Shown here piece after piece: positions 1-64,000 of a DNA stretch of 64,000 bases. This DNA is from an uncultured Opitutia bacterium (lineage in GTDB: Bacteria > Verrucomicrobiota > Verrucomicrobiia > Opitutales > Opitutaceae): the NCBI GenBank assembly GCA_903859715.1, contig CAIONS010000009.1, forward strand, positions 124,001 to 188,000, read 5' to 3'. Below the pieces are notes generated by a model that had not been told where the DNA came from, made no database searches, and saw only the letters and a list, made by a program, of their open reading frames with translations. How positions within the stretch are numbered: the first letter of the stretch is position 1; each line of letters starts with the position of its first letter. The position numbers and the translations under genes are program-made.

Positions 1-963
1 TTCGTCGATATCGAGCGCGAGACCGGCCTGATCGATCCGGCGCAGATCGAGGCGGCCATCACCCCGCGGACGAAGGCGATCCTCGCGGTGCACCTGTTCG
101 GCCAGCCGGCGAACCTGAAGCGGCTCCGCGCCATTGCGGACAAGCACAAGATCATGCTCATCGAGGACGGTAGCCAGGCTCACGGCGCGGAAATCGGCGG
201 CGTGCGGGTCGGCACGGTGGGCGATGCGGCCGGCTTTTCCTGCATGGGTGGCAAGGTGCTGGCGACGACCGAGTCCGGCTACATGGTCACGCCGCACGAG
301 CGCGTTTACTGGAAGGGTGCCATGATCGGCCAGCACATGGGCCGCTCGACGGACGAAGGCATGCCCGACGACCTGAAGCCGTACCTTGATTCGCTCGTCT
401 ATACTTATCGCGTCGCTCCGTTCAATGCGGTGCTGCTGACGGAGCAGTTTGCCAAGCTCGACGCCGAGCTGGCCGAGCGCCGCCGCCATGCCGACCTGCT
501 GCGCAGCCATCTCGCGGGCGCCAAGTACCTGAAGCTGCCCAACTATGCGGCGGGCACGAAACCGTCGTATCATTTGATGTCGTTCACTTTCGACTCCGAC
601 GCCGCGGGCATCTCGCGCGACACGTTTGCCGCCGCGCTGCAGGCGGAGGGTCTGCGCGCCGTCGGTTATGTGCCGTCGGTGATTTCCGACTGGAAGCGCC
701 TGCACTGGCAGGACTACCGCGGGCCGCGCGTGAACTGGCTGTCGGCACTCGAGGCCGCGAAGGTGGACTACCGCAACCAGGCGCTGCCCAACGCGCGCTG
801 GCGCGTGGACCATGCGCTCGAGACAGGCTTTGACATGGTCGCGCCCAACGAGCCAATGATTGCCCGCATGGCCGAGATCATTCTCAAGGTGGAAGCGAAC
901 GTCGACGCGCTCCGTGACCACGAGCGCACGGCGGGACCCGCCGCCCCGGCTGTCCGGAAATGA
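1..963 (+). CDS. DegT/DnrJ/EryC1/StrS family aminotransferase (5' end cut by window)
   Basis: PLP-dependent sugar aminotransferase-type protein whose reading frame is open from the first base, so the true start lies left of the window; 320 residues are visible. The fold-type I signature is clear: a HLFGQPAN segment, then IEDGSQAHGA (the family normally reads EDAAQAHGA), and SCMGGK with the lysine at the place of the PLP Schiff-base lysine. Such enzymes transaminate keto-sugars or cyclitol-like ketones. Its stop overlaps the next start (ATGA at 960-963), so it is translationally coupled to a ceramidase-like hydrolase; this suggests one catabolic or amino-sugar/cyclitol operon. The substrate cannot be read from sequence. 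Family call is firm, role open. Confidence 0.88.
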   Translation, partial: FVDIERETGLIDPAQIEAAITPRTKAILAVHLFGQPANLKRLRAIADKHKIMLIEDGSQAHGAEIGGVRVGTVGDAAGFSCMGGKVLATTESGYMVTPHERVYWKGAMIGQHMGRSTDEGMPDDLKPYLDSLVYTYRVAPFNAVLLTEQFAKLDAELAERRRHADLLRSHLAGAKYLKLPNYAAGTKPSYHLMSFTFDSDAAGISRDTFAAALQAEGLRAVGYVPSVISDWKRLHWQDYRGPRVNWLSALEAAKVDYRNQALPNARWRVDHALETGFDMVAPNEPMIARMAEIILKVEANVDALRDHERTAGPAAPAVRK

Positions 964-2321
964 ACGCAGGGTTCGCCCAGGCCGACATCACCCCGCGCCT
1001 GGGCGTCCAACTGGTCGGCTACGGCCCGTACCGGAATCGCGCCGCGCAGAAAGTCCTCGCCCCGCTCGCTGCGCGGGCGATGGCGGTGACCGAAGGCTGG
1101 CGCCGCGCGCTCTTGGTGAACCTGGAACTGTGCGGCACGCCGCGCGACCTCGCGATCCGGATTCGCGAGGCGGTGGCCCGGCGCACGGGATTTAAGCCGG
1201 ACGAGGTCTTCGTGACCTCTACGCACACCCACAGCGGGCCGGCGATCGGCGGGATGCTGGGCTGGGGCGAGCCGGACGCGATTTATGTCGAGACGCTGCC
1301 TTCGCGCGTGGCGGAAGCCGCGGAAAAGGCGGTCAAGGCGCTGGCGCCCGTGGAGTGGCGCTATGCCGAGGTGCCGTGCGAGGGCATCGCGATCAATCGC
1401 GAGACTGACCGGGGCGGCTGGATGTTTGATCCGATCGGGGTGCGACTCGATCCGCAGTGGCGACCGGCGCGTCCGCAGGACACCGATCCGACACTGCGGC
1501 TGCTGGCCGCCTATGCCGGCGGAAACCTGGTTGGTCTGCTGCATCACTTTGGCTGCCATGCGGTGGTGGGCAGCGAGCAGACCTTCGACGTGCACGGGGA
1601 TTTTGCCGGGCTGGCCTCGCAGGAGATTGAGCGTGCGCATCCCGGCGCGACGGCAATTTTCCTGCCGGGGGCGATGGGTGACATCAATCCGCCGGTCTGC
1701 CATCGGGCGGAGAAGGAGACGCATCGGGCGCTGCGCGTGCTCTCGAGGAAATATGCGTCCGTGATCAGGCGCGGACTTCGCGCGGCGCAGCCGATGACGG
1801 CAGGCGCGCTGAAATCCGTGCGGCGCGACGTGAGCTTTTCCCGCAAGCCATGGATGCGCGCCTTTGTGCAGCGGCGCATCCGCGAGCTGGAGAAGATTTT
1901 TGCCGCGCCGGGTGTCACGGATATCACGACGGTCGGCCAGCCTCCACTGCAGACGAACGGCCTGCACATGGTACGCCTGCAGGGATTCAGGGCTTTGCTG
2001 GCCGGCTACAAGGGTCGGAAGGGTCCCAATCCGCCGGTGTCGGTGCAGGGCTTGCGGATCGGGCCGGTGGCATTGCTCGGCGTCGGGCTGGAGGTTTTCC
2101 ACAGCCTGCAGGCGCCGATCCTCGCGGGCAGCCCGCATCCGCACACGTGGGTGGTGAGTCTCTCTGGCGGCGTGGGCTATGCGCCCGATGCGCGGGCCTG
2201 CGCGAAAAAGGGTTACACGGACGACCTGGTGCCGCTGATCGTGGCGGAGCGCCCGTATGCCAAGGTGTATGCCGAGCTGCCGCGCGAGCTGATCAGGCTG
2301 GCGCGCGAGCTGGCGGATTGA
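960..2321 (+). CDS. Neutral/alkaline non-lysosomal ceramidase-like hydrolase
   Basis: 453-residue protein matching the N-terminal catalytic domain of the neutral ceramidase superfamily: start MNAGFAQADITP, THTHSGP at about residues 88-94 and HFGCH at about 196-200, which carry the two histidines expected to bind zinc. The segment that in true ceramidases reads GD-x-S-P-N and holds the nucleophilic serine is here GDINPP (about 240-245), with Asn in place of Ser. No signal peptide is seen, so it is probably cytoplasmic. It starts inside the stop of the preceding aminotransferase gene. I read it as a zinc-dependent hydrolase of unknown substrate rather than a proven ceramidase. Confidence 0.82.
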   Translation: MNAGFAQADITPRLGVQLVGYGPYRNRAAQKVLAPLAARAMAVTEGWRRALLVNLELCGTPRDLAIRIREAVARRTGFKPDEVFVTSTHTHSGPAIGGMLGWGEPDAIYVETLPSRVAEAAEKAVKALAPVEWRYAEVPCEGIAINRETDRGGWMFDPIGVRLDPQWRPARPQDTDPTLRLLAAYAGGNLVGLLHHFGCHAVVGSEQTFDVHGDFAGLASQEIERAHPGATAIFLPGAMGDINPPVCHRAEKETHRALRVLSRKYASVIRRGLRAAQPMTAGALKSVRRDVSFSRKPWMRAFVQRRIRELEKIFAAPGVTDITTVGQPPLQTNGLHMVRLQGFRALLAGYKGRKGPNPPVSVQGLRIGPVALLGVGLEVFHSLQAPILAGSPHPHTWVVSLSGGVGYAPDARACAKKGYTDDLVPLIVAERPYAKVYAELPRELIRLARELAD

Positions 2322-2332
2322 GCCGGGTTTTA

Positions 2333-2520
2333 TTAACCACGAAGGGCACGAAGCCCACGAAGATCGATCCGTCCAATCCATCCTTTACCGCAAAGCTCGC
2401 GAAGGCCGCGAAGACGGAAATTGAAATGCTGGTTTGGAACTTTGCGTTCTTCGCGAGCTTTGCGGTAAAACTCAGATGCCTTGGCTTGGCCTTCGTGGGC
2501 TTTGTGCCCTTCGTGGTTAA
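2333..2520. repeat. Nested inverted repeat with period-9 arms
   Basis: Outer arms 2333-2362 and 2491-2520 are inverted copies (29 of 30 match) made of 9-mers of the type CCACGAAGG / GCACGAAGC / CCACGAAG. Inside them lies a second inverted pair (about 2384-2412 and 2441-2468) with CGCAAAG/CGCGAAG 9-mers. It fills the space between two convergent genes and could fold into a long hairpin in RNA from either strand. Confidence 0.85.
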
Positions 2521-2578
2521 ATCAGATCGCCTTTAATCAAAGGCGACGGGCCGCCGGGCGTGTTCAAACAATGCCAGT

Positions 2579-5023
2579 CTATTCGTCGCGGAGCGCCACC
2601 AGAGGATCGATCGCCGCTGCGCGCCGCGCCGGCAGATAACTGGCGAGCAGTGCGACGATCAACAGCACTGCGGAGACTGCGACATAGACAATCGGGTCCG
2701 TCGGTTTCACTCCGAACAGCAGGGTCGTGATAGAGCGGCTGAGCAGTGCGGCCCCGATCAGGCCAGTCACGATGCCCACGCCCGCCTTCCACAAGCCCTG
2801 CCGCAGGATCAGGCCGATGATCTGTTCCCGCGACGCCCCGATCGCCCCGCGCACGCCGATTTCCCGGGTACGCTGCGACACGTCATAGGCCAGCACGCCG
2901 TAGATGCCCAACGCGGAGAGGAACAGCGCCAGTCCGGCGAAGGCTGCGAGCAATAGCATGACGGCGCGACGACTGTCGAACGACGAGCTTACCACGGCCG
3001 TCAGCGGTCCCGTATCGAAAAGAAACACCGTTGGGTCGATCGCACGGACCTTCGCCCGCAAGGCGTTGACCACATCCGCCGGAGGCCGGTCGCCGCGCAA
3101 AAACAGTGTCATGCCGCCCGGTCGCGCCTGCGGGGGCAGAAGCTGGTAAATGAAGGGATTGCCGCTCTTTTCCTCCACGCCATTGTGGGGGACATCCTTG
3201 ACCACGCCGATGATCACCGGCCAGTCCGAGTCCTTCTCGGGCCGGTTACCGAAGGTGAAGCGGCCTCCGACGGCCGAGCGGTTGGGGAAGAATTTTTTCG
3301 CGAAGCTCTGGTCGACGACGAAGAGCTTCTGGTTCGGTGCGAGGTCGCGTTCCTCGTAAAAGCGTCCGTCGACCAGGGTCAGCCCCATGGTCTGGGCATA
3401 GCCGGGCGTGACCACGATGCGAAACGCCGACGGCTGGGGCGAACCGGCGGGCAGCGTGTCCTGCTCGAGGGTAAAGGCGTTGATGGGCAGTCCGCCTTGG
3501 AAGGGCGTGGCGGAGGCCAGGGCCACGGACGTGACGCCGGGGATTTCCCGGAGGGACAGCAGCAATCGATCTCGGAATTTGTTGGCCGCCACGTCGCTCG
3601 CGCGGTGCGCGGCCGGGATTGCGATCCGTCCAGTCACGACTCCCTGCGGATTGAAGCCGGGGTCGACTTTCAGGGCGTTGGCGAAGCTGTGGATCAGCAA
3701 CCCGGCGCCGGTGAGCAGCACCAGTGCGACGGCGATCTGGGTCACGACCAGGATGCTGCTCAGGGCCCGCACGCCGCGCCCCGACGAGGCGCCGCGGGAA
3801 CTGCGTTGGATTACCTCGGCCAGGTTCGTCCGCAGGATGTGGATCACCGGCACCAAGCCGATCAGCAACCCGACCAGCAGGGTCAGCCCTGCGGCAAACC
3901 CGAGCACGCGGAGATCGAGCGAGGCCGGCAGGGCCGACGGCAGCATCTTGGCCAGGTAGAAATTGGTCACGCGCAAGGCACTCCAGGCCAGCCCGAGCCC
4001 GAGCAGCGCGCCGACGCCCGTCAGGAGGAGGCTTTCGAGCACAAGCTGCCGGGCGATGGTGGCGCGCCCCGCGCCCAGCGCGGAGCGGATCGCCAGTTCA
4101 GACTGGCGGGCATTGGAGCGCACGAGGAGCAGGTTGGCCACGTTCACGCAGCCGATCAGCAGCACAAACAGGACGCCGGCCTGCAGCAGCAGCATCGTGG
4201 CGCGCACCGGTTGCACGCGCTGTTCCTGCACGCCCCCGACATTCATCGTCATGCCCGAGCGATCGACAAAGGCCTTGAACCCGGCGGGCGCCGCCTCGAC
4301 GTAGTGCCGTTCAAGGGTCTTGGCCTCGGCATCGGCCTGGCCGATCGTGGCGCCCGGCTTGAGGCGCCCGAAAAGCTGGATGCCCACCCCGTAGCGGCCC
4401 TGCGGGTTCTCCGCCGCCGGCGGCCAGGAAAGAGGCGTGACAAACTTTGCCCGCGCATCCCACGCCTCGAACGCCCGCGGCGCCACGCCGATCACCTTGT
4501 ATTTTCCACCGTCGATGCGAATTTCCTTCCCGACGATGGCGGGATCCTCGGAAAACTGGGACTGCCAGAATGACTGGGTAAGGACGACGACCTTGTCCGC
4601 GCCCGGCCGGTCCTGCTCCTTGGTAAAAAAGGATCCGAGCAGCGGCTGGATCCGCAGAACCTGGAAAATTTCCGCCGTCATGCTGGCCGTCGTGAGGCGG
4701 ATGGCGGCCTCGTCCTCGCCGAACATCTGCTGGGAGAGCGTCCAAAGGCCGATCGTTTCGTAGGAGGCCGCGTTTTTCGAGTAGTCGAGGTAGATCGGGA
4801 CGTTGGCCGGCATCTTGTCCAGGCCCGCCTTGGCCGCCGACGAGTAGAGTTCGACGATGCGGTCCGGCTCGCTGAAGGGGAGCGGCTTCAGCATCAGCGA
4901 GTAGACGGTGGAGAAAATCGCGGTCGTGGCACCGATGCACAGGGCCAGCGTGATCAGGGTCGTGGCGGTGATGCCCTTGCTTTTCCACAGGAGCCGGAAG
5001 GCGTGGCGGACGTCGCCGCCCAT
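2579..5023 (-). CDS. ADOP-type (MacB-like) ABC transporter permease with two FtsX domains
   Basis: 814-residue membrane permease of the duplicated-permease kind (ADOP, related to MacB). The start at 5023 gives MGGDVRHAFRLLWKSKG, the usual beginning; the frame stays open to 5209, but that extension runs into an intergenic repeat and is unlikely to be translated. Layout: TM helix near residues 20-40, periplasmic MacB-type domain to about 245, three-helix FtsX domain, a second periplasmic domain, and a C-terminal FtsX domain with the typical YDVSQRTREIGVRGAIGA. These permeases pair with a MacB-type ATPase for efflux or envelope work; none is adjacent. Convergent with the ceramidase-like gene. 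Start uncertain because no clear ribosome-binding site is seen. Confidence 0.88.
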   Translation of the reverse strand: MGGDVRHAFRLLWKSKGITATTLITLALCIGATTAIFSTVYSLMLKPLPFSEPDRIVELYSSAAKAGLDKMPANVPIYLDYSKNAASYETIGLWTLSQQMFGEDEAAIRLTTASMTAEIFQVLRIQPLLGSFFTKEQDRPGADKVVVLTQSFWQSQFSEDPAIVGKEIRIDGGKYKVIGVAPRAFEAWDARAKFVTPLSWPPAAENPQGRYGVGIQLFGRLKPGATIGQADAEAKTLERHYVEAAPAGFKAFVDRSGMTMNVGGVQEQRVQPVRATMLLLQAGVLFVLLIGCVNVANLLLVRSNARQSELAIRSALGAGRATIARQLVLESLLLTGVGALLGLGLAWSALRVTNFYLAKMLPSALPASLDLRVLGFAAGLTLLVGLLIGLVPVIHILRTNLAEVIQRSSRGASSGRGVRALSSILVVTQIAVALVLLTGAGLLIHSFANALKVDPGFNPQGVVTGRIAIPAAHRASDVAANKFRDRLLLSLREIPGVTSVALASATPFQGGLPINAFTLEQDTLPAGSPQPSAFRIVVTPGYAQTMGLTLVDGRFYEERDLAPNQKLFVVDQSFAKKFFPNRSAVGGRFTFGNRPEKDSDWPVIIGVVKDVPHNGVEEKSGNPFIYQLLPPQARPGGMTLFLRGDRPPADVVNALRAKVRAIDPTVFLFDTGPLTAVVSSSFDSRRAVMLLLAAFAGLALFLSALGIYGVLAYDVSQRTREIGVRGAIGASREQIIGLILRQGLWKAGVGIVTGLIGAALLSRSITTLLFGVKPTDPIVYVAVSAVLLIVALLASYLPARRAAAIDPLVALRDE

Positions 5024-5364
5024 GCCGGAGAAGAGTTGGCTGAGCCAGAAGGCGCGAGGGGATTCAGGGTTCACGGAGGGGATGGGTTGCGCGGGACGCT
5101 GACCCGCTGATCCGAACAGGAGATGTGCCCCGGAGACAACGGTGAAGACGCGCTGGCGGACTGAGCCTGGTTTTTTGTTAAACCACGAAGGGCACGAACA
5201 CCAAGCCATGGCAGGTCGATCTGGATTGCGAAGCTTGGGCTTGGCGTACTTCGCGACCTTTGCGGTTCAACGACCTTTACCCTGAGTTTTTACCGCCAAC
5301 AGCGCGAAGTCCGAGGCCGGGATACCTTCGTGTGCTTCGTGCCCTTCGTGGTTAAAATCAGTCT
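5024..5364. repeat. Gene-free spacer with inverted period-9 repeat arms
   Basis: No convincing gene. The spacer holds an inverted pair of the CCACGAAGGGCACGAA family (left arm about 5177-5204, right arm about 5326-5356). Between the arms are degenerate CGCGAAG/TTTGCGG pieces. Same repeat family as at 2333-2520. Confidence 0.7.
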
Positions 5365-6414
5365 TTAATCGAAGGCGACGGGCTTGCCCGTGGCGGAAGA
5401 GGCGTAGACGGCGTCGGCGACGCGGGCGAAGAGGAGGGCGTTCTGCAGCGAGGTCTGGGGCTTCCGCTTCTGCAGGATGGCTTCGACGAAATCGGCGGCT
5501 ACGCCGTCGTGTTCGGTGGTCAGCTCGGATTCATCGCCTTCCCAGATCACGCGGGTGCGGGTGCCTTTCTCGGCGTCGGGCTCGGTGAGCACGATGTTCG
5601 CGGACTTGGCCTTGAGCATCTGGAGGGTGAGCGTGCCGCGCTCGCCGGTGATCTGCCAGCGGTTGTCGGGCGGCAGCGTGGAGAACTCGGCGCGCTCGTA
5701 GGTGAGCACGCAGCCCTCGGCAAACGTGACGAGGGCGGCGATGTGCGTCTCGCCGTCGGAGCCGGGCGCCGTGTAGGAGGCGTAGGGCGCGCCGGCCTGC
5801 CAAGTACGGGCGAGGGCAAACTGCGGGGTGAGCTTGAAGTCGAGCAGACCGAAGAGGTAGTCGAGGTCGTAGCAGCCCCAGTTGACGAAGATGCCGCCGC
5901 CATTGAGGTCCTTGCGCAGGCGCCACGCGGGGGGATTCTTGAAGGGTGGGCCGGCGGGGTTGACACCGCGGCAGGTGATGGTGCGGAGCGGCCCAAGCGC
6001 ACCGGTGCGCAGGAACGCGGTCGCGGCGCGGGCCGAAGCGAAATAGTGATAGCGCGACGACGCGACGGCACCGACCCGGTCACCTTGGGCTGCAATCATC
6101 GTGCGGACTTCGGCGGCGTTCATGGCCACGGGCTTTTCGGTGAGGACGTGTTTTCCGTGCCGGAAAGCCTCGAGGGCAAGGGCGGTACGGAGATTGGCCG
6201 GAAGGGCGAGGATGACGGCGTCGATGCCCGGATCGGCCAGGAGTTCGGCGGCGTTGGCGGTCCAGCGCGGGACATTGAATTCTGCGGCGGTTTTTTGTGC
6301 GACATCGGGCCGGACATCGCAGACCGCAGCGGCCCGGGCAGTCTTGAGCTTGGCGAGGGCCCGCAGATGAAACTGGGCGATGACGCCGGAGCCGATAAGG
6401 GCGATGTTAAGCAT
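5365..6414 (-). CDS. Gfo/Idh/MocA family NAD(P)-dependent oxidoreductase
   Basis: 349-residue dehydrogenase. The start MLNIALIGSGVIAQFH at 6414 puts the Rossmann glycine motif (GSGVIA) right at the N-terminus as is normal; an in-frame ATG seven codons upstream sits in repeat sequence and was not chosen. The EKPVAMN segment near residue 100 carries the family's EKP lysine that contacts nicotinamide and substrate. The C-terminal half is the alpha/beta substrate domain. These enzymes oxidise or reduce sugars and inositols; the substrate is not readable. Stands alone on the minus strand, with no operon partner in close range. Confidence 0.9.
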   Translation of the reverse strand: MLNIALIGSGVIAQFHLRALAKLKTARAAAVCDVRPDVAQKTAAEFNVPRWTANAAELLADPGIDAVILALPANLRTALALEAFRHGKHVLTEKPVAMNAAEVRTMIAAQGDRVGAVASSRYHYFASARAATAFLRTGALGPLRTITCRGVNPAGPPFKNPPAWRLRKDLNGGGIFVNWGCYDLDYLFGLLDFKLTPQFALARTWQAGAPYASYTAPGSDGETHIAALVTFAEGCVLTYERAEFSTLPPDNRWQITGERGTLTLQMLKAKSANIVLTEPDAEKGTRTRVIWEGDESELTTEHDGVAADFVEAILQKRKPQTSLQNALLFARVADAVYASSATGKPVAFD

Positions 6415-6420
6415 GGATTG

Positions 6421-6455
6421 AAATTCGAAGGTCAAAATTCGAAATTCGAGGGAAG
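6421..6455. repeat. Heptamer array (TTCGAAG-type), left flank of cassette gene
   Basis: About four 7-bp units (TTCGAAG, GTCAAAA, TTCGAAA, TTCGAGG) just before the Gfo/Idh/MocA start. An inverted counterpart at 7014-7042 flanks the other side of the four-helix-bundle gene. Confidence 0.65.
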
Positions 6456-6533
6456 CACGGAATCAGGAAATCCGAAGAACAAAAATCGACGGCCTGATTG
6501 AAACAGATTGAACGCTATTAAACAAAGATATCG

Positions 6534-6923
6534 TCAGGATTTGCCGGAGGATTTTTTAGCGACACTGTTGCGATGGATAGCGGCGAAAATCCTCATCAGT
6601 TCATCCGCTTCGTTAGCGAGCGCTGCACGCTCTTCCGCGACCAAACTAGGTTCCTCAATCAGCAGAAGCTTGAGCCAGAAACGGCTCTCCTTGGCTTCCT
6701 TCCGGCAGAGCTTGATCCGGTAAAGGAAGTCGCGGTCTCCGACGTTATCATTGGCCTCGATGTAATTTGCGCCCACTGAGCCCGACGACCGAATCAACTG
6801 CCGGCCATCGACCTCCGTGATGATCGAGCGGGGTAATTTTCGGAGAAACTGCCGGACACTCAGGGCGAACCGATACGTGCGGTCTTCCAAATCAAAGATC
6901 CGGCCAGAGCCAACGGAGGGCAT
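6534..6923 (-). CDS. Four-helix-bundle protein (23S rRNA intervening-sequence family)
   Basis: 129-residue small helical protein of the family first met in intervening sequences of 23S rRNA and later as free-standing genes. Diagnostic pieces are FDLEDRTYRFALSVRQFLRKLP near the N-terminus (read as separate helices), RSSGSVGANYIEAND near residues 45-60, and KEAKESRFWLKLL. Function is unknown; members form toroidal pentamers of four-helix bundles and may bind nucleic acid. The gene is bracketed by inverted heptamer arrays (6421-6455 and 7014-7042), as if carried as a cassette. No other gene shares its transcript. GC content appears lower than its neighbours. Confidence 0.88.
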   Translation of the reverse strand: MPSVGSGRIFDLEDRTYRFALSVRQFLRKLPRSIITEVDGRQLIRSSGSVGANYIEANDNVGDRDFLYRIKLCRKEAKESRFWLKLLLIEEPSLVAEERAALANEADELMRIFAAIHRNSVAKKSSGKS

Positions 6924-7013
6924 GGCCGGATCTTCGACTTCACCTGATTATTTTCGCGAGCCTTCAATAAGCCAATGACCTGCGCAGCGCCCCTTAAGCC
7001 AGACAGCTCCGAC

Positions 7014-7042
7014 TTATTTCGAATTTCGGATTTCTACCTTCG
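7014..7042. repeat. Heptamer array, right flank of cassette gene
   Basis: Four 7-bp units (ATTTCGA, ATTTCGG, ATTTCTA, CCTTCGT), inverted relative to the array at 6421-6455. It lies between the start of the four-helix-bundle gene and the end of the MetE-like gene. Confidence 0.6.
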
Positions 7043-7045
7043 TGC

Positions 7046-8062
7046 TTAAAGCCCGAGGTATTTATCCCTTCCCAGCACCAGCGCCTCGACCTTCCGGTCG
7101 GCGATGCTGCGCTTGAGCATCCAGAAGCCGCAGTCGGGATGGACCCAGCGGACACGGCCCACGCCGACTTTCTTTTCCACGGCCTCGATGCGCGCGGCGA
7201 CCTCGTCGGGGGTCTCGATGTGGTTCACCTTGATGTCGATGACACCGATGCCGAGGGAGATCTTCTTGTCGATGTGCTTGAGCGCATCGATGTCGCTCTT
7301 CGGACGGTGGGCGAGCTCGAGCACGAGATGGTCGCAATGGAGCGCGTTGAGGAAATCGACGAGCTTCTGCCAGTTGCCCTTCTGGATCGTCTGGCCGCCG
7401 TAATTGCCGAAGCAGAAATGGACCGCGCGCTCGCCGTCGATCCGGTCGAGGAGAAGGTTCATCGACGCGGCGGCGAGCGGGGCGTCATCGGGATTGCCGG
7501 GGATGTTGGCTTCGTCGACCTGGATGCAGGGCGCGGGGAGGCCGGGCATCTGCGCGGCGAGAACCTCGCCGAGGGCCATGGTGAGCTTGTCGAAGCTGCC
7601 GTAGTGATGGTCGAGCAGCGTGCGGGCCAGCATGTAGGGGCTCGTGACGGTGAACTTGAACGGGCCGCCGGCGACCGCCGCGGCGCGCTGGCAGTCGGCG
7701 AGCAGGTTGAGCGAGCCTTCGCCGAGCTTGCCGGTGACGACCCCGGCGGGCTTGCGGCGGAAACCCATCGGGTGGTGACGGGAGAATTCCTCGGTGATTG
7801 AGCGGCCGACCACGGACGAGATGCCGGCCATCGGACGGATGAAATACTCGATCATGCCGTTCGTGTCGGGATGGTTGACGTCAAAGCGGTAGAGTTCGCC
7901 GTCGGTCGGCAGGTCGATGCCCGCCTGGCGCTGGAGGTCGAATACGACGCGCGTGGCATCGATCACGGCCTGTTCGCTGGGCAGCGCGGCGAGCCAGTCC
8001 GGGACGGGATAGGAGCCGACGGTGGTGGTGAGGATGCGGGGCTTGGAGGGGATTTTGGACAT
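7046..8062 (-). CDS. Cobalamin-independent methionine synthase-like (MetE C-terminal domain) protein
   Basis: 338-residue single-domain relative of the catalytic barrel of MetE. All four zinc-ligand positions are recognisable: His215 and Cys217 in VHFCFGNYGG, Glu249 in LVLEL, and Cys311 in HPDCGFWML. The N-terminal MetE domain is absent, as in short-form methyltransferases that use methylcobamide or other methyl donors rather than methyltetrahydrofolate polyglutamate. Start MSKIPSKPRILTTTVGSYPVP is typical. It could make methionine from a non-folate donor or act on another thiol; the sequence does not decide. A heptamer array lies immediately upstream. Confidence 0.85.
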   Translation of the reverse strand: MSKIPSKPRILTTTVGSYPVPDWLAALPSEQAVIDATRVVFDLQRQAGIDLPTDGELYRFDVNHPDTNGMIEYFIRPMAGISSVVGRSITEEFSRHHPMGFRRKPAGVVTGKLGEGSLNLLADCQRAAAVAGGPFKFTVTSPYMLARTLLDHHYGSFDKLTMALGEVLAAQMPGLPAPCIQVDEANIPGNPDDAPLAAASMNLLLDRIDGERAVHFCFGNYGGQTIQKGNWQKLVDFLNALHCDHLVLELAHRPKSDIDALKHIDKKISLGIGVIDIKVNHIETPDEVAARIEAVEKKVGVGRVRWVHPDCGFWMLKRSIADRKVEALVLGRDKYLGL

Positions 8063-8070
8063 GGTTTTTT

Positions 8071-8178
8071 GGGAGATGGAAGATGGGAGATAGGAGATGG
8101 AAAGTGCGAGCTTCTAGGTAACGCGGAGACTTTGAAGGGAAAGGTATTCAATCTTCCAACTTCTATCTCCCATCTCCG
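8071..8178. repeat. Inverted GGAGATN heptamer arrays
   Basis: Left arm 8071-8098 is four 7-mers (GGGAGAT, GGAAGAT, GGGAGAT, AGGAGAT). The right arm, about 8155-8178, is the inverted form (TATCTCC, CATCTCC). The right arm overlaps the 3' end of the Rieske gene and supplies its last codons and TAG stop. Confidence 0.75.
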
Positions 8179-9224
8179 GCGGGACCCTGCGGGGCCGCCT
8201 CAGCCAGCAGCCAGCGGCGGAGCTGCTTCTGAAACGTGTTGGCCAGGGTGTCGCCCGGCATGACCAGGACGCCCCAGCCGCCGCGGGCGGGATTGATCGG
8301 CACCTCGGCGGGGACCTGATTTTCGCACATGCGGCGGTCTTCATCGAGGACCTTGATGGCGAACTCCATCTGCGCGGCGGGCGGCGGTCCGCGGAAACCG
8401 GGCGAAATCGCGAGCGACCAGAAAACGGTGCAGCTCTCGCGAGTATTAGGCGACGGGATGTGGACGAGCACGCGCTCGTCGCCGTCGGCGAAGCTCTGGC
8501 GGATCGTCGTGAAATTGGGCAGATGGCAGCGCTGCCGGCGATGATGCGCGCTCTGGAGTTTGCCGGGCGGTTCGTGCGGCGTATCGAGCGCGGGAAACGG
8601 GGCGTCCATCTGGAAACCGCCATCGGGCAGGGTGCGGATGTCCATCGGCGGAACGCGGTAGTCGGCGGCCTTGCCCAGCGTATCGGCGTGGGCAAAGGCG
8701 AAGTGGGTCATGTCGAGGTAGTTTTCGACCTCGCGGCGCCAGCCCGCGGCAAACGGCGTGGGCGGGCCCATGACGTAGCTCCAGTTCGGATCCTCGAATT
8801 CCGGCACCGCGGGAAGCTCGTGGGGTTGGCCGTCGGCGAGCGGGGCAGGGTCGAGTTTCACCCAGATCAGGCCATAGCGTTCCTGGATGGCGTAGGTGTG
8901 CAGGTGGGAGAGGGCGAGTTTGTCGGGATGCGCGTCGACCAAGGAAGGGATCGACTGGCAGGCGCCAGCGGCGTCGAAGCGCCAGCCGTGATAAGCGCAG
9001 ACGAGTTCGCCGTTGCGGATGCAGCCGGCGGTGAGCTTGGCGCCCTTGTGCGGGCAGGCGGGATCGGCGGCGAGCAGGCGTCCGTCGGCGAAGCGGGCGA
9101 GGAGCAGCGGGGTGTCGAGCAAGGTGTAACCGAGCAGGCGCCCGGGCGGGAGGTCGGCGGAATTGGCTACCGGCTGCCAGGTGCGACGCAGAATCAGGAA
9201 TGGCAGGTCTTCGGTGAGATGCAT
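8163..9224 (-). CDS. Rieske [2Fe-2S] aromatic-ring-type oxygenase, catalytic subunit
   Basis: 353-residue oxygenase. The Rieske cluster motif is complete: CPHKG (Cys57, His59) and CAYHGW (Cys76, His79). The mononuclear-iron site follows in ENYLDMTHFAFAH (His174, His179), as in vanillate demethylase and pheophorbide a oxygenase-type enzymes. The start at 9224 (MHLTEDLPF) has an AGGATAGG stretch upstream. It needs a reductase encoded elsewhere. Divergent from an AraC-type regulator across a 94-bp gap, a common activator-target layout. The last few codons and the stop lie in a repeat, so the native C-terminus may have been replaced. Substrate unknown, probably an aromatic or cyclic compound. Confidence 0.87.
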   Translation of the reverse strand: MHLTEDLPFLILRRTWQPVANSADLPPGRLLGYTLLDTPLLLARFADGRLLAADPACPHKGAKLTAGCIRNGELVCAYHGWRFDAAGACQSIPSLVDAHPDKLALSHLHTYAIQERYGLIWVKLDPAPLADGQPHELPAVPEFEDPNWSYVMGPPTPFAAGWRREVENYLDMTHFAFAHADTLGKAADYRVPPMDIRTLPDGGFQMDAPFPALDTPHEPPGKLQSAHHRRQRCHLPNFTTIRQSFADGDERVLVHIPSPNTRESCTVFWSLAISPGFRGPPPAAQMEFAIKVLDEDRRMCENQVPAEVPINPARGGWGVLVMPGDTLANTFQKQLRRWLLAEAAPQGPAGDGR

Positions 9225-9318
9225 GGGGTCACCTATCCTAGCAGCAGGGTCGGCGGCTGTCGTCGCGGAGCGGGCAAACAGTCTTGGCAAATCAGGCAAT
9301 GAGGCCCAGCCTGTCCCG

Positions 9319-10149
9319 ATGTTCGAGCCGCGGGCCAATCAGCCGATCGAGGTGGTATTTCCGCCGGCGGGGGTGTTTGTGCTGGAGAGCCGGCATGGCC
9401 GGCCGTTCCGCATGGCGGACACGGCGCATGATTTTCTGAAGGTGGTCTGTGTGTTCTCAGGTGAGGGACGGCTCGTGCACGGCGTACTGCGCGATCCGCT
9501 CCGGCCGGGCGACGTGGCCTTGGTGCCGGCGGGCTGCCGGCATCGCATCGAGGATGTGCGGCCGTTGTCGCTTTACGCGGTCTGCGTGCGGCGGGATCTC
9601 CTCGCGGCGTCGAAGGCGAGTGCTGGCGGATTGGGCAATTACCGGCTTTTCCGGTCCTCGCCGGGCGTGACCGGGGTACGCGGGCTCATCCGGGAGCTGC
9701 TGCACGAACAGACCCTGCAGCGCCCGGGCGGCGAGGCGCTCATGCTCGGGTTGACGTGGGAGTTGCTCGGCCGGCTGCTGCGTGCGGCGGCGGGCCGGGG
9801 CACCCCGGTGGAGCGGACGGAAGGACCGCAACTCGCGCGGGCGCGCGTGGCGGCCTATGCGCAGGAACTGGAGCGGCGGTTTTTCGAGCCCTTGGCCATC
9901 GATGCCGAGGCGGCGCGGCTGGGCATGAGCCGGCGGCGGTTCACGCAGTTGTTTCGGGAGGAAACGGGCGGGTCGTGGCTCGAGACGGTGCGCGGCCACC
10001 GGCTGGCCCACGCCCGCCGGCTGCTGCGTGACACGGGCCGGTCGGTGGCGTCGATCTGCTTCGAGTGCGGCTTCGAGGATCTGTCGAACTTCTACCGCGC
10101 CTTCCGGGCGGCGGAGCGTGCGAGCCCGCATGCCTGGCGGCGGATTTAA
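9319..10149 (+). CDS. AraC family transcriptional regulator with cupin-like N-terminal domain
   Basis: 276 residues from ATG 9319 (MFEPRANQPIEVVFPP); the frame is open further upstream, but that part overlaps the divergent Rieske gene. Residues 1-100 look like a cupin sensing domain (VFSGEGRLVHG, RPGDVALVPAGCRHRI). The C-terminal 100 residues form the two helix-turn-helix motifs of AraC proteins (AEAARLGMSRRRFTQLFRE and VASICFECGFEDLSNFYRAF). Likely controls the divergent Rieske oxygenase gene from the 94-bp shared promoter region; inducer unknown. Confidence 0.88.
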   Translation: MFEPRANQPIEVVFPPAGVFVLESRHGRPFRMADTAHDFLKVVCVFSGEGRLVHGVLRDPLRPGDVALVPAGCRHRIEDVRPLSLYAVCVRRDLLAASKASAGGLGNYRLFRSSPGVTGVRGLIRELLHEQTLQRPGGEALMLGLTWELLGRLLRAAAGRGTPVERTEGPQLARARVAAYAQELERRFFEPLAIDAEAARLGMSRRRFTQLFREETGGSWLETVRGHRLAHARRLLRDTGRSVASICFECGFEDLSNFYRAFRAAERASPHAWRRI

Positions 10150-10300
10150 CCCGGAAAGATCTCCGAGCCCGACCCATGTCCTGGATTTCTTCGCGCTCTT
10201 GGCGCCGTGGATTTTCCGTTGACCAGCCTTGGTGGTTCTCCCTTTGTTCTTCCCTTCGCTCGAGGGACCGGCTGGCAAGGCCGGGCCTTCCGGGCACCCG

Positions 10301-10390
10301 GGAGAGGTGGCAGAGTGGTCTAATGCGCGTGCTTGGAAAGCACGTGTAGCCGCAAGGTTACCGGGGGTTCGAATCCCTCCCTCTCCGCCA
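10301..10390 (+). tRNA. tRNA-Ser (anticodon GGA), CCA encoded
   Basis: 90-nt class II tRNA. Acceptor stem GGAGAGG pairs with CCTCTCC, followed by discriminator G and an encoded CCA. The anticodon stem-loop CGTGC-TTGGAAA-GCACG gives GGA, reading UCC/UCU. A long variable arm and the GGTTCGAATCC T-loop are present. It ends 128 bp before nuoB; the 150 bp to its left hold no gene. Confidence 0.97.
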
Positions 10391-10518
10391 TCTTCAGCTT
10401 ATCAGCTCCGTGCGATTTCTGAATAATAAGACACTTTTTCCAAAAGCGTCTTGCGCGACACGGAAGGCGACTTAACCCTGCGCAGGTTTTTCCGTCTAAC
10501 CACCACCTGCCCACTCTC

Positions 10519-11028
10519 ATGGTCTCGCCCAGCACCGAATTGGCCTACAACAGCAAAATCGAGGGCGAAGTCATCGTTTCCCGCCTCGATTCGGTCATCA
10601 ACTGGGTCCGCACCAACTCCATGTGGCCGATGCCGATGGGTCTGGCCTGTTGCGCCATCGAGCTGATGGGCGTGGGCGCCTCCCGGTTCGACATCGCCCG
10701 GTTTGGCGCCGAGGTCATGCGCTTTTCCCCCCGCCAGGCCGACTGCATGATCGTGGCGGGCACCGTCACCTACAAGATGGCCACGGCCGTCCGCCGCATT
10801 TACGACCAGATGGCCGAGCCGAAGTGGGTCATCGCCATGGGCGCCTGCGCCAGTTCGGGCGGAATGTACCGCAGCTACGCAGTGCTGCAGGGCGTGGACC
10901 GGATCATCCCCGTGGATGTGTATGTGAGTGGCTGTCCCCCGCGCCCGGAGGCGCTGCTCGACGCCCTCATGAAACTGCAGGGGAAGGTCCGGCGCGAGCG
11001 CTCGGCCACCAACCTGCTCATCGCCTGA
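10519..11028 (+). CDS. nuoB: NADH-quinone oxidoreductase subunit B
   Basis: 169-residue peripheral subunit of respiratory complex I that holds cluster N2, the last iron-sulfur centre before quinone. The four cluster ligands are seen: the Cys44-Cys45 pair in GLACCAIE, Cys110 in GACASSGG, and Cys139 in VSGCPPRPE. It is the first gene of the nuo operon here. The 128 bp upstream contain no nuoA, which in most bacteria precedes nuoB. Followed 29 bp later by nuoC. Confidence 0.97.
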
Positions 11029-11057
11029 CCCGGATCCAACCGCCCGACTCCCCGCGC

Positions 11058-11687
11058 ATGTCCGCCACCGTTGCTGTCACGACTGCTCTCCAGGAAAAAT
11101 TTCCGCAGGTCACCCCGCGCGCCAGCCTCGACCATGAGGCCGTCAATGTGCCGGCCGGCGAGATCCTCGCGGTGCTCCAGTTCCTGCGGGATGACCAGGC
11201 CTACGACATGCTGGTCGACGTGACCGCGATCGACTGGGCCGAGGGCGTTTCGCCGCGTTTCACGGTGGTCTATCACCTGTTTTCGACCACGCATCACGGC
11301 TATATCCGCGTCGCAGCGAACTGCCCCGACGACGAGGCGCCGGCCGTGGCGAGCATCTGCGGGTTGTGGGCCGCGGCGAACTGGCACGAGCGCGAGACCT
11401 ACGACATGTTTGGCATCAAGTTTGAGGGCCATCCCGACCTGCGCCGCATCCTGATGTGGGACGAGTATCCGCACTTTCCGCTGCGCAAGGATTTCCCGCT
11501 GGCCGGCATCGAGACGCCGCTGCCGGATGCGGACGTGGTGGCCGAGACGGGCACGAAGGCCATCGCCGCGCCGATGGTCGGCGGGCCGTTTGTCGCGGCG
11601 CCGGGTGAGATCAACCTGACCGAGGCCGAACCCCGCGCGAAGGACGAGAGCTGGAACGAAGGCCGCGAGAAACCGACCCAGCGCTGA
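11058..11687 (+). CDS. nuoC: NADH-quinone oxidoreductase subunit C
   Basis: 209 residues from ATG 11058. The conserved stretch WHERETYDMFGIKFEGHPDLRR followed by LRKDFPL (read as two blocks) is the 30-kDa subunit signature that docks onto NuoD and NuoB. It is separate from NuoD, not fused as in E. coli. The tail after residue 160 is Ala/Glu-rich and poorly conserved. Eleven bases separate it from nuoD. Confidence 0.96.
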   Translation: MSATVAVTTALQEKFPQVTPRASLDHEAVNVPAGEILAVLQFLRDDQAYDMLVDVTAIDWAEGVSPRFTVVYHLFSTTHHGYIRVAANCPDDEAPAVASICGLWAAANWHERETYDMFGIKFEGHPDLRRILMWDEYPHFPLRKDFPLAGIETPLPDADVVAETGTKAIAAPMVGGPFVAAPGEINLTEAEPRAKDESWNEGREKPTQR

Positions 11688-11698
11688 ACGCTCCCACC

Positions 11699-12916
11699 AT
11701 GGCCACCGAATTCTCCTTCCCCGATACCGCCGCTGTGGCCGAGTTTGAGACCGAGAAGATGTCGCTCTCGATGGGCCCGTCGCATCCGTCCACGCATGGC
11801 GTGCTTCGGCTGCAGCTGGAACTCGACGGCGAGGTCGTGACGAAGTGCGACCCGGTCATCGGCTACCTGCATCGCGGCGACGAGAAGATCGCCGAGAACA
11901 TGACTTACAACCAGTTCGTGCCCTATACGGACCGGCTGGATTACCTGGCGCCGCTCGCGAACAACATGGCCTACGCCATCGCGGTCGAGAAACTCGCCAA
12001 GCTCGAGGTGCCGGCGCGCTGCCAGGCGATCCGCGTGCTGACGGCCGAGATGGCGCGGATCTCCGCGCATTTGCTGGGGCTCGGGGCGTTCGGCATCGAT
12101 ACCGGCGCGTGGACGGTGTTCATGTACGCGTTCACCGAGCGCGAGAAACTCTACAAGCTCTTCGAGGAGCTGACGGGCGCGCGGTTCACGACGAGCTACA
12201 GCCGCATCGGCGGCCTGCAGCGCGACGTGCCCGAGGGCTGGACGGGCCGCGTCGACGCGTTCTGCGACCAGTTCCTGCCGATCCTCGAAGAGATCCTCGC
12301 GCTCCTGACCCGAAACAAGATCTTCATGGATCGCACGGTGGGCGTCGGCACGATCTCGAAGGCGGACGCGATCGCGTACGGCCTCACGGGTCCGAACCTC
12401 CGCGGCTCCGGCGTCGGCCTCGATCTCCGCAAGGACAAGCCGTACTCCGGTTACGAGCAGTACGAATTCGACATCCCGGTCGGCACGAAGGGCGACAGCT
12501 ATGACCGCTATCTCGTGCGCGGCGAGGAGATGCGCCAGTCGGTGCGTATCATCAAGCAGGTCATCGCGAAGTTTCCCGGCGGCCCGTGGTATGCGACCGA
12601 CGCGAAGAAGATTTTTGCCCCGTCGAAGGACAAGATCCTCACCTCGATGGAGGAGCTGATCCAGAATTTCATGCTCGTGACCGAGGGCCCGCAGATGCCG
12701 CCGGGCGAGGTTTACTTCGAGGCGGAAAACCCGAAGGGCGCGCTGGGCTTCTACGTCGTCAGCAAGGGCGGCGGCGTGCCGTGGCGCCTGAAGATCCGCG
12801 CCCCGTCGTTCTGCAATCTTTCCATCCTCCCCAAGGTCTGCGTCGGCAACATGGTGTCCGACGTCGTCGCCATCCTCGGCTCGCTCGACTTCGTCATGGG
12901 CGAGTGTGACCGGTGA
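11699..12916 (+). CDS. nuoD: NADH-quinone oxidoreductase subunit D
   Basis: 405-residue 49-kDa-type subunit forming the quinone-binding cavity with NuoB. MGPSHPSTHGVLRL and YLHRGDEKI near the N-terminus include the quinone-contacting His of the family. RAPSFCNLSILPKVCVGN and the C-terminal DFVMGECDR are the usual end of the protein. Followed by an inverted repeat (12923-13001) before nuoE. Confidence 0.97.
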   Translation: MATEFSFPDTAAVAEFETEKMSLSMGPSHPSTHGVLRLQLELDGEVVTKCDPVIGYLHRGDEKIAENMTYNQFVPYTDRLDYLAPLANNMAYAIAVEKLAKLEVPARCQAIRVLTAEMARISAHLLGLGAFGIDTGAWTVFMYAFTEREKLYKLFEELTGARFTTSYSRIGGLQRDVPEGWTGRVDAFCDQFLPILEEILALLTRNKIFMDRTVGVGTISKADAIAYGLTGPNLRGSGVGLDLRKDKPYSGYEQYEFDIPVGTKGDSYDRYLVRGEEMRQSVRIIKQVIAKFPGGPWYATDAKKIFAPSKDKILTSMEELIQNFMLVTEGPQMPPGEVYFEAENPKGALGFYVVSKGGGVPWRLKIRAPSFCNLSILPKVCVGNMVSDVVAILGSLDFVMGECDR

Positions 12917-12922
12917 AATCCT

Positions 12923-13001
12923 CCCGCGAATAACGCGAATGCCCACGAATCCTGAAATTTTCTGCTCCGGCTCATTTGCGCTAATTCGCGTGATTCGCGG
13001 G
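12923..13001. repeat. Inverted repeat at nuoD-nuoE junction
   Basis: Left arm CCCGCGAATAACGCGAAT (from 12923) and right arm ATTCGCGTGATTCGCGGG (ending 13001) are inverted. The arms have a period near 10. It lies inside the operon mRNA and would form a stable hairpin. Confidence 0.75.
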
Positions 13002-13027
13002 CAAAACCCTGCGGCCTTTTCCGCCTG

Positions 13028-13516
13028 ATGAATCTCAAGCCCTCAACGCTCCAGGCCATTGACGAGGTAATCACGCATTACCCCGAGAAACGGAGCGCCA
13101 CGCTGCCGTTGCTGCACCTGATCCAGGAGGACATCGGCCACATCCCCGATGAAGCGATTCCGTGGATTGCCACGAAGCTGGGGCTCCAGCCGATCAACGT
13201 TTACGAGGTCATCACGTTTTACCCGATGTTTCGCCGGAAGCCGATCGGCCGCCGCCACATCAAGGTCTGCCGCACGCTTTCCTGCGCGCTGCTGGGCGGA
13301 TACAAGACCTGCGCGGCGTTCGAGCAGGAATTCAACACGCAGCTCGGCGAGGTCTCGCCCGACGGCGAGGTCACGGTGGAGTTCGTCGAGTGCCTCGCGA
13401 GCTGCGGCACCGCGCCCGTCGTGCTGATCGACGACGACCTCCACGAGAAGGTCGACGTCGCCAAGGCGAAACAGCTCAGCGCCCAGATCAAAGCGGAAGC
13501 CGCCCAGCGTCGCTGA
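13028..13516 (+). CDS. nuoE: NADH-quinone oxidoreductase subunit E
   Basis: 162-residue 24-kDa subunit with a thioredoxin-like [2Fe-2S] domain. Ligands are Cys81 and Cys86 (CRTLSC) and Cys122 and Cys126 (CLASC), the normal C-x4-C plus C-x3-C pattern of cluster N1a. It works with NuoF in the NADH-oxidising arm. A short heptamer array (13519-13555) separates it from nuoF. Confidence 0.96.
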   Translation: MNLKPSTLQAIDEVITHYPEKRSATLPLLHLIQEDIGHIPDEAIPWIATKLGLQPINVYEVITFYPMFRRKPIGRRHIKVCRTLSCALLGGYKTCAAFEQEFNTQLGEVSPDGEVTVEFVECLASCGTAPVVLIDDDLHEKVDVAKAKQLSAQIKAEAAQRR

Positions 13517-13518
13517 CC

Positions 13519-13555
13519 GGCAATCGGAAATCCCAAATCGAAAATCGAAAATTTC
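13519..13555. repeat. Heptamer array between nuoE and nuoF
   Basis: Consecutive 7-mers AATCGGA, AATCCCA, AATCGAA, AATCGAA, AATTTCG fill the 42-bp nuoE-nuoF gap. No inverted partner was found nearby. Confidence 0.6.
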
Positions 13556-13558
13556 GCC

Positions 13559-14920
13559 ATGCCCGCTCCCGCCCAAACCCGCATCATCTTTCAGCACATT
13601 GACGAGCCGGGGTACACCAACGACCTCGCCTGCTACGTGCGCAATGGCGGCTACGAGGTGTTGAAGAAGGCGGTCACCCGCAAGCCCGAGGAACTCATCG
13701 ACGAAGTGAAGAAGTCCGGCCTGCGCGGCCGCGGCGGCGCGGGGTTTCCCTGCGGCGTGAAGTGGGGCCTGGTGGACCGCAAGAGCGGCAAGCCGATCTA
13801 TCTCATCGTCAATGCCGACGAGTCCGAGCCGGGCACCTTCAAGGACCGCTACATCATTCACCAGGACCCGCACCAGCTCATCGAGGGCACGATGATCTCG
13901 TGTTTCGCGAACAACGTGAAGCAGGCGTACATCTACATCCGCGGCGAATTTCCCCACGGGGCGAAGATCCTGGAAAAGGCCATCGCTGAGGCCCGCGCGG
14001 CGAATCTGGTCGGCCCGAACATCCTGGGCACGACTTACAACTGCGAAATCTACGTCCACCGCGGCGCCGGCGCCTATATCTGCGGTGAGGAAACCGGCCT
14101 GATCGAGTCGCTCGAGGGCAAGCGCGCCAACCCACGGATCAAGCCGCCGTATTTTCCCGCCGTCCTCGGCCTCTACCAGTGCCCGACGATCGTGAACAAC
14201 GTCGAGACGCTCTGCCATGTGAAGTACATTGCGCAGCATGGCGGCGAGGCCTTCGCCAAGATCGGCACGCCCGGCAACACCGGCACGCGCGTGTTCTGCG
14301 TCTCCGGCCATGTGCAGCGCCCGGGCTATTACGAATTTCCCGCCGGCACGATCACACTGGGCCAGCTGCTGAATGAGGTCTGCGGCGGTCCGCTCCCGGG
14401 GCGCAAGCTGAAGGCCGTCATTCCCGGCGGTTCCTCGGCGAAAATCCTGCGGTTCGGCGAACGCTTCAAGGGCAAGCGCAAGGTCGGCGCGGAGATGGTC
14501 GATTACGACTGGGGCGTCGAGGACGTCCCGATGGACTTCGATTCGCTCGGCATGATCGGCACGATGGGCGGCTCGGGCGGCGTCATCGTGATGGACGATT
14601 CCGTCAACATGGTCGAGGCACTCGCCAACATCAACGCGTTCTACTCCCACGAGAGCTGCGGCCAGTGCACGCCCTGTCGCGAGGGCTCGCTGTGGATGAA
14701 GAAGATCACCACGCGCATGGTGCACGGCGAGGCGCGCAACGAGGATGCCGCGCTGCTCAAGAGCGTGGCCGATCAGATCCCCGGCCGCACCATCTGCGCC
14801 TTCGGCGAGGCCTGCTCGTGGCCGACCCAGAGCTTCATCGCGAAGTTCGGCGACGAGTTTAAGCAGTATCCCGAGACCAAGAAAACCGCCAAACCCGCCG
14901 GCGCGGCGGCGCTGATCTGA
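13559..14920 (+). CDS. nuoF: NADH-quinone oxidoreductase subunit F (NADH/FMN-binding)
   Basis: 453-residue 51-kDa subunit that binds NADH and FMN and takes the hydride. GLRGRGGAGFPCGVKWG is the glycine-rich NADH/FMN site. ESCGQCTPCREGS gives three of the four Cys for cluster N3; the fourth is in the later TICAFGEA segment. Full family length. The 117-bp gap to nuoG holds an inverted repeat. Confidence 0.97.
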   Translation: MPAPAQTRIIFQHIDEPGYTNDLACYVRNGGYEVLKKAVTRKPEELIDEVKKSGLRGRGGAGFPCGVKWGLVDRKSGKPIYLIVNADESEPGTFKDRYIIHQDPHQLIEGTMISCFANNVKQAYIYIRGEFPHGAKILEKAIAEARAANLVGPNILGTTYNCEIYVHRGAGAYICGEETGLIESLEGKRANPRIKPPYFPAVLGLYQCPTIVNNVETLCHVKYIAQHGGEAFAKIGTPGNTGTRVFCVSGHVQRPGYYEFPAGTITLGQLLNEVCGGPLPGRKLKAVIPGGSSAKILRFGERFKGKRKVGAEMVDYDWGVEDVPMDFDSLGMIGTMGGSGGVIVMDDSVNMVEALANINAFYSHESCGQCTPCREGSLWMKKITTRMVHGEARNEDAALLKSVADQIPGRTICAFGEACSWPTQSFIAKFGDEFKQYPETKKTAKPAGAAALI

Positions 14921-14929
14921 GTTTTGGTC

Positions 14930-15020
14930 ACCACGAAACACACTAAAAACACGAAAATCAGAACCACCCGCAGTCATCCGAACCCTTTTCCTCTTTTGTG
15001 TATTTCGTGGGTTTCGTGGT
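14930..15020. repeat. Inverted period-9 repeat at nuoF-nuoG junction
   Basis: Left arm 14930-14957 is built of CCACGAAAC, ACACTAAAA, ACACGAAAA. The right arm, about 14994-15020, is its inverted counterpart, ending TTTCGTGGT. Spacer about 36 bp. Confidence 0.75.
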
Positions 15021-15037
15021 AATAAAATTCTCCTGCA

Positions 15038-16741
15038 ATGATCGCTCCGACCAAACCCGACCTCGTCACCGTCAACATTGACGGCAAGGAGATTGCCGTG
15101 CCCAAGGGCACGAATGTGATCGAGGCCGCGCGCCTCGTGAACATCGACGTGCCGCACTACTGCTACCACCCGAAGCTGACCGTGGTGGGCAACTGCCGCA
15201 TGTGCCTCATCGAAATGGGCATGCCGGCGGTCGATCCGGCGACGAAGGCCCCGGTCATGGACCCGGCCACCGGCAAGCAGAAGATCAACTGGATCCCGCG
15301 CCCCCAGATCGGCTGCGGCACGAATGTTTCCCCCGGTCTCCATGTCCGCACGACGTCGCCGATGGTGAAGGATGCCCGCGAGGGCGTGATGGAGTTCCTC
15401 CTCATCAACCACCCGCTCGACTGCCCGATCTGCGACCAGGCCGGCGAGTGCAAGCTGCAGGAGCAGTCCACCGGCTACGGCCGCGGTTACTCGCGCTTCA
15501 TCGAGCAGAAGAACGTGAAGCCGAAGCGCACCCAGCTCGGGCCGCGCGTCACCCTCGACGACGAGCGCTGCATCCTCTGCTCGCGCTGCATCCGTTTCTC
15601 CAAGGAAGTCGCGAAGGACGATGTCCTCGGCTTCATCGACCGCGGCAGCTACTCGACGCTCACGTGCTACCCGGGCAAGCAGCTCGAGAACAACTACTCG
15701 CTCAACACGGTCGACATCTGCCCCGTCGGCGCGCTCACCAGCACGGATTTCCGCTTCAAGATGCGCGTCTGGTTCCTCAAGCAGACGAACTCGGTCGATC
15801 CCGAGTCGAGCGTCGGCGCCAACACCGTCGTCTGGTCGCGCGAGGGTGTCATTTACCGCATCACGCCGCGCCGCAATGATGCGGTGAACGACACGTGGAT
15901 GGCCGACAGCGGCCGCGTGCTCTACAAGCAAGTGAAGTCCGACACGCGCCTCACCACGATCAAGGTCAACGGCGCGGATAGCGCCCTCGACATCGCGATC
16001 CACGCCGCCGCCGAGCTCTGCAAGGCCGGCCGCGTGGCGATCGTCGGCTCCGGTCGCAGCTCCGTTGAGGAACAGTTCCTCACCAAGAAACTGGCCGCCG
16101 CGCTCGGCGTGTCCGTCTCGCTGGTCAGCCGGGTGGGGCAGGGGGACAAGTTGCTCATCTCCGCCGACCGCAATCCGAATGTCCGCGGTGCCCTGGTCAC
16201 CGGGCTCATCACTGCGCTGCCTGCGGCGAAGCTCACCGAACTCAGCGCCGCGATCGATGCCGGCACGGTGACGACCGTGGTCTCGCTCGGCGAAGATCTC
16301 GCCACGGCCGGCCTCACGGCCGCGCAGCTCACAAAAATCTCCGTGGTTTATCTCGGCACGCACGCCAACGCGACGAGCGCCGCGGCCAAGATCATCCTGC
16401 CCACGCTGACCGGGTTTGAGAAGAGCGGCACGTTCGTGAACCAGCAGTTCCGGATCCAGAAATTCCTGAAAGCCGTCCCCGGTCCCGTGGGCGCGACCGA
16501 CGACCTCGTGGTGCTGGCGAAGCTGGTCACCGCCGCGGGGACCGCGATTGCGGCGTCTGAGGTCGGCCCGCTCTGGAAACTGATCGCCGCCGAAGTCCCT
16601 GCGCTCGGCACGATGACCTTCGCGAATCTCCCCGAGACCGGGCTGCTCCTCGATGCCACGCCGTACGCGGCGCTACCGTTCGCCGAGGGCGAGACGCTGC
16701 ACTACAAACCCGCGGCCCAGCCGGCTGCTGCGACCACCTGA
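15038..16741 (+). CDS. nuoG: NADH-quinone oxidoreductase subunit G (short form)
   Basis: 567-residue iron-sulfur subunit. The N-terminal [2Fe-2S] ferredoxin domain carries HYCYHPKL and NCRMCLIE. The His-Cys cluster motif CPICDQAGEC and the [4Fe-4S] set CILCSRCIRF plus CPVGAL follow. The C-terminal molybdopterin-oxidoreductase-like domain is much shorter than in E. coli NuoG (about 900 residues) and rich in Ala/Thr/Val, with no cofactor motif that I recognise. Short forms of this kind are known in several phyla. A 99-bp spacer with a degenerate CGCGGCCTTGGCGATCTTGG repeat lies before nuoH. Confidence 0.93.
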   Translation: MIAPTKPDLVTVNIDGKEIAVPKGTNVIEAARLVNIDVPHYCYHPKLTVVGNCRMCLIEMGMPAVDPATKAPVMDPATGKQKINWIPRPQIGCGTNVSPGLHVRTTSPMVKDAREGVMEFLLINHPLDCPICDQAGECKLQEQSTGYGRGYSRFIEQKNVKPKRTQLGPRVTLDDERCILCSRCIRFSKEVAKDDVLGFIDRGSYSTLTCYPGKQLENNYSLNTVDICPVGALTSTDFRFKMRVWFLKQTNSVDPESSVGANTVVWSREGVIYRITPRRNDAVNDTWMADSGRVLYKQVKSDTRLTTIKVNGADSALDIAIHAAAELCKAGRVAIVGSGRSSVEEQFLTKKLAAALGVSVSLVSRVGQGDKLLISADRNPNVRGALVTGLITALPAAKLTELSAAIDAGTVTTVVSLGEDLATAGLTAAQLTKISVVYLGTHANATSAAAKIILPTLTGFEKSGTFVNQQFRIQKFLKAVPGPVGATDDLVVLAKLVTAAGTAIAASEVGPLWKLIAAEVPALGTMTFANLPETGLLLDATPYAALPFAEGETLHYKPAAQPAAATT

Positions 16742-16840
16742 TTTTTAACATGAAGTACGCCAAGGAACGCAAAGAATCCTGCCCATGCCCAACTCTTCCT
16801 CTCCCCTTCGCGGCCTTGGCGATCTTGGTGTAAAATCCGA

Positions 16841-18016
16841 ATGATCGATTTCTGGTCCAATCTCCATCCCGTCGTCCAAGGCCTCATCAAGGGCCTGGCG
16901 GTGATCATGGTCATCTTCCCGCTGGCCGGGGCGTGCTCGCTGGCGGAGCGCAAGGTCTCCGCGTGGATGCAGGGACGGCCCGGTCCCAACCGCGCCATTG
17001 TGCCGTGGATCGCGTGGATTCCGTTTGTCGGCACGTTTCTCCAGCGGCTCGGGGTGTTTCACCTGATGGCGGACGGCGCGAAGTTCCTCTTCAAGGAGGA
17101 GCCGGTGCCCGGCCACGTGAACAAGGTCTACTTTGCGCTCGCGCCGGCGATCGCGATGATGCCGGCACTCACGACGATCACGGTCGTCCCGTTTGGCGCT
17201 TATTTTAATGCCGCCGGCGACGCCATTCCGCTCGTGCTGGCCAATGTCGACGTGGGCCTGCTCGCAGTCTTCGCGGTGTCCTCGCTCGGGGTCTACTCGC
17301 TGATCCTCGCGGGCTGGGCCTCCAACTCGAAGTATCCCTTCCTCGGCAGCGTGCGTGCGTCGGCGCAGCTCATTTCCTATGAGCTCTCGATGACGCTCTC
17401 GGTGATCCCGGTTTTCCTCTGGATCAACGCCCCGGGCGCGCCTGGCACGATGAGTCTCGCGAAGGTGGTGGAATTCCAAAGCCTGCCGGGATTCTGGGGC
17501 GGCACCTGGTTTGTTTTCCTGATGCCGCTGTCGGCCTTCATTTTCCTGGTCTCGCTCTTTGCCGAGACCAACCGCCAGCCGTTCGACATGCCGGAGTCCG
17601 AGGCCGACCTCGTCGGCGGTTTCCATACGGAGTACGGCGCGTTCAAGTGGTCGCTCTTCTTCGTGGCGGAATACTCGCACATGCTCGTTGGCTCGGGCGT
17701 CTTCACCTTGCTGTTCTTCGGCGGTTGGAACCCGCTGCCTTGGATCTCGCTCGCGGACCTGGTGGGCTGGCTGCATCACGCCACCCACGCGGCGTGGACG
17801 ATTCACCCGCTGTTCGTCGGCGTGCTCTCCCTCGGTATTTTTCTCGGCAAGGTCCTGACCCTGATCTTCATCTTCATGTGGGTCCGCTGGACGGTGCCGC
17901 GTTTCCGCTACGATCAGGTCATGAAGCTCGGCTGGCAGAAGCTCCTGCCGCTCGCGATTGCGAACCTGATCCTCTACGCGCTCGCCATCGCGTTCATCCA
18001 GAAATCCGCCTCTTAA
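16841..18016 (+). CDS. nuoH: NADH-quinone oxidoreductase subunit H
   Basis: 391-residue membrane subunit with about eight helices at the joint between the two arms of complex I, lining the quinone entry. Conserved loops are seen: ERKVSAWMQGRPGPNRA near residue 35, and FAETNRQPFDMPESEADLV then GGFHTEYG near residue 240-265, the acidic family signature. Twelve bases separate it from nuoI. Confidence 0.96.
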   Translation: MIDFWSNLHPVVQGLIKGLAVIMVIFPLAGACSLAERKVSAWMQGRPGPNRAIVPWIAWIPFVGTFLQRLGVFHLMADGAKFLFKEEPVPGHVNKVYFALAPAIAMMPALTTITVVPFGAYFNAAGDAIPLVLANVDVGLLAVFAVSSLGVYSLILAGWASNSKYPFLGSVRASAQLISYELSMTLSVIPVFLWINAPGAPGTMSLAKVVEFQSLPGFWGGTWFVFLMPLSAFIFLVSLFAETNRQPFDMPESEADLVGGFHTEYGAFKWSLFFVAEYSHMLVGSGVFTLLFFGGWNPLPWISLADLVGWLHHATHAAWTIHPLFVGVLSLGIFLGKVLTLIFIFMWVRWTVPRFRYDQVMKLGWQKLLPLAIANLILYALAIAFIQKSAS

Positions 18017-18028
18017 TTCACCCGCGCC

Positions 18029-18568
18029 ATGGCCGTCATCCCTCTCGAACGCAAAACCCTCTCGCTGGCGGAGCGCACCTACGTGCCGCAGATCCTCAGC
18101 GGCCTGAAGACCACCTTCAAGCGGCTGCTCAAGCCGGCCGAGACGCTCGAGTATCCCGAGCAGCGCCCCGCGATTCCGCCCGGCTACCGCGGCGTGCCGA
18201 CGCTGGTGCGCGACCCGAACGGCCGCGAGAAATGCGTCTCCTGCCAGCTCTGCGAGTTTGTCTGTCCGCCCAAGGCCATCCGCATCACGCCGGGTGAGCT
18301 GCCCTCGGGCAGCGACCGCGAGCACGTCGAGAAGGGCCCGCAGGCCTTCGACATCGACATGCTCCGCTGCATTTACTGCGGCCTCTGCCAGGAGGTCTGC
18401 CCGGAGGAGGCGATCTTCCTGCAGAACCAATACTCGATGTCCGGCTACACCCGCGCGGAGATGGTCAACCACAAGGACCGCCTCTACGAGCTCGGCGGCA
18501 CGCTGCCGGATTCGCATTTCAAGTGGGACAAGAAAAAAGCCGCCGCCGAGCACGGCAACGCGCACTGA
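18029..18568 (+). CDS. nuoI: NADH-quinone oxidoreductase subunit I (two [4Fe-4S])
   Basis: 179-residue ferredoxin-like subunit. It has two C-x2-C-x2-C-x3-CP motifs, CVSCQLCEFVCPPKAI and CIYCGLCQEVCPEEAI, for clusters N6a and N6b that pass electrons to NuoB. Full length. nuoJ begins 19 bp after its stop. Confidence 0.97.
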   Translation: MAVIPLERKTLSLAERTYVPQILSGLKTTFKRLLKPAETLEYPEQRPAIPPGYRGVPTLVRDPNGREKCVSCQLCEFVCPPKAIRITPGELPSGSDREHVEKGPQAFDIDMLRCIYCGLCQEVCPEEAIFLQNQYSMSGYTRAEMVNHKDRLYELGGTLPDSHFKWDKKKAAAEHGNAH

Positions 18569-18587
18569 TGCCCGCCCCATCCTGACC

Positions 18588-19103
18588 ATGGCCCCAGCCC
18601 TGTTTCATCTCTTTGCCCTGCTCACGGTCGCCAGCGCCGTCGGTGTCGTCGCGACCAAGAACGCCGTCACGGCCGCGATGAGCTTCCTGCTCTGCCTCGT
18701 CGGCGTGGCCGGGCTGTTCGTCCAGTTGGACGCCTACCTCCTGGCCTTCCTGCTCCTGCTGGTTTACGCGGGCGCGGTCGTCGCGCTGTTTCTCTTCATC
18801 ATTATGCTGCTGGACACGCAGGGTCAGAAAAACTGGGGGTTCAAGAAATTCCCCATTTTCGTGAGCCTGATCGCGCTTGGCTTGCTGCTGACCGGCCTCG
18901 GCACCTTTGTGACCCGCGGCCAGCTCGACGCCCCGAACCCGAATGCCGCCGGCGGCGTCGGTGCCGCGCTCAAGCCCTACGCCTACCAACTTTTCACCAC
19001 CTACCTGCTGCCCGTGCAGGTCATGGGTTTCCTGCTCCTCATCGCGATGCTCGGGGTGATCGTGCTGAGCAAGAAAATCGACGGCGTGGAGGACGTGAAA
19101 TGA
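18588..19103 (+). CDS. nuoJ: NADH-quinone oxidoreductase subunit J
   Basis: 171-residue membrane subunit with five predicted helices; start [18 protein letters not shown]. The conserved helix [20 protein letters not shown] near residue 60 includes the family's pi-bulge region. A longer in-frame extension into nuoI was rejected. Its stop overlaps the nuoK start (ATGA, 19100-19103). Confidence 0.95.
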
Positions 19104-19408
19104 TCACCGCGACCCTCAACGAATACGTCATCCTCAGCGTGGTGCTCTTCGCCATCGGCTTCTTCGGCGTGCTCCTGCGCAAGAACACGCTGGTGCTCTT
19201 CATGAGCCTCGAGCTGATGCTCATCGCCTCGACCCTCGCGCTGGTCGCCTTCTCGCGGTTCAACCACACCCTCGACGGCAACGTCTTCGTGTTCTTCATC
19301 TTTACCGTCGCCGCCGCCGAGGTCGCGGTCGGCCTGGCCATCATCGTGGCACTCTTCCGCAAGCGCCACACCATCCGGGTGGATGAACTCGACGCGCTGA
19401 AAAACTGA
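19100..19408 (+). CDS. nuoK: NADH-quinone oxidoreductase subunit K
   Basis: 102-residue, three-helix subunit. The two membrane glutamates of the proton path are in [10 protein letters not shown] and [10 protein letters not shown]. Overlaps nuoJ by 4 bp and shares one base with the nuoL start, so the three genes are tightly coupled. Confidence 0.96.
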
Positions 19409-21312
19409 TGCCCATGACGCCGGTCTCAATCGCCCTGCTTGTCCTTCTCGCGCCGCTGGCCTCGGCCGCGATCATCGCGCTCTTCCTCCGCCGGTCCGGC
19501 ACGCTGGCCGCGACGATGTCCGTGACGGCTGCCGTGATCGTCGCGGCCGGCGCCTTCACGCTGGCCTTTGGCGGCGCGCGGTTCGAGGCCGCGACGTCGT
19601 GGCTGCAGCTCGGCTCCTTCACCCTCTCGCTCGGAATCAAGTTCGACGACCTCGCCGCGCTGATGCTCGTCATCGTCGGGATCGTCGGCCTGTGCGTGCA
19701 TGTGTTTTCGCTCGGCTACATGCACGACGACGCGGCCAAGGCCCGGTACTTCGGCGGTCTCTCAGTTTTCATGTTCTCGATGCTTGGCATCGTGTTTGCC
19801 GACAATCTTTTCATGATGTTCATCTTCTGGGAGCTCGTCGGTTTCAGCTCCTGGCTGCTCATCAACCACTGGCACGAGAAGCAGTCCGCCAGTGACGCGT
19901 CGAAGAAGGCCTTCATCACGAACCGCGTCGGCGACTTCGGTTTCCTGCTCGGCATCATCATGTGCTACTGGAGCAACGGCACGGTGAACCTGAGCGAGCT
20001 CGCCGCCGGCCACCACGTCTACAGCACACTGATCCCGCTGCTGCTGTTCTGCGGCGCGGTCGGCAAATCCGCCCAGCTGCCGCTGCAAGTCTGGCTGCCC
20101 GACGCGATGGAAGGCCCGACGCCGGTCTCCGCGCTGATCCATGCCGCGACGATGGTCGCGGCCGGCATCTACATGCTGTGCCGGATCAACGTGCTCATGG
20201 TCCCGGATGCCCTCACGGTCATCATGTGGGTCGGCACGGCCACCGCGCTCTATGCCGCTTTCTGCGCCATCGTGCAGCGCGACATCAAGAAAATCCTGGC
20301 GTACTCCACGCTCTCGCAGCTCGGTTACATGGTCGCGGCGTTTGGGCTGGGATCCAAAATGATCCCGGTGAGCGACACCATGGTCGACGCCGCGGGTAAG
20401 CTGGCGGTATCGCACTGGCAGGTGCTGGGAGCGGCCACCGGTGTCGGTGCCGCGATGTTCCACCTGACGACCCACGCCTTCTTCAAGGCGCTGCTCTTCC
20501 TCGGCTCCGGCTCGGTCATTCACGGCTGCCATCACGAGCAGGACATCTTCAAGATGGGCGGGCTCTCGTCGCGGATGAAGCTCACCTTCGTGACCTTCAC
20601 GATCGGCGTCGCCGCCATCATCGGCCTGCCATTCCTCGCGGGGTTCTTCTCGAAGGACACGATCCTTTATCTCGCCTACACAAACAACAAGGCGGTCTTC
20701 GCGATCCTCGCTTTCACCGCGATCCTGACCGCGCTCTACATGACCCGGCTCTGGCGGATCACGTTCTTCGGCGAGCCGCGCAGTGAGTCCGCCGCGCACG
20801 CGCATGAAGGCGGGCTGACACTGACACTCCCGCTGATGGTCCTCGCGGTGCTCGCGGTTGTGGCGGGCTATACGTCCCACTACCCGAAGGTCTTTGACGG
20901 CGTCTTCGAACTGATCCCCGAAGCGCACGGTTCGGATCACCTGACCATCCTGCTGACGAGCCTGTTTGTGCTGGTGGTCGGCGCAGGCACCGCGTTTCTC
21001 TTCTACAAGCCGGCGGCGACCGATGCGCTGGAGCTGAAATCACCCGGTCTCTTCCGGCTGCTGGCGTCGAAGCTCTGGTTCGACGAGATCTACACCTATT
21101 ACATCGACAAGGTGCAGCAGCGTTTCGCCCTGCTGCTCAGCTTCCTGGAGCAGATCTTTCTCGCCGGCGTGATCATCCGCGGCTTCGCCGGGTTGGTCGG
21201 CCTCGTCGGACTCGGGGCCCGCGCCCTGCATGTGGGCCGGATCAGCGTCTACGTCTACTGGTTCTTCGCTGGCGTCGTCATCCTCTGGCTCTTTGCGACC
21301 GGTGTCCTCTAA
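19408..21312 (+). CDS. nuoL: NADH-quinone oxidoreductase subunit L
   Basis: 634-residue distal antiporter-like subunit with the long lateral helix at the C-terminus. Signature blocks are FWELVGFSSWLLI with the essential Glu, GKSAQLPLQVWLPDAMEGPT with the essential Lys, and ALIHAATMVAAG. A second ATG six bases downstream is an alternative start. Proton-pumping role inferred from the family. Confidence 0.96.
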   Translation: MPMTPVSIALLVLLAPLASAAIIALFLRRSGTLAATMSVTAAVIVAAGAFTLAFGGARFEAATSWLQLGSFTLSLGIKFDDLAALMLVIVGIVGLCVHVFSLGYMHDDAAKARYFGGLSVFMFSMLGIVFADNLFMMFIFWELVGFSSWLLINHWHEKQSASDASKKAFITNRVGDFGFLLGIIMCYWSNGTVNLSELAAGHHVYSTLIPLLLFCGAVGKSAQLPLQVWLPDAMEGPTPVSALIHAATMVAAGIYMLCRINVLMVPDALTVIMWVGTATALYAAFCAIVQRDIKKILAYSTLSQLGYMVAAFGLGSKMIPVSDTMVDAAGKLAVSHWQVLGAATGVGAAMFHLTTHAFFKALLFLGSGSVIHGCHHEQDIFKMGGLSSRMKLTFVTFTIGVAAIIGLPFLAGFFSKDTILYLAYTNNKAVFAILAFTAILTALYMTRLWRITFFGEPRSESAAHAHEGGLTLTLPLMVLAVLAVVAGYTSHYPKVFDGVFELIPEAHGSDHLTILLTSLFVLVVGAGTAFLFYKPAATDALELKSPGLFRLLASKLWFDEIYTYYIDKVQQRFALLLSFLEQIFLAGVIIRGFAGLVGLVGLGARALHVGRISVYVYWFFAGVVILWLFATGVL

Positions 21313-21319
21313 TTTTGCG

Positions 21320-22840
21320 ATGAGCAACCTGCCTTTCGATCCCCTCCTTTTGTCCATCGCGGCCCCGCTCGCGGTGGCGCTGGCCATTGCGCTCGGCCTG
21401 CCAAAGCGCTGGTCGGTACGGCTGGCCTACGCCGGGTTCGGCGTTCCGGCGCTGCTGGCGCTCTACGCCTGGTGGAGCTACGGCGCGCAGCCCCAGGCGC
21501 ACGGCTATGCCTTGCTCTCGTCCTACTCGACCGGCCTCGACGGGTTGGGCATCCACCTCACGCTCGGGTTGAACGGCATTTCGCTCCCGCTGTTTGTGCT
21601 CGCGGGTCTCGTCGGCCTGGCGGCCGGGCTCTACGCGATCCAGTCCGGTGCCGAGCGGCTCAAGATTTATCTCATGCTACTGCTCATCATGCAGGCCGGC
21701 CTGATGGGGGTCTTCGCCAGTGTGGACGTGTTCTTCTTCTACTTCTTCCACGAACTCGCGCTGATCCCGACGTTCATCATGGTCGGCATCTGGGGTGGAC
21801 GCGACCGCAGCTACGCGGCGATGAAGCTCACCATTTATCTCACGCTCGGTGCGATGCTTTCCCTGGTCGGGCTCATCGCCCTGTACGTGAAGAGCGGGGC
21901 GAACAGCTTCGATCTCATCGCGCTCCGCGAGGTGATCGCGAACCGGCCGCTGGCCGAAACGGTGCAGCATAATATCTTCGGCCTGCTGATGTTTGGTTTC
22001 GGCATTCTCGTCTCGCTCTGGCCCTTCCACACGTGGGCGCCCCTCGGCTATGGCGCCGCGCCGAGCTCCGCCGCGATGCTGCACGCGGGCGTGCTCAAGA
22101 AATTTGGCCTCTACGGCCTCATTCAGATCGCCCTGCCGTTGCTGCCCGCGGGCGTGGCCCACTGGGCCCAGGTGCTCGCGCTGCTGGCGGCCGTAGGCAA
22201 CGTCCTCATCGTCGGCCTCATCACGATGGCCCAGCGCGACCTCAAGCAGGTCATCGGTTACAGCTCGGTCATGCACATGGGCTATGCGTTCCTCGGCGTG
22301 GCCTGCTTCTCCGTGCTGGGCGCGGGCGGCGTGGTGCTGCTGATGGTGGCGCACGGCCTGTCGGTCGCGCTGCTGTTCCTCCTGGCCACGAGCATCCACC
22401 ACCGCACGCACACCTTTGACCTGACGCAGATGGGCGGCTTGGCGCAAAAGACCCCCGTGCTCGCGGCGTTTTTTGTCGCCGGCACCTTTGCCAGCATCGG
22501 CCTGCCGGGCTTTGCCAACTTCTGGGGCGAGCTGACCATCTTCGTCGCCCTATGGAAATTTTCGCACGTCTTCACCGTGATTGCGGTGGCGGGCGTGGTC
22601 ATTTCCGCCATCTACGGCCTGCGGGCGGCCGCGCGCGTGTTCTTCGGGCCGCCGACCGAGGCGTTCAGCATCGTCGCCGCGGCGCACCCGCCGGCGGACC
22701 TGAGCTGGAAGGAGAAATTTCCCGCGCTCATTCTGCTCGCCGCGCTGCTGTTCATTGGTTTCTGGCCGCAGTCCCTTTCCACGCCGCTCAACGCCACGCT
22801 GTCCGCGGTCTACGCCCCGCCGGCCGCCATCGCGAAATAA
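21320..22840 (+). CDS. nuoM: NADH-quinone oxidoreductase subunit M
   Basis: 506-residue antiporter-like subunit; start MSNLPFDPLLL, 7 bp after nuoL. Blocks seen: FFHELALIPTFIMVGIWGG with the conserved Glu, WPFHTWAPLGYGAAPSSAA, and the VIGYSSVMHMG segment. The normal LPDAH reads APLGYG here, a modest departure from the E. coli form. Confidence 0.95.
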   Translation: MSNLPFDPLLLSIAAPLAVALAIALGLPKRWSVRLAYAGFGVPALLALYAWWSYGAQPQAHGYALLSSYSTGLDGLGIHLTLGLNGISLPLFVLAGLVGLAAGLYAIQSGAERLKIYLMLLLIMQAGLMGVFASVDVFFFYFFHELALIPTFIMVGIWGGRDRSYAAMKLTIYLTLGAMLSLVGLIALYVKSGANSFDLIALREVIANRPLAETVQHNIFGLLMFGFGILVSLWPFHTWAPLGYGAAPSSAAMLHAGVLKKFGLYGLIQIALPLLPAGVAHWAQVLALLAAVGNVLIVGLITMAQRDLKQVIGYSSVMHMGYAFLGVACFSVLGAGGVVLLMVAHGLSVALLFLLATSIHHRTHTFDLTQMGGLAQKTPVLAAFFVAGTFASIGLPGFANFWGELTIFVALWKFSHVFTVIAVAGVVISAIYGLRAAARVFFGPPTEAFSIVAAAHPPADLSWKEKFPALILLAALLFIGFWPQSLSTPLNATLSAVYAPPAAIAK

Positions 22841-22855
22841 CGCCTCTCCGTCGCA

Positions 22856-24376
22856 ATGGATCTCTCCTCCCTTCAAGCAATCGCCGCGAACAACGACTGG
22901 GGCGCCATCTTTCCCGAGGTGCTGCTCGCCTGCGTGGCCCTGGCGCTGCTGGCGCTCGAGATTGTGCTGCCGGCGAAGTACCACGCGTACCTGCCGGGCT
23001 TCGCGCTGTTCGGGGTGCTGGCCATCATTCCGAGCCAGGTGCTGGGTCTCCGGCCGGGGTTTCTGCTGGAAGGCGATACGTTCAGCGGTCTGCTGCATCA
23101 CTCGCATGAGGGCCAGATCATGCGCGTGTTCTTCCTGGTGACGGCCGCGCTCGTGTGCCTGCTTGGCACCGTGAGCCTCGCGAAGCAGAAGATGCCGCAC
23201 ACGGAGTTCTACCATATCGTGCTCGTCGTCACGGCCGCGATGATGCTCCTGGCTCAGAGCAACCACTTCGTGATGCTCTTCGTGACGCTCGAGACGGTGA
23301 CGATCGGCTTCTACATCCTCGTGAGTTATTTCCGCACGAGTGCGCTGTCCTTGGAAGCCGGCCTGAAATATCTCGTCATGGGCGCGCTGAGCTCCTCGAT
23401 CCTGCTTTTCGGCATCGTGCTGCTCTATGGCGTGGCGGGCAATCCCATGCTCCCCGGGCACACCGGTTCGGCGATGAACTTTGACGAGCTTTCGGGATTT
23501 CTCTCGATGAATCCGCACCACTTCCTCGCCAGCGTGGGCATCGTGCTCGTGCTCTCCGGCGTGGCGTTCAAGATCGGGGCGTTTCCCTTCCAGATCTGGG
23601 TGCCTGATGTCTACCAGGGAGCGCCGACGCCCGTGACGGCGTTTCTCGCCGTCGGCTCGAAGGCCGTTGGGTTCGTCATCTTGCTGACCCTGGTCCGGAC
23701 CTTTTCCGCCTACGCGTGGCTGACGCTGCCGATCCTGACGCTGATGGCGGCGGCCACATTGCTGTTCGGCAATTTCGCCGCGCTGACGCAGCACAACGTG
23801 AAGCGCCTGATCGGCCTGTCCGGCGTTTCGCACGCCGGATTCCTGCTGCTGGGTGTCGTCGCGGCCGCCACGGTGCCGATGGCCTTTGGCGCGGTTTATT
23901 TCTATCTTTTTGCCTACCTGATCGCCTCGTTCGCGGTGTTCGGGGTGATGGCGCACGTGGCCGGCCCGAATGATGCCGACCAGGAAATCAGCCACTACGC
24001 CGGGCTCGCGAAGGAGCGTCCGTTCCTCGCGCTGGTGCTCGCGATCGGCCTCGGTTCGCTCGCCGGTATCCCGCCGCTCGCGGGGTTCATGGGCAAGCTC
24101 TTCATCTTCATCGCCGTCTTTCAATCCGGCCATTACGGCCTGCTGGCCGTGGCGGTCGTCGGCGTGGTGATTTCGATCTATTACTATTTCACCTGGATCC
24201 GGGCGGCCTTCTTCGAGACCTGGACGCCCCCGGCCGATGCCGAGACGGCTTCCTCCCGGCCTGCGCTCACCCCGGTGACCGCGTCATTGGGCGTGGTGCT
24301 CGGTCTCCTCGCGGCGTGCACGGTGCTCCTGGGCTTTTACCAAGGTCCCTTGGGCGACTGGCTCACGACGCGCTGA
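22856..24376 (+). CDS. nuoN: NADH-quinone oxidoreductase subunit N
   Basis: 506-residue antiporter-like subunit and last gene of the operon. Conserved blocks are VTLETVTIGFYILVS with the membrane Glu, FKIGAFPFQIWVPDVYQGAP with the Lys, and RLIGLSGVSHAGF. It ends 53 bp before a perfect 9-bp hairpin terminator. Confidence 0.95.
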   Translation: MDLSSLQAIAANNDWGAIFPEVLLACVALALLALEIVLPAKYHAYLPGFALFGVLAIIPSQVLGLRPGFLLEGDTFSGLLHHSHEGQIMRVFFLVTAALVCLLGTVSLAKQKMPHTEFYHIVLVVTAAMMLLAQSNHFVMLFVTLETVTIGFYILVSYFRTSALSLEAGLKYLVMGALSSSILLFGIVLLYGVAGNPMLPGHTGSAMNFDELSGFLSMNPHHFLASVGIVLVLSGVAFKIGAFPFQIWVPDVYQGAPTPVTAFLAVGSKAVGFVILLTLVRTFSAYAWLTLPILTLMAAATLLFGNFAALTQHNVKRLIGLSGVSHAGFLLLGVVAAATVPMAFGAVYFYLFAYLIASFAVFGVMAHVAGPNDADQEISHYAGLAKERPFLALVLAIGLGSLAGIPPLAGFMGKLFIFIAVFQSGHYGLLAVAVVGVVISIYYYFTWIRAAFFETWTPPADAETASSRPALTPVTASLGVVLGLLAACTVLLGFYQGPLGDWLTTR

Positions 24377-24429
24377 AGGCGGGCGATCCAAGGCGGCGCG
24401 TGTGATCCCCGCCCATTTTTAAAAACGAA

Positions 24430-24455
24430 AAAGGCGGGTCATTGACCCCGCCTTT
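24430..24455. terminator. Bidirectional intrinsic terminator after nuoN
   Basis: Perfect 9-bp stem AAAGGCGGG / CCCGCCTTT with an 8-nt loop. It is flanked by A-rich sequence on the left and T-rich on the right, so it can end both nuoN (plus) and the convergent YXWGXW gene (minus). Confidence 0.9.
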
Positions 24456-24477
24456 CTTATGAATATCGCCAGGAGCC

Positions 24478-25110
24478 TTAGCGCCAGCGGCCCTCGATGA
24501 ACACGTAGGAACCGCCGCGCCGTTCCCAACGCGGAGCGATCCAGGCGGACCGGCCGCGGGGCGGAAGCTCCCAATGGCCGCCGACCCATTCGTGGCGATG
24601 ACCGCGCCAGACCCAGTAGCCGCCGATCCAGACATGGTACGGGGAAGGCTGGGCGTAGATGATTTCCTGCCGCGGGGGCGGGGGTGCGTCGTAAATCACG
24701 ACCTGGCTGGGCACCACCACCGGCGGCGGCGGCGGCTGAGGAATCTGCCAGTAACCCTCGATCCAGTTGCGGTTGCGGCCATCCCAGCGGCCCTCGACCC
24801 AGTAGGCACCGGGCTGGGGAGGCAGCGTCCACATGCCCGGGATCCAGACCCATTGTCCACGGATCCACGAGTGGTGGCCGGCAATCCAGACGTAGCCCGA
24901 GCCGGGAGAAACAATGATTCTTTCCTCTCGGGGGCGAGGCGGGGCTTGCTCCACGATAATGGGGGCGGGCAATCCGACGCGCAGGCCGAGATCGACCGAA
25001 ACGCGGGTTTGGGCTTGGGCCGAAAGCGCGAGGCCGGCGGCGCAGAAGGCCGCGGAAAGCAGAAAAAGAGCCGGCCGGGTGGCCTTGGGAATGAAGGAGT
25101 GAAGTTGCAT
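24478..25110 (-). CDS. YXWGXW repeat protein, secreted
   Basis: 210 residues from ATG 25110 with a Sec signal peptide (MQLHSFIPKATRPALF, hydrophobic core, ALSAQAQ cleavage site). The mature part has repeated W-x-G-x-W units such as WIPGMW, WVEGRW, WIEGYW, WVGGHW and FIEGRW, broken by a proline-rich hinge around residue 115. YXWGXW-repeat proteins are common in Gram-negative envelopes with no known biochemical role. Convergent with the nuo operon and sharing its terminator. Confidence 0.85.
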   Translation of the reverse strand: MQLHSFIPKATRPALFLLSAAFCAAGLALSAQAQTRVSVDLGLRVGLPAPIIVEQAPPRPREERIIVSPGSGYVWIAGHHSWIRGQWVWIPGMWTLPPQPGAYWVEGRWDGRNRNWIEGYWQIPQPPPPPVVVPSQVVIYDAPPPPRQEIIYAQPSPYHVWIGGYWVWRGHRHEWVGGHWELPPRGRSAWIAPRWERRGGSYVFIEGRWR

Positions 25111-25232
25111 GTGAAGCAGACGTTTCGACGCAGGGTGGGTTACTGTTGTCATAAAGATGGGGCGGTCACAGACCCGGCGAAAAGACATTTGTTTCCGGCG
25201 CAGATTGCTGCCTCAGTGGCGCCGCTTCACGC

Positions 25233-26579
25233 ATGAAAGTTACCGGACTCGCCCTCGTTCCACCCCCGACCGCCACCGACCTGCCCAAGGTCACACCGGA
25301 GCTGCTCGCCTCCGTGCTGGCCCGCTACTCCCGCAGCAACGAGGGCCTCGCCGCCATTCTCGGCAAGGTCGACGTCGCCAACCCCGATGCCTCGATCGAC
25401 CGCATCCTGAAGTTCGTCGATTACGGCCACGCGTCGATCGGCGGCCTCACCGGCGGCCTCGCGATCGCGCTCGACGGCGTCTCGATGTGGCTGGCGTGGA
25501 AAATCTTTGAAATTGCCACGATGGCCGACGGCCAGGAGTCGAGCACGCGGTATATCACGATGGATGCGGCCAACCTTCCGACGCCCGACGAGATCGGCAT
25601 CCCGGACGACCTCGCGGCGCGCTGGCACGATATCATGGCCGCGGCCTTCGCCGCCTACCATGCTGAATATCTCCGGCTCGACCTGCTCGCGACGGCGAAA
25701 CCCGAGCTGGTGCGCCTGCCGCCCGACGCCAAGCCCGCGGTGGTCACACGCCTCCGCAAAAACTACGCGCTCGACCGCGCGCGCTATTTCATCCCGTTCG
25801 CCACGCGTACCAATCTCGGGCTCGTGCAGTCCTCCCGCATGTGGGCCACGACGGTGAAGCATCTCGATTCCCTGCCGAATCCCGAGGCGCGCACCGCTGC
25901 CCGCCTGATCCGCGAGGAGCTGCTCAAGCAGTCGCCCCGGCTCATGCGCCACAGCTCCGCGGAAAAATCCTTTGAGGAGCAGGCCCGGCAGGAACTCGCC
26001 GCCAGCCTCAAGCTCGGGCTCGAGCGCCTGTCGGCCGAGCCGCTCGATGACGAGGTCTGGGTGAAGGTCGATCGCGACACGCCGCCGTGGCTCACCGAGA
26101 CTCAGCCCATTTCCGAGGCGCTCCGGCACCGCACCAACCGCTACGGCCATCAGGGCCTGGCGACGCGCCGCGCGCGGGTCACGTTTGCCTGGAATAACAT
26201 GGCCCTCGCCGAGCTGCGCGACCTCAACCGCCACCGCACCGGCCACCGCTTCACGCCGCTGGTGCAGGGTGGTTTTTACCTGCCGCCCGAAATCAAGCAT
26301 GCCGGTCACGCGGTGTTGCTGAAGCAACAGCTGGAACTTACCCGCGAACTCCTGCGGCGCGGTTCGCCGGCCTATGTCTACTCCTTGCTGCTGGGGGCGC
26401 AGACGCCGTTCGAACATTCCACGCATGCGGACAAATTCATCTACGAGGCCGAGCTGCGCACCGGCATGGGCGCTCATTTCCGTTATGCGGAGCACCTGAG
26501 TGCGGCCTTGCGCGAATTTTTCCATCAAATGCCCGCCGCACGCTCGTGGGTCGTCGAAGGCACCGCCGAGCCGGAATAA
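25233..26579 (+). CDS. ThyX-like protein with two tandem domains and split signature motif
   Basis: 448-residue protein built of two ThyX (flavin-dependent thymidylate synthase) halves. N-terminal half: YGHASIGG (about 64-71), ESSTRYI (102-108) and ARYFIPFATRTNLG (183-196). C-terminal half: DLNRHRTGHRF (330-340) and TPFEHSTHADKFIYEAELRT (391-410). Canonical ThyX has one motif, RHR-x7-S-x-R; here the first half keeps S-x-R-Y but lacks RHR, while the second keeps RHR but lacks the serine arm. Canonical ThyX is about 220-270 residues and tetrameric. Could be a pseudo-symmetric active thymidylate synthase or a repurposed flavoprotein. Family firm, activity uncertain. Confidence 0.8.
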   Translation: MKVTGLALVPPPTATDLPKVTPELLASVLARYSRSNEGLAAILGKVDVANPDASIDRILKFVDYGHASIGGLTGGLAIALDGVSMWLAWKIFEIATMADGQESSTRYITMDAANLPTPDEIGIPDDLAARWHDIMAAAFAAYHAEYLRLDLLATAKPELVRLPPDAKPAVVTRLRKNYALDRARYFIPFATRTNLGLVQSSRMWATTVKHLDSLPNPEARTAARLIREELLKQSPRLMRHSSAEKSFEEQARQELAASLKLGLERLSAEPLDDEVWVKVDRDTPPWLTETQPISEALRHRTNRYGHQGLATRRARVTFAWNNMALAELRDLNRHRTGHRFTPLVQGGFYLPPEIKHAGHAVLLKQQLELTRELLRRGSPAYVYSLLLGAQTPFEHSTHADKFIYEAELRTGMGAHFRYAEHLSAALREFFHQMPAARSWVVEGTAEPE

Positions 26580-26725
26580 TTGGGTTGCTGCACTCTCCCA
26601 GCGGCGCAAAGAATTGGCATCCCCAATGATATTGTTCGGAGCACCCTTCGCGGTCGTTGCAGGTCTCGGGTTTTTGTCTGCTGCCGCCCCTGTGGGTGAC
26701 GGGTCATGACTCACCGCCATCGCCC

Positions 26726-27499
26726 ATGAGCACGTTTCGCGTCCTTCAGTTCAACATGCAGTTCGGGCAGATCTGGGATGACACGTATCCCGATCGTGCG
26801 CCGATCCGGCTCGATGCGACCCTGGAGGAAATTCGCGCGCACAACGCTGACATCATTCTGCTGCAGGAGGTTGAAAAGGCCCTGCCCGGCGGAGTGCAGC
26901 TGAAGCCGCCGCCGAATTACATGCGGCTGCACGCCGAGCTGCCCGGCTACGACAGCTGGTTTTCCTATCCGCGGGCCGACCCGCGCGAATTGCCGTTCGG
27001 CCTGGGCCTGGCGATTTTTTCCCGCGGACCGTTGCGCGCGCACCTTCGGATCGACCTGCCGTCGCCGCCGATCGAGTTCGAATTTTTCGGCAAGAAGACC
27101 ACGCCGACCGACCGTCTCCTGATCGGGGCCTACACCACGATGCTCGGTCGCGAGGTGAGGATCTTCAACACGCACTTACTCGCGTTTTTCATGCTGGGCT
27201 CGAGCAGCACGATGAACCCGTTTCAGAGGAACCTGGTCGCCGAGCAGCTGGCCGACTCGCATGGTCCCACGCTGCTGGCGGGTGACTTCAACGTCAGCCG
27301 GCACCAGACCTTGGTCGCGCAGTTTGCCGAGTCCGGCTATACGTCCGTGCAGCAGACCGAGATCACGTGGCGCCGCCGGCCCTTCGTTCTCGACCATATT
27401 TTCCACAACTCCCAGCTGCGCTGTGTCTCGCACCGCGTGGTGCCCACGCCGGCGTCCGACCACCACGCGATCGTGGCGTATTTCGAATTCACGAAGTAA
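26726..27499 (+). CDS. Endonuclease/exonuclease/phosphatase (EEP) family hydrolase
   Basis: 257 residues from ATG 26726 (MSTFRVLQFNMQFG). EEP-fold markers are present: LQFNMQF, LLQEVEKAL with the metal-binding Glu, a THLLAF strand, AGDFNVSRHQ, and LDHIF plus PASDHHAIVAYF with the catalytic Asp-His pair. The family includes exonuclease III, sphingomyelinases and inositol phosphatases; the substrate here is not evident. No signal peptide. Single gene between the ThyX-like gene and a convergent coiled-coil gene. Confidence 0.85.
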   Translation: MSTFRVLQFNMQFGQIWDDTYPDRAPIRLDATLEEIRAHNADIILLQEVEKALPGGVQLKPPPNYMRLHAELPGYDSWFSYPRADPRELPFGLGLAIFSRGPLRAHLRIDLPSPPIEFEFFGKKTTPTDRLLIGAYTTMLGREVRIFNTHLLAFFMLGSSSTMNPFQRNLVAEQLADSHGPTLLAGDFNVSRHQTLVAQFAESGYTSVQQTEITWRRRPFVLDHIFHNSQLRCVSHRVVPTPASDHHAIVAYFEFTK

Positions 27500-27594
27500 G
27501 AGGCGATCGAAGCTGCCCGCGAATAACGCGAATGCAGACGAATCGGGATCGTGGATTGAATTCGCGATGATCCGCGCGAAGAGTGGTCAGGGCC

Positions 27595-27879
27595 TTACTT
27601 CGCTTTCCGGACGCGCTCTTTCTCCTCGTCGCGTTCTTCCTCCAGCCGGACCCGTTCGCTGACGAGCTGCTGCTGCACCTTTTTGACCTCATCGGCCTTT
27701 TGCTCGGAGTAGGCCTCGTCGAGCTGCTTCTTCAGGAAAATTTCCCGCTCGGCGATCTTGCCCTGGTAGACGCGGTCAATTTCGGCCAGCCGGCCCTTTT
27801 GCTCGGCGGTGAGAGGACGGCCCGCAGTGGGATCGGACTTGGCAAGACGTTCCATCGCGAGTTCATAGGCGCTTTTCAT
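27595..27879 (-). CDS. Small charged coiled-coil protein, unknown
   Basis: 94 residues from ATG 27879 (MKSAYELAMERLAKSDP). It is almost wholly helical and highly charged, with KKQLDEAY, VKKVQQQLVSERVRLEEE and a Lys/Arg-rich end, so a coiled coil is likely. I do not recognise a function. The upstream frame extends into a repeat and was not used. Coding is supported by the regular helical composition and a plausible N-terminus. Confidence 0.65.
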   Translation of the reverse strand: MKSAYELAMERLAKSDPTAGRPLTAEQKGRLAEIDRVYQGKIAEREIFLKKQLDEAYSEQKADEVKKVQQQLVSERVRLEEERDEEKERVRKAK

Positions 27880-27935
27880 GGGATGAAGGTAACGACGCCC
27901 CCGGCGGAATCCACAGAAGAATTTTTCCAGGCATT

Positions 27936-28219
27936 TTCCAGGAGGTAACGGAGAGGAGGTTTGATCAGGATTCCTGCGGGCCTTTTCACACGAAGATCGC
28001 AAAGGCCGCGAAGTTGAGTTGGCCGCAAAAAAGCACAAGGGCGCGGAAGCTGCGAACGAGTCGCCATTGCGCCTATAGGCGCGCGGGAGATTCGAGTCGG
28101 AGTCTAATGGTCCTTGTGCCTCTTTGCGGCCAAACGGCTTGATCCGAATCCTTCGCGGCCTTTGCGATCTTGGTGTAAAATCAGATCTCTCTGTTTCCTC
28201 GGTTACCTCCTGTAAAAAT
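27936..28219. repeat. Triple-nested inverted repeat
   Basis: Three inverted pairs are nested. The outer pair is CAGGAGGTAAC-type (about 27936-27959 and 28198-28219). The middle pair is period-9 arms 27988-28013 and 28151-28176 (25 of 26 match). The innermost is the 118-bp hairpin 28018-28135. This is the whole gap between the coiled-coil gene and comEC; no gene is seen in it. Confidence 0.8.
28018..28135 (+). repeat. 118-bp hairpin element, copy A
   Basis: Terminal inverted repeats of about 23 nt (GTTGGCCGCAAA start, TTTGCGGCCAAAC end). The interior has the palindrome GCGCCTATAGGCGC at 28069-28082 followed by GCGGGAGATT. Two further copies lie at 39222-39338 and 43357-43474. Confidence 0.85.
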
Positions 28220-28236
28220 CAGGGTTTGTTTCCCCA

Positions 28237-29877
28237 CTACCCATAGCTCACGCCGAAGATCAGCGTGAGAGCGACCACGGCGAACGGCGGCCAGAATCCC
28301 CGGCTCCAGCCGCGCCAGTCCTTCGCGTAGCCGATGAACATGACGGTGAGCAGCGCGGCCAGTGCCGTCCCTCCGACCCACGGTGCGCGGAACGTCGCGG
28401 CAAACCACATTCCGGGCAATTGCAAGTTGCCGCGCACGCCGTGATCGACCGCCCACAACACCAATACGGCGGCATGGTTGGCCAGCACCGTGCCAGCGGT
28501 GAAGCCGGCGAGTCCGCTGAGCAGTGACACGAGCCCCAGCAGAATCACCAGCGTCGAGGCGGGGATGACCCAGAGATTGGCCAGCAGAGCGCCGGGCGTG
28601 AAGAGATTGAAAAACTGCACGCCGGTCACGGCGCCGACCAGCGCCGAGACCAAGCCGATCCCCAAGGACGCGATCACGGTCCGCCACAGGGCGTCGCGCC
28701 CGTGATGATGCCAGGCCCACGAGATGGTTGGCAGGTCGCGAAAGAGCACTCCGGCCGCCTGCCACCGGTCCGTCAGCGGCAGTCCGAGCACCAGCAGCGC
28801 AGCGACGATGCCATAGCTCATCTGAAAACTGGCGCTGAACAGATCCAGCGGAGTGACCAGCAGCACGAGCAGCGCCGAGGCTGTAAGCGCGGAGAGCGGA
28901 TTGCGCGGCACCCGCAGCACGAATGAAAGCTGCACGAACGCCACCATCACAAACGCCCGCACGGCCGACGGCGCGGCGCCCGTGATATCCACGTAGAGCC
29001 ACAATGCGACCAGCCCGATGAGCAGCACCACGATCTTGGGGAGCCGCAGCAGCGATAAGAGTGCCGTCAACCCGGCCGCGATCACCGCGATGTGCAGGCC
29101 GCTGATGGAGAAGACATGCATGGTCCCGCTTTGGCGGAAGAGAGTGTTCTGTTCATCGCTCAGCTCATGCTGCTGGCCGAGCAGCATAGCGCGCAACACG
29201 CCGACCAATCCCGGCCGCTTGGCCTCCACGCCCGCGCCCAGCAGGGCGGAAAACCGGGCCAGGGTTCGTGCGCAAAACCGCGAGTAGGCTGGCGCGGGCT
29301 GCACCTCCGCCAGCGTTCGCCCGCGCGTGAGCCGGAAATTGATGCCGGCGCTGGCGAGATAGCCGTCAAACGTGTTCGCCGGCGGATCGCGCGGCAGCGT
29401 CACCAACACGCCGATGGCCTTGATGATCGCTCCCCGGAGCGGCGGCGGCTCTCCCTTGCGCAGCATGAGCGAGAAATACAGCCGCTGGTCGCGCAGCTCC
29501 TGCACGGGCGCATCGGCGTGAACGACTGTAGCCAGCCCCGAAGACTTGCGGGCATCCGCCTGGGCAAACACCCGGTCGATCCGCAGCGTGAGCCGCGCCT
29601 CGCGCGGCGGCAAGGTGTCCCACGCCGTCACTCGCGGCCGGTGCAGCGCATAGCTGGCGGCACCGGCGAGGACCATCGCCACGCCCAAGGCTGCAACCCA
29701 GCACCCGCGCCACCCACGCCAAGCCGCGATAATCCCGAACGCGCTGGCGAGCCCGGCACCGGCGAGCAGCCACGGCACCGGGAAAAAGTCGCCCGCTTTG
29801 CCCGCGGCGAGTCCGGCCATGAACGGCAGAACCAGCCACAACAACGGCGCGCGGTGTCCGAGACTGCGGCTGATCAT
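28237..29877 (-). CDS. comEC: ComEC/Rec2-type membrane protein lacking the metallo-beta-lactamase domain
   Basis: 546-residue polytopic protein. The N-terminal DUF4131 region is followed by the Competence domain with the hallmark FSISGLHIAVIAAGL near residue 260, then many membrane helices. Full-length ComEC, the inner-membrane channel for DNA uptake, is usually 700-800 residues with a C-terminal metallo-beta-lactamase domain; this protein ends right after the last helices (LIFGVSYG). Downstream there is only repeat DNA. Either a natural short form or a 3' truncation by repeat insertion. Start MISRSLGHRAPLL at 29877. Confidence 0.85.
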   Translation of the reverse strand: MISRSLGHRAPLLWLVLPFMAGLAAGKAGDFFPVPWLLAGAGLASAFGIIAAWRGWRGCWVAALGVAMVLAGAASYALHRPRVTAWDTLPPREARLTLRIDRVFAQADARKSSGLATVVHADAPVQELRDQRLYFSLMLRKGEPPPLRGAIIKAIGVLVTLPRDPPANTFDGYLASAGINFRLTRGRTLAEVQPAPAYSRFCARTLARFSALLGAGVEAKRPGLVGVLRAMLLGQQHELSDEQNTLFRQSGTMHVFSISGLHIAVIAAGLTALLSLLRLPKIVVLLIGLVALWLYVDITGAAPSAVRAFVMVAFVQLSFVLRVPRNPLSALTASALLVLLVTPLDLFSASFQMSYGIVAALLVLGLPLTDRWQAAGVLFRDLPTISWAWHHHGRDALWRTVIASLGIGLVSALVGAVTGVQFFNLFTPGALLANLWVIPASTLVILLGLVSLLSGLAGFTAGTVLANHAAVLVLWAVDHGVRGNLQLPGMWFAATFRAPWVGGTALAALLTVMFIGYAKDWRGWSRGFWPPFAVVALTLIFGVSYG

Positions 29878-30255
29878 GCGCTTTTCCTAACGACGAACCG
29901 GCACAGTTGAATGCGAAACTTGAAAATAATAACTCCGATGCAACCCGCTGACACCAAGCTGCCACGCGGGGATTTATTTTCACAGGAGGCAACGGAGGGA
30001 ATGGAGCTACAATGCCAAGGCATTTTAACCACGGATTGCACGGATTCGATCCGGATTAAAATTCAGACTCCGATTTAGAACAGCTTTGGCCTCGTGCCGC
30101 TCCGGCTCGTTGGGGACAACTCGCCCTACCTTTCCAGTCATCGGTCCACGCGGTTCGTGACATGATCGGGATCGTTCCAGCGTTCCTGAGTTCCACATCG
30201 AAATCAGGATCCGCCTTTTCATCCGGGTCCTTTCGTGTTCATTCGGAGCTTCTCT
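29878..30255. other. Gene-free repeat mosaic upstream of rarA
   Basis: No gene seen. It contains single arms of several families: CACAGGAGGCAACGGAG (near 29980), a period-9 CCACGGATT array (about 30028-30055), a REP-like unit at 30104-30130, and TCCTGAGTTCCACAT (30184-30198), which recurs around the GxxExxY gene. Confidence 0.7.
30104..30130 (-). repeat. REP-like unit (GTAG type), single
   Basis: Read on the minus strand: GGTAG, then GGCGAGTTG, loop TCCC, CAACGAGCC. Same plan as the units in the WD40 gene and at 47964-47989 and 59425-59450. Confidence 0.7.
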
Positions 30256-31608
30256 ATGGCCGCTCCCGATCAAACTGATTTCTTTGCCGCGGAGCCCGCC
30301 GCTCCCGACTGGCCCGCGGCGGCCAAGCGCGCCCATCAGCCGCTCGCGGCGCGGATGCGGCCGCGCCTGCTCAGCGAGGTTGTGGGCCAGGATCATCTGC
30401 TGAAAGCCGGCAGCCTCCTGCCGCGGCTGGTGGCGCAGATTCGTTTCGGCTCGCTGCTCTTCTACGGGCCGCCCGGCTGCGGCAAGACCAGCATTGCCGA
30501 GGCTATTGCGCATGAGACGAAGAGCCGCTTCGTCCGCGTCAACGCCGTCATGTCCAACGTCGCCGAGCTGCGCGAAATCCTCGCCGGCGCCCGCCGTCAG
30601 CCCGCGGCCGGCACGATTCTCTTCATCGACGAACTCCACCGCTTCAACAAATCCCAGCAGGACCTGCTGCTGCCCGATGTGGAGGAGGGCACGGTGCGGC
30701 TCATTGGCGCGACCACGCACAATCCCGGATTCTACGTGAATCCGCCGCTGCTCTCGCGCAGCCATCTCTTCCGGCTCGAGCCGCTGCCTGCGACGGCGGT
30801 CGCCGGCGTGCTGCGCGCCGCGCTCGCCGACATTGAGCGTGGACTCGGGGCGCGCCGTGTGACGGCCGACGACAAGATTCTCGCCGACCTCGCCGTGCTC
30901 TGCGACGGCGACCTGCGCCGCGCCCTGAATGCGCTTGAGGTGTTGGTGCTCGGCCTGCCGGAGGGTGCCGTGCTCACGCCGGCCGAGTTGGAGGTCTTCG
31001 CCCGGGAGCGGCGCATCCGCTACGACGCTGACGAGGATGAGCATTACGACACGATTTCCGCCTTCATCAAAAGCTGCCGGGGCAGCGATCCCGACGCCGC
31101 GATGTACTGGCTGGCGAAGATGCTGGCTGGAGGGGAAGACCCGCGGTTCGTCGCCCGGCGCCTCGTCATCCTGGCGAGCGAGGACGTGGGACTGGCCGAT
31201 CCGCAGGCGCTGCCGCTGACGGTGGCAGCCCATCACGCCTGCGATTTCATCGGCCTGCCCGAGGCCGAGCTGACGCTCGCGCACGCGACGCTCTACATTG
31301 CGACTGCGCCCAAGAGCAATTCCGCCACACTGGCACTCGGCGAGGCCCATCGCGTGCTGAAAGAGGATCCAGTGCAGCCCGTGCCACTCCCGCTCCGCGA
31401 CAAGAGCGGTGCCGCGAGCAAGCAGAACCAGCACGGCAAGGGCTACCGCTACTCGCACGAGTACCCGGAGAATATCTCCGGCCAGGATTACCTGGAAAAA
31501 CCGCTCACGCTCTACACGCCGAAGACCGCCGGCTGGGAGGCCAAGATCGCCGAGCGCCTGGCCCGCTGGCGGGAGCTGAAAGTGCAGGTGCGACTGCCAA
31601 AGGTCTGA
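30256..31608 (+). CDS. rarA: Replication-associated recombination protein A (RarA/MgsA)
   Basis: 450-residue AAA+ ATPase acting at stalled replication forks. Start at ATG 30256 (MAAPDQTDFF), with CGGAG about 6 bp upstream; an ATG 21 bp earlier is less likely. Walker A is GPPGCGKTS, Walker B is LFIDELHRFNKSQQ, and the sensor region has ATTHNPGFYVN. The C-terminal MgsA segment GKGYRYSHEYPENISGQDYL is diagnostic of the family. Full length. Single gene between repeat-filled spacers. Confidence 0.95.
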   Translation: MAAPDQTDFFAAEPAAPDWPAAAKRAHQPLAARMRPRLLSEVVGQDHLLKAGSLLPRLVAQIRFGSLLFYGPPGCGKTSIAEAIAHETKSRFVRVNAVMSNVAELREILAGARRQPAAGTILFIDELHRFNKSQQDLLLPDVEEGTVRLIGATTHNPGFYVNPPLLSRSHLFRLEPLPATAVAGVLRAALADIERGLGARRVTADDKILADLAVLCDGDLRRALNALEVLVLGLPEGAVLTPAELEVFARERRIRYDADEDEHYDTISAFIKSCRGSDPDAAMYWLAKMLAGGEDPRFVARRLVILASEDVGLADPQALPLTVAAHHACDFIGLPEAELTLAHATLYIATAPKSNSATLALGEAHRVLKEDPVQPVPLPLRDKSGAASKQNQHGKGYRYSHEYPENISGQDYLEKPLTLYTPKTAGWEAKIAERLARWRELKVQVRLPKV

Positions 31609-31676
31609 AGAAAAGCGCCCTGTTGCTTCGCCGCTTTGAACCGTAAAACGCGAATTCGAACAAGCCACCTGAATTT

Positions 31677-31813
31677 CTAACCACGGATTTCACGGATGGG
31701 CACGGATGCGGAACTTAAACCTTCAAGTCCGAAGACGGTAGGATCAGATCCGGAAGCTTCGACCCTTCGACTAAGGTTTTATCCGGATCGAATCCGTGAA
31801 ATCCGTGGTTAAA
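31677..31813. repeat. Inverted period-9 repeat (CCACGGATT family)
   Basis: Left arm 31677-31708 is CCACGGATT, TCACGGATG, GCACGGATG. The right arm, about 31784-31813, is inverted (ATCCGTGAAATCCGTGG). It fills most of the 299-bp gap before ribBX; no FMN riboswitch was recognised there. Confidence 0.8.
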
Positions 31814-31907
31814 AAACGCCGGACTTGGGTTTGATTCCGGCGCTTCAGTTACGGTCGGGCGGTTGACAGGGATGGAGCTTGGCGAGACGGTCCGCACTCG
31901 TCCCTTC

Positions 31908-33011
31908 ATGTCCTCTTCTCCTTCGAGCGTCTTTGATTCCGTCGCGTCGGTCATCGCTGATTTCGCTGCGGGCAAGCTCGTGATCGTGACGGATGACGAA
32001 GGGCGGGAGAACGAGGGCGATCTCGTGATGGCGGCGGCGAAGGTCACGCCGGAGACCGTCAACATGATGATCCGGCACGCCCGCGGGCTCATTTGCGTGC
32101 CGACGACCGGCGCGCAGCTCCGCCGGCTCGGCATCGGCCAGATGGTGCAGGAAAACCGTGAGTCGCACCAAACCGCCTTCACCGTCTCGGTGGATGCGGC
32201 TGCGGGCATCACAACCGGGATCAGCGCCGCGGACCGGGCACGCACGATCGCCCTGCTGGCCGATCCGGAGTCGAAACCCGCCGACCTGGTACAACCGGGG
32301 CATATTTTTCCGCTGCGGGCCAAAGATGGCGGAGTGCTGGAACGCGCGGGCCACACCGAAGCGGCGGTGGATCTCGCCACGCTCGCGGGATTGCCACCCA
32401 GCGGGGTCATCTGCGAGATCCTCAACGAGGAAGGTGCGGCGGCCCGGTTGCCGGAACTGGTGGAGTTCAAGCAACGGTTTGGGCTGAAAATGGTCTCGAT
32501 CGCCGCCCTCATCGAATACCGGCACCAGCGCGAGCAGCTGGTCGAGCTCGTCTGCACGCGGCCGTTTCCCTCGGAGTTCGGCGACTTCACGCTGCATATT
32601 TACCGCAGCCGGCTCGACGACCGGCATCACCTGGCGTTCACGATGGGCGCGCTGGGACCCGAGCCCACGCTGGTGCGGGTGCACAGTGAGAATCTCCTGA
32701 GCGATGTGTTTCGCGCCAAGGGTATGGACAGCCATCACTCGTTGACGGTCTCGCTCGAAACGGTGGCGCGCGCCGGGCAGGGCGTGGTGCTTTACATGGA
32801 GCAGACGGACGGCGGGCGCGATTCCCTGCGCCGGCTGCTGATCCCGCCCGGGGCTGCTCCGGCGCCGATGAGTTTCCGGGATTACGGCATCGGGGCGCAG
32901 ATTCTGGTGGCGCTTGGACTGCGTCGGATCCGGCTGCTATCGCACACGACGCGCAAGGTCGTGGGTCTGGATGGCTACGGGCTGGAGATCGTGGGACAGG
33001 TGCCGCTTTAG
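31908..33011 (+). CDS. ribB: 3,4-dihydroxy-2-butanone 4-phosphate synthase with degenerate GTP cyclohydrolase II domain (RibBX type)
   Basis: 367 residues from ATG 31908 (MSSSPSSVFDS); upstream in-frame starts (TTG 31863, ATG 31872) remain possible. The N-terminal RibB domain is intact: DDEGRENEGD (29-38) and GHTEAAVD (148-155) supply the metal- and substrate-binding acids, so it should make the four-carbon unit of riboflavin. In the C-terminal domain the GTP cyclohydrolase II zinc cysteines are gone: the canonical HSEC...RCDCG region reads HSENLLSDVFRAKGMDSHH (259-277). Such RibB-X hybrids are known and lack cyclohydrolase activity. Upstream of ribH, consistent with a riboflavin gene group. 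Confidence 0.92.
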   Translation: MSSSPSSVFDSVASVIADFAAGKLVIVTDDEGRENEGDLVMAAAKVTPETVNMMIRHARGLICVPTTGAQLRRLGIGQMVQENRESHQTAFTVSVDAAAGITTGISAADRARTIALLADPESKPADLVQPGHIFPLRAKDGGVLERAGHTEAAVDLATLAGLPPSGVICEILNEEGAAARLPELVEFKQRFGLKMVSIAALIEYRHQREQLVELVCTRPFPSEFGDFTLHIYRSRLDDRHHLAFTMGALGPEPTLVRVHSENLLSDVFRAKGMDSHHSLTVSLETVARAGQGVVLYMEQTDGGRDSLRRLLIPPGAAPAPMSFRDYGIGAQILVALGLRRIRLLSHTTRKVVGLDGYGLEIVGQVPL

Positions 33012-33372
33012 CGGAAGCTCGAAGGTTGAAGTTCGAAATCCGAAGGTGAAGACGGAGCTCGAAACCCGAAGTTCGAAATCCGAAACAAGGGGCGCCTTTA
33101 ACCTGAGTGTCATTCTGAGCGCAGCGAAGAATCCAGAATGATCCCGCAGAAAGCTTCGACGCCATCCAACTGGATCCTTCGCTGTGCCCAGGATGACAAG
33201 CGAGGGAGTTTTGCCTGATGAAATCTAAAATTCCCGGCGTTTTCCCTGGCTGAAATTTCCTTCGGATTTTGAGCTTCGTGCTTCGGATTTCGGCCTTCGT
33301 GCTTTTGTCCCTCCTTCGTTTTAAGTTGCGGACGGTTTTTTTCCCGCTTCCTCTGTCCGACTTCTTTCTCAT
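33012..33372. repeat. Nested heptamer and TGTCATTCTGAGCG repeats; no gene
   Basis: Heptamer arrays (CTCGAAG, GTTGAAG, TTCGAAA, TCCGAAG and a second set) occupy about 33026-33087. Inverted heptamers (TTCGGAT, TTTGAGC, TTCGTGC and others) lie at about 33263-33304. Between them is an inverted pair TGTCATTCTGAGCGCAGCGA (from 33108) and TTCGCTGTGCCCAGGATGACA (ending 33199), a repeat type widespread in bacterial genomes. No gene seen. Confidence 0.75.
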
Positions 33373-33846
33373 ATGAGTCTCGCTGCCTCCCAGTCACCGG
33401 CCCCATCGGGCAATGCCTTCACCCTCGGGGTGGTGGCGGCCTGCTACAATGAGGGTCTGGTCGACGCCCTGCTGGCCCGCGTGGTGGCCGGGTTGAAGGC
33501 GGCGGGGGTGAAAGCGAAGAAGCTCACGGTCCTCCGTGTGCCGGGCTCGAATGAGCTGCCGGTTGCGGCCCAATGGCTGGCGCAGCGGCGCAAGACCGAT
33601 GCGGTCATCGCGCTGGGCGTGCTGATCCGGGGCGACACCATTCACTATGAACTGATCGCCACGGCGACGACCGAGGCGCTGCAGCGGGTGGCGCTGAAGA
33701 CGGGCGTGCCGGTAATCAACGGCGTGATCGTGGCCGAGACCGCGGCGCAGGCGAAGGACCGCTGTGCCGGCAAGATCGACCGTGGCGCGGAGTTCGCGAA
33801 CGCCGCGCTGGCGATGGCGGCGCTGAAACGGAGGATTTTCCCATGA
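33373..33846 (+). CDS. ribH: 6,7-dimethyl-8-ribityllumazine synthase
   Basis: 157 residues. Catalyses the penultimate step of riboflavin synthesis, joining the RibB product to the pyrimidine. Family landmarks: VAACYNEGLVDALL, VPGSNELPVAA, ALGVLIRGDTIHYELIA with the catalytic His, and GVPVINGVI near residue 113. Overlaps nusB by 4 bp (ATGA at 33843), the common ribH-nusB pairing. Confidence 0.96.
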   Translation: MSLAASQSPAPSGNAFTLGVVAACYNEGLVDALLARVVAGLKAAGVKAKKLTVLRVPGSNELPVAAQWLAQRRKTDAVIALGVLIRGDTIHYELIATATTEALQRVALKTGVPVINGVIVAETAAQAKDRCAGKIDRGAEFANAALAMAALKRRIFP

Positions 33847-34286
33847 GCAAAGCCCAGTTTGCCCAGCGACGTGATGGTCGCGTGGCCGCCCTGCAATACC
33901 TGTTCGCGTGGAGCATGAACGCGCCCCAAAACCTCGCGGAGGACCTGAAGGTGTTCTTCGAGAACCTGGAGCAGCCGCGCGAGCACTACGCGTTCGGCGA
34001 GGAGCTGATCCAAGGCGTGATCGGCCACCAAGGGGACATCGATTCGCGTATCAAGGCGCTGGCGCACAACTGGGAGTTCGAGCGGATCGCGAAGATCGAC
34101 CTGACGATCATGCGGCTGGCGATGTTCGAGATGCTGTACCGCAAGGACATCCCGCCAGTGGTCTCGATCAACGAGGCGATCGACCTGTCGAAGCAGTTCT
34201 CCAACGCCGACGCCAAGCGCTTCATCAACGGCATCCTCGACCGCGTGAAGGACCAATTGGGGCGCGACGCGCGCAAAGCGGAGTAG
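33843..34286 (+). CDS. nusB: Transcription antitermination factor NusB
   Basis: 147-residue all-helical RNA-binding factor that acts with NusE at boxA during rRNA transcription. AALQYLFAWSM near the N-terminus, DLTIMRLAMFEMLY and VVSINEAIDLSKQFS are the conserved helices. Coupled to ribH. Its stop is followed within 10 bp by the left arm of the GxxExxY cassette. Confidence 0.95.
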   Translation: MSKAQFAQRRDGRVAALQYLFAWSMNAPQNLAEDLKVFFENLEQPREHYAFGEELIQGVIGHQGDIDSRIKALAHNWEFERIAKIDLTIMRLAMFEMLYRKDIPPVVSINEAIDLSKQFSNADAKRFINGILDRVKDQLGRDARKAE

Positions 34287-34292
34287 GATTTT

Positions 34293-34316
34293 ATGTGGAA
34301 CTCAGGAAATCAGGGA
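34293..34316. repeat. Left inverted repeat of GxxExxY cassette (24 bp)
   Basis: Exact inverted match of 24 bp to 34698-34721; it begins ATGTGGAACTCAGG. It ends one base before the GxxExxY start codon. Confidence 0.9.
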
Positions 34317-34317
34317 G

Positions 34318-34704
34318 ATGAATGAGCTCGGGCATAAGGAGCTGAGTGGACGGGTGATTGAGGCGGCGATTGCCGTGCACTCGGCGCTCGGACCGGGATT
34401 TATCGAGTCGGTCTATGAGACGGCGCTCAGTGTCGAACTTGAGGCGCGAGGAATTGGATATGAAAGACAAAAGGTGGTTCGCGTGCAGCACCGTGAGGTC
34501 GATGTAGGCGAGCACCGGCTCGATTTGCTGGTCGAAAAATGCCTGCTGGTCGAACTGAAGGCGGTGAAGGAATTGGAGGATATTTTCTTCGTCATCGGAA
34601 GATCCCAGATGAAGGCCGCAGGAATTCGGGATGGCTTGATCCTCAATTTTTCCACCATGCCACTAACCATCAAACGGATTGGTCCCGGCCTGCCTCATCC
34701 CTGA
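34318..34704 (+). CDS. GxxExxY protein
   Basis: 128-residue protein of the GxxExxY family; the signature is GFIESVY (Gly27, Glu30, Tyr33). The rest resembles a small PD-(D/E)xK-like fold, with LDLLVEKCLLVELKAVKEL holding the D and E-x-K positions, so a nuclease-like origin is possible though function is unknown. The coding region is framed by a perfect 24-bp inverted repeat: the start is one base after the left arm and the TGA stop lies inside the right arm. It separates nusB from ftsY. This layout suggests insertion as a cassette. Confidence 0.9.
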   Translation: MNELGHKELSGRVIEAAIAVHSALGPGFIESVYETALSVELEARGIGYERQKVVRVQHREVDVGEHRLDLLVEKCLLVELKAVKELEDIFFVIGRSQMKAAGIRDGLILNFSTMPLTIKRIGPGLPHP

Positions 34705-34721
34705 TTTCCTGAGTTCCACAT
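34698..34721. repeat. Right inverted repeat of GxxExxY cassette (24 bp)
   Basis: Exact inverse of 34293-34316, ending in TGAGTTCCACAT. It contains the stop codon of the GxxExxY gene and ends 6 bp before the ftsY start. A partial copy occurs at 30184-30198. Confidence 0.9.
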
Positions 34722-34727
34722 TAAAAG

Positions 34728-35699
34728 ATGTTTGGTTTATTCAAAAAATTCAAAGACGGCTTCGCCAAGACCGTCTCCGCCATCGCGGCGAAGACCTCGG
34801 GGCTGTTTGGCGGGCGGCGGATTGACGCGGCTTCGCTCGACGAGCTGGAGGAGGCGCTCTACACCGCGGACTTTGGCGTCGAGACCACTGCCGAGATCCT
34901 CGCCGAGATCCGGAAGGCCTACAGCGCGGACAAAGAACTTCAAGGTCGCCAGGCGGCCGAGATCGGCGCGGCCGTCCTGCAACGCGTGCTCGCTGGGGCG
35001 GAGGGTCGACTGGAATTCGATGTGGGTCGGGTGCCCTCACCCGACAATCCGCGGGGTGAGGGCACCCCGCCCACAAGAAACCCCATTGTCATCGCCATGA
35101 TCGGTGTCAATGGCTCCGGCAAGACCACGACCTCGGCGAAGCTGGCGTGGAAGCTCAAGCAGGAGGGGCACTCGGTCACGCTCGCGGCCTGCGATACCTT
35201 TCGCGCGGCGGCGGTTGAGCAATTGAAAACCTGGGCGACCCGGCTCGACCTCGAGATCATCGCCAGTCATACTGGCGCGGATTCGGCGGCGGTGGCGTTT
35301 GACGCCTGGCAAGCGGCCAAGGCCCGCGGGCGCGACTACCTGATCGTCGACACGGCGGGCCGGCTGCATACGAAGTCGAACCTGATGGAGGAACTCGCGA
35401 AGATCCGCCGCGTGCTGCAGAAGCACGACCCGGCGGCGCCGCAGCACCGCTGGCTGGTGGTCGACGGTTCGCTCGGCAGCAATTCCATCGAGCAGGCGAA
35501 GGTGTTCCACCAGAGCTTCGGCCTGACGGGGCTCGTGGTCACGAAGCTCGACGGCACTAGCCGCGGCGGGGCCCTGGTGGGGATTTACCGGCAGCTGAAG
35601 ATCCCGATCTACTTCCTCGGCCTCGGCGAACAGGCCGAGGACCTGCAGCCCTTTAGCGTGGAGAACTACGCCAAGGCGGTCTTCGGGCTGGGGGATTGA
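34728..35699 (+). CDS. ftsY: Signal recognition particle receptor FtsY with repeat-encoded insert
   Basis: 323-residue SRP GTPase that docks ribosomes to the membrane. The N domain (about 1-95) leads to the G domain with P-loop GVNGSGKTT (126-134), DTFRAAAVEQL, DTAGRLHT and TKLDGTSRGG. The acidic A domain of E. coli FtsY is absent, as in many bacteria. Residues 98-116 (around GRVPSPDNPRGEGTPP) are encoded by a 55-bp palindromic element inserted in frame at the N-G linker. Start ATG 34728 lies just after the GxxExxY cassette. Probable terminator at 35762. Confidence 0.95.
   Translation: MFGLFKKFKDGFAKTVSAIAAKTSGLFGGRRIDAASLDELEEALYTADFGVETTAEILAEIRKAYSADKELQGRQAAEIGAAVLQRVLAGAEGRLEFDVGRVPSPDNPRGEGTPPTRNPIVIAMIGVNGSGKTTTSAKLAWKLKQEGHSVTLAACDTFRAAAVEQLKTWATRLDLEIIASHTGADSAAVAFDAWQAAKARGRDYLIVDTAGRLHTKSNLMEELAKIRRVLQKHDPAAPQHRWLVVDGSLGSNSIEQAKVFHQSFGLTGLVVTKLDGTSRGGALVGIYRQLKIPIYFLGLGEQAEDLQPFSVENYAKAVFGLGD
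35021..35075. repeat. REP/BIME-like twin-hairpin element inside ftsY
   Basis: Outer arms TGTGGG / CCCACA. Two inner hairpins: TCGGGTG-CCCT-CACCCGA and GCGGGGTG-AGGG-CACCCCGC. Bases 35051-35075 are identical, inverted, to 41774-41798 in a COG0523 gene (25 of 25). Translated as ftsY residues 98-116. Confidence 0.9.
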
Positions 35700-35761
35700 G
35701 GAGCCTAGTAGCAGCCGACGTAAGGAGGCTGGGATTTATGCCTGTCTGAAACTCCATCCGG

Positions 35762-35782
35762 AAGACTCAGGTGTTGAGTCTT
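35762..35782 (+). terminator. Probable intrinsic terminator after ftsY
   Basis: 8-bp stem AAGACTCA / TGAGTCTT with loop GGTGT, followed by the T-rich GGTTGTTTG. It lies 63 bp past the ftsY stop. Confidence 0.6.
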
Positions 35783-35879
35783 GGTTGTTTGACGTTCAGC
35801 TCCTTCTACCAGCTGCAATCATGCAAAGCTCAACTCGGTTGAGGTAAATATACTGTCAGGCAAAGACCTTTGGGTGAGC

Positions 35880-36236
35880 ATGTCCTTCCGACGAATTACC
35901 ACCGAAGAAACAAGTGCCGCGCATTCTGCGTACATTGAAGTTTATGTATGGCTCAACGCGAAGGGCATCAGACAATGGCTGCGCCCGCTTTCTAAAGAGA
36001 CATTTGTCGAGCGTCAGCGCGATGGACAGTTGTTTGGCTTTTACGTCGATATGGCGCGAAAAGTAATAATTTTTGTTTTGCTGCTTTTTCTTGGCACAGC
36101 AGGGGCTTTTTTGGCTTCTTGGATTGTTGGATTGATTTGGCCTAGAGCTAGATTGCCGGTTTTCGTCCTCATTGCTTTGTGGTGGTGTTGGACTGGATGG
36201 AGATACGCCAAGGCCCGCGACAGAGGGCAGTTCTGA
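35880..36236 (+). CDS. Low-GC chimeric protein: GNAT-like N-terminus plus membrane segment
   Basis: 118 residues from ATG 35880; GTG 35874 is possible. The first ~55 residues (VWLNAKGIRQWLRPLSKETF, then ERQRDGQLFGFYVD) resemble the start of certain GNAT acetyltransferases. The acetyl-CoA-binding part is missing; instead the chain continues into two hydrophobic helices (VIIFVLLLFL... and VFVLIALWWCW) and a basic tail. Base composition is clearly more AT-rich than the neighbours. It may be a truncated acetyltransferase joined to foreign sequence, or a real small membrane protein. Function unknown; whether it is expressed is uncertain. Confidence 0.5.
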   Translation: MSFRRITTEETSAAHSAYIEVYVWLNAKGIRQWLRPLSKETFVERQRDGQLFGFYVDMARKVIIFVLLLFLGTAGAFLASWIVGLIWPRARLPVFVLIALWWCWTGWRYAKARDRGQF

Positions 36237-36262
36237 GCGATTTTCAAAACGTACCACTACCG

Positions 36263-36391
36263 AAAGGTGGAGCGTGTTGCCCTCAACGCGCTGATCGGCT
36301 CTGCCAGTATTTAGTCGTGGACGGAGCCAAGCCGCCTTCGCCGCGCCTATGGCGGGCAAGCCAACGCGTTGGGGACAACGCGTTCCACCTT
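36263..36391. repeat. Large REP/BIME-like doublet (GGTGGA type)
   Basis: Outer arms AAGGTGG / CCACCTT. Hairpin 1 at 36271-36292 is AGCGTGTTG-CCCT-CAACGCGCT. Hairpin 2 at 36363-36384 is AACGCGTTG-GGGA-CAACGCGTT. The spacer is about 70 bp. A sister element lies at 46245-46384. Confidence 0.85.
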
Positions 36392-36409
36392 CAAACGTAT
36401 GATGCCGGC

Positions 36410-38584
36410 TCAGAAGGTATAATCCACCGAGCCGAAGAAGCCGCGGCGCATGCCGTATTGCGCGGCGTTGACGCCGACGCCGGAGCCGTCGCGCAGTTCG
36501 TAGGATTTGTCCGTCAGGTTCACGATATCGAACCGCACTTTCCATTCGTGGTTGCGGCGGAGCTTGAAGGTCTGCTCTACCCCGAGGTTCAATGTCGCGT
36601 AGGGCGGCACGGTTCCGCCGTTGGGGATGTTTGATCCGTCAGCCGCCGTCGCGTCGTTCCGCAGGCCGCTGCCGTAGAGCAGGTCCGCGTAGAGGCGGGT
36701 GCCGCCGTGGTTTTCCACCCAATGATAGGAAGCCCCGACTGAGCCGGTCAGGGCCTGGTCGTGGTCGAGGAAGATCCAGTGGTTCTTGACGTAGGCCAGG
36801 TCGGCCGGGTCGAAGAGAAACTGCGAGGAGTTCCAGTCGCGGCCCTGCGCCACCGAGTGGGCGAGGTTGGCGTAGGCCGAGAACTCGCCGTCCGTGTAGG
36901 AGGCGGTCAGCTCCGCTCCGTAGACCTTGCCTTCGGCGTAATTGAAGGCCGAGAGGATGAGCGTCTGACCGAACAAGCCGTCGTCGAGCTGGTTCTTGGC
37001 GCGCTTGTAATAAGTATCCACGCCCGCCTGAAACCGGGAGGAGAATTTCTGGGTGACGCCAACATCGAAGTAATCCGAGCGCTCGGCCTTGACCGGGTCG
37101 TCCAGAGTTTCGGCCGTCGCATTCGACGTGCCTTCAAATCGCGCCACCGTGCTGCCAGGCACGTCTTCCACCGGCGGTGGCGTGAAGTAGCGCGCGTAGC
37201 CGGCATGCACGGTCGTCGTGGTGGTGAGCTTATAGACGAAGTTGAGGCGTGGGCTCAACTGGTTCTCATGATCAAACGACGAATTGAAGACATCGAAGCG
37301 GGCGCCGTAATTGGCGGTGAGCCGCGAGGTGAGCTTCCATTCGTCCTGCAGGTACACGCCGGCAAACAGGCCGTGAAGCGTGCTGTGATCGGCCAGAGTG
37401 AACGCCGGGCCGGTGGGATTGCCGTCGGCGTCCACGGGAAATACGGTCGTGGCCGAGGTCGCGGACACCGATTCGTTCAGCAGCATGATGCCGCTGCGCA
37501 GCGTGTGCTGGTCGTTCAACGCATAGCTGCCGTCGCCCTGGAGGCCGGCGGACTGAAGCTGGCGGTTCACATCGCTGGCCACGCCGTTGAAGAACAGGTC
37601 GCCGATGGGGTCGGGGGTGAAGTGCACGCTGCTCTCGCGGCCGAAAACGGAAAGCTGGTAGTCCAGCGGGCCGGCAGACTTCTGGTAGGTGACGACACCG
37701 TAGTAATTCTGCTCGTGCTGATTTTCGTCCAGCTTGGCCGAGTCGAAGGTGCCGGGCAGCCACGGCTGGCCGTTGGGCGAGGTGCCGGCCGGCAGGCCCG
37801 GGGAATCGGGCACCTGGAATTTGCTGTCCGAAATGCTCGCCATCACGTTCAGGCGGCTCTTGTCATCCAGGATGAAGGACGAGTAGGAGAACAGCCGGCT
37901 TTGGTCGGTCGCGTCATGGAGGGCTTTGGCGCTGGGCGTCGGGTTTTCGATCCCGAGATCGTTGTGCTCGTAGCTGCCGTCGATGAAATAGCTGGCATTG
38001 CCGACGGAGCCGCCCGACTCAAAGCTCGGTCGGAAGGTGTCGAAGCTGCCGCCATAGAGCGAAAAACCACCGCCCGGGTCGAACGACCCGCTCTTGGTCT
38101 GGATGTCGACGATGCCCGCCGTGCGGAAACCATACTGGGCCGGCAGCGAGCCGGTGATGAGCTGCATGCTGTTCACGAAGCGCGGGTCCAGTTCCAGGCC
38201 GAAGCCCGAGATGCCTTCCGGCAGCAGCACATCGTTGATCCGATATTGGAGATTGGCGTGTTCGCCGCGGAGGTGCAGGTCGCCGTTGGCGGCGGAATCC
38301 CCGGCCACGCCCGGGGCGCGCAGCAGCACCTGGCTGAACGGGGCGTCCGCGCCCTGGGGCAGGTCCTGGATCTGCTGCTGGCCGATGAGAAAGGAGGTGG
38401 CGCCGAGGGTCGGCGCGATGTTATCGCGGGCCTCGTCGAGCTGACCGGTGACAATGAATTTATCGAGTTCGACTGGAGTCTTGTCCACAGGAGGTGGCGG
38501 AGATTCCGGCGAGGGAGCCGTCTGGGCGTGCAGCCCGACGGCGGAAAAAAGACACAAAAGGGAAAAAATGCGGGATGAAGACAT
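36410..38584 (-). CDS. TonB-dependent outer-membrane receptor
   Basis: 724 residues with signal peptide (MSSSRIFSLLCLFSAVGLHAQ). A TonB-box-like stretch VELDKFIVTG follows near residue 40. The plug domain is marked by APGVAGDSAANGDLHLRGEHANLQYRIND-type sequence (two blocks). The rest is a 22-strand barrel ending in a terminal aromatic (DYTF). Transports an unidentified ligand across the outer membrane. It is downstream of a His-rich membrane protein and a CusF-fused protein on the same strand, so a metal or metallophore is a reasonable guess, not shown. Confidence 0.92.
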   Translation of the reverse strand: MSSSRIFSLLCLFSAVGLHAQTAPSPESPPPPVDKTPVELDKFIVTGQLDEARDNIAPTLGATSFLIGQQQIQDLPQGADAPFSQVLLRAPGVAGDSAANGDLHLRGEHANLQYRINDVLLPEGISGFGLELDPRFVNSMQLITGSLPAQYGFRTAGIVDIQTKSGSFDPGGGFSLYGGSFDTFRPSFESGGSVGNASYFIDGSYEHNDLGIENPTPSAKALHDATDQSRLFSYSSFILDDKSRLNVMASISDSKFQVPDSPGLPAGTSPNGQPWLPGTFDSAKLDENQHEQNYYGVVTYQKSAGPLDYQLSVFGRESSVHFTPDPIGDLFFNGVASDVNRQLQSAGLQGDGSYALNDQHTLRSGIMLLNESVSATSATTVFPVDADGNPTGPAFTLADHSTLHGLFAGVYLQDEWKLTSRLTANYGARFDVFNSSFDHENQLSPRLNFVYKLTTTTTVHAGYARYFTPPPVEDVPGSTVARFEGTSNATAETLDDPVKAERSDYFDVGVTQKFSSRFQAGVDTYYKRAKNQLDDGLFGQTLILSAFNYAEGKVYGAELTASYTDGEFSAYANLAHSVAQGRDWNSSQFLFDPADLAYVKNHWIFLDHDQALTGSVGASYHWVENHGGTRLYADLLYGSGLRNDATAADGSNIPNGGTVPPYATLNLGVEQTFKLRRNHEWKVRFDIVNLTDKSYELRDGSGVGVNAAQYGMRRGFFGSVDYTF

Positions 38585-38681
38585 GATGAGCCTGAGTTGA
38601 CGGACGTGAGGCCGCGTCCGGACAGGGACGCGGCAAAGCGCGGCCCCGGAAAACGGGCGCAGCGCTGCAAGGACGTGGGAC

Positions 38682-39008
38682 TCAGCTCACCGGCGGCCCC
38701 CGCTCCGGCGGATGCAGGTAGCGGGACGACGTCAGGAGAATCTCGGCCGCAGGCGTGCGGCCCAACTCGCGCCATTCGGCGGGCGTGGAAGCGAGGATCG
38801 CGGTGTCCACGGTGGTGGATACGCCGTGCGCAAAGAGCACCACGGCGCAGCCATCCTCGTGCCCGTCATCATGGTCACCGTGAAACAGGTGGTGCAGCTC
38901 CGGACTGACCGACAGCACCGAGAGCAGCAGCACGAGCGCAATGCCGCCCGCCGCGAGAAGGCGGCGGGGAGTTTCGGCCAGCAGCAGGGAGCGGCGCAGG
39001 ACGGACAT
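38682..39008 (-). CDS. Small His/Asp-rich membrane protein
   Basis: 108 residues from ATG 39008 (MSVLRRSLLLAETPRR). One hydrophobic helix (ALVLLLSVLSVS) is followed by HHLFHGDHDDGHEDGC, a His/Asp/Cys-rich run suited to binding metal, then a periplasmic tail. No family that I can name with certainty; similar short proteins occur next to metal-uptake TonB receptors. It precedes the TonB receptor by about 100 bp on the same strand, so co-transcription is likely. Confidence 0.7.
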   Translation of the reverse strand: MSVLRRSLLLAETPRRLLAAGGIALVLLLSVLSVSPELHHLFHGDHDDGHEDGCAVVLFAHGVSTTVDTAILASTPAEWRELGRTPAAEILLTSSRYLHPPERGPPVS

Positions 39009-39340
39009 GACGGGTGGGACTGTCGCGACTATACCGAACGCGTCAAGAGGCGCAGGCAAAATGATCCATTGTAACCACGGATTTCACGGATGGCACTGAT
39101 GAGGAATCCGAAACCTCGATCCTTCTCACAGGAGGTAACGGAGAAAACGGAGAATGAGATTTTCTTCACCATGCCTAGCTCAGTTCTCTCCGTTGCCTCT
39201 TGTAGTAACAGACATCGGAGGGTTGGCCACAAAGAGGCACAAGGTGACAGGGGTTTCGGCTCTACTCTCCCGCGCGCCTATAGGCTCAATGGAGGCTCTT
39301 TCGCAGCCCCAAGGCCGTTGCGCCTTTTTGTGGCCAATCC
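39009..39340. other. Gene-free repeat region with hairpin copy B
   Basis: No gene seen. It contains a period-9 CCACGGATT array (about 39074-39100), an inverted pair of CAGGAGGTAACGGAG type (about 39129-39160 and 39187-39212), and then the 118-bp-class hairpin. Confidence 0.75.
39222..39338 (-). repeat. 118-bp hairpin element, copy B (inverted)
   Basis: 117 bp. Terminal inverted repeats GTTGGCCACAAAGAGGC and GCCTTTTTGTGGCCAAT; core GCGCCTATAGGCTC at 39274-39287. The internal sequence runs opposite to copies A and C. It abuts the stop of the CusF-fusion gene. Confidence 0.85.
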
Positions 39341-40807
39341 TCACTTTCCCCCGAGCCATCTTACGCCGAAGATCCACCAGGGTTTGCCGCGGTGCTCGAT
39401 GCGGGCGAGCAGCTCGCGGCCTGGTGTCGCAGCGGCCAGCACATCCGGGTCGGCGTGGAGTTCCAGGGTCATGGCGCGCATGACGCCCGGGATTTCATCC
39501 TGTTGCACGATGATCGAGGCCCGCTCCTTCGATACGCTTACGATCCGACCCTTCATGGGAAAACCGCGCACGGCCTGGGCATCATCCTCGTCGCAGGGCA
39601 CGCAGGGCTTGCGGCCGGCCAGGGTGGAGAGATCGGCCAGGGTGATCAGCAATGTGTGCAGGGCAGTGGGCTCATCGCTGTTGAATGCCACGGCGAGCCG
39701 TGCCGGGGTGGCGTCATAGTCTTTCACCAAGGTAATCCGCGGGAAGCCGGTGAGGTGCGCCGGGTTCAGCGGCGCCAGCCGAACAGCCTGGCCCAATTCA
39801 AAACCGGGAGTGATGCGACGCAGCCAGAGGCCGGGCTGATCCCCGGCGTTTTCAAGCCAGGTCACCAGGATCGAGCCGTTGGCCAGCATCACGGTGTCCA
39901 CGTGGCCGAGAGGATGGCCGCGGTCGAGGCGCAGTGGCTGGAGAAAACGTGCCCCGGCGTCGGGAGTGACCGAGGCCAGCACGCGCGGCTCGCGATCGGC
40001 GGCGGTGAACCACACGGTGGCGGCGCGACCGCCGCGGGCCGCGAGTTGCGGGCCGTTGACCGGACAGCCGGCAATGCGCCAGTCGTCGGAGCTGAGTACC
40101 CGGCCATCGGACCAGTGGTTGTCCTGGAATCGCGCCACCTGGATGTCGCGCACCTCGTCGCGGGTCCGGCCACGGTAGGCGAGTAGGGCGCTGCCGTCGG
40201 CAAATTGGGTGAGGGTCGTCCGGCAGCAGTCACACACGGAGGAATCGACGAGCCAGTCGGGCCCATCGCTGCCGATGATGCGGGAGTAGAGTTGCTGGAC
40301 GCCATGGTCGTCACGTTTTCCGCGGCCATCGAGCCACGCGGCGAGCACGCGGCCATCGGTGAGCGTTTCGAGCGAAACAAATTCCACGGAGGTGCTCTCA
40401 TGTGTCAGCAGGACCGGCGCACTCCAAGTCTGGCCACGATCTGTCGACTGGCTGGTGAAGGCGACCGATCCGGCCGGCTGCGGCGGAGCGGAGGCCTTGG
40501 CCAGCCACACGGCGGTGAGTCTTCCGTCGGGCCCGACAGTGAGCGATGGGGTGTCGGCATCGCTCACTAGCCAGTCCCGACCCTGCGCAATGGTACGCGG
40601 CATATTCCAAGCGGCCGCGGCCGAGTCCAAAGTGGCGCAACGCAGGGCGGTGGTGCCGTCGGCCGCGGTGACCAGGGCGGGACTTGTCGCCCGCCGCGCC
40701 GTGGGCGCCGGGACCTCGACCGATTTGACCCGCAGCGGCGGCAGGTCGTCCGCGGCGTGCAGCGCGCCGCCGAGCAGGAGGCAGAGAATGAAAGTTAGGC
40801 GAGACAC
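39341..40807 (-). CDS. Sialidase-fold (BNR-like) exported protein fused to CusF-like copper-binding domain
   Basis: 488 residues with signal peptide (MSRLTFILCLLLGGALHAA). Residues ~40-400 form a six-bladed-propeller type with Asp-box-like S-x-D-x-G-x-T-W (STDRGQTW) and a CDCCRT motif near residue 195. The C-terminal ~70 residues (KGRIVSVSKERASI ... IPGVMRAMTLEL) match the CusF/copper-chaperone OB-fold, including the M-R-A-M-T position that in CusF carries metal-binding residues. A fusion of propeller and copper-binding domains, probably periplasmic. First gene of a minus-strand group leading to the TonB receptor. The propeller is probably not a true sialidase. Confidence 0.78.
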   Translation of the reverse strand: MSRLTFILCLLLGGALHAADDLPPLRVKSVEVPAPTARRATSPALVTAADGTTALRCATLDSAAAAWNMPRTIAQGRDWLVSDADTPSLTVGPDGRLTAVWLAKASAPPQPAGSVAFTSQSTDRGQTWSAPVLLTHESTSVEFVSLETLTDGRVLAAWLDGRGKRDDHGVQQLYSRIIGSDGPDWLVDSSVCDCCRTTLTQFADGSALLAYRGRTRDEVRDIQVARFQDNHWSDGRVLSSDDWRIAGCPVNGPQLAARGGRAATVWFTAADREPRVLASVTPDAGARFLQPLRLDRGHPLGHVDTVMLANGSILVTWLENAGDQPGLWLRRITPGFELGQAVRLAPLNPAHLTGFPRITLVKDYDATPARLAVAFNSDEPTALHTLLITLADLSTLAGRKPCVPCDEDDAQAVRGFPMKGRIVSVSKERASIIVQQDEIPGVMRAMTLELHADPDVLAAATPGRELLARIEHRGKPWWIFGVRWLGGK

Positions 40808-40880
40808 AGCATGGTGAAGGTCGCAAAAAACGAACCGCTAAGGAACGCTAATTTATTGAGCAGATTGACCTGACAAGGCA

Positions 40881-40958
40881 CCGCGGCGAGGGCGCCACGG
40901 CTCCATTCCGATGATGAAGGAAGGCGGCCTTACTGGAGATGCGCCGCCCCGGCGCGTC
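40881..40958. repeat. REP-like hairpin pair upstream of COG0523 gene
   Basis: Hairpin CCGCGGCG-AGGG-CGCCACGG (40881-40900) and hairpin ATGCGCCG-CCCC-GGCGCGT (40939-40957), the latter preceded by TGGAG. Related to the inner pair in 46245-46384. It lies in the divergent promoter region. Confidence 0.6.
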
Positions 40959-41030
40959 TGGTCGTGGAGATTCGCCATTTGCGGCGATTGGCGTAGTAGA
41001 TTGGTTCAACATTCTTACTTTACCGCCGCC

Positions 41031-42194
41031 ATGACCGAACCCAACACCCGCCGCTCTCCCGGTCCGCCGCCGCCGGTCACTGTGCTTTCCGGCTTTCTGG
41101 GTGCGGGGAAGACGACGCTGCTGCGGCATCTCCTGGGCCAGGCGGACGGAAAGCGCTGGGCGGCGATCGTGAATGACGTGGCGGCGGTCAACATCGACGC
41201 GCAATTGGTCGCGCCGGTACCGGCGGGGAAGGTGGTGGAAATCGGCGGTGGCTGCGTGTGCTGCTCGGTGCGCGATGAGCTGGCCGAGACGGTGGCGGAA
41301 CTTTGCGCCACGGGCAGTTATGACCATGTGCTGATCGAAACGACGGGCGTGGCCGAGCCGCGGGGGATCGCGTCCTTGTTCACGCAAAAGAATGCCTTCG
41401 GCCGCAGCCTGGCGAACTTTGCCCGGCTGCAGGCGCTCGTCACGGTGATCGATGCGCGGCATTTTCTCGACGAGTGGCGCCGCAGTCGGGAGCGGACCGC
41501 TCCGGCCGAGGGAGCAACGAAACCCGTCTTTGAGCTGATGGTCGACCAGGCCGAATGCGCGGATGTACTCTTGCTGAACAAGTGCGACCTCGCGACGGAG
41601 GCCGAGCTGACGCAGGTGGAGGAGATTCTCCGGGCGCTGAACCCGCGGGCCGAGCTGTTTCGTACCGAGCACGGCCAGATCGCTTCTGAGCTGCTGCTGG
41701 ACCGTCCAAGGTTTGAAGCAATGGCTACGCTGGGCGCGGCGAAGTGGATCCGCGTGCTGAACCGGGTTTCCCCTGTGGGCGGGGTGCCCTCACCCCGCAG
41801 TGTATCCTCTCACCCGCGGCACGAGGAGCGGTTCGGAATCACGAGCTTGGTCTACGAAGCGCGCCGGCCATTTGTCCGTGAAAAATATATGACGCTGATG
41901 CAGCATGGGCTGCCGCGAGGGCTGCTGCGGGCCAAGGGTTTTTTCTGGCTGGCGGAACAACCGGCGGACGTGGGGTTTCTCTCGGTGGCCGGCGGGGTGG
42001 CCCGCACGGAGTTCATCGGCACGTGGGCAATTGCCCTGCGGGAGCGCGGAGTGATCACGGAGGCGGAGATTCCGGCCGCGGCGCGGCGTCGCTGGGAGGA
42101 ACCGCAAGGCGACCGCCGGCAGGAGCTCGTTTTCATTGGCACGGGACTGGATGAGGCGGTCTGGTGGAACAAGTTGGAGGAATGTCTGGCATAA
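41031..42194 (+). CDS. COG0523 (CobW/YjiA) family GTPase, with repeat-encoded insert
   Basis: 387-residue metallochaperone-type GTPase. P-loop [11 protein letters not shown] (21-31); metal motif GCVCC (74-78, the CxCC of the family); Walker B region IETTGVAEP; NKCDL guanine specificity; C-terminal CobW_C domain. It likely loads zinc or another metal onto client proteins. Residues about 248-265 (VGGVPSPRSVSSHPRH) are encoded by a palindromic element shared with ftsY and fall in the linker between the GTPase and C-terminal domains. Start MTEPNTRRSPG at 41031. Divergent from the CusF fusion gene; a DUF481 gene follows. Confidence 0.9.
   Translation: MTEPNTRRSPGPPPPVTVLSGFLGAGKTTLLRHLLGQADGKRWAAIVNDVAAVNIDAQLVAPVPAGKVVEIGGGCVCCSVRDELAETVAELCATGSYDHVLIETTGVAEPRGIASLFTQKNAFGRSLANFARLQALVTVIDARHFLDEWRRSRERTAPAEGATKPVFELMVDQAECADVLLLNKCDLATEAELTQVEEILRALNPRAELFRTEHGQIASELLLDRPRFEAMATLGAAKWIRVLNRVSPVGGVPSPRSVSSHPRHEERFGITSLVYEARRPFVREKYMTLMQHGLPRGLLRAKGFFWLAEQPADVGFLSVAGGVARTEFIGTWAIALRERGVITEAEIPAAARRRWEEPQGDRRQELVFIGTGLDEAVWWNKLEECLA
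41774..41825. repeat. REP-like element inside COG0523 gene
   Basis: Bases 41774-41798 are an exact inverted copy of 35051-35075 in ftsY, including hairpin GCGGGGTG-CCCT-CACCCCGC. The second half (to about 41825) is degenerate. In frame; codons 248-265. Confidence 0.9.
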
Positions 42195-42247
42195 AAAGTG
42201 GTATTAAAGTTTGTCGCCGGAAGATTTATGAAACCCATTGGTCTCCG

Positions 42248-43333
42248 ATGCGTCGAAGCAACGTGGTTCAAAAATTTTCCATTATTCCTCGGGGTTGGAG
42301 GCTGGCGGTCATCGCGGCCGGGTTCGGATTGCTCAGCCTGGGCACGCCGGTGTCGGCGCATATCGAGACGGCGTTGCCGGTGGTGCCGGACGCCCCAAAA
42401 TACGACGTGCTCGTGTACACCGATGGCGACCGGGTCAAAGGTCACCTGAAGGAGCGCTCGGACACGGAGATTGTGTTTCAATCGGACCGGTTCGGGCTGC
42501 TGCGGGTGCCGGTGACCCAGGCCAAGGTGATCCTGGCCAACGGCGAGGAGGATGCGGCGATGGCGGCACGGGCCCACTCGGAGATGGCCGAGGGGCCGTT
42601 CACGGTTTGGTCGCTCTTTTCCATCAAGGTGCTGACCTCCGATGTCCGGGATTTCTTCGGGTCGTGGCACGGGCGTTTCGCCATCTCGGATGCGATCACG
42701 ACGGGCAACGGCACGACCGCCGCGACGACCAATTCCACGGTGGAAATGCACCTGCAGCGGAAATGGAAGAAAGACACCGTGCAGATCAACGCCCGGTACG
42801 ACTACAGCGCGACGAATCACGTGGCCACGACCGACGTGTTCAAGGCGGACCTGTCCTGGCGCCATGATCTCCCGGACCGGCTGTTTACGATTTACGGCCC
42901 CTCCGTGGAATGGAACCGGGCCTACTTTACGGCGGCGCTCGCGCCGGCCGACTACGTGCTGCTGCAGCAGGAAATCGGCGCCGGTGTGAACGTCTTCACC
43001 TCGCCCGACCGCAACCTGCGTGTGGGCGTGGCGGAGAACTTGTTCGACCTCTGGCAGGTGGTGACGCCGGTCTCACACAACTCCAAGACGTCGGAATCGC
43101 TCTTCCTCGAGGCGGACCTGAAGCTGCCGTGGCGGATGACGCTGACGGAGCGCGGCGTGTGGTACTACTCGATCAACACCGGGCATGACGGCTGGGAAAA
43201 CAAGCTCGAGCTGGACAAGAAGCTCACGGAGACCTTCACGATCGGGATCCGGCACGAGCTGCGCTACAACAACCCCGGCCTGAACGTACAGGACTACACG
43301 CTGCTGAAGTTCCTGCTGGGAATTGATTTCTAG
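42248..43333 (+). CDS. DUF481-type outer-membrane protein
   Basis: 361 residues from ATG 42248 with signal peptide (hydrophobic LAVIAAGFGLLSLG, then VSAH). A short N-terminal domain (VYTDGDRVKGHLKERSDTEI, about residues 50-70) precedes a beta-barrel of alternating strands ending KFLLGIDF, typical of DUF481 proteins of unknown function. It follows the COG0523 gene by 53 bp on the same strand, so metal-linked regulation is possible. No known substrate. Confidence 0.8.
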   Translation: MRRSNVVQKFSIIPRGWRLAVIAAGFGLLSLGTPVSAHIETALPVVPDAPKYDVLVYTDGDRVKGHLKERSDTEIVFQSDRFGLLRVPVTQAKVILANGEEDAAMAARAHSEMAEGPFTVWSLFSIKVLTSDVRDFFGSWHGRFAISDAITTGNGTTAATTNSTVEMHLQRKWKKDTVQINARYDYSATNHVATTDVFKADLSWRHDLPDRLFTIYGPSVEWNRAYFTAALAPADYVLLQQEIGAGVNVFTSPDRNLRVGVAENLFDLWQVVTPVSHNSKTSESLFLEADLKLPWRMTLTERGVWYYSINTGHDGWENKLELDKKLTETFTIGIRHELRYNNPGLNVQDYTLLKFLLGIDF

Positions 43334-43356
43334 CTGGCAGGCTTAAACCCCGGAAG

Positions 43357-43474
43357 GTTGGCCACAAAAAGGCGCAAAAATTTCCGGTACTGCGGCCACG
43401 GTTTCATTGCGCCTATAGGCGCGCGGGAGATTTGAGCCGGAGCCCTGGAAATTTTGTGCCTCTTTGTGGCCAAC
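43357..43474 (+). repeat. 118-bp hairpin element, copy C
   Basis: 118 bp. Terminal inverted repeats GTTGGCCACAAAAAGGC and GCCTCTTTGTGGCCAAC; core GCGCCTATAGGCGC at 43409-43422. Same orientation as copy A. Lies between convergent genes. Confidence 0.88.
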
Positions 43475-43492
43475 CCGGATCGAATCCGCGGC

Positions 43493-44587
43493 TCAAGGCT
43501 CGCACTTCAGCACGTAGACGATGCCCTTTTCGGAGCCGATCGCGAGGAGGGTGTCGTCGGGCGACCACACGAGCTTCGTCGCGGTCGCGGGCATTTTCAC
43601 CGTGGCACGGAGCGGCTGCTTGCGCTCGGGACTCCAGAGTTGGACTGTGCCGTCCTGCGACGCGGTGGCGAGCAAGCCATGGGTGTGTTGAAAGGCGACG
43701 GCGCAGACCTTCGCGTCGTGCGGCAGCATGCCGGGCTCGCGGCCCTCGGGGCCGTTGCCGGAGCAATCCCAGATGCAGCAGTCCTTGCCGCCGCCCGTGG
43801 CGAGCCAGCGACTGGTGTGATCGAAGGAGAGTTCCTTCACCTTGCTTTCGTAGCCGCTCATCTGGAGCTCGATGTCCTGCTCCGGAATCCAGAGGTGTAC
43901 GGACGGATCCTGGTTGCCGGAGACGAGCCACTTGCTGTCGGGCGACCAGACGAGCGCGTGGATGCCGTTGGCATAGACAAATTCCTTCTGCGGGACGAAG
44001 TCATCGGCGTCCCACAGGCACACGCCGCCGAAATACGAAACGGCGACGCAGCCGCCCGCCGGCTGCCAAGCGACGGCCGAGATCGTCTTGGGTGCGTCCT
44101 TGAAGTGGTGGGCGACCGAGCCATCGGCCCGCAGGGCGGTGAGGGTCTTGCCAGCGGCGGCGATGAGGTAGGGCGGATTATCCTTAATCCGCCGCGTTTG
44201 ATCCGAGTTTTCCGAGCCCGGCGCGTTAGGGATAACGCGCCCTACCGCCGGCCGCCACGCCAGGTGCTCGACCCACGCGGAGCCGAGGCTGACGGTGGCG
44301 GTGTGCTGGCCGGCGGCGGCATCCCAGAATTTGACGGCGCCGTCCTGTCCGCCAGTGGCTAAAAGCTGAAGGCTGAGGGCTGATGGCTGAAAGCTCGGAA
44401 TCCACGCCAGGGCATTGGAGCCGTTTTCATGGCCGGGCAGCTCGTGGCGGCGCGCGCCGTCGGTGCGCGTGAACAGCGACACGGGGCCGCCGGCCGAGGC
44501 GGCGGCGAGCAGGGAGCCATCGGGCGACCACGCGAGGTCGATGACGTAATCGTCGAGCGTGGCGGCCCAGTGCTTCGTGAGTTGCAT
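43493..44587 (-). CDS. WD40 repeat protein with two repeat-encoded inserts
   Basis: 364 residues from ATG 44587 (MQLTKHWAATLDDYV); ATG 44608 is an alternative. About seven WD40 blades, e.g. VIDLAWSPDGSLLAAASAGG, HALVWSPDSKWLVSG, KLVWSPDDTLLAIGS. Two stretches do not fit blade spacing: SFQPSALSLQLL (from a heptamer array, 44363-44397) and VGRVIPNAPGSENSDQTRR with IKDNPPYLI (from a REP doublet, 44167-44246). WD40 genes are often linked with COG0523 genes in zinc-regulated clusters; here one lies 2.4 kb away. A cytoplasmic scaffold is likely; partner unknown. Confidence 0.85.
   Translation of the reverse strand: MQLTKHWAATLDDYVIDLAWSPDGSLLAAASAGGPVSLFTRTDGARRHELPGHENGSNALAWIPSFQPSALSLQLLATGGQDGAVKFWDAAAGQHTATVSLGSAWVEHLAWRPAVGRVIPNAPGSENSDQTRRIKDNPPYLIAAAGKTLTALRADGSVAHHFKDAPKTISAVAWQPAGGCVAVSYFGGVCLWDADDFVPQKEFVYANGIHALVWSPDSKWLVSGNQDPSVHLWIPEQDIELQMSGYESKVKELSFDHTSRWLATGGGKDCCIWDCSGNGPEGREPGMLPHDAKVCAVAFQHTHGLLATASQDGTVQLWSPERKQPLRATVKMPATATKLVWSPDDTLLAIGSEKGIVYVLKCEP
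44167..44246. repeat. REP/BIME doublet (GTAG type) inside WD40 gene
   Basis: GGTAG, hairpin GGCGGATTA-TCCT-TAATCCGCC (44172-44193), spacer, hairpin GGCGCGTTA-GGGA-TAACGCGCC (44220-44241), CTACC. Both stems are perfect 9-bp. In frame within the coding region. Confidence 0.92.
44363..44397. repeat. Heptamer array inside WD40 gene
   Basis: Five 7-mers: AAGCTGA, AGGCTGA, GGGCTGA, TGGCTGA, AAGCTCG. Translated on the minus strand as a Ser/Leu/Gln-rich insert between two blades. Confidence 0.8.
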
Positions 44588-44740
44588 GAAAACGTGAGGG
44601 TAGAACATCGCGGACCGGAAGGGAAAGCGGGGATTTGCGGGGGTGATCCTTGGCCCGCATCCTGCAACGGGCCCTTTTTGGTCGCGCCCGGTGGCGGGGC
44701 CGTAGAATTTTCCATCCAGACGAACGGTGCGTCCGCCCCA

Positions 44741-46231
44741 GTGAAACGAATCTTCCTCCTCTCCCTGACGGTGCTGACGCTGGCGGCAGGGTTGCTCTAT
44801 TGGACGCTGCCGGAGAAACGCAGCGGGGCGCCGGTGCTTTATTGGGCGACTCAGAACGACGCCAACAAGCGCGAGACGGTGGCACTGTTTAAATCCTGGC
44901 TGGCGCAGCAGGGTCTGCCACCCGTCGATCTGCGGATCGACAACGCTGGGCTCGAGGCCAGCTCGCCGGGTGGCTCGCCCAAGGTGCTGGTCCAGGGCGC
45001 CGCGGGCATCGGCGGCGACCTCATCGACGTTTATACCTACCAGCTCGAGATGTACCAGGAGGCCGGCATGCTTGCCGACCTGACCGAGGACGGGCGCCGC
45101 GGAGGATTTTCCTCGGACATGATCTACCCGGCCCTGCGCGGCGACCTGGTGCTGGACGGGCGGCAATACGGCTTTCCGCGGCAAAGCGGCGTGGATATGT
45201 GCTGGTACAACCGCGACACCTTCGAGCGGTATCATCTGCCGGAGCCCTCGCCGCACTGGACGTGGGATGAATTTGAGGAACTCGGCCGGCGCTTCGTGGC
45301 CGCAACCAATCCGCCGGGCACGCGGCAGCGCAGTTACTTCATCGACCGGGTGTGGCCCCCCGTGCTGCGCCGCGGCGTCGGGCTGTCCACCTACAACGAG
45401 ACGGGCACGCGCTGCACCCTCGACGACCCGCGCGCCATCGAGGTGCTGAAGCGCATTTACCGCTGGACGATCGATGAGCGGCTGATGCCGACCCAGCAGG
45501 AGCAAAAGGCGCTCGCCTCGGAACTCTCGGGTCAGGACAGCGCGTTCTCGCTCTTTGCGACGGGCCGTTTTGCGATGCTGTACGAGGGACTCTGGGCCTC
45601 GATGGAACTGCGGCACATGGGCAAGCTGCGGCTGGGCCTGGTGGAGCCGTTCACCGGGGGATTTCGCAACGCGCTCGCGGGCAACGGCACGGTGGCGATT
45701 TACGCGGGCACGAAACATCGCGAGCAGGCGGAGCAATTCCTGCGATTCCTGACGAGCAAACCCTACAACCTGTTCGTGGCGCGGATCGGCGATTCGCTGC
45801 CGCCGGTGCCGGCCTACACGCGGAGCGAGGCTTACTTTCATCCCCGCGGCCAGGAGAACGAATGGGAGGCGCGGAAAAATTTCGCCGCCGCGACCGAGGA
45901 GATCGGCATCGGCGGGACCACGAGCCCGTTCGTGCTGCCGATCCTCGCGTTCCGGATCGATAATGACACCATCGAGGCCATGCTGACTGGCCTGATTTCA
46001 CCGGAAGAGGCGGCCCGCACCACCGCCCGCCGGATCAACGAGGAGATCGCGCTGCGGGTGCGCCAGAATCCGTCGCTGCAGCCGCTGTTTGCCGAGCGGC
46101 AGAAAATCCAGCGGCAGATCGACGAACGCCGCGCGGCCGGCCGGCCGGTGCCGGCGGCGTGGATCAGCGATCCCTTCCTCCTCGCCTACTATCGTGCGCA
46201 GGGCTGGCTGGAAAAGGAGGCGGCGCCATGA
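44741..46231 (+). CDS. Sugar ABC transporter solute-binding protein
   Basis: 496 residues from GTG 44741, giving a signal/anchor sequence KRIFLLSLTVLTLAAGLLYW. Type-I extracellular binding-protein features are seen: FPRQSGVDMCWYNRDTFERY near residue 150, ATGRFAMLYEGLWA, and the C-terminal NEEIALRVRQ. Likely captures an oligosaccharide. It heads an operon with two permeases and an esterase. No LacI-type regulator or ATPase is next to it; the ATPase is presumably a shared one elsewhere. Confidence 0.85.
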   Translation: MKRIFLLSLTVLTLAAGLLYWTLPEKRSGAPVLYWATQNDANKRETVALFKSWLAQQGLPPVDLRIDNAGLEASSPGGSPKVLVQGAAGIGGDLIDVYTYQLEMYQEAGMLADLTEDGRRGGFSSDMIYPALRGDLVLDGRQYGFPRQSGVDMCWYNRDTFERYHLPEPSPHWTWDEFEELGRRFVAATNPPGTRQRSYFIDRVWPPVLRRGVGLSTYNETGTRCTLDDPRAIEVLKRIYRWTIDERLMPTQQEQKALASELSGQDSAFSLFATGRFAMLYEGLWASMELRHMGKLRLGLVEPFTGGFRNALAGNGTVAIYAGTKHREQAEQFLRFLTSKPYNLFVARIGDSLPPVPAYTRSEAYFHPRGQENEWEARKNFAAATEEIGIGGTTSPFVLPILAFRIDNDTIEAMLTGLISPEEAARTTARRINEEIALRVRQNPSLQPLFAERQKIQRQIDERRAAGRPVPAAWISDPFLLAYYRAQGWLEKEAAP

Positions 46232-46244
46232 GCGCGGGGCCTAA

Positions 46245-46384
46245 AAGGTGGAGCGCGTTGCCTCAAACGCGCGGGATTTTATTGGAGATGCGGCGCCCTC
46301 GCCGCGTCTTGCGTCCGGCCGCGGCGGGGGCGCCGCGGCTCCAGCTCGCAGGCCAACGCGTTGGGGGCAACGCGTTCCACCTCC
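46245..46384. repeat. Nested REP/BIME-like element between binding protein and permease genes
   Basis: Outer arms AAGGTGG / CCACCT with hairpins at 46252-46272 (imperfect) and 46355-46376 (AACGCGTTG-GGGG-CAACGCGTT). Inside lies another pair, TGGAG then GCGGCG-CCCT-CGCCGC, and GCCGCGGCG-GGGG-CGCCGCGGC then CTCCA (about 46283-46343). Fills the intergenic space within the operon. Confidence 0.85.
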
Positions 46385-46394
46385 TAAGCCGGTC

Positions 46395-47879
46395 ATGAAA
46401 CATCGCGAGCGTACTATTCGCCGCTGGTTCACCGGCATGGGGTTCCTGCTGCCGAGCCTGCTGGGCTTCTGCGCCTTCACGCTGGTGCCGCTGGCGCTCA
46501 GCTTCGCGATGGCGTTCACCGACTGGGATATCATGCGGCACAATCAGTTTCGCCATGAGCCGCTGCATTTCACGGGCCTGGAGAATTTTATCCGCCTGTT
46601 CGGCGACCCGCAGTTCTGGCGGGATCTGGGCAACACGCTGTTCCTCATGCTGGGGCTGCCGTTTGCGATGGCCGGCAGCCTGGCGGCGGCGCTGCTGCTG
46701 ACGCGGGTGAGCCACCGCCGGAGCGCTCTCCGCCCCGCGCTTGTGATCGCCACGCTTGTACTGGTCGCCAGCGGGCTCGTGTTGTTGTGGGGCGGGATGG
46801 CCGAGCTGGGCGTGTGGTGCCTGTTCGGCACCCTGACCGCGAGCGTGCTGCTGGCGGGCGTGCTGACCGGCGGCACGCTTTACCGCACGCTGTTTTATCT
46901 GCCCAGCTTCACGTCGGGCGTTGCGACCTACGTGCTGTGGAAGAAGCTCTACAACCCGCACAGCGGGCCCATCAACTTTGGCCTGACGCCGCTGCTGGAT
47001 CGGCTGGCCGCGGCGGTGCGGACCTCGCCGGGTGTTTTTACCTACGGGCTGCCGGTGCTGTGCGCGGGCCTCGCGGTCGGGCTGGTCGCGTGGGACGTGC
47101 GGCGGTTGCGGAGCCGCTGGAGTGGGTCGGAGGCGGGGCTGGCAGCGGTGGTCGTCGGAGCGGTCACGCTGGCCGTGCCGCTGGGCCTGCTGCTGCATTG
47201 GCAGGGGTTTTCACTCCTGGTGACGGGGAGTGTGGTGGCGGTGGGCGCGGGAGTGTGCATCGTGACCACGGTGCGGCGGCCACGTCCCTGGGGGCGCGTT
47301 CGCTCGGCTGGGGAGGGAGCGGGCATCGAGATCGCGCTGGCGCTGCTGTTGCTGCCGGTGCTGCTCATGCTGGCGGCCGGGATTCAAGTCGGTCCCGCGT
47401 TGCCGGCGCTGGCTGCGAACGGCCTCGAGCCGCCGGACTGGCTCGGGAGTTATGGGTGGGCCAAGCCCGCCCTGATGATGATGGCGCTGTGGGCGGCCAT
47501 TGGCTCGAACAACATGATCCTATACCTCGCGGGCCTCGGCAGTATCTCGCCCGAGCTCTACGAGGCGGCGGACATGGATGGCGCATCCCCGAGCCAGCGT
47601 TTCTGGCACATCACCTGGCCACAGCTGGCGCCCGTCACTTTTTTCATCGCGGTCATGGGCATCATCAACGGCATGCAAGGCGGCTTCGAGGTGGCGCGGA
47701 GCATGACGGCCGGAGGACCGGCCGGCGCCACCACCACGCTCAGCTATTATATCTTCAGCGAAGGATTCGAGACGGGCCGGTTGGGCTATGCCTCGGCCAT
47801 CGCGTGGGTGCTCTTCGCGCTGGTGTTCATTTTCTCGCTCCTGAATTTCCGTTTCGGCAACCGCGATGCGAACGATTGA
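46395..47879 (+). CDS. Sugar ABC transporter permease (MalF/UgpA-like), enlarged
   Basis: 494 residues from ATG 46395 (MKHRERTIRRWFTG). Start, first helix and the EAADMDGASPSQRFWHITWP coupling (EAA) motif identify the family. A usual member has about 300 residues and six helices; here about 190 extra residues with several hydrophobic helices (e.g. ALVIATLVLVASGLVLLWGG and LAVPLGLLLHWQGFSLLVTG) lie between the N-terminal helices and the EAA half. Upstream in-frame codons are part of a repeat and were excluded. Should pair with the permease at 48000. Confidence 0.85.
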   Translation: MKHRERTIRRWFTGMGFLLPSLLGFCAFTLVPLALSFAMAFTDWDIMRHNQFRHEPLHFTGLENFIRLFGDPQFWRDLGNTLFLMLGLPFAMAGSLAAALLLTRVSHRRSALRPALVIATLVLVASGLVLLWGGMAELGVWCLFGTLTASVLLAGVLTGGTLYRTLFYLPSFTSGVATYVLWKKLYNPHSGPINFGLTPLLDRLAAAVRTSPGVFTYGLPVLCAGLAVGLVAWDVRRLRSRWSGSEAGLAAVVVGAVTLAVPLGLLLHWQGFSLLVTGSVVAVGAGVCIVTTVRRPRPWGRVRSAGEGAGIEIALALLLLPVLLMLAAGIQVGPALPALAANGLEPPDWLGSYGWAKPALMMMALWAAIGSNNMILYLAGLGSISPELYEAADMDGASPSQRFWHITWPQLAPVTFFIAVMGIINGMQGGFEVARSMTAGGPAGATTTLSYYIFSEGFETGRLGYASAIAWVLFALVFIFSLLNFRFGNRDAND

Positions 47880-47925
47880 ATGGGAAACAACCACGAATGG
47901 ACACGAATCAACACGAATGGCTGAG

Positions 47926-47989
47926 GGTGGGGCGAATCGTCCCCGATGAGCCGCGCTCGATCCGGCTCATCCGGAGGATTTGCCCTACC
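47926..47989. repeat. REP/BIME doublet between permease genes
   Basis: Unit 1 (47926-47952): GGTGG, GGCGAATCG-TCCC-CGATGAGCC. Unit 2 (47964-47989) is inverted and reads, on the minus strand, GGTAG, GGCAAATCC-TCC-GGATGAGCC. Upstream (47890-47920) are period-10 CACGAATGGA repeats. Confidence 0.8.
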
Positions 47990-47999
47990 TACTGACGTC

Positions 48000-48845
48000 A
48001 TGTCTGAAACCAAGAGCATTTCCTCCAAGCCGCCCGGCGCCGCGCGCGGCCTCGGGCTGCACGGGCTGCTGACGTTGCTCAGCCTGGGCATGATCGCGCC
48101 GTTTGTCTGGATGGTGCTCACGAGCCTGAAGTCGCTCCCGGAGGTCGGGGACGCGGCGTGGCTGCCGAAGCATTTCCTCTGGGGCAATTATCCCGAGGTT
48201 TTCTCGGTCATCCCGTTTCTGCGCTTCATGGCCAACAGTGTGGTCATCGCGGGCTGGGTCACGCTGCTGCAGGTGTTCACCAGCGCACTGGCGGCCTTCA
48301 GTTTTTCCCGGTTGCAATGGCCCGGGCGGGACCGGGTGTTTTTTCTTTACCTCGGCACGATGATGCTGCCCGGTCTGGTCATGGTCATCCCCAATTTCCA
48401 GCTGATGGTGCGGTTCGGGCTGGTGGATTCCTATCTCGGGCTGGTGCTGCCGGCCGCGTTCGGCGCCTTCGGCACGTTCCTGCTCCGGCAGTTCATGCTG
48501 GGCATCCCGCGATCGCTCGACGAGGCGGCCGAGATTGACGGGGCCGGCAAGTGGCGGATTTTCTGGGACGTGGTCCTGCCGCTCAGCCGGCCGGGGCTCG
48601 TGACGCTGGCGATCTTCACCTTCATGGGAAATTTCCAGAGCTTCTTCTGGCCGCTGGTGATGATGAAGACCGTGGACAAATTTCCGCTGCCGGTCGGCCT
48701 GCTGTTCTTCGATTTTGAGCACGGCCAGGCGACCCACCTGCTGATGGCGGCGGTGACCATGTCTGTGGTGCCGCTGATCGTGATTTTCGCGGTCCTGCAA
48801 AAGCAACTGATCCGGGGAATCCAGGTCGGCGGCGTGAAAGGATAG
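48000..48845 (+). CDS. Sugar ABC transporter permease (MalG-like)
   Basis: 281 residues from ATG 48000 (MSETKSISSKPPG). Six helices. The EAA loop is DEAAEIDGAGKWRIFWDVVLPL. The end IQVGGVKG is typical of carbohydrate-uptake permeases of the MalG type. Normal length, in contrast to its enlarged partner. The gap before it holds a REP doublet. Followed 15 bp later by an esterase gene, so probably one transcript. Confidence 0.92.
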   Translation: MSETKSISSKPPGAARGLGLHGLLTLLSLGMIAPFVWMVLTSLKSLPEVGDAAWLPKHFLWGNYPEVFSVIPFLRFMANSVVIAGWVTLLQVFTSALAAFSFSRLQWPGRDRVFFLYLGTMMLPGLVMVIPNFQLMVRFGLVDSYLGLVLPAAFGAFGTFLLRQFMLGIPRSLDEAAEIDGAGKWRIFWDVVLPLSRPGLVTLAIFTFMGNFQSFFWPLVMMKTVDKFPLPVGLLFFDFEHGQATHLLMAAVTMSVVPLIVIFAVLQKQLIRGIQVGGVKG

Positions 48846-48860
48846 CCGACCCTTGGAAGC

Positions 48861-49910
48861 ATGATGAAATCGAACGACCTCCCTCACGCGCCGGTGTGGA
48901 CGGCAGCGGCGATCGACGCCGATCCGCTTTTCTTCGTGCAGGCGGAAGGCTCGGCTGCGGCGACGGCGAAATTATTGCTCGTGCCCAAAACCGTGCCGCA
49001 GCTGGTGAAGGCGACCCATGATGTAGCCTATGAGGCCGGGCGGGATTTCACGTGGGAGCCCGGCAGCCGCGAAATTTTGCTCACGCCCAAGAGCCAGATC
49101 CCGTTCCACACGCAGGCGCAGGTGCTCCTGCCGCCGGGCTCGCCCGACTCCATCGCCGCGACCCGCGACGGCAAGAAGCACCTGCTGTTCGGCGAAAAGC
49201 ATTTTTTCCATGACCGGCAGGTGAGTGCGGCGTACGAACCGGCCGAGCGCTGGAGCGGACCCGTGCCGGCGGCGGATGCGTTGGGATTGTCACTCACGAT
49301 GGAGCGGCTTGCGGCCCGGGAGCCGCTCAAAATTGTCGTGCTGGGCGACAGCATTTCCACCGGCGCCAACGCCTCGGGCGTGGAAGGCGCGCTACCGGGC
49401 CAGCCGGGTTATCCCGACCTGGTGGCGGACGGGCTGCACCAGCGCTTCGGCAGCGTGGTGGAACTGACGAATCTCTCCGTCGGCGGCACGAACGCGGGGT
49501 GGGGTGTCGGACAAATGCAGGTGGCCATCGCGGAGCAGCCGGACCTGTTCATCATCGCGTTCGGCATGAACGATGCCTCCGGAAAATTTTCCCCGACCAA
49601 GTACCGGAAGGAAGTCGCGCGGATGGCCAGCGTGATGCGGACGGCGTGCCCGGACTGCGACGTGATCTGTGTCGCCACGATGACGGCCAACGAAACCTGG
49701 CATCACGCCGCGCCCAAAGTCTACCCCGCGTATCTCGACGAGCTGCTCACCTTGCGCGGGCCGGGCCTCGCCGTGGCCGATGTTACGTCCGTGTGGTCGT
49801 GGATCGTGGAACGCAAGAGCGCCCTCGACCTCAGCGGCAACGGCGTGAACCACCCGAATGACTTCGGCCACCGGCTGTACGCGGATGTGGCGCTGGCGCT
49901 GCTCGCTTAA
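48861..49910 (+). CDS. SGNH/GDSL hydrolase (carbohydrate esterase-like)
   Basis: 349 residues. The SGNH blocks are complete: block I GDSIS with the nucleophilic Ser near residue 157, block II SVGGTNAGWG, block III FGMNDAS, block V NGVNHPNDFGH with the Asp and His. A ~140-residue N-terminal region lacks a known motif and may be a carbohydrate-binding or jelly-roll domain as in acetyl xylan esterases. No signal peptide, so likely deacylates imported sugars. Located right after the sugar ABC genes. A second ATG at 48864 is also possible. Confidence 0.87.
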   Translation: MMKSNDLPHAPVWTAAAIDADPLFFVQAEGSAAATAKLLLVPKTVPQLVKATHDVAYEAGRDFTWEPGSREILLTPKSQIPFHTQAQVLLPPGSPDSIAATRDGKKHLLFGEKHFFHDRQVSAAYEPAERWSGPVPAADALGLSLTMERLAAREPLKIVVLGDSISTGANASGVEGALPGQPGYPDLVADGLHQRFGSVVELTNLSVGGTNAGWGVGQMQVAIAEQPDLFIIAFGMNDASGKFSPTKYRKEVARMASVMRTACPDCDVICVATMTANETWHHAAPKVYPAYLDELLTLRGPGLAVADVTSVWSWIVERKSALDLSGNGVNHPNDFGHRLYADVALALLA

Positions 49911-50056
49911 TCCGACAGATCCGGTCGATGTCAGCATCCCCGATCCAAGGCTGATTTCCTTGGCGGCTCAGACTTCTGAAATCTGCGTGGCGGGTGGAAC
50001 CGGGAGCCCACCTTCGTGACAGTATTTCCGGCCGCACAGCGCCGCGGAGTGCCCCG

Positions 50057-50518
50057 ATGCCCATGAACCTTACGGACGAATTGCAGAAACTGGCGGACTT
50101 ACGGGCCGCGGGGCAGCTCACCACGGAAGAATTTACGGAGGCGAAGCGGAAGTTGCTGGCGCCGGCACCGGACTTCTCGGCGTCAACGGCCGGGCCGCTT
50201 CCCACTGGTGTCGCGCCGCGTATCGCCGAGAAAACCTATTGGTCGAGCCGCTGGTCGGCGGGAAATCTGTTTTTCCGGGATTCGCTCACCCTGGCCGGCG
50301 ACGGCCTGCTTTTTCGCAAGGGGCGGATATTCGGTTCGCAGGAGGAACGGATCAATTACCGGGCCATCGCTTCGATGCGCATGACGAACCGGCTGTTCCT
50401 GGCGAACCTCTCCGTCGAAACGTCCGGCGGCAGCCAGCCGATCTTCATCAATGGCCTGTGGAAGTCAGACGCGCGGCAGATCCAGGACGCGGTGAGGGTG
50501 TTTCAGCAGCGGGGCTGA
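50057..50518 (+). CDS. SHOCT-domain protein with PH-like C-terminal domain
   Basis: 153 residues from ATG 50057 (MPMNLTDELQKLADL). The N-terminal ~35 residues match the short SHOCT motif (ELQKLADLRAAGQLTTEEF, then AKRKLL). The C-terminal 90 residues have the strand pattern of a bacterial PH-like domain (FFRDSLTLAGDGLLFRKG, RINYRAIASMRM). Function unknown; SHOCT may mediate oligomerisation or membrane targeting. The region 49911-50056 before it shows no gene. Convergent with the COG0523 gene across a REP-like unit. Confidence 0.75.
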   Translation: MPMNLTDELQKLADLRAAGQLTTEEFTEAKRKLLAPAPDFSASTAGPLPTGVAPRIAEKTYWSSRWSAGNLFFRDSLTLAGDGLLFRKGRIFGSQEERINYRAIASMRMTNRLFLANLSVETSGGSQPIFINGLWKSDARQIQDAVRVFQQRG

Positions 50519-50520
50519 TG

Positions 50521-50565
50521 ATGTAGCATGGCGATCCGGCGGGGTTCGGCGACCCCGCCCTACAT
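50521..50565. repeat. REP-like unit between convergent genes
   Basis: Outer ATGTAG / CTACAT and a perfect hairpin GGCGGGGT-TCGGCG-ACCCCGCC (50538-50559). The same hairpin with CTACA recurs at 60015-60040. It may also act as a two-way terminator. Confidence 0.75.
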
Positions 50566-50584
50566 TGCGCGGTGACCGCGCAAC

Positions 50585-51988
50585 CTAGGCTAAGCAGGAC
50601 TGGAAGGCGGAGGTCAGGGCGGCGCGGTCGAGTTTCCGGCCGATGAAGACGAGCGTGTTGGTACGAGGGTCGGCTCCCCATTCGCGGTCGAATTTCGCGT
50701 CGAACAGCATGTGCACGCCTTGGAAGACGAGCCGCTTGTTGGTGCCCTTCACGCTCAGCACGCCCTTCATGCGGTAGATGTCGCCGCCTTTCACACGGAG
50801 CAGTTCGCTGATCCACTCGTTGAGCCGCTTGCCATCAAGGTCGCCGGGCGTGCTGATGCCGACGGACGTGACTTCGTCATTGTGCGTATGCGCGGCGTGG
50901 AAATCGCGCTGCCAGGCCGGCTTCACGGCGTCGCCTTTCACCTGGATGTGCAGCGGATCGTGGCCGCAGGATTCGAACACGAGATAGTGGCCGGGCTCCT
51001 TGATCTGGAGCGGGTAGGTGCCATTGCCTTCGTTCAGCAGCAGCCGCTGGAGCGTTGCGCCGGGAATGACGGTGTCGCCGTCCTTCAGGCGGGTTTCCCA
51101 GTCGGAGAACACGCGCACGGCGGACTCGCGGGCGGCGGTGAGCACGGCCTCGTCGAGGGACTTCACGGGCAGGATGACGACATCGAGCTCGTTCGGATTC
51201 CCGTGATGGTGGTGATGATCGTGGTCGCCGTGGTCGTGACCCTCGTGCGAGTGATCATGCTCTTCGTCGCCGTGGCCGATGACGAGTTCATGGGTGCCGG
51301 CAGGCAGGGCATAGGCGCCAGCCCATTCAAAGGGGTACTCCGGCTCGAGGAACTGCGGATCGAGCTCGGTGGCGCGGCTGAGGTTGAAGCCGCCGACGTC
51401 GAGCACGCGATCGAGCGGCACGTCGCAGTTTTGGGTACGGTGGATTTTCGCAACGGCGTTGATCCGGCGGATGCGCACCTCCAGCGCATCGAGATCCGCG
51501 GCGGGAATAAGGTCGGTCTTGTTCAGCAGGATGACGTCCGCGAAGGCGAGCTGCTTCACGGATTCGTCGTCGGTGCCGAGATGCTGCAGGATGTGCTTCG
51601 CGTCGACGACGGTGACGATGGCATCGAGCCGGAAGTTCTGCTTCATCTCGTCGTCGGTGAAGAACGTCTGGGCGACGGGGCCGGGATTCGCGAGGCCGGT
51701 GGTTTCGATCAGGATGCCGTCGAGCTTGTCCTTGCGCTTCATCAGGCGGCCGAGGATGCGGATGAGATCCCCGCGCACGGTGCAGCAGATGCACCCGTTG
51801 TTCATCTCAAAGAGCTCCTCCTCGCTCTGAATGACGAGCTGGTTGTCGACGCCGACCTCGCCGAACTCGTTCTCGATGACGGCCAGCTTTTTGCCGTGCT
51901 GCTCGGTGAGGATGCGGTTGAGGAGGGTGGTCTTGCCCGCGCCGAGGAAGCCGGTGAGGACGGTGACAGGAATGGGTCCGGTGCTCAT
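50585..51988 (-). CDS. COG0523 (CobW) family GTPase with His-rich metal-binding loop
   Basis: 467 residues from ATG 51988 ([16 protein letters not shown]). P-loop [11 protein letters not shown] near 13-23; metal motif GCICC near 67-71; [17 protein letters not shown] loop of about 20 residues rich in His and Asp ([13 protein letters not shown] and following His run, around residue 240) is the zinc-storing feature of many family members. CobW_C domain at the end. It differs from the first COG0523 protein by length and this loop. Last gene on the minus-strand metal-efflux side, 200 bp after a lipoprotein gene. Confidence 0.92.
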
Positions 51989-52080
51989 GGATTTTCGATT
52001 TTGGAGTCTCGATTTTGAATTACGCAAGCGTGTGCCGGGTCGAGGAGATTGCAAACCACCCGGATTCGCTGACCTGATAT

Positions 52081-52176
52081 TTAACCGCAAAGGGCGCAAA
52101 GAGCGCAAAGCTCAAGCCATTCGGACCGGAGAAATGAGGGATCGACCTTTGCGGCCTTCGCGCTCTTCGCGGTTAA
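52081..52176. repeat. Inverted period-9 repeat (CGCAAAG family)
   Basis: Left arm 52081-52110 is TTAACCGCAAAGGGCGCAAA and onward; right arm 52147-52176 is the inverse, ending CGCGGTTAA. Between a lipoprotein gene and a COG0523 gene. A separate heptamer array (TTTTCGA/TTTTGGA) lies at 51991-52019, just upstream of the COG0523 start. Confidence 0.8.
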
Positions 52177-52187
52177 TAATGGTTTGG

Positions 52188-52673
52188 CTAATCCTGGTCG
52201 TTGCCCTTGGGGAAGTTGAAGGCGACGGCGGTGAAGGTTGTGCCGCGCACCTCGATCTTCGCGAGGACGGCGTCGAATTCCTTCGTGGTCTTGAGCCAGT
52301 CGGCCTGGGTCTCGAAGAGGGACGTGCTGCCCACGGATTCGCCGGTGGCCGGATTGGCAACGGCGGCGAGCACGAGCGAATGCGGCTGGCCGTTCACCGT
52401 GGCGGTGATTTCCAACGACGGGGCGGCGATGCGCACGAAGTTTTCCATTTCACCATCCAGCACATACGCGCTGAGCCGGCCGGTGGAGGCATCGAGCACG
52501 AGTTCCAGATGGTAGAGCTCCGTGCCGAGCACGACAGGCGTGCCGCCGTGAGGCGGATGATGCTCGTGCTTAGCCACAGGGGCATTGGCAGACGCGGGGG
52601 AGGGCGGCTTTGTGCAGCCGGCCAAACCGGCGATCAGCAGCAGGAAAAACAGAAAGCGAAGGAGCGCAGTCAT
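52188..52673 (-). CDS. His-rich lipoprotein linked to the RND efflux genes
   Basis: 161 residues from ATG 52673. The signal peptide has a lipobox (LLLIAGLAGC), then Pro/Ala-rich linker and KHEHHPPHGGTPVVLG, a His cluster near residues 34-42. The remainder is beta-rich with no named domain. HGGTPV-type lipoproteins are frequent beside Cus/Czc pumps, where a periplasmic metal-binding role is presumed. It follows the cusA-like gene by 46 bp on the same strand. Confidence 0.8.
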   Translation of the reverse strand: MTALLRFLFFLLLIAGLAGCTKPPSPASANAPVAKHEHHPPHGGTPVVLGTELYHLELVLDASTGRLSAYVLDGEMENFVRIAAPSLEITATVNGQPHSLVLAAVANPATGESVGSTSLFETQADWLKTTKEFDAVLAKIEVRGTTFTAVAFNFPKGNDQD

Positions 52674-52719
52674 GGGGTTGAGTGTAGTCGGATTGGGTCG
52701 GGAGACCAGCGCGGGATGT

Positions 52720-55700
52720 TCAACGTGCAGGAGTAGCGACGAGTTCCCGTTCGCGCAGCCAGACAAAGATCACCGGGGTGACGACAAGGATGTGGACGAG
52801 GCTGGAGAGCATGCCGCCGATGACGGGGGCGGCGAGCGGCTGCATGATTTCCACGCCGGTCCGGTGGCTCCAGAAGATAGGGAGGAGCGAGGCCACGGTG
52901 GTGGCGACGGTCATGACTTTGGGGCGAAGCCGGAGGCGAGCGCCTTCCTTAACCGCGGCGAGCAGGCCGGCGCGGGTCAATGTGCCGCCCTGCTCGGCGC
53001 GCTTTTTTGCCACGGCCTCCTCGAGATAGACGACCATCACGACGCCGGTCTGGATAGCGGTGCCGAAGAGGGCGATGTAGCCGACCCAGACGGCGACGCT
53101 GAAGGGGAAGCCGAGGATGGCCTGCAGCAGCACGCCGCCGGTGAGCGCGAACGGCACCGCGAGGAGCACGTGCGCGGCCTCGGTGGCCGAGCGGAAGGTG
53201 ACGACGAGCAGGATGAAGATGATGGCGAGCACAGCGGGGAAAACGTACAACAGCGTCTGCCGCGCGCGGAGCTGATGCTCGTACTGGCCCGAGTATTCAA
53301 CGGTCATCCCGGGATCGAGTTTCACGTCGCGGGCGATCCGCTCCTTGACCTCCGTGACGAAGCTGCCGAGGTCGCGGTCGCCCACGTTGGCCTGCACGAA
53401 GACGCGCAACCGGCCGTTTTCACTCGAGATTTCGTTCGGTCCGGTGACGCGCCGGATATCGGCGACCTGGCGGAGCTGGATGGCGGCGCCGGACGGCGTG
53501 GAGAGCGGCAGCTCGCCGAGTTTATCAATATCCTCGCGATCCGCCTGCTCGAGCCGGACCTGCAGCGGCCAGCGTTCGCGGCCTTTCAGGGTGGTGCCGA
53601 CGGTGACGCCGCCGAGGCCCGCCTCGACAATGCGCATGACATCGTCGACGCGCAGGCCGTAGCGGCCGAGGTCCTCGCGGCGGACCGCGATCTCAAGGTA
53701 AGGTTTGCCCTGCACGCGTGACGGCGCGACGCCGGTGGCGCCCTGCACCTGCTCGACGACGCGCTGCACCTCGAAGGCCTTTTGCTGCAGGGCGTCGAGG
53801 TTGTCGCCGAAGATCTTCACGCCGACCTGCGCGCGGATGCCGGTGCTCGTCATCAGGATCCGGTTTTCAATGGGCTGCAGAAAGCCGGGCACATAGCCGG
53901 GGACATTCATGAGTTTGGCGGACAGCTCGGCGATGAGCTGCGGTTTGGTCAGGCCGGGCCGCCATTCACCGGGCGGCTTGAGCATGATGGTGGTCTCGAT
54001 CATTTCGGTCGGCGCAGGGTCGGTGGCGGAATCAGAGCGGCCGAGCTTGCCGGCGACGGACGCGACCTCCGGGACCTGGCTGATGACCTTGTCCTGCCAG
54101 CTCATGATGCGCTGGACCTCGGTCAGTGAAGTGGCGGGCAGCAACACCGGCATGAAAAGCAGTGAGCCCTCTTCCAGCGTGGGCATGAATTCGCTGCCAA
54201 ATCCGCGCGTGAAGCGCGCGGGGAGTGACGTGTGACGGGTGACGAGTGACGAGAGAGGGCGCGGCAGGCCGAAGGCGATGACGGCGGACGCGGCGAGCAG
54301 ACTGCCGGCGAGGCTGAGTACGGTCTTGCGGTGGGTCAGCGCCCAGTCGAGGACGGGATCGTAGATCCGCAGCAGGCCGTGCATGAGCCAGTTCTTGCTC
54401 TCAGGCTGGAAGGGCCCGCGGACCAGCAGCGTGCAGAACACCGGGACGGCGGTTACGGCGAGTAGCACGGCGCCAATGAGCGCGAACGACTTCGTGTAGG
54501 CGAGCGGGTGGAAGAGCTTGCCCTCCTGGCCCGTGAGCAAGAACACCGGCACGAAGGCGAGGATGATGATCATCATCGAGAAAAACATCGGCCGCCCGAC
54601 CTGCGTGGAGGCCGCCAGGGTTTTCGTGAACACTTCGCCCGGTGTTAGCCGCCGTCGCAGGCGTTCCTCGGCGCGCTCGCAGTGGCGGATGACATTTTCC
54701 GTCATCACGATCCCGGCGTCCACCAGCACGCCGATGGAGATCGCAATGCCGGTGAGGGACATGATGTGCGACGGGATGCCAAACCGGTCCATCAGGATGA
54801 ACGCGATCAGCAGCGACGCCGGCAGCGGCAGCGTGACGATCAGGATGCTGCGGAAGTGGAAGAGGAACAGGATGTGCGCGAGCGTCACGAGGAGGATTTC
54901 CTCGGCGAGCGCATGCTTGAGCGTGTCGACGGCGCGGCCGATGAGATCGCTGCGGTCGTAGAACGGACGGATCGTCACTCCCGCGGGCAGGCCGGGCGCG
55001 AGGGCGGCGAGGCGGGCCTTGACGTCCTGGATCACGTGCCAGGCGTTTTCCCCGTAGCGCATGACGACGATGCCGCCGACGACCTCGCGGCCGTTGACGT
55101 CGAGTGCGCCGCGGCGGAAATCGCCGCCGATGCGGACGGTGGCGATGTCGCGCAGGTAGAGCGGAATACCGTTGCGCGGCTGGATGACGATGGACTCGAG
55201 ATCCGCGGCGCTATGCACGAGGCCAAGGCCGCGCACGATGAACTCGGCGCCATTCTCGTCGATGGTCTTGCCGCCGACGTTGCGGTTGCTCTGGGCGACG
55301 GCGTCCATCACCTCGCCGAGCATGACGCCGTACTGCCGGAGCTTGAGCGCGGAAACCTCAACCTGCCACTGGCGGACAAATCCGCCCACGCTGGCCACCT
55401 CGGCAACGCCGGGCACGCCGGCCAGCTGGTGGTGGATGAAGGTATCCTGCAGCGCGCGGAGGGAGCCGAGGTCCTGCATGCCGGATTCGTCGTCGAGGTA
55501 ATATTGATAAACCCAGCCGAGGCCGGTCGCGTCGGGCCCGAGGCGGGCGGTGACGTCCGCGGGCAGCAGGTTGCCGAGGGAATTGAGCCGCTCGAGCACG
55601 CGGGTGCGGGAGAAGTACGGATCGGCCTGGTCCTCGAAGATGACGGTGAGAAACGAGAAGCCGAACATGGAGGTGGCGCGGACGGATTTCACGCCGGCCA

Positions 55701-55926
55701 GGCCCTGCAGCGCGGAGCTGAGCGGATAGGTGATCTGGTCCTCGACTTCCTGCGGGCTGCGGCCGGGCCAGTCGGCGTAGACGATGACTTGGTTTTCCGA
55801 CAGGTCGGGAATGGCGTCGATGGGCACGCGCTGGAGCGCGATGACGCCCCAGGCGCAAAGCGCGAGGAAGCCGCTGATGACCAGGAAACGGTGGTGCAGC
55901 GACCAGGTGATGAGGCGGTTGATCAT
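52720..55926 (-). CDS. Heavy-metal RND efflux pump, CusA/CzcA family
   Basis: 1068 residues from ATG 55926 (MINRLITWSLHHRFLV). Twelve helices with two large periplasmic loops; PIDAIPDLSENQVIVYADWPG is the heavy-metal RND signature. The proton-relay helix has IGVLVDAGIVMTENVI, closer to the CusA (monovalent Cu/Ag) than the CzcA DFG pattern. RILMTSTGIRAQ has a Met at the place of one CusA substrate Met; the other two could not be confirmed. About 20 residues (SLVTRHTSLPARFTRG) come from a heptamer array plus palindrome. Operon with the adaptor gene 13 bp upstream. Confidence 0.92.
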   Translation of the reverse strand: MINRLITWSLHHRFLVISGFLALCAWGVIALQRVPIDAIPDLSENQVIVYADWPGRSPQEVEDQITYPLSSALQGLAGVKSVRATSMFGFSFLTVIFEDQADPYFSRTRVLERLNSLGNLLPADVTARLGPDATGLGWVYQYYLDDESGMQDLGSLRALQDTFIHHQLAGVPGVAEVASVGGFVRQWQVEVSALKLRQYGVMLGEVMDAVAQSNRNVGGKTIDENGAEFIVRGLGLVHSAADLESIVIQPRNGIPLYLRDIATVRIGGDFRRGALDVNGREVVGGIVVMRYGENAWHVIQDVKARLAALAPGLPAGVTIRPFYDRSDLIGRAVDTLKHALAEEILLVTLAHILFLFHFRSILIVTLPLPASLLIAFILMDRFGIPSHIMSLTGIAISIGVLVDAGIVMTENVIRHCERAEERLRRRLTPGEVFTKTLAASTQVGRPMFFSMMIIILAFVPVFLLTGQEGKLFHPLAYTKSFALIGAVLLAVTAVPVFCTLLVRGPFQPESKNWLMHGLLRIYDPVLDWALTHRKTVLSLAGSLLAASAVIAFGLPRPLSSLVTRHTSLPARFTRGFGSEFMPTLEEGSLLFMPVLLPATSLTEVQRIMSWQDKVISQVPEVASVAGKLGRSDSATDPAPTEMIETTIMLKPPGEWRPGLTKPQLIAELSAKLMNVPGYVPGFLQPIENRILMTSTGIRAQVGVKIFGDNLDALQQKAFEVQRVVEQVQGATGVAPSRVQGKPYLEIAVRREDLGRYGLRVDDVMRIVEAGLGGVTVGTTLKGRERWPLQVRLEQADREDIDKLGELPLSTPSGAAIQLRQVADIRRVTGPNEISSENGRLRVFVQANVGDRDLGSFVTEVKERIARDVKLDPGMTVEYSGQYEHQLRARQTLLYVFPAVLAIIFILLVVTFRSATEAAHVLLAVPFALTGGVLLQAILGFPFSVAVWVGYIALFGTAIQTGVVMVVYLEEAVAKKRAEQGGTLTRAGLLAAVKEGARLRLRPKVMTVATTVASLLPIFWSHRTGVEIMQPLAAPVIGGMLSSLVHILVVTPVIFVWLRERELVATPAR
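54225..54252. repeat. Heptamer array inside the RND pump gene
   Basis: Four 7-mers: GTGACGT, GTGACGG, GTGACGA, GTGACGA, next to the palindrome CGCGCGTGAAGCGCGCG (from about 54204). In frame, just before the conserved GSEFMPTLEEG. Confidence 0.8.
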
Positions 55927-55939
55927 GGCGGTAGAGCGC

Positions 55940-57571
55940 TCAGTTGAGTTCGTCGCCGCACTCCGGCATGGCCGAGCCGAAGAAAGGATTCTTCGCGCTC
56001 GCGGTGCGGGACAGCCAACGGGCGATGCCGAGCACGGGTGACATCGGGCACTGGAAGATATGCAGCCCCTCGCGATGATGAAGATGCCGGGCGCGCGCCA
56101 CGTCGGCCAACTCAGTGCTGAACGGTTCGAAGTCGCGGCGGGCGGCGCGCAAGTCGGCCGGATCGCTAAGGGCCTGCCTGAAGCGGGCGAGCGAGCCATC
56201 CGGACCGGCCGGGTCGGTGGCGAGATAAGCCAGCAAGGCGGCGCGGAGGGCGGGCAGCTGCTTTTTGTAGCCAGCGAAATCATCGGCAGCGAGCGGGACG
56301 GCGGCATCGGCGGCGGCGAAGGCGAGGGACTTGAGCTGCGGGTAGTTATCGACCGGGGCAGTGGGCGCCGCAGATTTTTCCGGGGAGATCCCATGATGGG
56401 AATCGGTCTCGCCGGTGATGGCGGCGCGGGCCAGCTGGGCCTGGCCGTCGAGCAGCAGGCCGCCTTCCGTGACCACTTGGTCGCCGGCGCTGAGCCCACC
56501 GAGAATCTCGACAGAGTCGTCGCCGACCCGGCCGAGTCGGACCCGGCGGATCAGATAGGCGCGGTCCCGCTGCTGGAGAAACACCACGGGTTCGGCGCCG
56601 TGCTGCAGGACGGCGCTGCGCGGGGCGAGGAGCACATCGGGAATTTCCAGCCGCACGGTGGCATAGCCGGTCTGCTGATGAAACATGGCGTGGTCGTGAT
56701 TCGCGAGCACCACGCGCACCTTGGCGGTGCGCGTCATGGGATCGAGGTTGGGATTGATGAAGGCGATGAGCGCGGTCAGCACGCGACCGGGCTGCGAGGC
56801 CACGGTCACGGCCACCGGCTGGCCGACGCGCAGCCACGCGAGGTCGGGTTCGTAGGCGTCGAAGACGAACCACATCGAGGAGAAGTCGGCGATTTCGAAG
56901 AGCCGGGTTTCCTTTTCGGCCTGGTCCTTGTTGAGCTCCTGGCCCTCGTAGACATGGCGGGCGACGACAGTGCCGGACATGGACGCGCGGACGTTCACCA
57001 TCGCGGTGGGCTCCAGTGTGTGCTCGAGGATGTCGATTTCCTCCGGCGACAGACCGAGGTCGAGCAGGCGTTCACGGGCCGTGGCCCGTTCGGACGGCGG
57101 GAAGGCGGCGCCACCCTTGAGGCGTTCGACGTACTGGCGCTGGGCGGTCAACATCTCAGGGCTGTAAACCGTGGCGAGGGGTTCGCCCTCACGGACCTCG
57201 GCGCCCACGTAGTTGACGAAAAGTTTTTCCACCCGGCCTGGGACGCGGGCGGAGATGATACGATGGCGGGTGTCGTCGTCTTCCACGATGCCGGCCACGC
57301 GCAGGGTGCGGACCAGCGGTGCGCGGGTGACCGCGGCGGTCTGCACGCCGATGACACTGGCCCCGGCGGGAGTCAGCGTGACGAGGTTGGGATCGGCGGC
57401 GGCATCACCGGCCGGCGCGGCGACGAGGTCCATTCCGCAGATGGTGCATTTGTCGCCCGGCTTGTCGGATTTGATCCACGGGTGCATCGGGCACTGATAG
57501 ACCGTGGCGGTGGCCGCCGGCAGCGAGAGGGCGACGGCGAGAAGCAGGAAAAGGGAGAGAAGGGATTTCAT
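55940..57571 (-). CDS. RND efflux periplasmic adaptor (CusB-type) with two extra metal-binding domains
   Basis: 543 residues with signal peptide. Right after it is a heavy-metal-binding domain, YQCPMHP ... CTICGMDL (Cys27, His30, Cys42, Cys45). Then follows the membrane-fusion core: lipoyl/hairpin part VNVRASMSGTVVARHVYEGQ and beta-barrel. A C-terminal DUF3347-like domain ends in FQCPMSP ... NPFFGSAMPECG. Joins the RND pump to an outer-membrane channel; no channel gene (CusC/TolC) is present here. Both extra domains point to copper or silver. Confidence 0.92.
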   Translation of the reverse strand: MKSLLSLFLLLAVALSLPAATATVYQCPMHPWIKSDKPGDKCTICGMDLVAAPAGDAAADPNLVTLTPAGASVIGVQTAAVTRAPLVRTLRVAGIVEDDDTRHRIISARVPGRVEKLFVNYVGAEVREGEPLATVYSPEMLTAQRQYVERLKGGAAFPPSERATARERLLDLGLSPEEIDILEHTLEPTAMVNVRASMSGTVVARHVYEGQELNKDQAEKETRLFEIADFSSMWFVFDAYEPDLAWLRVGQPVAVTVASQPGRVLTALIAFINPNLDPMTRTAKVRVVLANHDHAMFHQQTGYATVRLEIPDVLLAPRSAVLQHGAEPVVFLQQRDRAYLIRRVRLGRVGDDSVEILGGLSAGDQVVTEGGLLLDGQAQLARAAITGETDSHHGISPEKSAAPTAPVDNYPQLKSLAFAAADAAVPLAADDFAGYKKQLPALRAALLAYLATDPAGPDGSLARFRQALSDPADLRAARRDFEPFSTELADVARARHLHHREGLHIFQCPMSPVLGIARWLSRTASAKNPFFGSAMPECGDELN

Positions 57572-57691
57572 GGCTGATCCAGGACAGGGAGGGAAACAGG
57601 GGAACGCTCCAACACGCGCACGCCGCAGCGCACGCGGACAAGACAGGGGCGGCCGCCGTGACCACGCACGGACCCACCGCGGGCCGGGATC

Positions 57692-58057
57692 CTAGACCAG
57701 GAAACTGCAGTGGGCCTTGAACAAGGGCACACTCGCAGGGGGCATCACCCGGGTGGGTGAGCGAGTCGCGACCGAAACGGCCGCCGGCTCAACAAAAGCG
57801 GCAAAGAATTTTTCGCCGATCCGCCGGGAAGACTTGGCGACGCGGCGAACTTCGGCCGTTACAGCGGGCGCGGGCCGGTCCAACGAAACCAAGGCGGTGG
57901 AGGAAACCGGGGGCGGCAGGCAGTTGGGCATGCCGCACGCGCCCGGGTGATCGCAGCAGCAGCAGGCGGGATGCGGGGCATCCGCCAACACGACCGGCTG
58001 CACCTGTGCAAAAGCGCAAGTGGCCAACGTGAGGATGACTGCAAGGAGACGCCGCAT
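57692..58057 (-). CDS. Small secreted Cys-rich protein
   Basis: 121 residues with signal peptide (MRRLLAVILTLATCAFAQ). The mature N-terminus has PHPACCCCDHPGACGMPNC, seven cysteines in about 20 residues, followed by a Pro/Val/Ala-rich tail. I do not recognise a family. Position just upstream of the adaptor and pump genes, same strand, suggests a periplasmic metal buffer or chaperone; this is inference. Gap to the adaptor start is 120 bp. Confidence 0.65.
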   Translation of the reverse strand: MRRLLAVILTLATCAFAQVQPVVLADAPHPACCCCDHPGACGMPNCLPPPVSSTALVSLDRPAPAVTAEVRRVAKSSRRIGEKFFAAFVEPAAVSVATRSPTRVMPPASVPLFKAHCSFLV

Positions 58058-58128
58058 GGAGAATGCCTAGGTAACCATGGGAGAGAGGGACGCAAATTTA
58101 TATTCCCGCCGAGCAGACGGGAAGGGCA

Positions 58129-58331
58129 CCACGAATGGACGGGAATTCACACGAATAGGAGACGGCCGATCCCCGGAATTTTAACCACGGATAACACGGA
58201 TTTCACGGATGGAACTCCGATCCTGAGTATCCTCCTTCGCCTTTATCCGGATCGAATCCGTGTAATCCGTGGTTAAAAATCAGGGAGGATTGAGGTTTTT
58301 CTATTCGTGTGAATTCGTGTCCATTCGTGGT
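58129..58331. repeat. Double-nested inverted repeat
   Basis: Outer pair 58129-58158 and 58301-58331 (ACACGAATAG / CTATTCGTGT type). Inner pair 58179-58208 and 58250-58278 (CCACGGATA, ACACGGATT, TCACGG against its inverse). It occupies the gap 58058-58355; no gene seen. Confidence 0.85.
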
Positions 58332-58355
58332 TAAATCTGTTCGGTTAGCTTCAGT

Positions 58356-59312
58356 TCAAAGTTTCCAGCGCACGCCCAGGGAGAGCACCCATTTCGGTTC
58401 CAGCTGCAGGCCGTTGACTCGCTGGTAGACCGGCAGCTGGACGAAGACGAAGCTGGTGGTCTGTGGGACGAGTTCCGCAGTAAGGCCGGGGCTCACGTAG
58501 GCGATGGTGCTGCCACTGTTGGGCGTGTCGGCCTCGGTGCCATGTTCGCGGCCTTCCGTTTTCAGGTTCAGCTGAAGCTGCGGGGTGAAGCGGCTGGTGT
58601 TTAACCAGCGGACTCCGCCGCTGAGCGTCACGCTGGTGGACGGCAGGAAGCCGGCGCGAGCGGCCAGCGGCTGATCGAGCATCACTTGGGCAAAACAGCC
58701 CAGACTGTCTGACGGCTTGGTGAACCACGAGGCGCCGGCGAGCAGATCGGTCGTGCCGGTGCCGAGCTGGAGGCCGCGGTCGAGCAATTCGCCGGCCTGA
58801 GGACCTTCAAAGAAATCCTGATTAAAACCGCCGGCGGGCAGCTTGAGCCCGAATTGCAGGCTGAAACTCTGGCTCGGATTGAATTGCTGGTAGCGCGCCA
58901 GCAGCCGGATGTCGCCGAGCCCGCTGGCGCGCGACGTGGAAATATCCGTGTCGCCGGCGGCGATCGTGGTGTGAAAGCGATCTTCATAGGGCAACGCGAC
59001 CGAGAACGCCCACGTCGAATTGAACACATAGTTCAGGTCGAGCCACGTGTTGCGGTTGACCGTGCGCTGCTGGATCTCGTCGTCATTGGGAAACGGGAAC
59101 GCGGCCCGGTCGACGCTGCCGGTGCCGCTGCGCAGGTCGGATTGTTGGAAATATTCGTAACGGATTCCGGCCTCGAGGCCGGGGGTCATGGTGTAGCCTT
59201 GGGCGGCCCAGTCGGAACTGAGCGAGCAACCGCAGACGGAACAGGCGACGGCGGTCGACGTTCCGGCGAGAAGTGAGAGGGGAAGGAGGCGGGAGAAAAA
59301 TTTGAGTTTCAT
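58356..59312 (-). CDS. Outer-membrane beta-barrel protein of metal-efflux locus
   Basis: 318 residues with signal peptide (LLPLSLLAGTSTAVA). The mature start is CSVCGCSLSSDW, a Cys-x2-Cys-x-Cys cluster, followed by alternating beta strands (WAFSVALPYEDRF, SFSLQFGLKLPAGG) ending VLSLGVRWKL. Looks like a transporter/porin of the phenol-degradation MetA-pathway type, commonly found beside copper genes. It is not a TolC/CusC-type channel. Likely first gene of the minus-strand metal group, 298 bp upstream of the Cys-rich gene. Confidence 0.75.
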   Translation of the reverse strand: MKLKFFSRLLPLSLLAGTSTAVACSVCGCSLSSDWAAQGYTMTPGLEAGIRYEYFQQSDLRSGTGSVDRAAFPFPNDDEIQQRTVNRNTWLDLNYVFNSTWAFSVALPYEDRFHTTIAAGDTDISTSRASGLGDIRLLARYQQFNPSQSFSLQFGLKLPAGGFNQDFFEGPQAGELLDRGLQLGTGTTDLLAGASWFTKPSDSLGCFAQVMLDQPLAARAGFLPSTSVTLSGGVRWLNTSRFTPQLQLNLKTEGREHGTEADTPNSGSTIAYVSPGLTAELVPQTTSFVFVQLPVYQRVNGLQLEPKWVLSLGVRWKL

Positions 59313-59424
59313 GAAACGAAAATGAATTCTGTAGCTTGCTGACAGGGCGTGAGCGGGCGCGACAGGCGCGCGGAAGGACCGAACAACGGGCAGGACGGAT
59401 GGCCGTGAACAGGGGACCGGCCCC

Positions 59425-59450
59425 GGCTCATGCGGAGAATTCGCCCTACC
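59425..59450 (-). repeat. REP-like unit (GTAG type)
   Basis: Minus-strand reading: GGTAG, GGCGAATTC-TCC-GCATGAGCC. Imperfect stem. Located in the 170-bp gap between two minus-strand genes. Confidence 0.6.
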
Positions 59451-59482
59451 GCGGAAGGGTCACCGCGGAGCGCGGCGACGGT

Positions 59483-59878
59483 TCAAGCGGCCGACCGCGG
59501 TGGCGGCAGGGGCGGGGCGGGGCGTTCCGCGCTCAGCGGCGCGGACACGTCCGGGACCAGGCCGGCGCACACGGGCGCGGGCGAGGCAAACACGAGCGCG
59601 CGGGGCGTGCTCACGAAAAAGATTTTTTCCGGCGCCTTGGTGCCTGCGACCTTGGCCCCGGCGGCGTCCTGCTGCTGCGTGGCGCTCTGCACGAGTTCGC
59701 ACACGCCGCACAGCGCTTCGCCGGAGAAGGTTTTCTTCACGGCCTGCAGGAGCGGCATCGACTGCGAATAGGTCGTGATCATGCGGCCCCAGGCGAAGGT
59801 CTGCACCAGATCCCACGGACTGCCCGTGGCGAGGAGCCACGCGGACAGCGTCAGGATGAGGGAAAGCTGGCGGCGCAT
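59483..59878 (-). CDS. Small secreted protein with CxxC motif, unknown
   Basis: 131 residues from ATG 59878 (MRRQLSLILTLSAWLLATG). Signal-like N-terminus; then SPWDLVQTFAWGRMITTYSQ, and GEALCGVCELVQSA with a Cys-x2-Cys. The tail is Pro/Ala-rich. The core appears conserved in style but I cannot assign a family. Same strand as, and upstream of, the outer-membrane barrel gene, so it may belong to the metal-linked group. Confidence 0.6.
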   Translation of the reverse strand: MRRQLSLILTLSAWLLATGSPWDLVQTFAWGRMITTYSQSMPLLQAVKKTFSGEALCGVCELVQSATQQQDAAGAKVAGTKAPEKIFFVSTPRALVFASPAPVCAGLVPDVSAPLSAERPAPPLPPPRSAA

Positions 59879-60014
59879 ATCGGCGGCGAGCAAAGGCGCG
59901 GGGCCGGGCGACTCAAGACTTTTGCAGGCGGTCGAAGCGCGGTAGAAGTGTGGTCGGCCGTTCCGCATGATCCGGGCTAATGCGCAGGATGGCCACGCTA
60001 CGCGCATGACAAAC

Positions 60015-60040
60015 GGCGGGGTCGGCGACCCCGCCCTACA
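60015..60040. repeat. REP-like unit, second copy of the GGCGGGGT hairpin
   Basis: GGCGGGGT-CGGCG-ACCCCGCC followed by CTACA. Same as 50538-50564 except one base in the loop. Lies 13 bp past the stop of the pseudopilin-like gene. Confidence 0.75.
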
Positions 60041-60052
60041 ATGGCAGGCCGG

Positions 60053-60571
60053 TCAGGGATCGAGCACCGCGTCGTCGGCCGTCCACATCGTCCGGTCCGA
60101 TCCGGAGGAGCGGATGCCCATCCGGGTACCGGAGAGCTGGTGGAAGAAAAACGGGCGGCCCCAGCGGTCGCAGAGTTCGCCCTTCATATTGATGGCCGGG
60201 TGATCGCGTGGCAGCAGGGCGAGGTGCAGGCGGTTTTTTCCGCTGAGCGCGGCGGTGATCTCGGCGTTGGTGCCGATGGGATTTTCCCGGAAGTTCGAGC
60301 GGTAGGCGTCGATGAGATTCTGCACCACGCGCAGGTCGGACTGAATGTTGCCCGTAGGGGAATTGAGCTGGTCGGCGAGTTCGGACCGCGGCTCGGGGGG
60401 AGCCTGGTCGGCCGGAGCGACGGGGCGCGTGCTGCGGAGGGCCGGAAGATCCGCGCGCGGGCGGGACAGCGTGATCGCCTGAACCCCGGCATCGGGCCGC
60501 GGCCAGAGCAGCCAGGCGAAGATCGCGACCAGCGCGACGACGACGACCACGAGGCCCCGGCGCGCATTCAT
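60053..60571 (-). CDS. Pseudopilin-like membrane-anchored protein coupled to DUF1501 gene
   Basis: 172 residues from ATG 60571 (MNARRGLVVVVVALVAIFAWLL), a single N-terminal anchor. The C-terminal part (LCDRWGRPFFFHQLSG, SSGSDRTMWTADD) resembles the calcium-binding end of type II secretion major pseudopilins (DPWG ... SxGxDG). The prepilin cleavage motif is not obvious. Its start overlaps the stop of the DUF1501 gene by 4 bp, so the two are co-translated. Could present or anchor the DUF1501 partner; role unknown. Confidence 0.7.
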   Translation of the reverse strand: MNARRGLVVVVVALVAIFAWLLWPRPDAGVQAITLSRPRADLPALRSTRPVAPADQAPPEPRSELADQLNSPTGNIQSDLRVVQNLIDAYRSNFRENPIGTNAEITAALSGKNRLHLALLPRDHPAINMKGELCDRWGRPFFFHQLSGTRMGIRSSGSDRTMWTADDAVLDP

Positions 60572-61986
60572 CCGAGGAAGCCGAGATTGGGATGCGCGAA
60601 GCGGCCGATGTTGGGCAGCACGGTGGCGAGATCGGTCGCGCTGACACCAAACCACGAGGCGAGGGTCGCCGAGTATTCGTCGACACTGGTGGTGGGCACC
60701 CAGCGGCCGCGGCCGGTGTCGTCCGGGCCGCCGATGGTCAGCGTGGGCATCTTGCCATAGATGTCGCCGCCCTGGACGGCGCCGCCGACGATGAGCTGGT
60801 GGTTGCCCCAGCCATGGTCGCTGCCGCTGCCGTTCGAGGAATAGGTGCGGCCGAAATCGGAGGCGGTGAAGGTGGTGACCTGGTTGGCGACGCCGAGCTC
60901 GACGGTGGCGTTGTAGAAGGCGTTGAGGGCCTGGCTGAGCTGCTGGAAGAGCGTGGCATGGGCGCCGTTGTCGGGATTGGTCGGGTCGACCTGCGCGGCG
61001 TGGAGATCGTAGCCGCCGACCTGGCAGAAGAAGATCTGGCGCTTGAGCCCGAAGGAGGCGGAGGTGCTGATGAGCTTGGCGGCCATCTGCAGCTGGGTGC
61101 CGAGGGAAGTCGCGGGGAAGGTCGTGGTCAGGGCGGGGGCCGAGGCCAGCACCGTATTGACCAGGTCGCTGTTGGCGATGGCCCCGCTGGAGAGGCCGGC
61201 GAACGCGGTGTTGAACAAGGCGGGCTGGCTCTGGGCGAAGAGGGCCTTCTGCGTGGTATAGCGTAGGGGGTTGTTGCCGCCGGTGGTGCCGCTGAACGTG
61301 ACGGCGCCGCTGGGGCTGATGTCATACTCGCTGACCTGCTTGCCGACCTGGAAGAAATTGGTGCCGGCGAGGCTGATGGACATCGAGAGCTGGTTGTTCG
61401 AATTGGAGGCGTTCACCAAGTCGGCCAGCCGGCCGCCCCAGCCGGTGACGGCGGGCTGGTCGGGCACGCTGCTCTGCCACTGCACCTGCTGATCGGCGTG
61501 GGAGTAAAGCTGCGGCGGCAGGGGCACGCTAGTGGCGTTGTACTGCGCGAGCGTGGTGGGATAAACGAGGGTCCCGACATTGGCCATGAGGGCCGCCTTG
61601 CCGGCGCCGAACAGGCTGTGGATTTCGGCGAGGGACGGGTGCAGGGCCCAGGTGCCGCCTGCGGTGCGCGGGGTGATGGGCAGCAGGCCGGCCTGCGGCA
61701 GGGCGAGATTGGAGCGGGCGGCGGCGTAGGCGGCGTAACCGGCGGCGTCGGCGGGGATGATCAGATTGTTGGCATCGTTGCCACCATTGAGAAAGAGGCA
61801 GACGATGGCCTTGTAATCGCTGGCGGTCGAGGCGGCGCCGACGAGGGTGTTGCCGGGGCTGGCCGCGGCGCCCATGAGGCGGAGGCTGGCGAGCGACGAC
61901 AGGAAGCCGGTGGCGCCGACCGCGGCGCAGCAGGCCTGGCCAATGAAGCGGCGGCGGGAGAGATCTGGCAGGGCGGGGCGGGGCAT
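60568..61986 (-). CDS. DUF1501 family protein with Tat signal
   Basis: 472 residues. Twin-arginine leader SRRRFIGQACCAAVG at the N-terminus, so export of a folded protein is expected. Sulfatase/alkaline-phosphatase-like fold of the DUF1501 family: CLFLNGGNDANNLIIP near residue 65, SDFGRTYSSNGSGSDHGWGNH near residue 375. DUF1501 genes normally follow a DUF1800 gene, as here (10-bp gap). These pairs are typical of Planctomycetes and Verrucomicrobiota; biochemical role unknown. Confidence 0.92.
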   Translation of the reverse strand: MPRPALPDLSRRRFIGQACCAAVGATGFLSSLASLRLMGAAASPGNTLVGAASTASDYKAIVCLFLNGGNDANNLIIPADAAGYAAYAAARSNLALPQAGLLPITPRTAGGTWALHPSLAEIHSLFGAGKAALMANVGTLVYPTTLAQYNATSVPLPPQLYSHADQQVQWQSSVPDQPAVTGWGGRLADLVNASNSNNQLSMSISLAGTNFFQVGKQVSEYDISPSGAVTFSGTTGGNNPLRYTTQKALFAQSQPALFNTAFAGLSSGAIANSDLVNTVLASAPALTTTFPATSLGTQLQMAAKLISTSASFGLKRQIFFCQVGGYDLHAAQVDPTNPDNGAHATLFQQLSQALNAFYNATVELGVANQVTTFTASDFGRTYSSNGSGSDHGWGNHQLIVGGAVQGGDIYGKMPTLTIGGPDDTGRGRWVPTTSVDEYSATLASWFGVSATDLATVLPNIGRFAHPNLGFLG

Positions 61987-61996
61987 GGCGCGGGGA

Positions 61997-64000
61997 TTAT
62001 TTTTGGATGGCCGCGTCGGGGGACGTGGCGACGAGAAGAATGGCGGTCTGGGCGCGCTCCAGCGCCGTGGTGCTGACGGGCAGCGCGGCGAGCGCGGTGG
62101 TGATGCTGGTGCTGGTGGCCGTCGTCATGTTGCCGCCGCACATGACGGCGTTGAGGTGGGCCAGGAGGGAGGCCGGGTTGGCGGCGAGGGTCTGTTCGTT
62201 GGCGAGATTGAGGGTGATCGTGCTGGCAGAGGGCGTGGCGCTGGTGAAGATGTCGCCGCGCAGGGTGTTGGGCACGCTGATGGCCGTGGAGGCGTTGGTG
62301 ATCTCGAACTCAGGGGCGACGAGCCCGGCGGTCGCCATGGCGCCGGGGAGGACATAGTCCGGGTGGAAGAAATTGAAGACCGTGGGCGAACGCAAGGCGG
62401 CCTGCGACAGGGACTGCTCGGGATTCGAGTAGGCATAGCGGCCGCTGGTGGAGGCCCCGCCGAAGGAGCGCCACAACCCGGTCACGCGGAGGAGCGGCTC
62501 GCGCAACTTGCCGCACCCGGCATTCGAAAGCAGGCCGGTGGATCGGGCCTCATAATCCTCCAGGATGGCCCGCACAACGGCGCCGAGGTTGCCACGCACG
62601 CCGGTGCCGTCATTGGCGAAGACCTGGGCCACGCGGTAGACATAGGCGGGGCTCGGGTTGCTGGTGACGAGGCGCTGGATGAGCTGCTGGCAGACAAAGG
62701 GGGCGCAGTTCGGATGGTTGAACAGCGTGTCGAGGGTCGTCGCAAGGTCCTGCGTGCCGCTTTGGTTCGCGGGGAGCACGACGCCGTTGACGATGTTCTT
62801 CACCGTCGTGTCGTGGAAGGCGGGATAGAGCTGCATCGGGTCGATGTAGTCGGTCGCCGCGGTGAAGAAGGCATTCGGATTGGACGAGGGGTAGGACCAG
62901 CCGGTGAAGACCTTGGCCATCTGGGTGACGGTGGTCTGGTTGTAAGTCGGGATGGGCAGGCCGGTGGCGTCGAGCTGCAGCGTGCCGTCGGGCTGGAGCA
63001 TGTTGAGGCCGATGGTGAAGAGCTGCATGACCTCGCGCGCGTAGTTTTCGTCGGCGCTGGTGGTGGCGGTGGCCTTGGCGTTGCGCACCGTGCTGAGGTA
63101 ATTGCCCATGATGGGGCTCAGCGTGACGTTCTGGAGCAGCGTGCGGAAATTGCCGAAGGCGCCGTTGCCCAGGAGATCGTAATAGTTGGCGAGGCCCTCG
63201 GGATCGTTGATGAACACATCGGACACGACGAACAGTTCGCTCAGGGCGAAAGCGACGCGCTGGCGCAGCTGGTCGGGGGCGGTGACGACGGTCTTGAACC
63301 AGGCGGCCTGGCGGTTGGAGGTGTTCATGGTGCCGTCGCTGTTGCCGCCGAAGGCGGCGAGATCGGCGAGGGCGGCGGCGCGGTGGGACGTGAATGGCAG
63401 CGCCTCCTGGGCGGTGATCCACGCATCGTAGCTCGACGTGGCGAGCGAGTCGACCTCGGCCTGCTGCGGGCCAAACGTGGCCTGGGCCAGCAGGCGCGCG
63501 GCGCCGGCGGTGCCGGGCGCTCCGCCCGGCAGGGCGGGGGCCGCCGCGGGGGCAACAAACGTCTGCGAGCCGCTGCTGAGCGCGAACGTGCCGCTGGCCT
63601 CGCCGGTGGGATAGTTGGCCGAATCGATGGCGACGGTCAGGTTGCCGGACTGCAGGGCGGCGAACAGACTGGCGCTGGTGTACGTGCCGGTCGGCGTGAA
63701 CGTCCAGACGTCGGAATTCACCTGTCCGGTGGGCAGATTGAAGACGTAGTCGGGGCCGATCTGGAGGTGGGACACGACCTCGGTGGAACTGAGGTTCGAA
63801 AAGGTGACGCTGATCTGGGCGACGGTGCCGGCCGCGTTGACGAGGATGGTGGCCGTGCCTGAGGCCGTGGACGTGGTGGCGCCCGGCAGGGGGCGGATGC
63901 TGGCCACATAGAGCGTGGAGACCGCCGGGGCGATGGTGACCGTGGCGGTGTTCTGGGTGCCGGGGACGTAGCCGGTGCCGGCCGCAACCGTAAGTGTAAC
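61997..64000 (-). CDS. DUF1800 family protein with CHRD-like domain (5' end cut by window)
   Basis: Frame is open to the right edge, so the start lies outside; 667 residues are visible. The first visible part is Thr/Val/Ala-rich, like an adhesin or Ig-like repeat. It is followed by a CHRD-type domain (HLQIGPDYVFNLPTGQVNSD region, then SGTFAL). The DUF1800 domain comes next, with ARLLAQATFGPQQAEVD, FALSELFVVSD and NYAREVMQLFTIGLN. Large secreted or surface protein acting with the DUF1501 product. A GTG at 63907 is internal, not the start. Confidence 0.9.
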   Translation of the reverse strand, partial: VTLTVAAGTGYVPGTQNTATVTIAPAVSTLYVASIRPLPGATTSTASGTATILVNAAGTVAQISVTFSNLSSTEVVSHLQIGPDYVFNLPTGQVNSDVWTFTPTGTYTSASLFAALQSGNLTVAIDSANYPTGEASGTFALSSGSQTFVAPAAAPALPGGAPGTAGAARLLAQATFGPQQAEVDSLATSSYDAWITAQEALPFTSHRAAALADLAAFGGNSDGTMNTSNRQAAWFKTVVTAPDQLRQRVAFALSELFVVSDVFINDPEGLANYYDLLGNGAFGNFRTLLQNVTLSPIMGNYLSTVRNAKATATTSADENYAREVMQLFTIGLNMLQPDGTLQLDATGLPIPTYNQTTVTQMAKVFTGWSYPSSNPNAFFTAATDYIDPMQLYPAFHDTTVKNIVNGVVLPANQSGTQDLATTLDTLFNHPNCAPFVCQQLIQRLVTSNPSPAYVYRVAQVFANDGTGVRGNLGAVVRAILEDYEARSTGLLSNAGCGKLREPLLRVTGLWRSFGGASTSGRYAYSNPEQSLSQAALRSPTVFNFFHPDYVLPGAMATAGLVAPEFEITNASTAISVPNTLRGDIFTSATPSASTITLNLANEQTLAANPASLLAHLNAVMCGGNMTTATSTSITTALAALPVSTTALERAQTAILLVATSPDAAIQK

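Follow-up and report, generated by a model that had tools for sequence, protein, structure and literature searches.

Among the closest described relatives of the elements reported here are REPINs, the GTAG-tagged REP doublets with RAYT, which are short, inverted and extragenic, fall into many families and are thought to be mobile (PMC3116915, PMC3733652). Opitutus terrae is described as highly enriched in GTAG repeats, and Y1 genes flanked by TIRs have been published in the same work (PMC3733652). REP dimers have also been reported within longer palindromes, namely A. variabilis GTAG-15, H. neapolitanus CGTC-1 and T. roseum GTAG-23 (PMC3733652), and the insertion sequences IS1397, IS621 and ISPsy8 target REPs (PMC1525189). 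PMC8266576 describes the Y1 processing of single-stranded REP, and calls the spread of REP-like hairpins poorly understood.

We describe here a locus at which three hairpins are nested one inside the other. It lies within a stretch of 64,000 nt (the window) that corresponds to positions 124001-188000 of contig C9 in a 3.18-Mb genome (3,181,295 bp; a draft of 71 contigs, labeled G000). The same region is present in a close sister genome of the same genus, the metagenome assembly G011, which we use for comparison throughout.

Structure of the focal stack and of other nests in the window

The focal stack occupies window positions 27934-28217 and is composed of three inverted pairs in the arrangement B[A[C]], with B outermost, A in the middle and C innermost. 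The stack and the genes on either side of it are as follows.

27595..27879, minus strand: flanking gene of 94 aa (codon-model call); the stack is upstream of its start
27934..27953, plus strand: left arm, TTTTCCAGGAGGTAACGGAG, of the outer hairpin, family B (CAGGAGGTAACGGAG; the CAGGAGGTAAC hairpin)
27984..28013, plus strand: left arm of the middle hairpin, family A (period-9 CACGAAGATCGCAAAGGCCGCGAAG)
28019..28133, no strand given: inner element C, 115 bp, of a dispersed family, with arms TTGGCCGCAAAAAAGCACAAGG at 28019-28040 and 28112-28133 and core GCGCCTATAGGCGC
28151..28180, minus strand: right arm of the middle hairpin, family A
28198..28217, minus strand: right arm, TTTTACAGGAGGTAACCGAG, of the outer hairpin, family B
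28237..29877, minus strand: flanking gene of 546 aa (codon-model call); its stop codon is 19 nt from the stack

The triple nesting that the first-pass annotation had placed near 27936-28219 is thereby confirmed, as is the presence of the innermost element, whose measured length is 115 bp rather than the 118 bp given there. Folded as single-stranded DNA, the segment 27920-28230 reaches -86.7 kcal/mol against a shuffle mean of -47.6 (z -8.3), with 0 of 100 shuffles as low; since shuffled spacers also give almost no inverted pairs, chance folding is ruled out. The family B sequence CAGGAGGTAACSGAG has 25 exact copies genome-wide, compared with 0 for the reversed-pattern control. By inspection, the focal A, B and C arms lack the GTAG/GGAG head plus palindrome of a REPIN arm, and no Rfam match at gathering score is present at the focal site. 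A tRNA gene at 10301-10387 is the sole Rfam match within the window. The 546-aa flanking gene has two relatives, with protein identities of 85% and 67%.

Similar nesting had been claimed at four further sites in the window. All four prove to be nests, the outer pair of the one at 33 kb being weak:

2333..2520, no strand given: ACCACGAAG hairpin around a ACCGCAAAG hairpin at 2384-2469; linkers of 21 and 21 nt
33060..33285, no strand given: weak CCGAAGTTCGAAATCCGAA outer hairpin (score 13) around a GTCATTCTGAGCG hairpin at 33108-33198
46246..46382, no strand given: two REP-type hairpins, the inner at 46283-46343; linkers of 11 and 13 nt
58128..58331, no strand given: ACCACGAATGG hairpin around a ACCACGGAT hairpin at 58172-58285; linkers of 13 and 15 nt

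Arms of both hairpins are found in G011 for the nests at 33060-33285 and 46246-46382. The window also holds a counter-example to nesting, a B hairpin (39128-39203) and a C hairpin (39218-39342) that stand side by side.

Placement of hairpins in gene spacers

We catalogued inverted pairs in the gene spacers of G000, using stretches of five contigs that together make up 1,149,315 bp (36% of 3,181,295) and contain 708 spacers, whose edges are approximate because the gene calls are our own codon-model calls. Any pair sharing arms with a better pair was dropped before counting. At a score of at least 13 the spacers yield 246 inverted pairs, and one dinucleotide shuffle of them yields 1; at a score of at least 15, prior to de-duplication, there are 191 pairs in spacers, 0 in shuffled spacers and approximately 3 in coding sequence after scaling for length. 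The 246 pairs have the terminal inverted repeats of a MITE, with a median arm of 25 nt. Labeling by motif places 196 of them under 25 labels, some of which are variants of one REP type, and leaves 50 unlabeled. The period-9 families include ACCACGGAT, ACCACGAAG, ACCACGAAT and CAGGAGGTAAC. The other families include TTGGCCACAAAAAGG, GTCATCCTGAGCGAAG and GTCATTCTGAGCG, together with REP-type families in which a GTAG or GGAG head is accompanied by a short palindrome, as at 46283-46343 and in TGTAGGGCGGGGTCGCTGACCCCGCC.

Of 144 genomes sampled across the phylum, 36 contain the period-9 pattern ACCRCRRAKNNCRCRRAKNNCRCRRAK, with 103 matches in G000 and 0 everywhere for the reversed-pattern control; G135, G049 and G067 are among those rich in it. 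The 9-nt units of one copy tend, by eye and in the rows listed, toward the same variant. Two C-like elements lie side by side in a neighboring spacer at L091 ~775-1170 (in G004) and at L118 ~4960-5350, again by eye. Those outermost hairpins that lie next to a stop codon do so at a median distance of 13 nt (181 hairpins). Hairpins are present in 60 of 120 convergent spacers, 114 of 441 tandem spacers and 39 of 137 divergent spacers. Intrinsic terminators were considered and rejected: in the 448 flanks of 224 outermost hairpins there are 32 cases of TTTT as against 86 of AAAA, which has the opposite polarity.

When two hairpins share a gap, one usually lies in mid-loop of the other, suggesting that new insertions are drawn to hairpin tips or tolerated there. 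At a score of at least 13 the G000 sample contains 22 pairs inside the loop of another, 9 side-by-side pairs (the B and C hairpins at 39128-39342 among them) and 0 crossing pairs, a single crossing pair appearing at score 12. Random insertion at score 13 is expected to give 9.2 nested pairs, with a maximum of 18 over 600 runs, together with 84.4 side-by-side pairs (minimum 44) and 8.7 arm hits. At a score of at least 15 the corresponding figures are 16 nested pairs against 5.1 expected (maximum 14) and 2 side-by-side pairs against 50.4 (minimum 28), and thresholds of 13, 14 and 15 all lead to the same conclusion. The inner hairpins are positioned near the loop center, with a mean asymmetry |l-r|/(l+r) of 0.27 (n=22, KS p 7e-4) that falls to 0.19 at the stricter threshold (n=16, KS p 5e-5). 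The 22 nests represent 19 distinct outer/inner family combinations, and the target is thus not one sequence; layers are also found in both orders, B in GGAT and GGAT in B. If the nests are collapsed to their 19 distinct label combinations and set against the 9 side-by-side pairs, the excess persists (p = 3e-8).

Our preferred reading of this pattern, for which we hold the chances to be even, is that the stacks are built of non-autonomous hairpin elements for which the loop center, by way of a single-stranded DNA loop, is the preferred landing and turnover point, some stacks then having been copied whole. An alternative would dispense with any preference and invoke only permissive sites and selection: insertion would be random, the site of an existing hairpin would be the sole harmless place in a spacer, and any insertion disrupting a stem or encroaching on a gene would be lost. 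The proximity of hairpins to stop codons and their greater frequency in convergent spacers are in line with this view, as is the observation that the focal spacer has been hit more than once in the genus, with a simple A-like hairpin in G001 and another period-9 hairpin in G005. We nevertheless consider it unlikely. A null model in which the second insertion is drawn from the stop-codon distance distribution takes this positional bias into account and still fails: its expectation is 0.12 for the loop, 0.37 for the arm and 0.51 for a position beside, hence a probability of 0.19 for the loop given loop or beside, compared with 19 nested and 7 beside observed (p = 4e-9). Arm hits are moreover expected to be three times as frequent as loop hits, and a search of low power for split arms returned 7 candidates, whose half-scores range from 7 to 12 and of which none resembles a family arm by eye. 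The stems themselves drift. In 53 hairpins shared with G011 there are 197 one-sided changes and 18 compensatory changes, the latter against 3.8 expected under independence; the breaks counted in G011 are inflated (152 versus 45) because the pairs were picked in G000. Strong selection on stem pairing is accordingly unsupported, hairpin integrity is apparently not under strong selection, and the purging of broken stems looks weak.

The preference for loops was also assessed in G011 (1,392,319 bp, 870 spacers, 236 pairs), which is not a fully independent replicate because of its common ancestry with G000. Here 9 pairs are nested where 6.4 are expected (at most 13 in 500 runs), a count that is not significant alone. 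Side-by-side pairs number 7 against 59.4 expected (minimum 32), centering is strong (mean asymmetry 0.10, n=9, p 2e-5), and 9 of 16 nested, tested against the 0.19 derived from G000, yields p = 0.001. The first-pass annotation had held that nesting is more frequent than random placement in intergenic DNA would produce. This is borne out in the examined part of G000, both by random insertion (22 versus 9.2) and by the position-aware comparison (19 versus 7 beside), whereas the nested count of G011 lies near chance.

Filled, empty and inverted loops in a sister genome

Between G000 and G011, loops have been gained or lost, replaced and inverted. The comparison covers 206 of the 708 spacers, spacers being dropped if their flanks were unmatched in G011 or if the G011 side exceeded 1500 nt, and an arm was counted as present in G011 on a lenient criterion, a local alignment reaching half of the full score of that arm. 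Fourteen direct G000 nests have an orthologous G011 spacer. Both hairpins are present in 8 of these, the outer only in 3 (the focal A[C], C56:270968 and C68:102422), the inner only in 0 and neither in 3. The empty and filled sites that a comparison of strains had been proposed to reveal are thus both found between these sister species.

Viewed from G011, one nest runs in the opposite direction: at C9:162984 GGAT[B] is intact in G011, and G000 retains B with one GGAT outer arm lost. In addition, at C9:153853 a B[GGAT] nest in G011 corresponds to one retained arm of each in G000. The G011 spacer orthologous to the side-by-side B and C hairpins of the window holds GGAT[B] in their place. Further differences, falling short of the detection threshold, were recognized by eye: at C62:58016 both species have the outer hairpin and the G000 loop has an extra palindrome with a REPIN, at C62:309 an extra palindrome is present in the G011 loop only, and at C62:38703 the inner REPIN differs between the species. 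Loop content also differs, by eye, at C68:169421.

Excluding loops shorter than 15 nt in either species or longer than 400 nt in G011, we compared 41 loops for which both arms were found in G011. Twenty-one are alike, 5 entries at 4 loci are inverted in place and 15 are otherwise changed. The inverted loops, which are the reverse complement in G011, are at C9:167356-167475, C68:101205-101297 and C68:230081-230199 in G000 coordinates, with the fourth locus at C62:35986-36128, where the inner hairpin at 36022 is inverted too. A separate case is the GTCATCCTGAGC hairpin at C62:12089-12243 in G000, which has an internal deletion in G011 (C66:78494-78673), apparently between short ATCC direct repeats as judged by eye. 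The polarity of the changes rests on two genomes, the metagenome assembly G011 and the draft G000, and for most of them we infer the direction.

At the focal site G011 has the B and A hairpins and lacks C, and the two sequences cease to align halfway through the A loop. The G011 loop, TCGGCCTTTGCGGCCGA, carries the ends of C, so that a target never filled and a scar left by the loss of C are equally likely. Another B[A[C]] stack is present at G011:C15:11106-11395, with B arms TTTACGGGAGGGAACGGAGG and TTTACAGGCGGAAACGGAGG (score 11) and with the A and C arms placed inside B both by alignment and by eye, and a B[A] without C is found at G000:C47:36560-36744. The similar junctions of these copies indicate that the focal stack moved, at least in part, as one block, and the existence of the second triple stack shows that the nests did not all arise by insertions of their own. 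Besides the hairpins of G001 and G005 mentioned above, these elements are absent from the focal spacer of G002, G004, G006, G008, G009 and G010, the genus comparison being made without an aligned spacer from G003 and G007. The proposal of the first-pass annotation that hairpin tips are targeted is partly supported: it agrees with the excess over random placement, the centering in loops and the filled and empty loops of the sister genome, and is weaker for the focal stack itself, given its copying in part as a block and its possible deletion scar in G011.

These observations allow a broader reading, which we advance tentatively while leaning somewhat against it: hairpin loops would be a general, sequence-independent landing site, an extruded hairpin drawing mobile hairpins of any family to its tip, with stacks growing inward and loops turning over and flipping. 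If true, this would be structure-guided insertion that requires neither a dedicated target sequence nor a target duplication, acting on a period-9 superfamily present in 36 of 144 genomes.

Candidate mechanisms and relation to known systems

In the mechanism that we envisage for loop targeting, REPIN-like or MITE-like elements of more than 20 sequence families would settle just behind stop codons, and the loop center of an existing hairpin would become a favored landing and turnover point for hairpins of many families. Some of the resulting stacks, the focal one included, would then be copied as a single unit. The hairpin would extrude where DNA is single-stranded, chiefly at the replication fork, its loop then being both an exposed single strand and a place of synthesis stalling. 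Another hairpin could then be copied or joined into the loop, through replication template switching for most families, with a Y1 (HUH) REP transposase possibly inserting the GTAG-type REPs. In this scheme we infer the single-stranded intermediate and the enzyme.

Target-site duplications are absent across the 246 pairs: the mean longest word shared by a pair's own flanks is 3.50, against 3.51 for permuted flanks, and shared flank words of at least 5 nt number 33 against 31.4 permuted. A DDE-type MITE is rejected on this ground. A single suggestive 9-nt direct repeat was noted by eye at C62:44964-45322 and is not general.

Y1 enzymes are expected to leave no target-site duplication, so the same result accords with an alternative in which REP-associated Y1 transposases move hairpins as single strands into hairpin tips. 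The genus does carry candidates for such a role, Y1_Tnp, the transposase type searched for, having matches in 9 of 12 genomes, and several of the 19 Y1 loci are flanked by REP-like repeats. Among these, the Y1 genes of G005 (L183) and G011 (L181) are flanked by TGTAGGGCGGGGTCGCCGACCCCGCC and TGTGGGCGGGGTGCCCTCACCCCGC, respectively, and repeats like these are hairpins in our catalogue. Seven loci (L026 and L169-L174, L170 with a variant) instead have a GGGGTCAGCCCC-type terminal repeat unrelated to REPs, and four (L027, L176, L182 and L184) have neither kind. The Y1 gene of L026, at 1404-2462 (G000:C47 ~20390), has perfect 29-nt terminal inverted repeats, TGATGGGGTCAGCCCCTAACCTTTGTGGT, and these ends contain the published GGGGWSAS TIRYT motif. 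The focal families do not resemble the TGATGGGGTCAGCCCCTAACCTTTGTGGT ends, as a TIRYT sharing the terminal repeat of this Y1 gene would. We regard transposition by Y1 enzymes as quite unlikely to account for the stacks in general, given that neither the focal families (0 of 19 loci; B and C by pattern, A only via the inverted repeats listed) nor other period-9 families were seen in the Y1 flanks, which extend ~1.5 kb and are in some cases ended by contig edges, and that the more than 20 families of G000 stand against only 2 Y1 matches. The earlier suggestion of an HUH enzyme therefore holds only for REP-type families of the kind found beside Y1 genes in this genus; for the focal families no such link emerged in the flanks examined.

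Taken together, the missing target-site duplications, the drifting stems and the absence of the focal families from the Y1 flanks examined lead us to favor loop exposure with template switching for most families, Y1 enzymes acting at most on REPs. Template switching, which had also been suggested at the outset, suits the in-place loop inversions as well as the missing duplications, but it is not separable on these grounds from a single-strand transposase. That each stack is one long imperfect palindrome, formed by inverted duplication and later eroded, is very improbable and largely refuted: linkers within nests show greater complementarity than permuted ones (6.25 versus 4.89; 20 linker pairs), so that some stacks may be eroded longer palindromes, and the whole focal region folds as one long hairpin, but the families of the layers also occur alone elsewhere, both layer orders exist, and inner layers are missing in the sister where the outer are kept, leaving filled and empty loops.

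With loop targeting as the preferred reading, an existing hairpin, through its loop, seems to set the landing place of the next, which provides a countable readout of loop, arm or flank. Should tip-targeting hold, the indicated substrate would be single-stranded DNA at the fork, and the occurrence in one genus of families with and without a Y1 partner would offer a natural comparison of transposase and template switching. Among the literature matches listed there is no work on these period-9 families and no cross-family, genome-wide test of loop targeting.

Several described systems share parts of this pattern. As with the REPINs of PMC3116915 and PMC3733652, arms with a GTAG/GGAG head and a palindrome occur in several families here, and repeats of this kind are found beside Y1 genes of the genus; unlike REPINs as described there, the focal A, B and C have neither a GTAG head nor a Y1 partner that we could find, and the arms of A and B are degenerate 9-nt tandem units. 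In Volvox organelle DNA palindromes often lie within palindromes, and a few larger composites recur at different locations (PMC2670323); the loops there, in contrast, are usually 3-5 nt, the DNA is organellar and the relevant passages contain no loop-position test. The insertion sequences of PMC1525189 also insert within a palindrome, which in the case of ISPsy8 is predicted to form a hairpin and is entered at its symmetry axis, but these are protein-coding elements, with a 3-bp target duplication in the case of ISPsy8, whereas the hairpins described here are short and non-coding and have no target-site duplication. Template switching at inverted repeats is reported to homogenize arms and invert loops (PMC8604942), the latter as seen here at 4 loci; that work concerns yeast coding DNA, and its abstract does not mention the insertion of a foreign hairpin.

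A further parallel is provided by the REPs inside palindromes already known from PMC3733652, of which the nests appear to be a variant, a hairpin doublet being placed inside another palindrome in both. As presented in that paper, each case involves one REP family and one target palindrome per species, with free targets not found in two of the three. The nests described here differ in comprising 19 outer/inner combinations, in being supported by a test of loop position, and in occurring as filled and empty loops between species.
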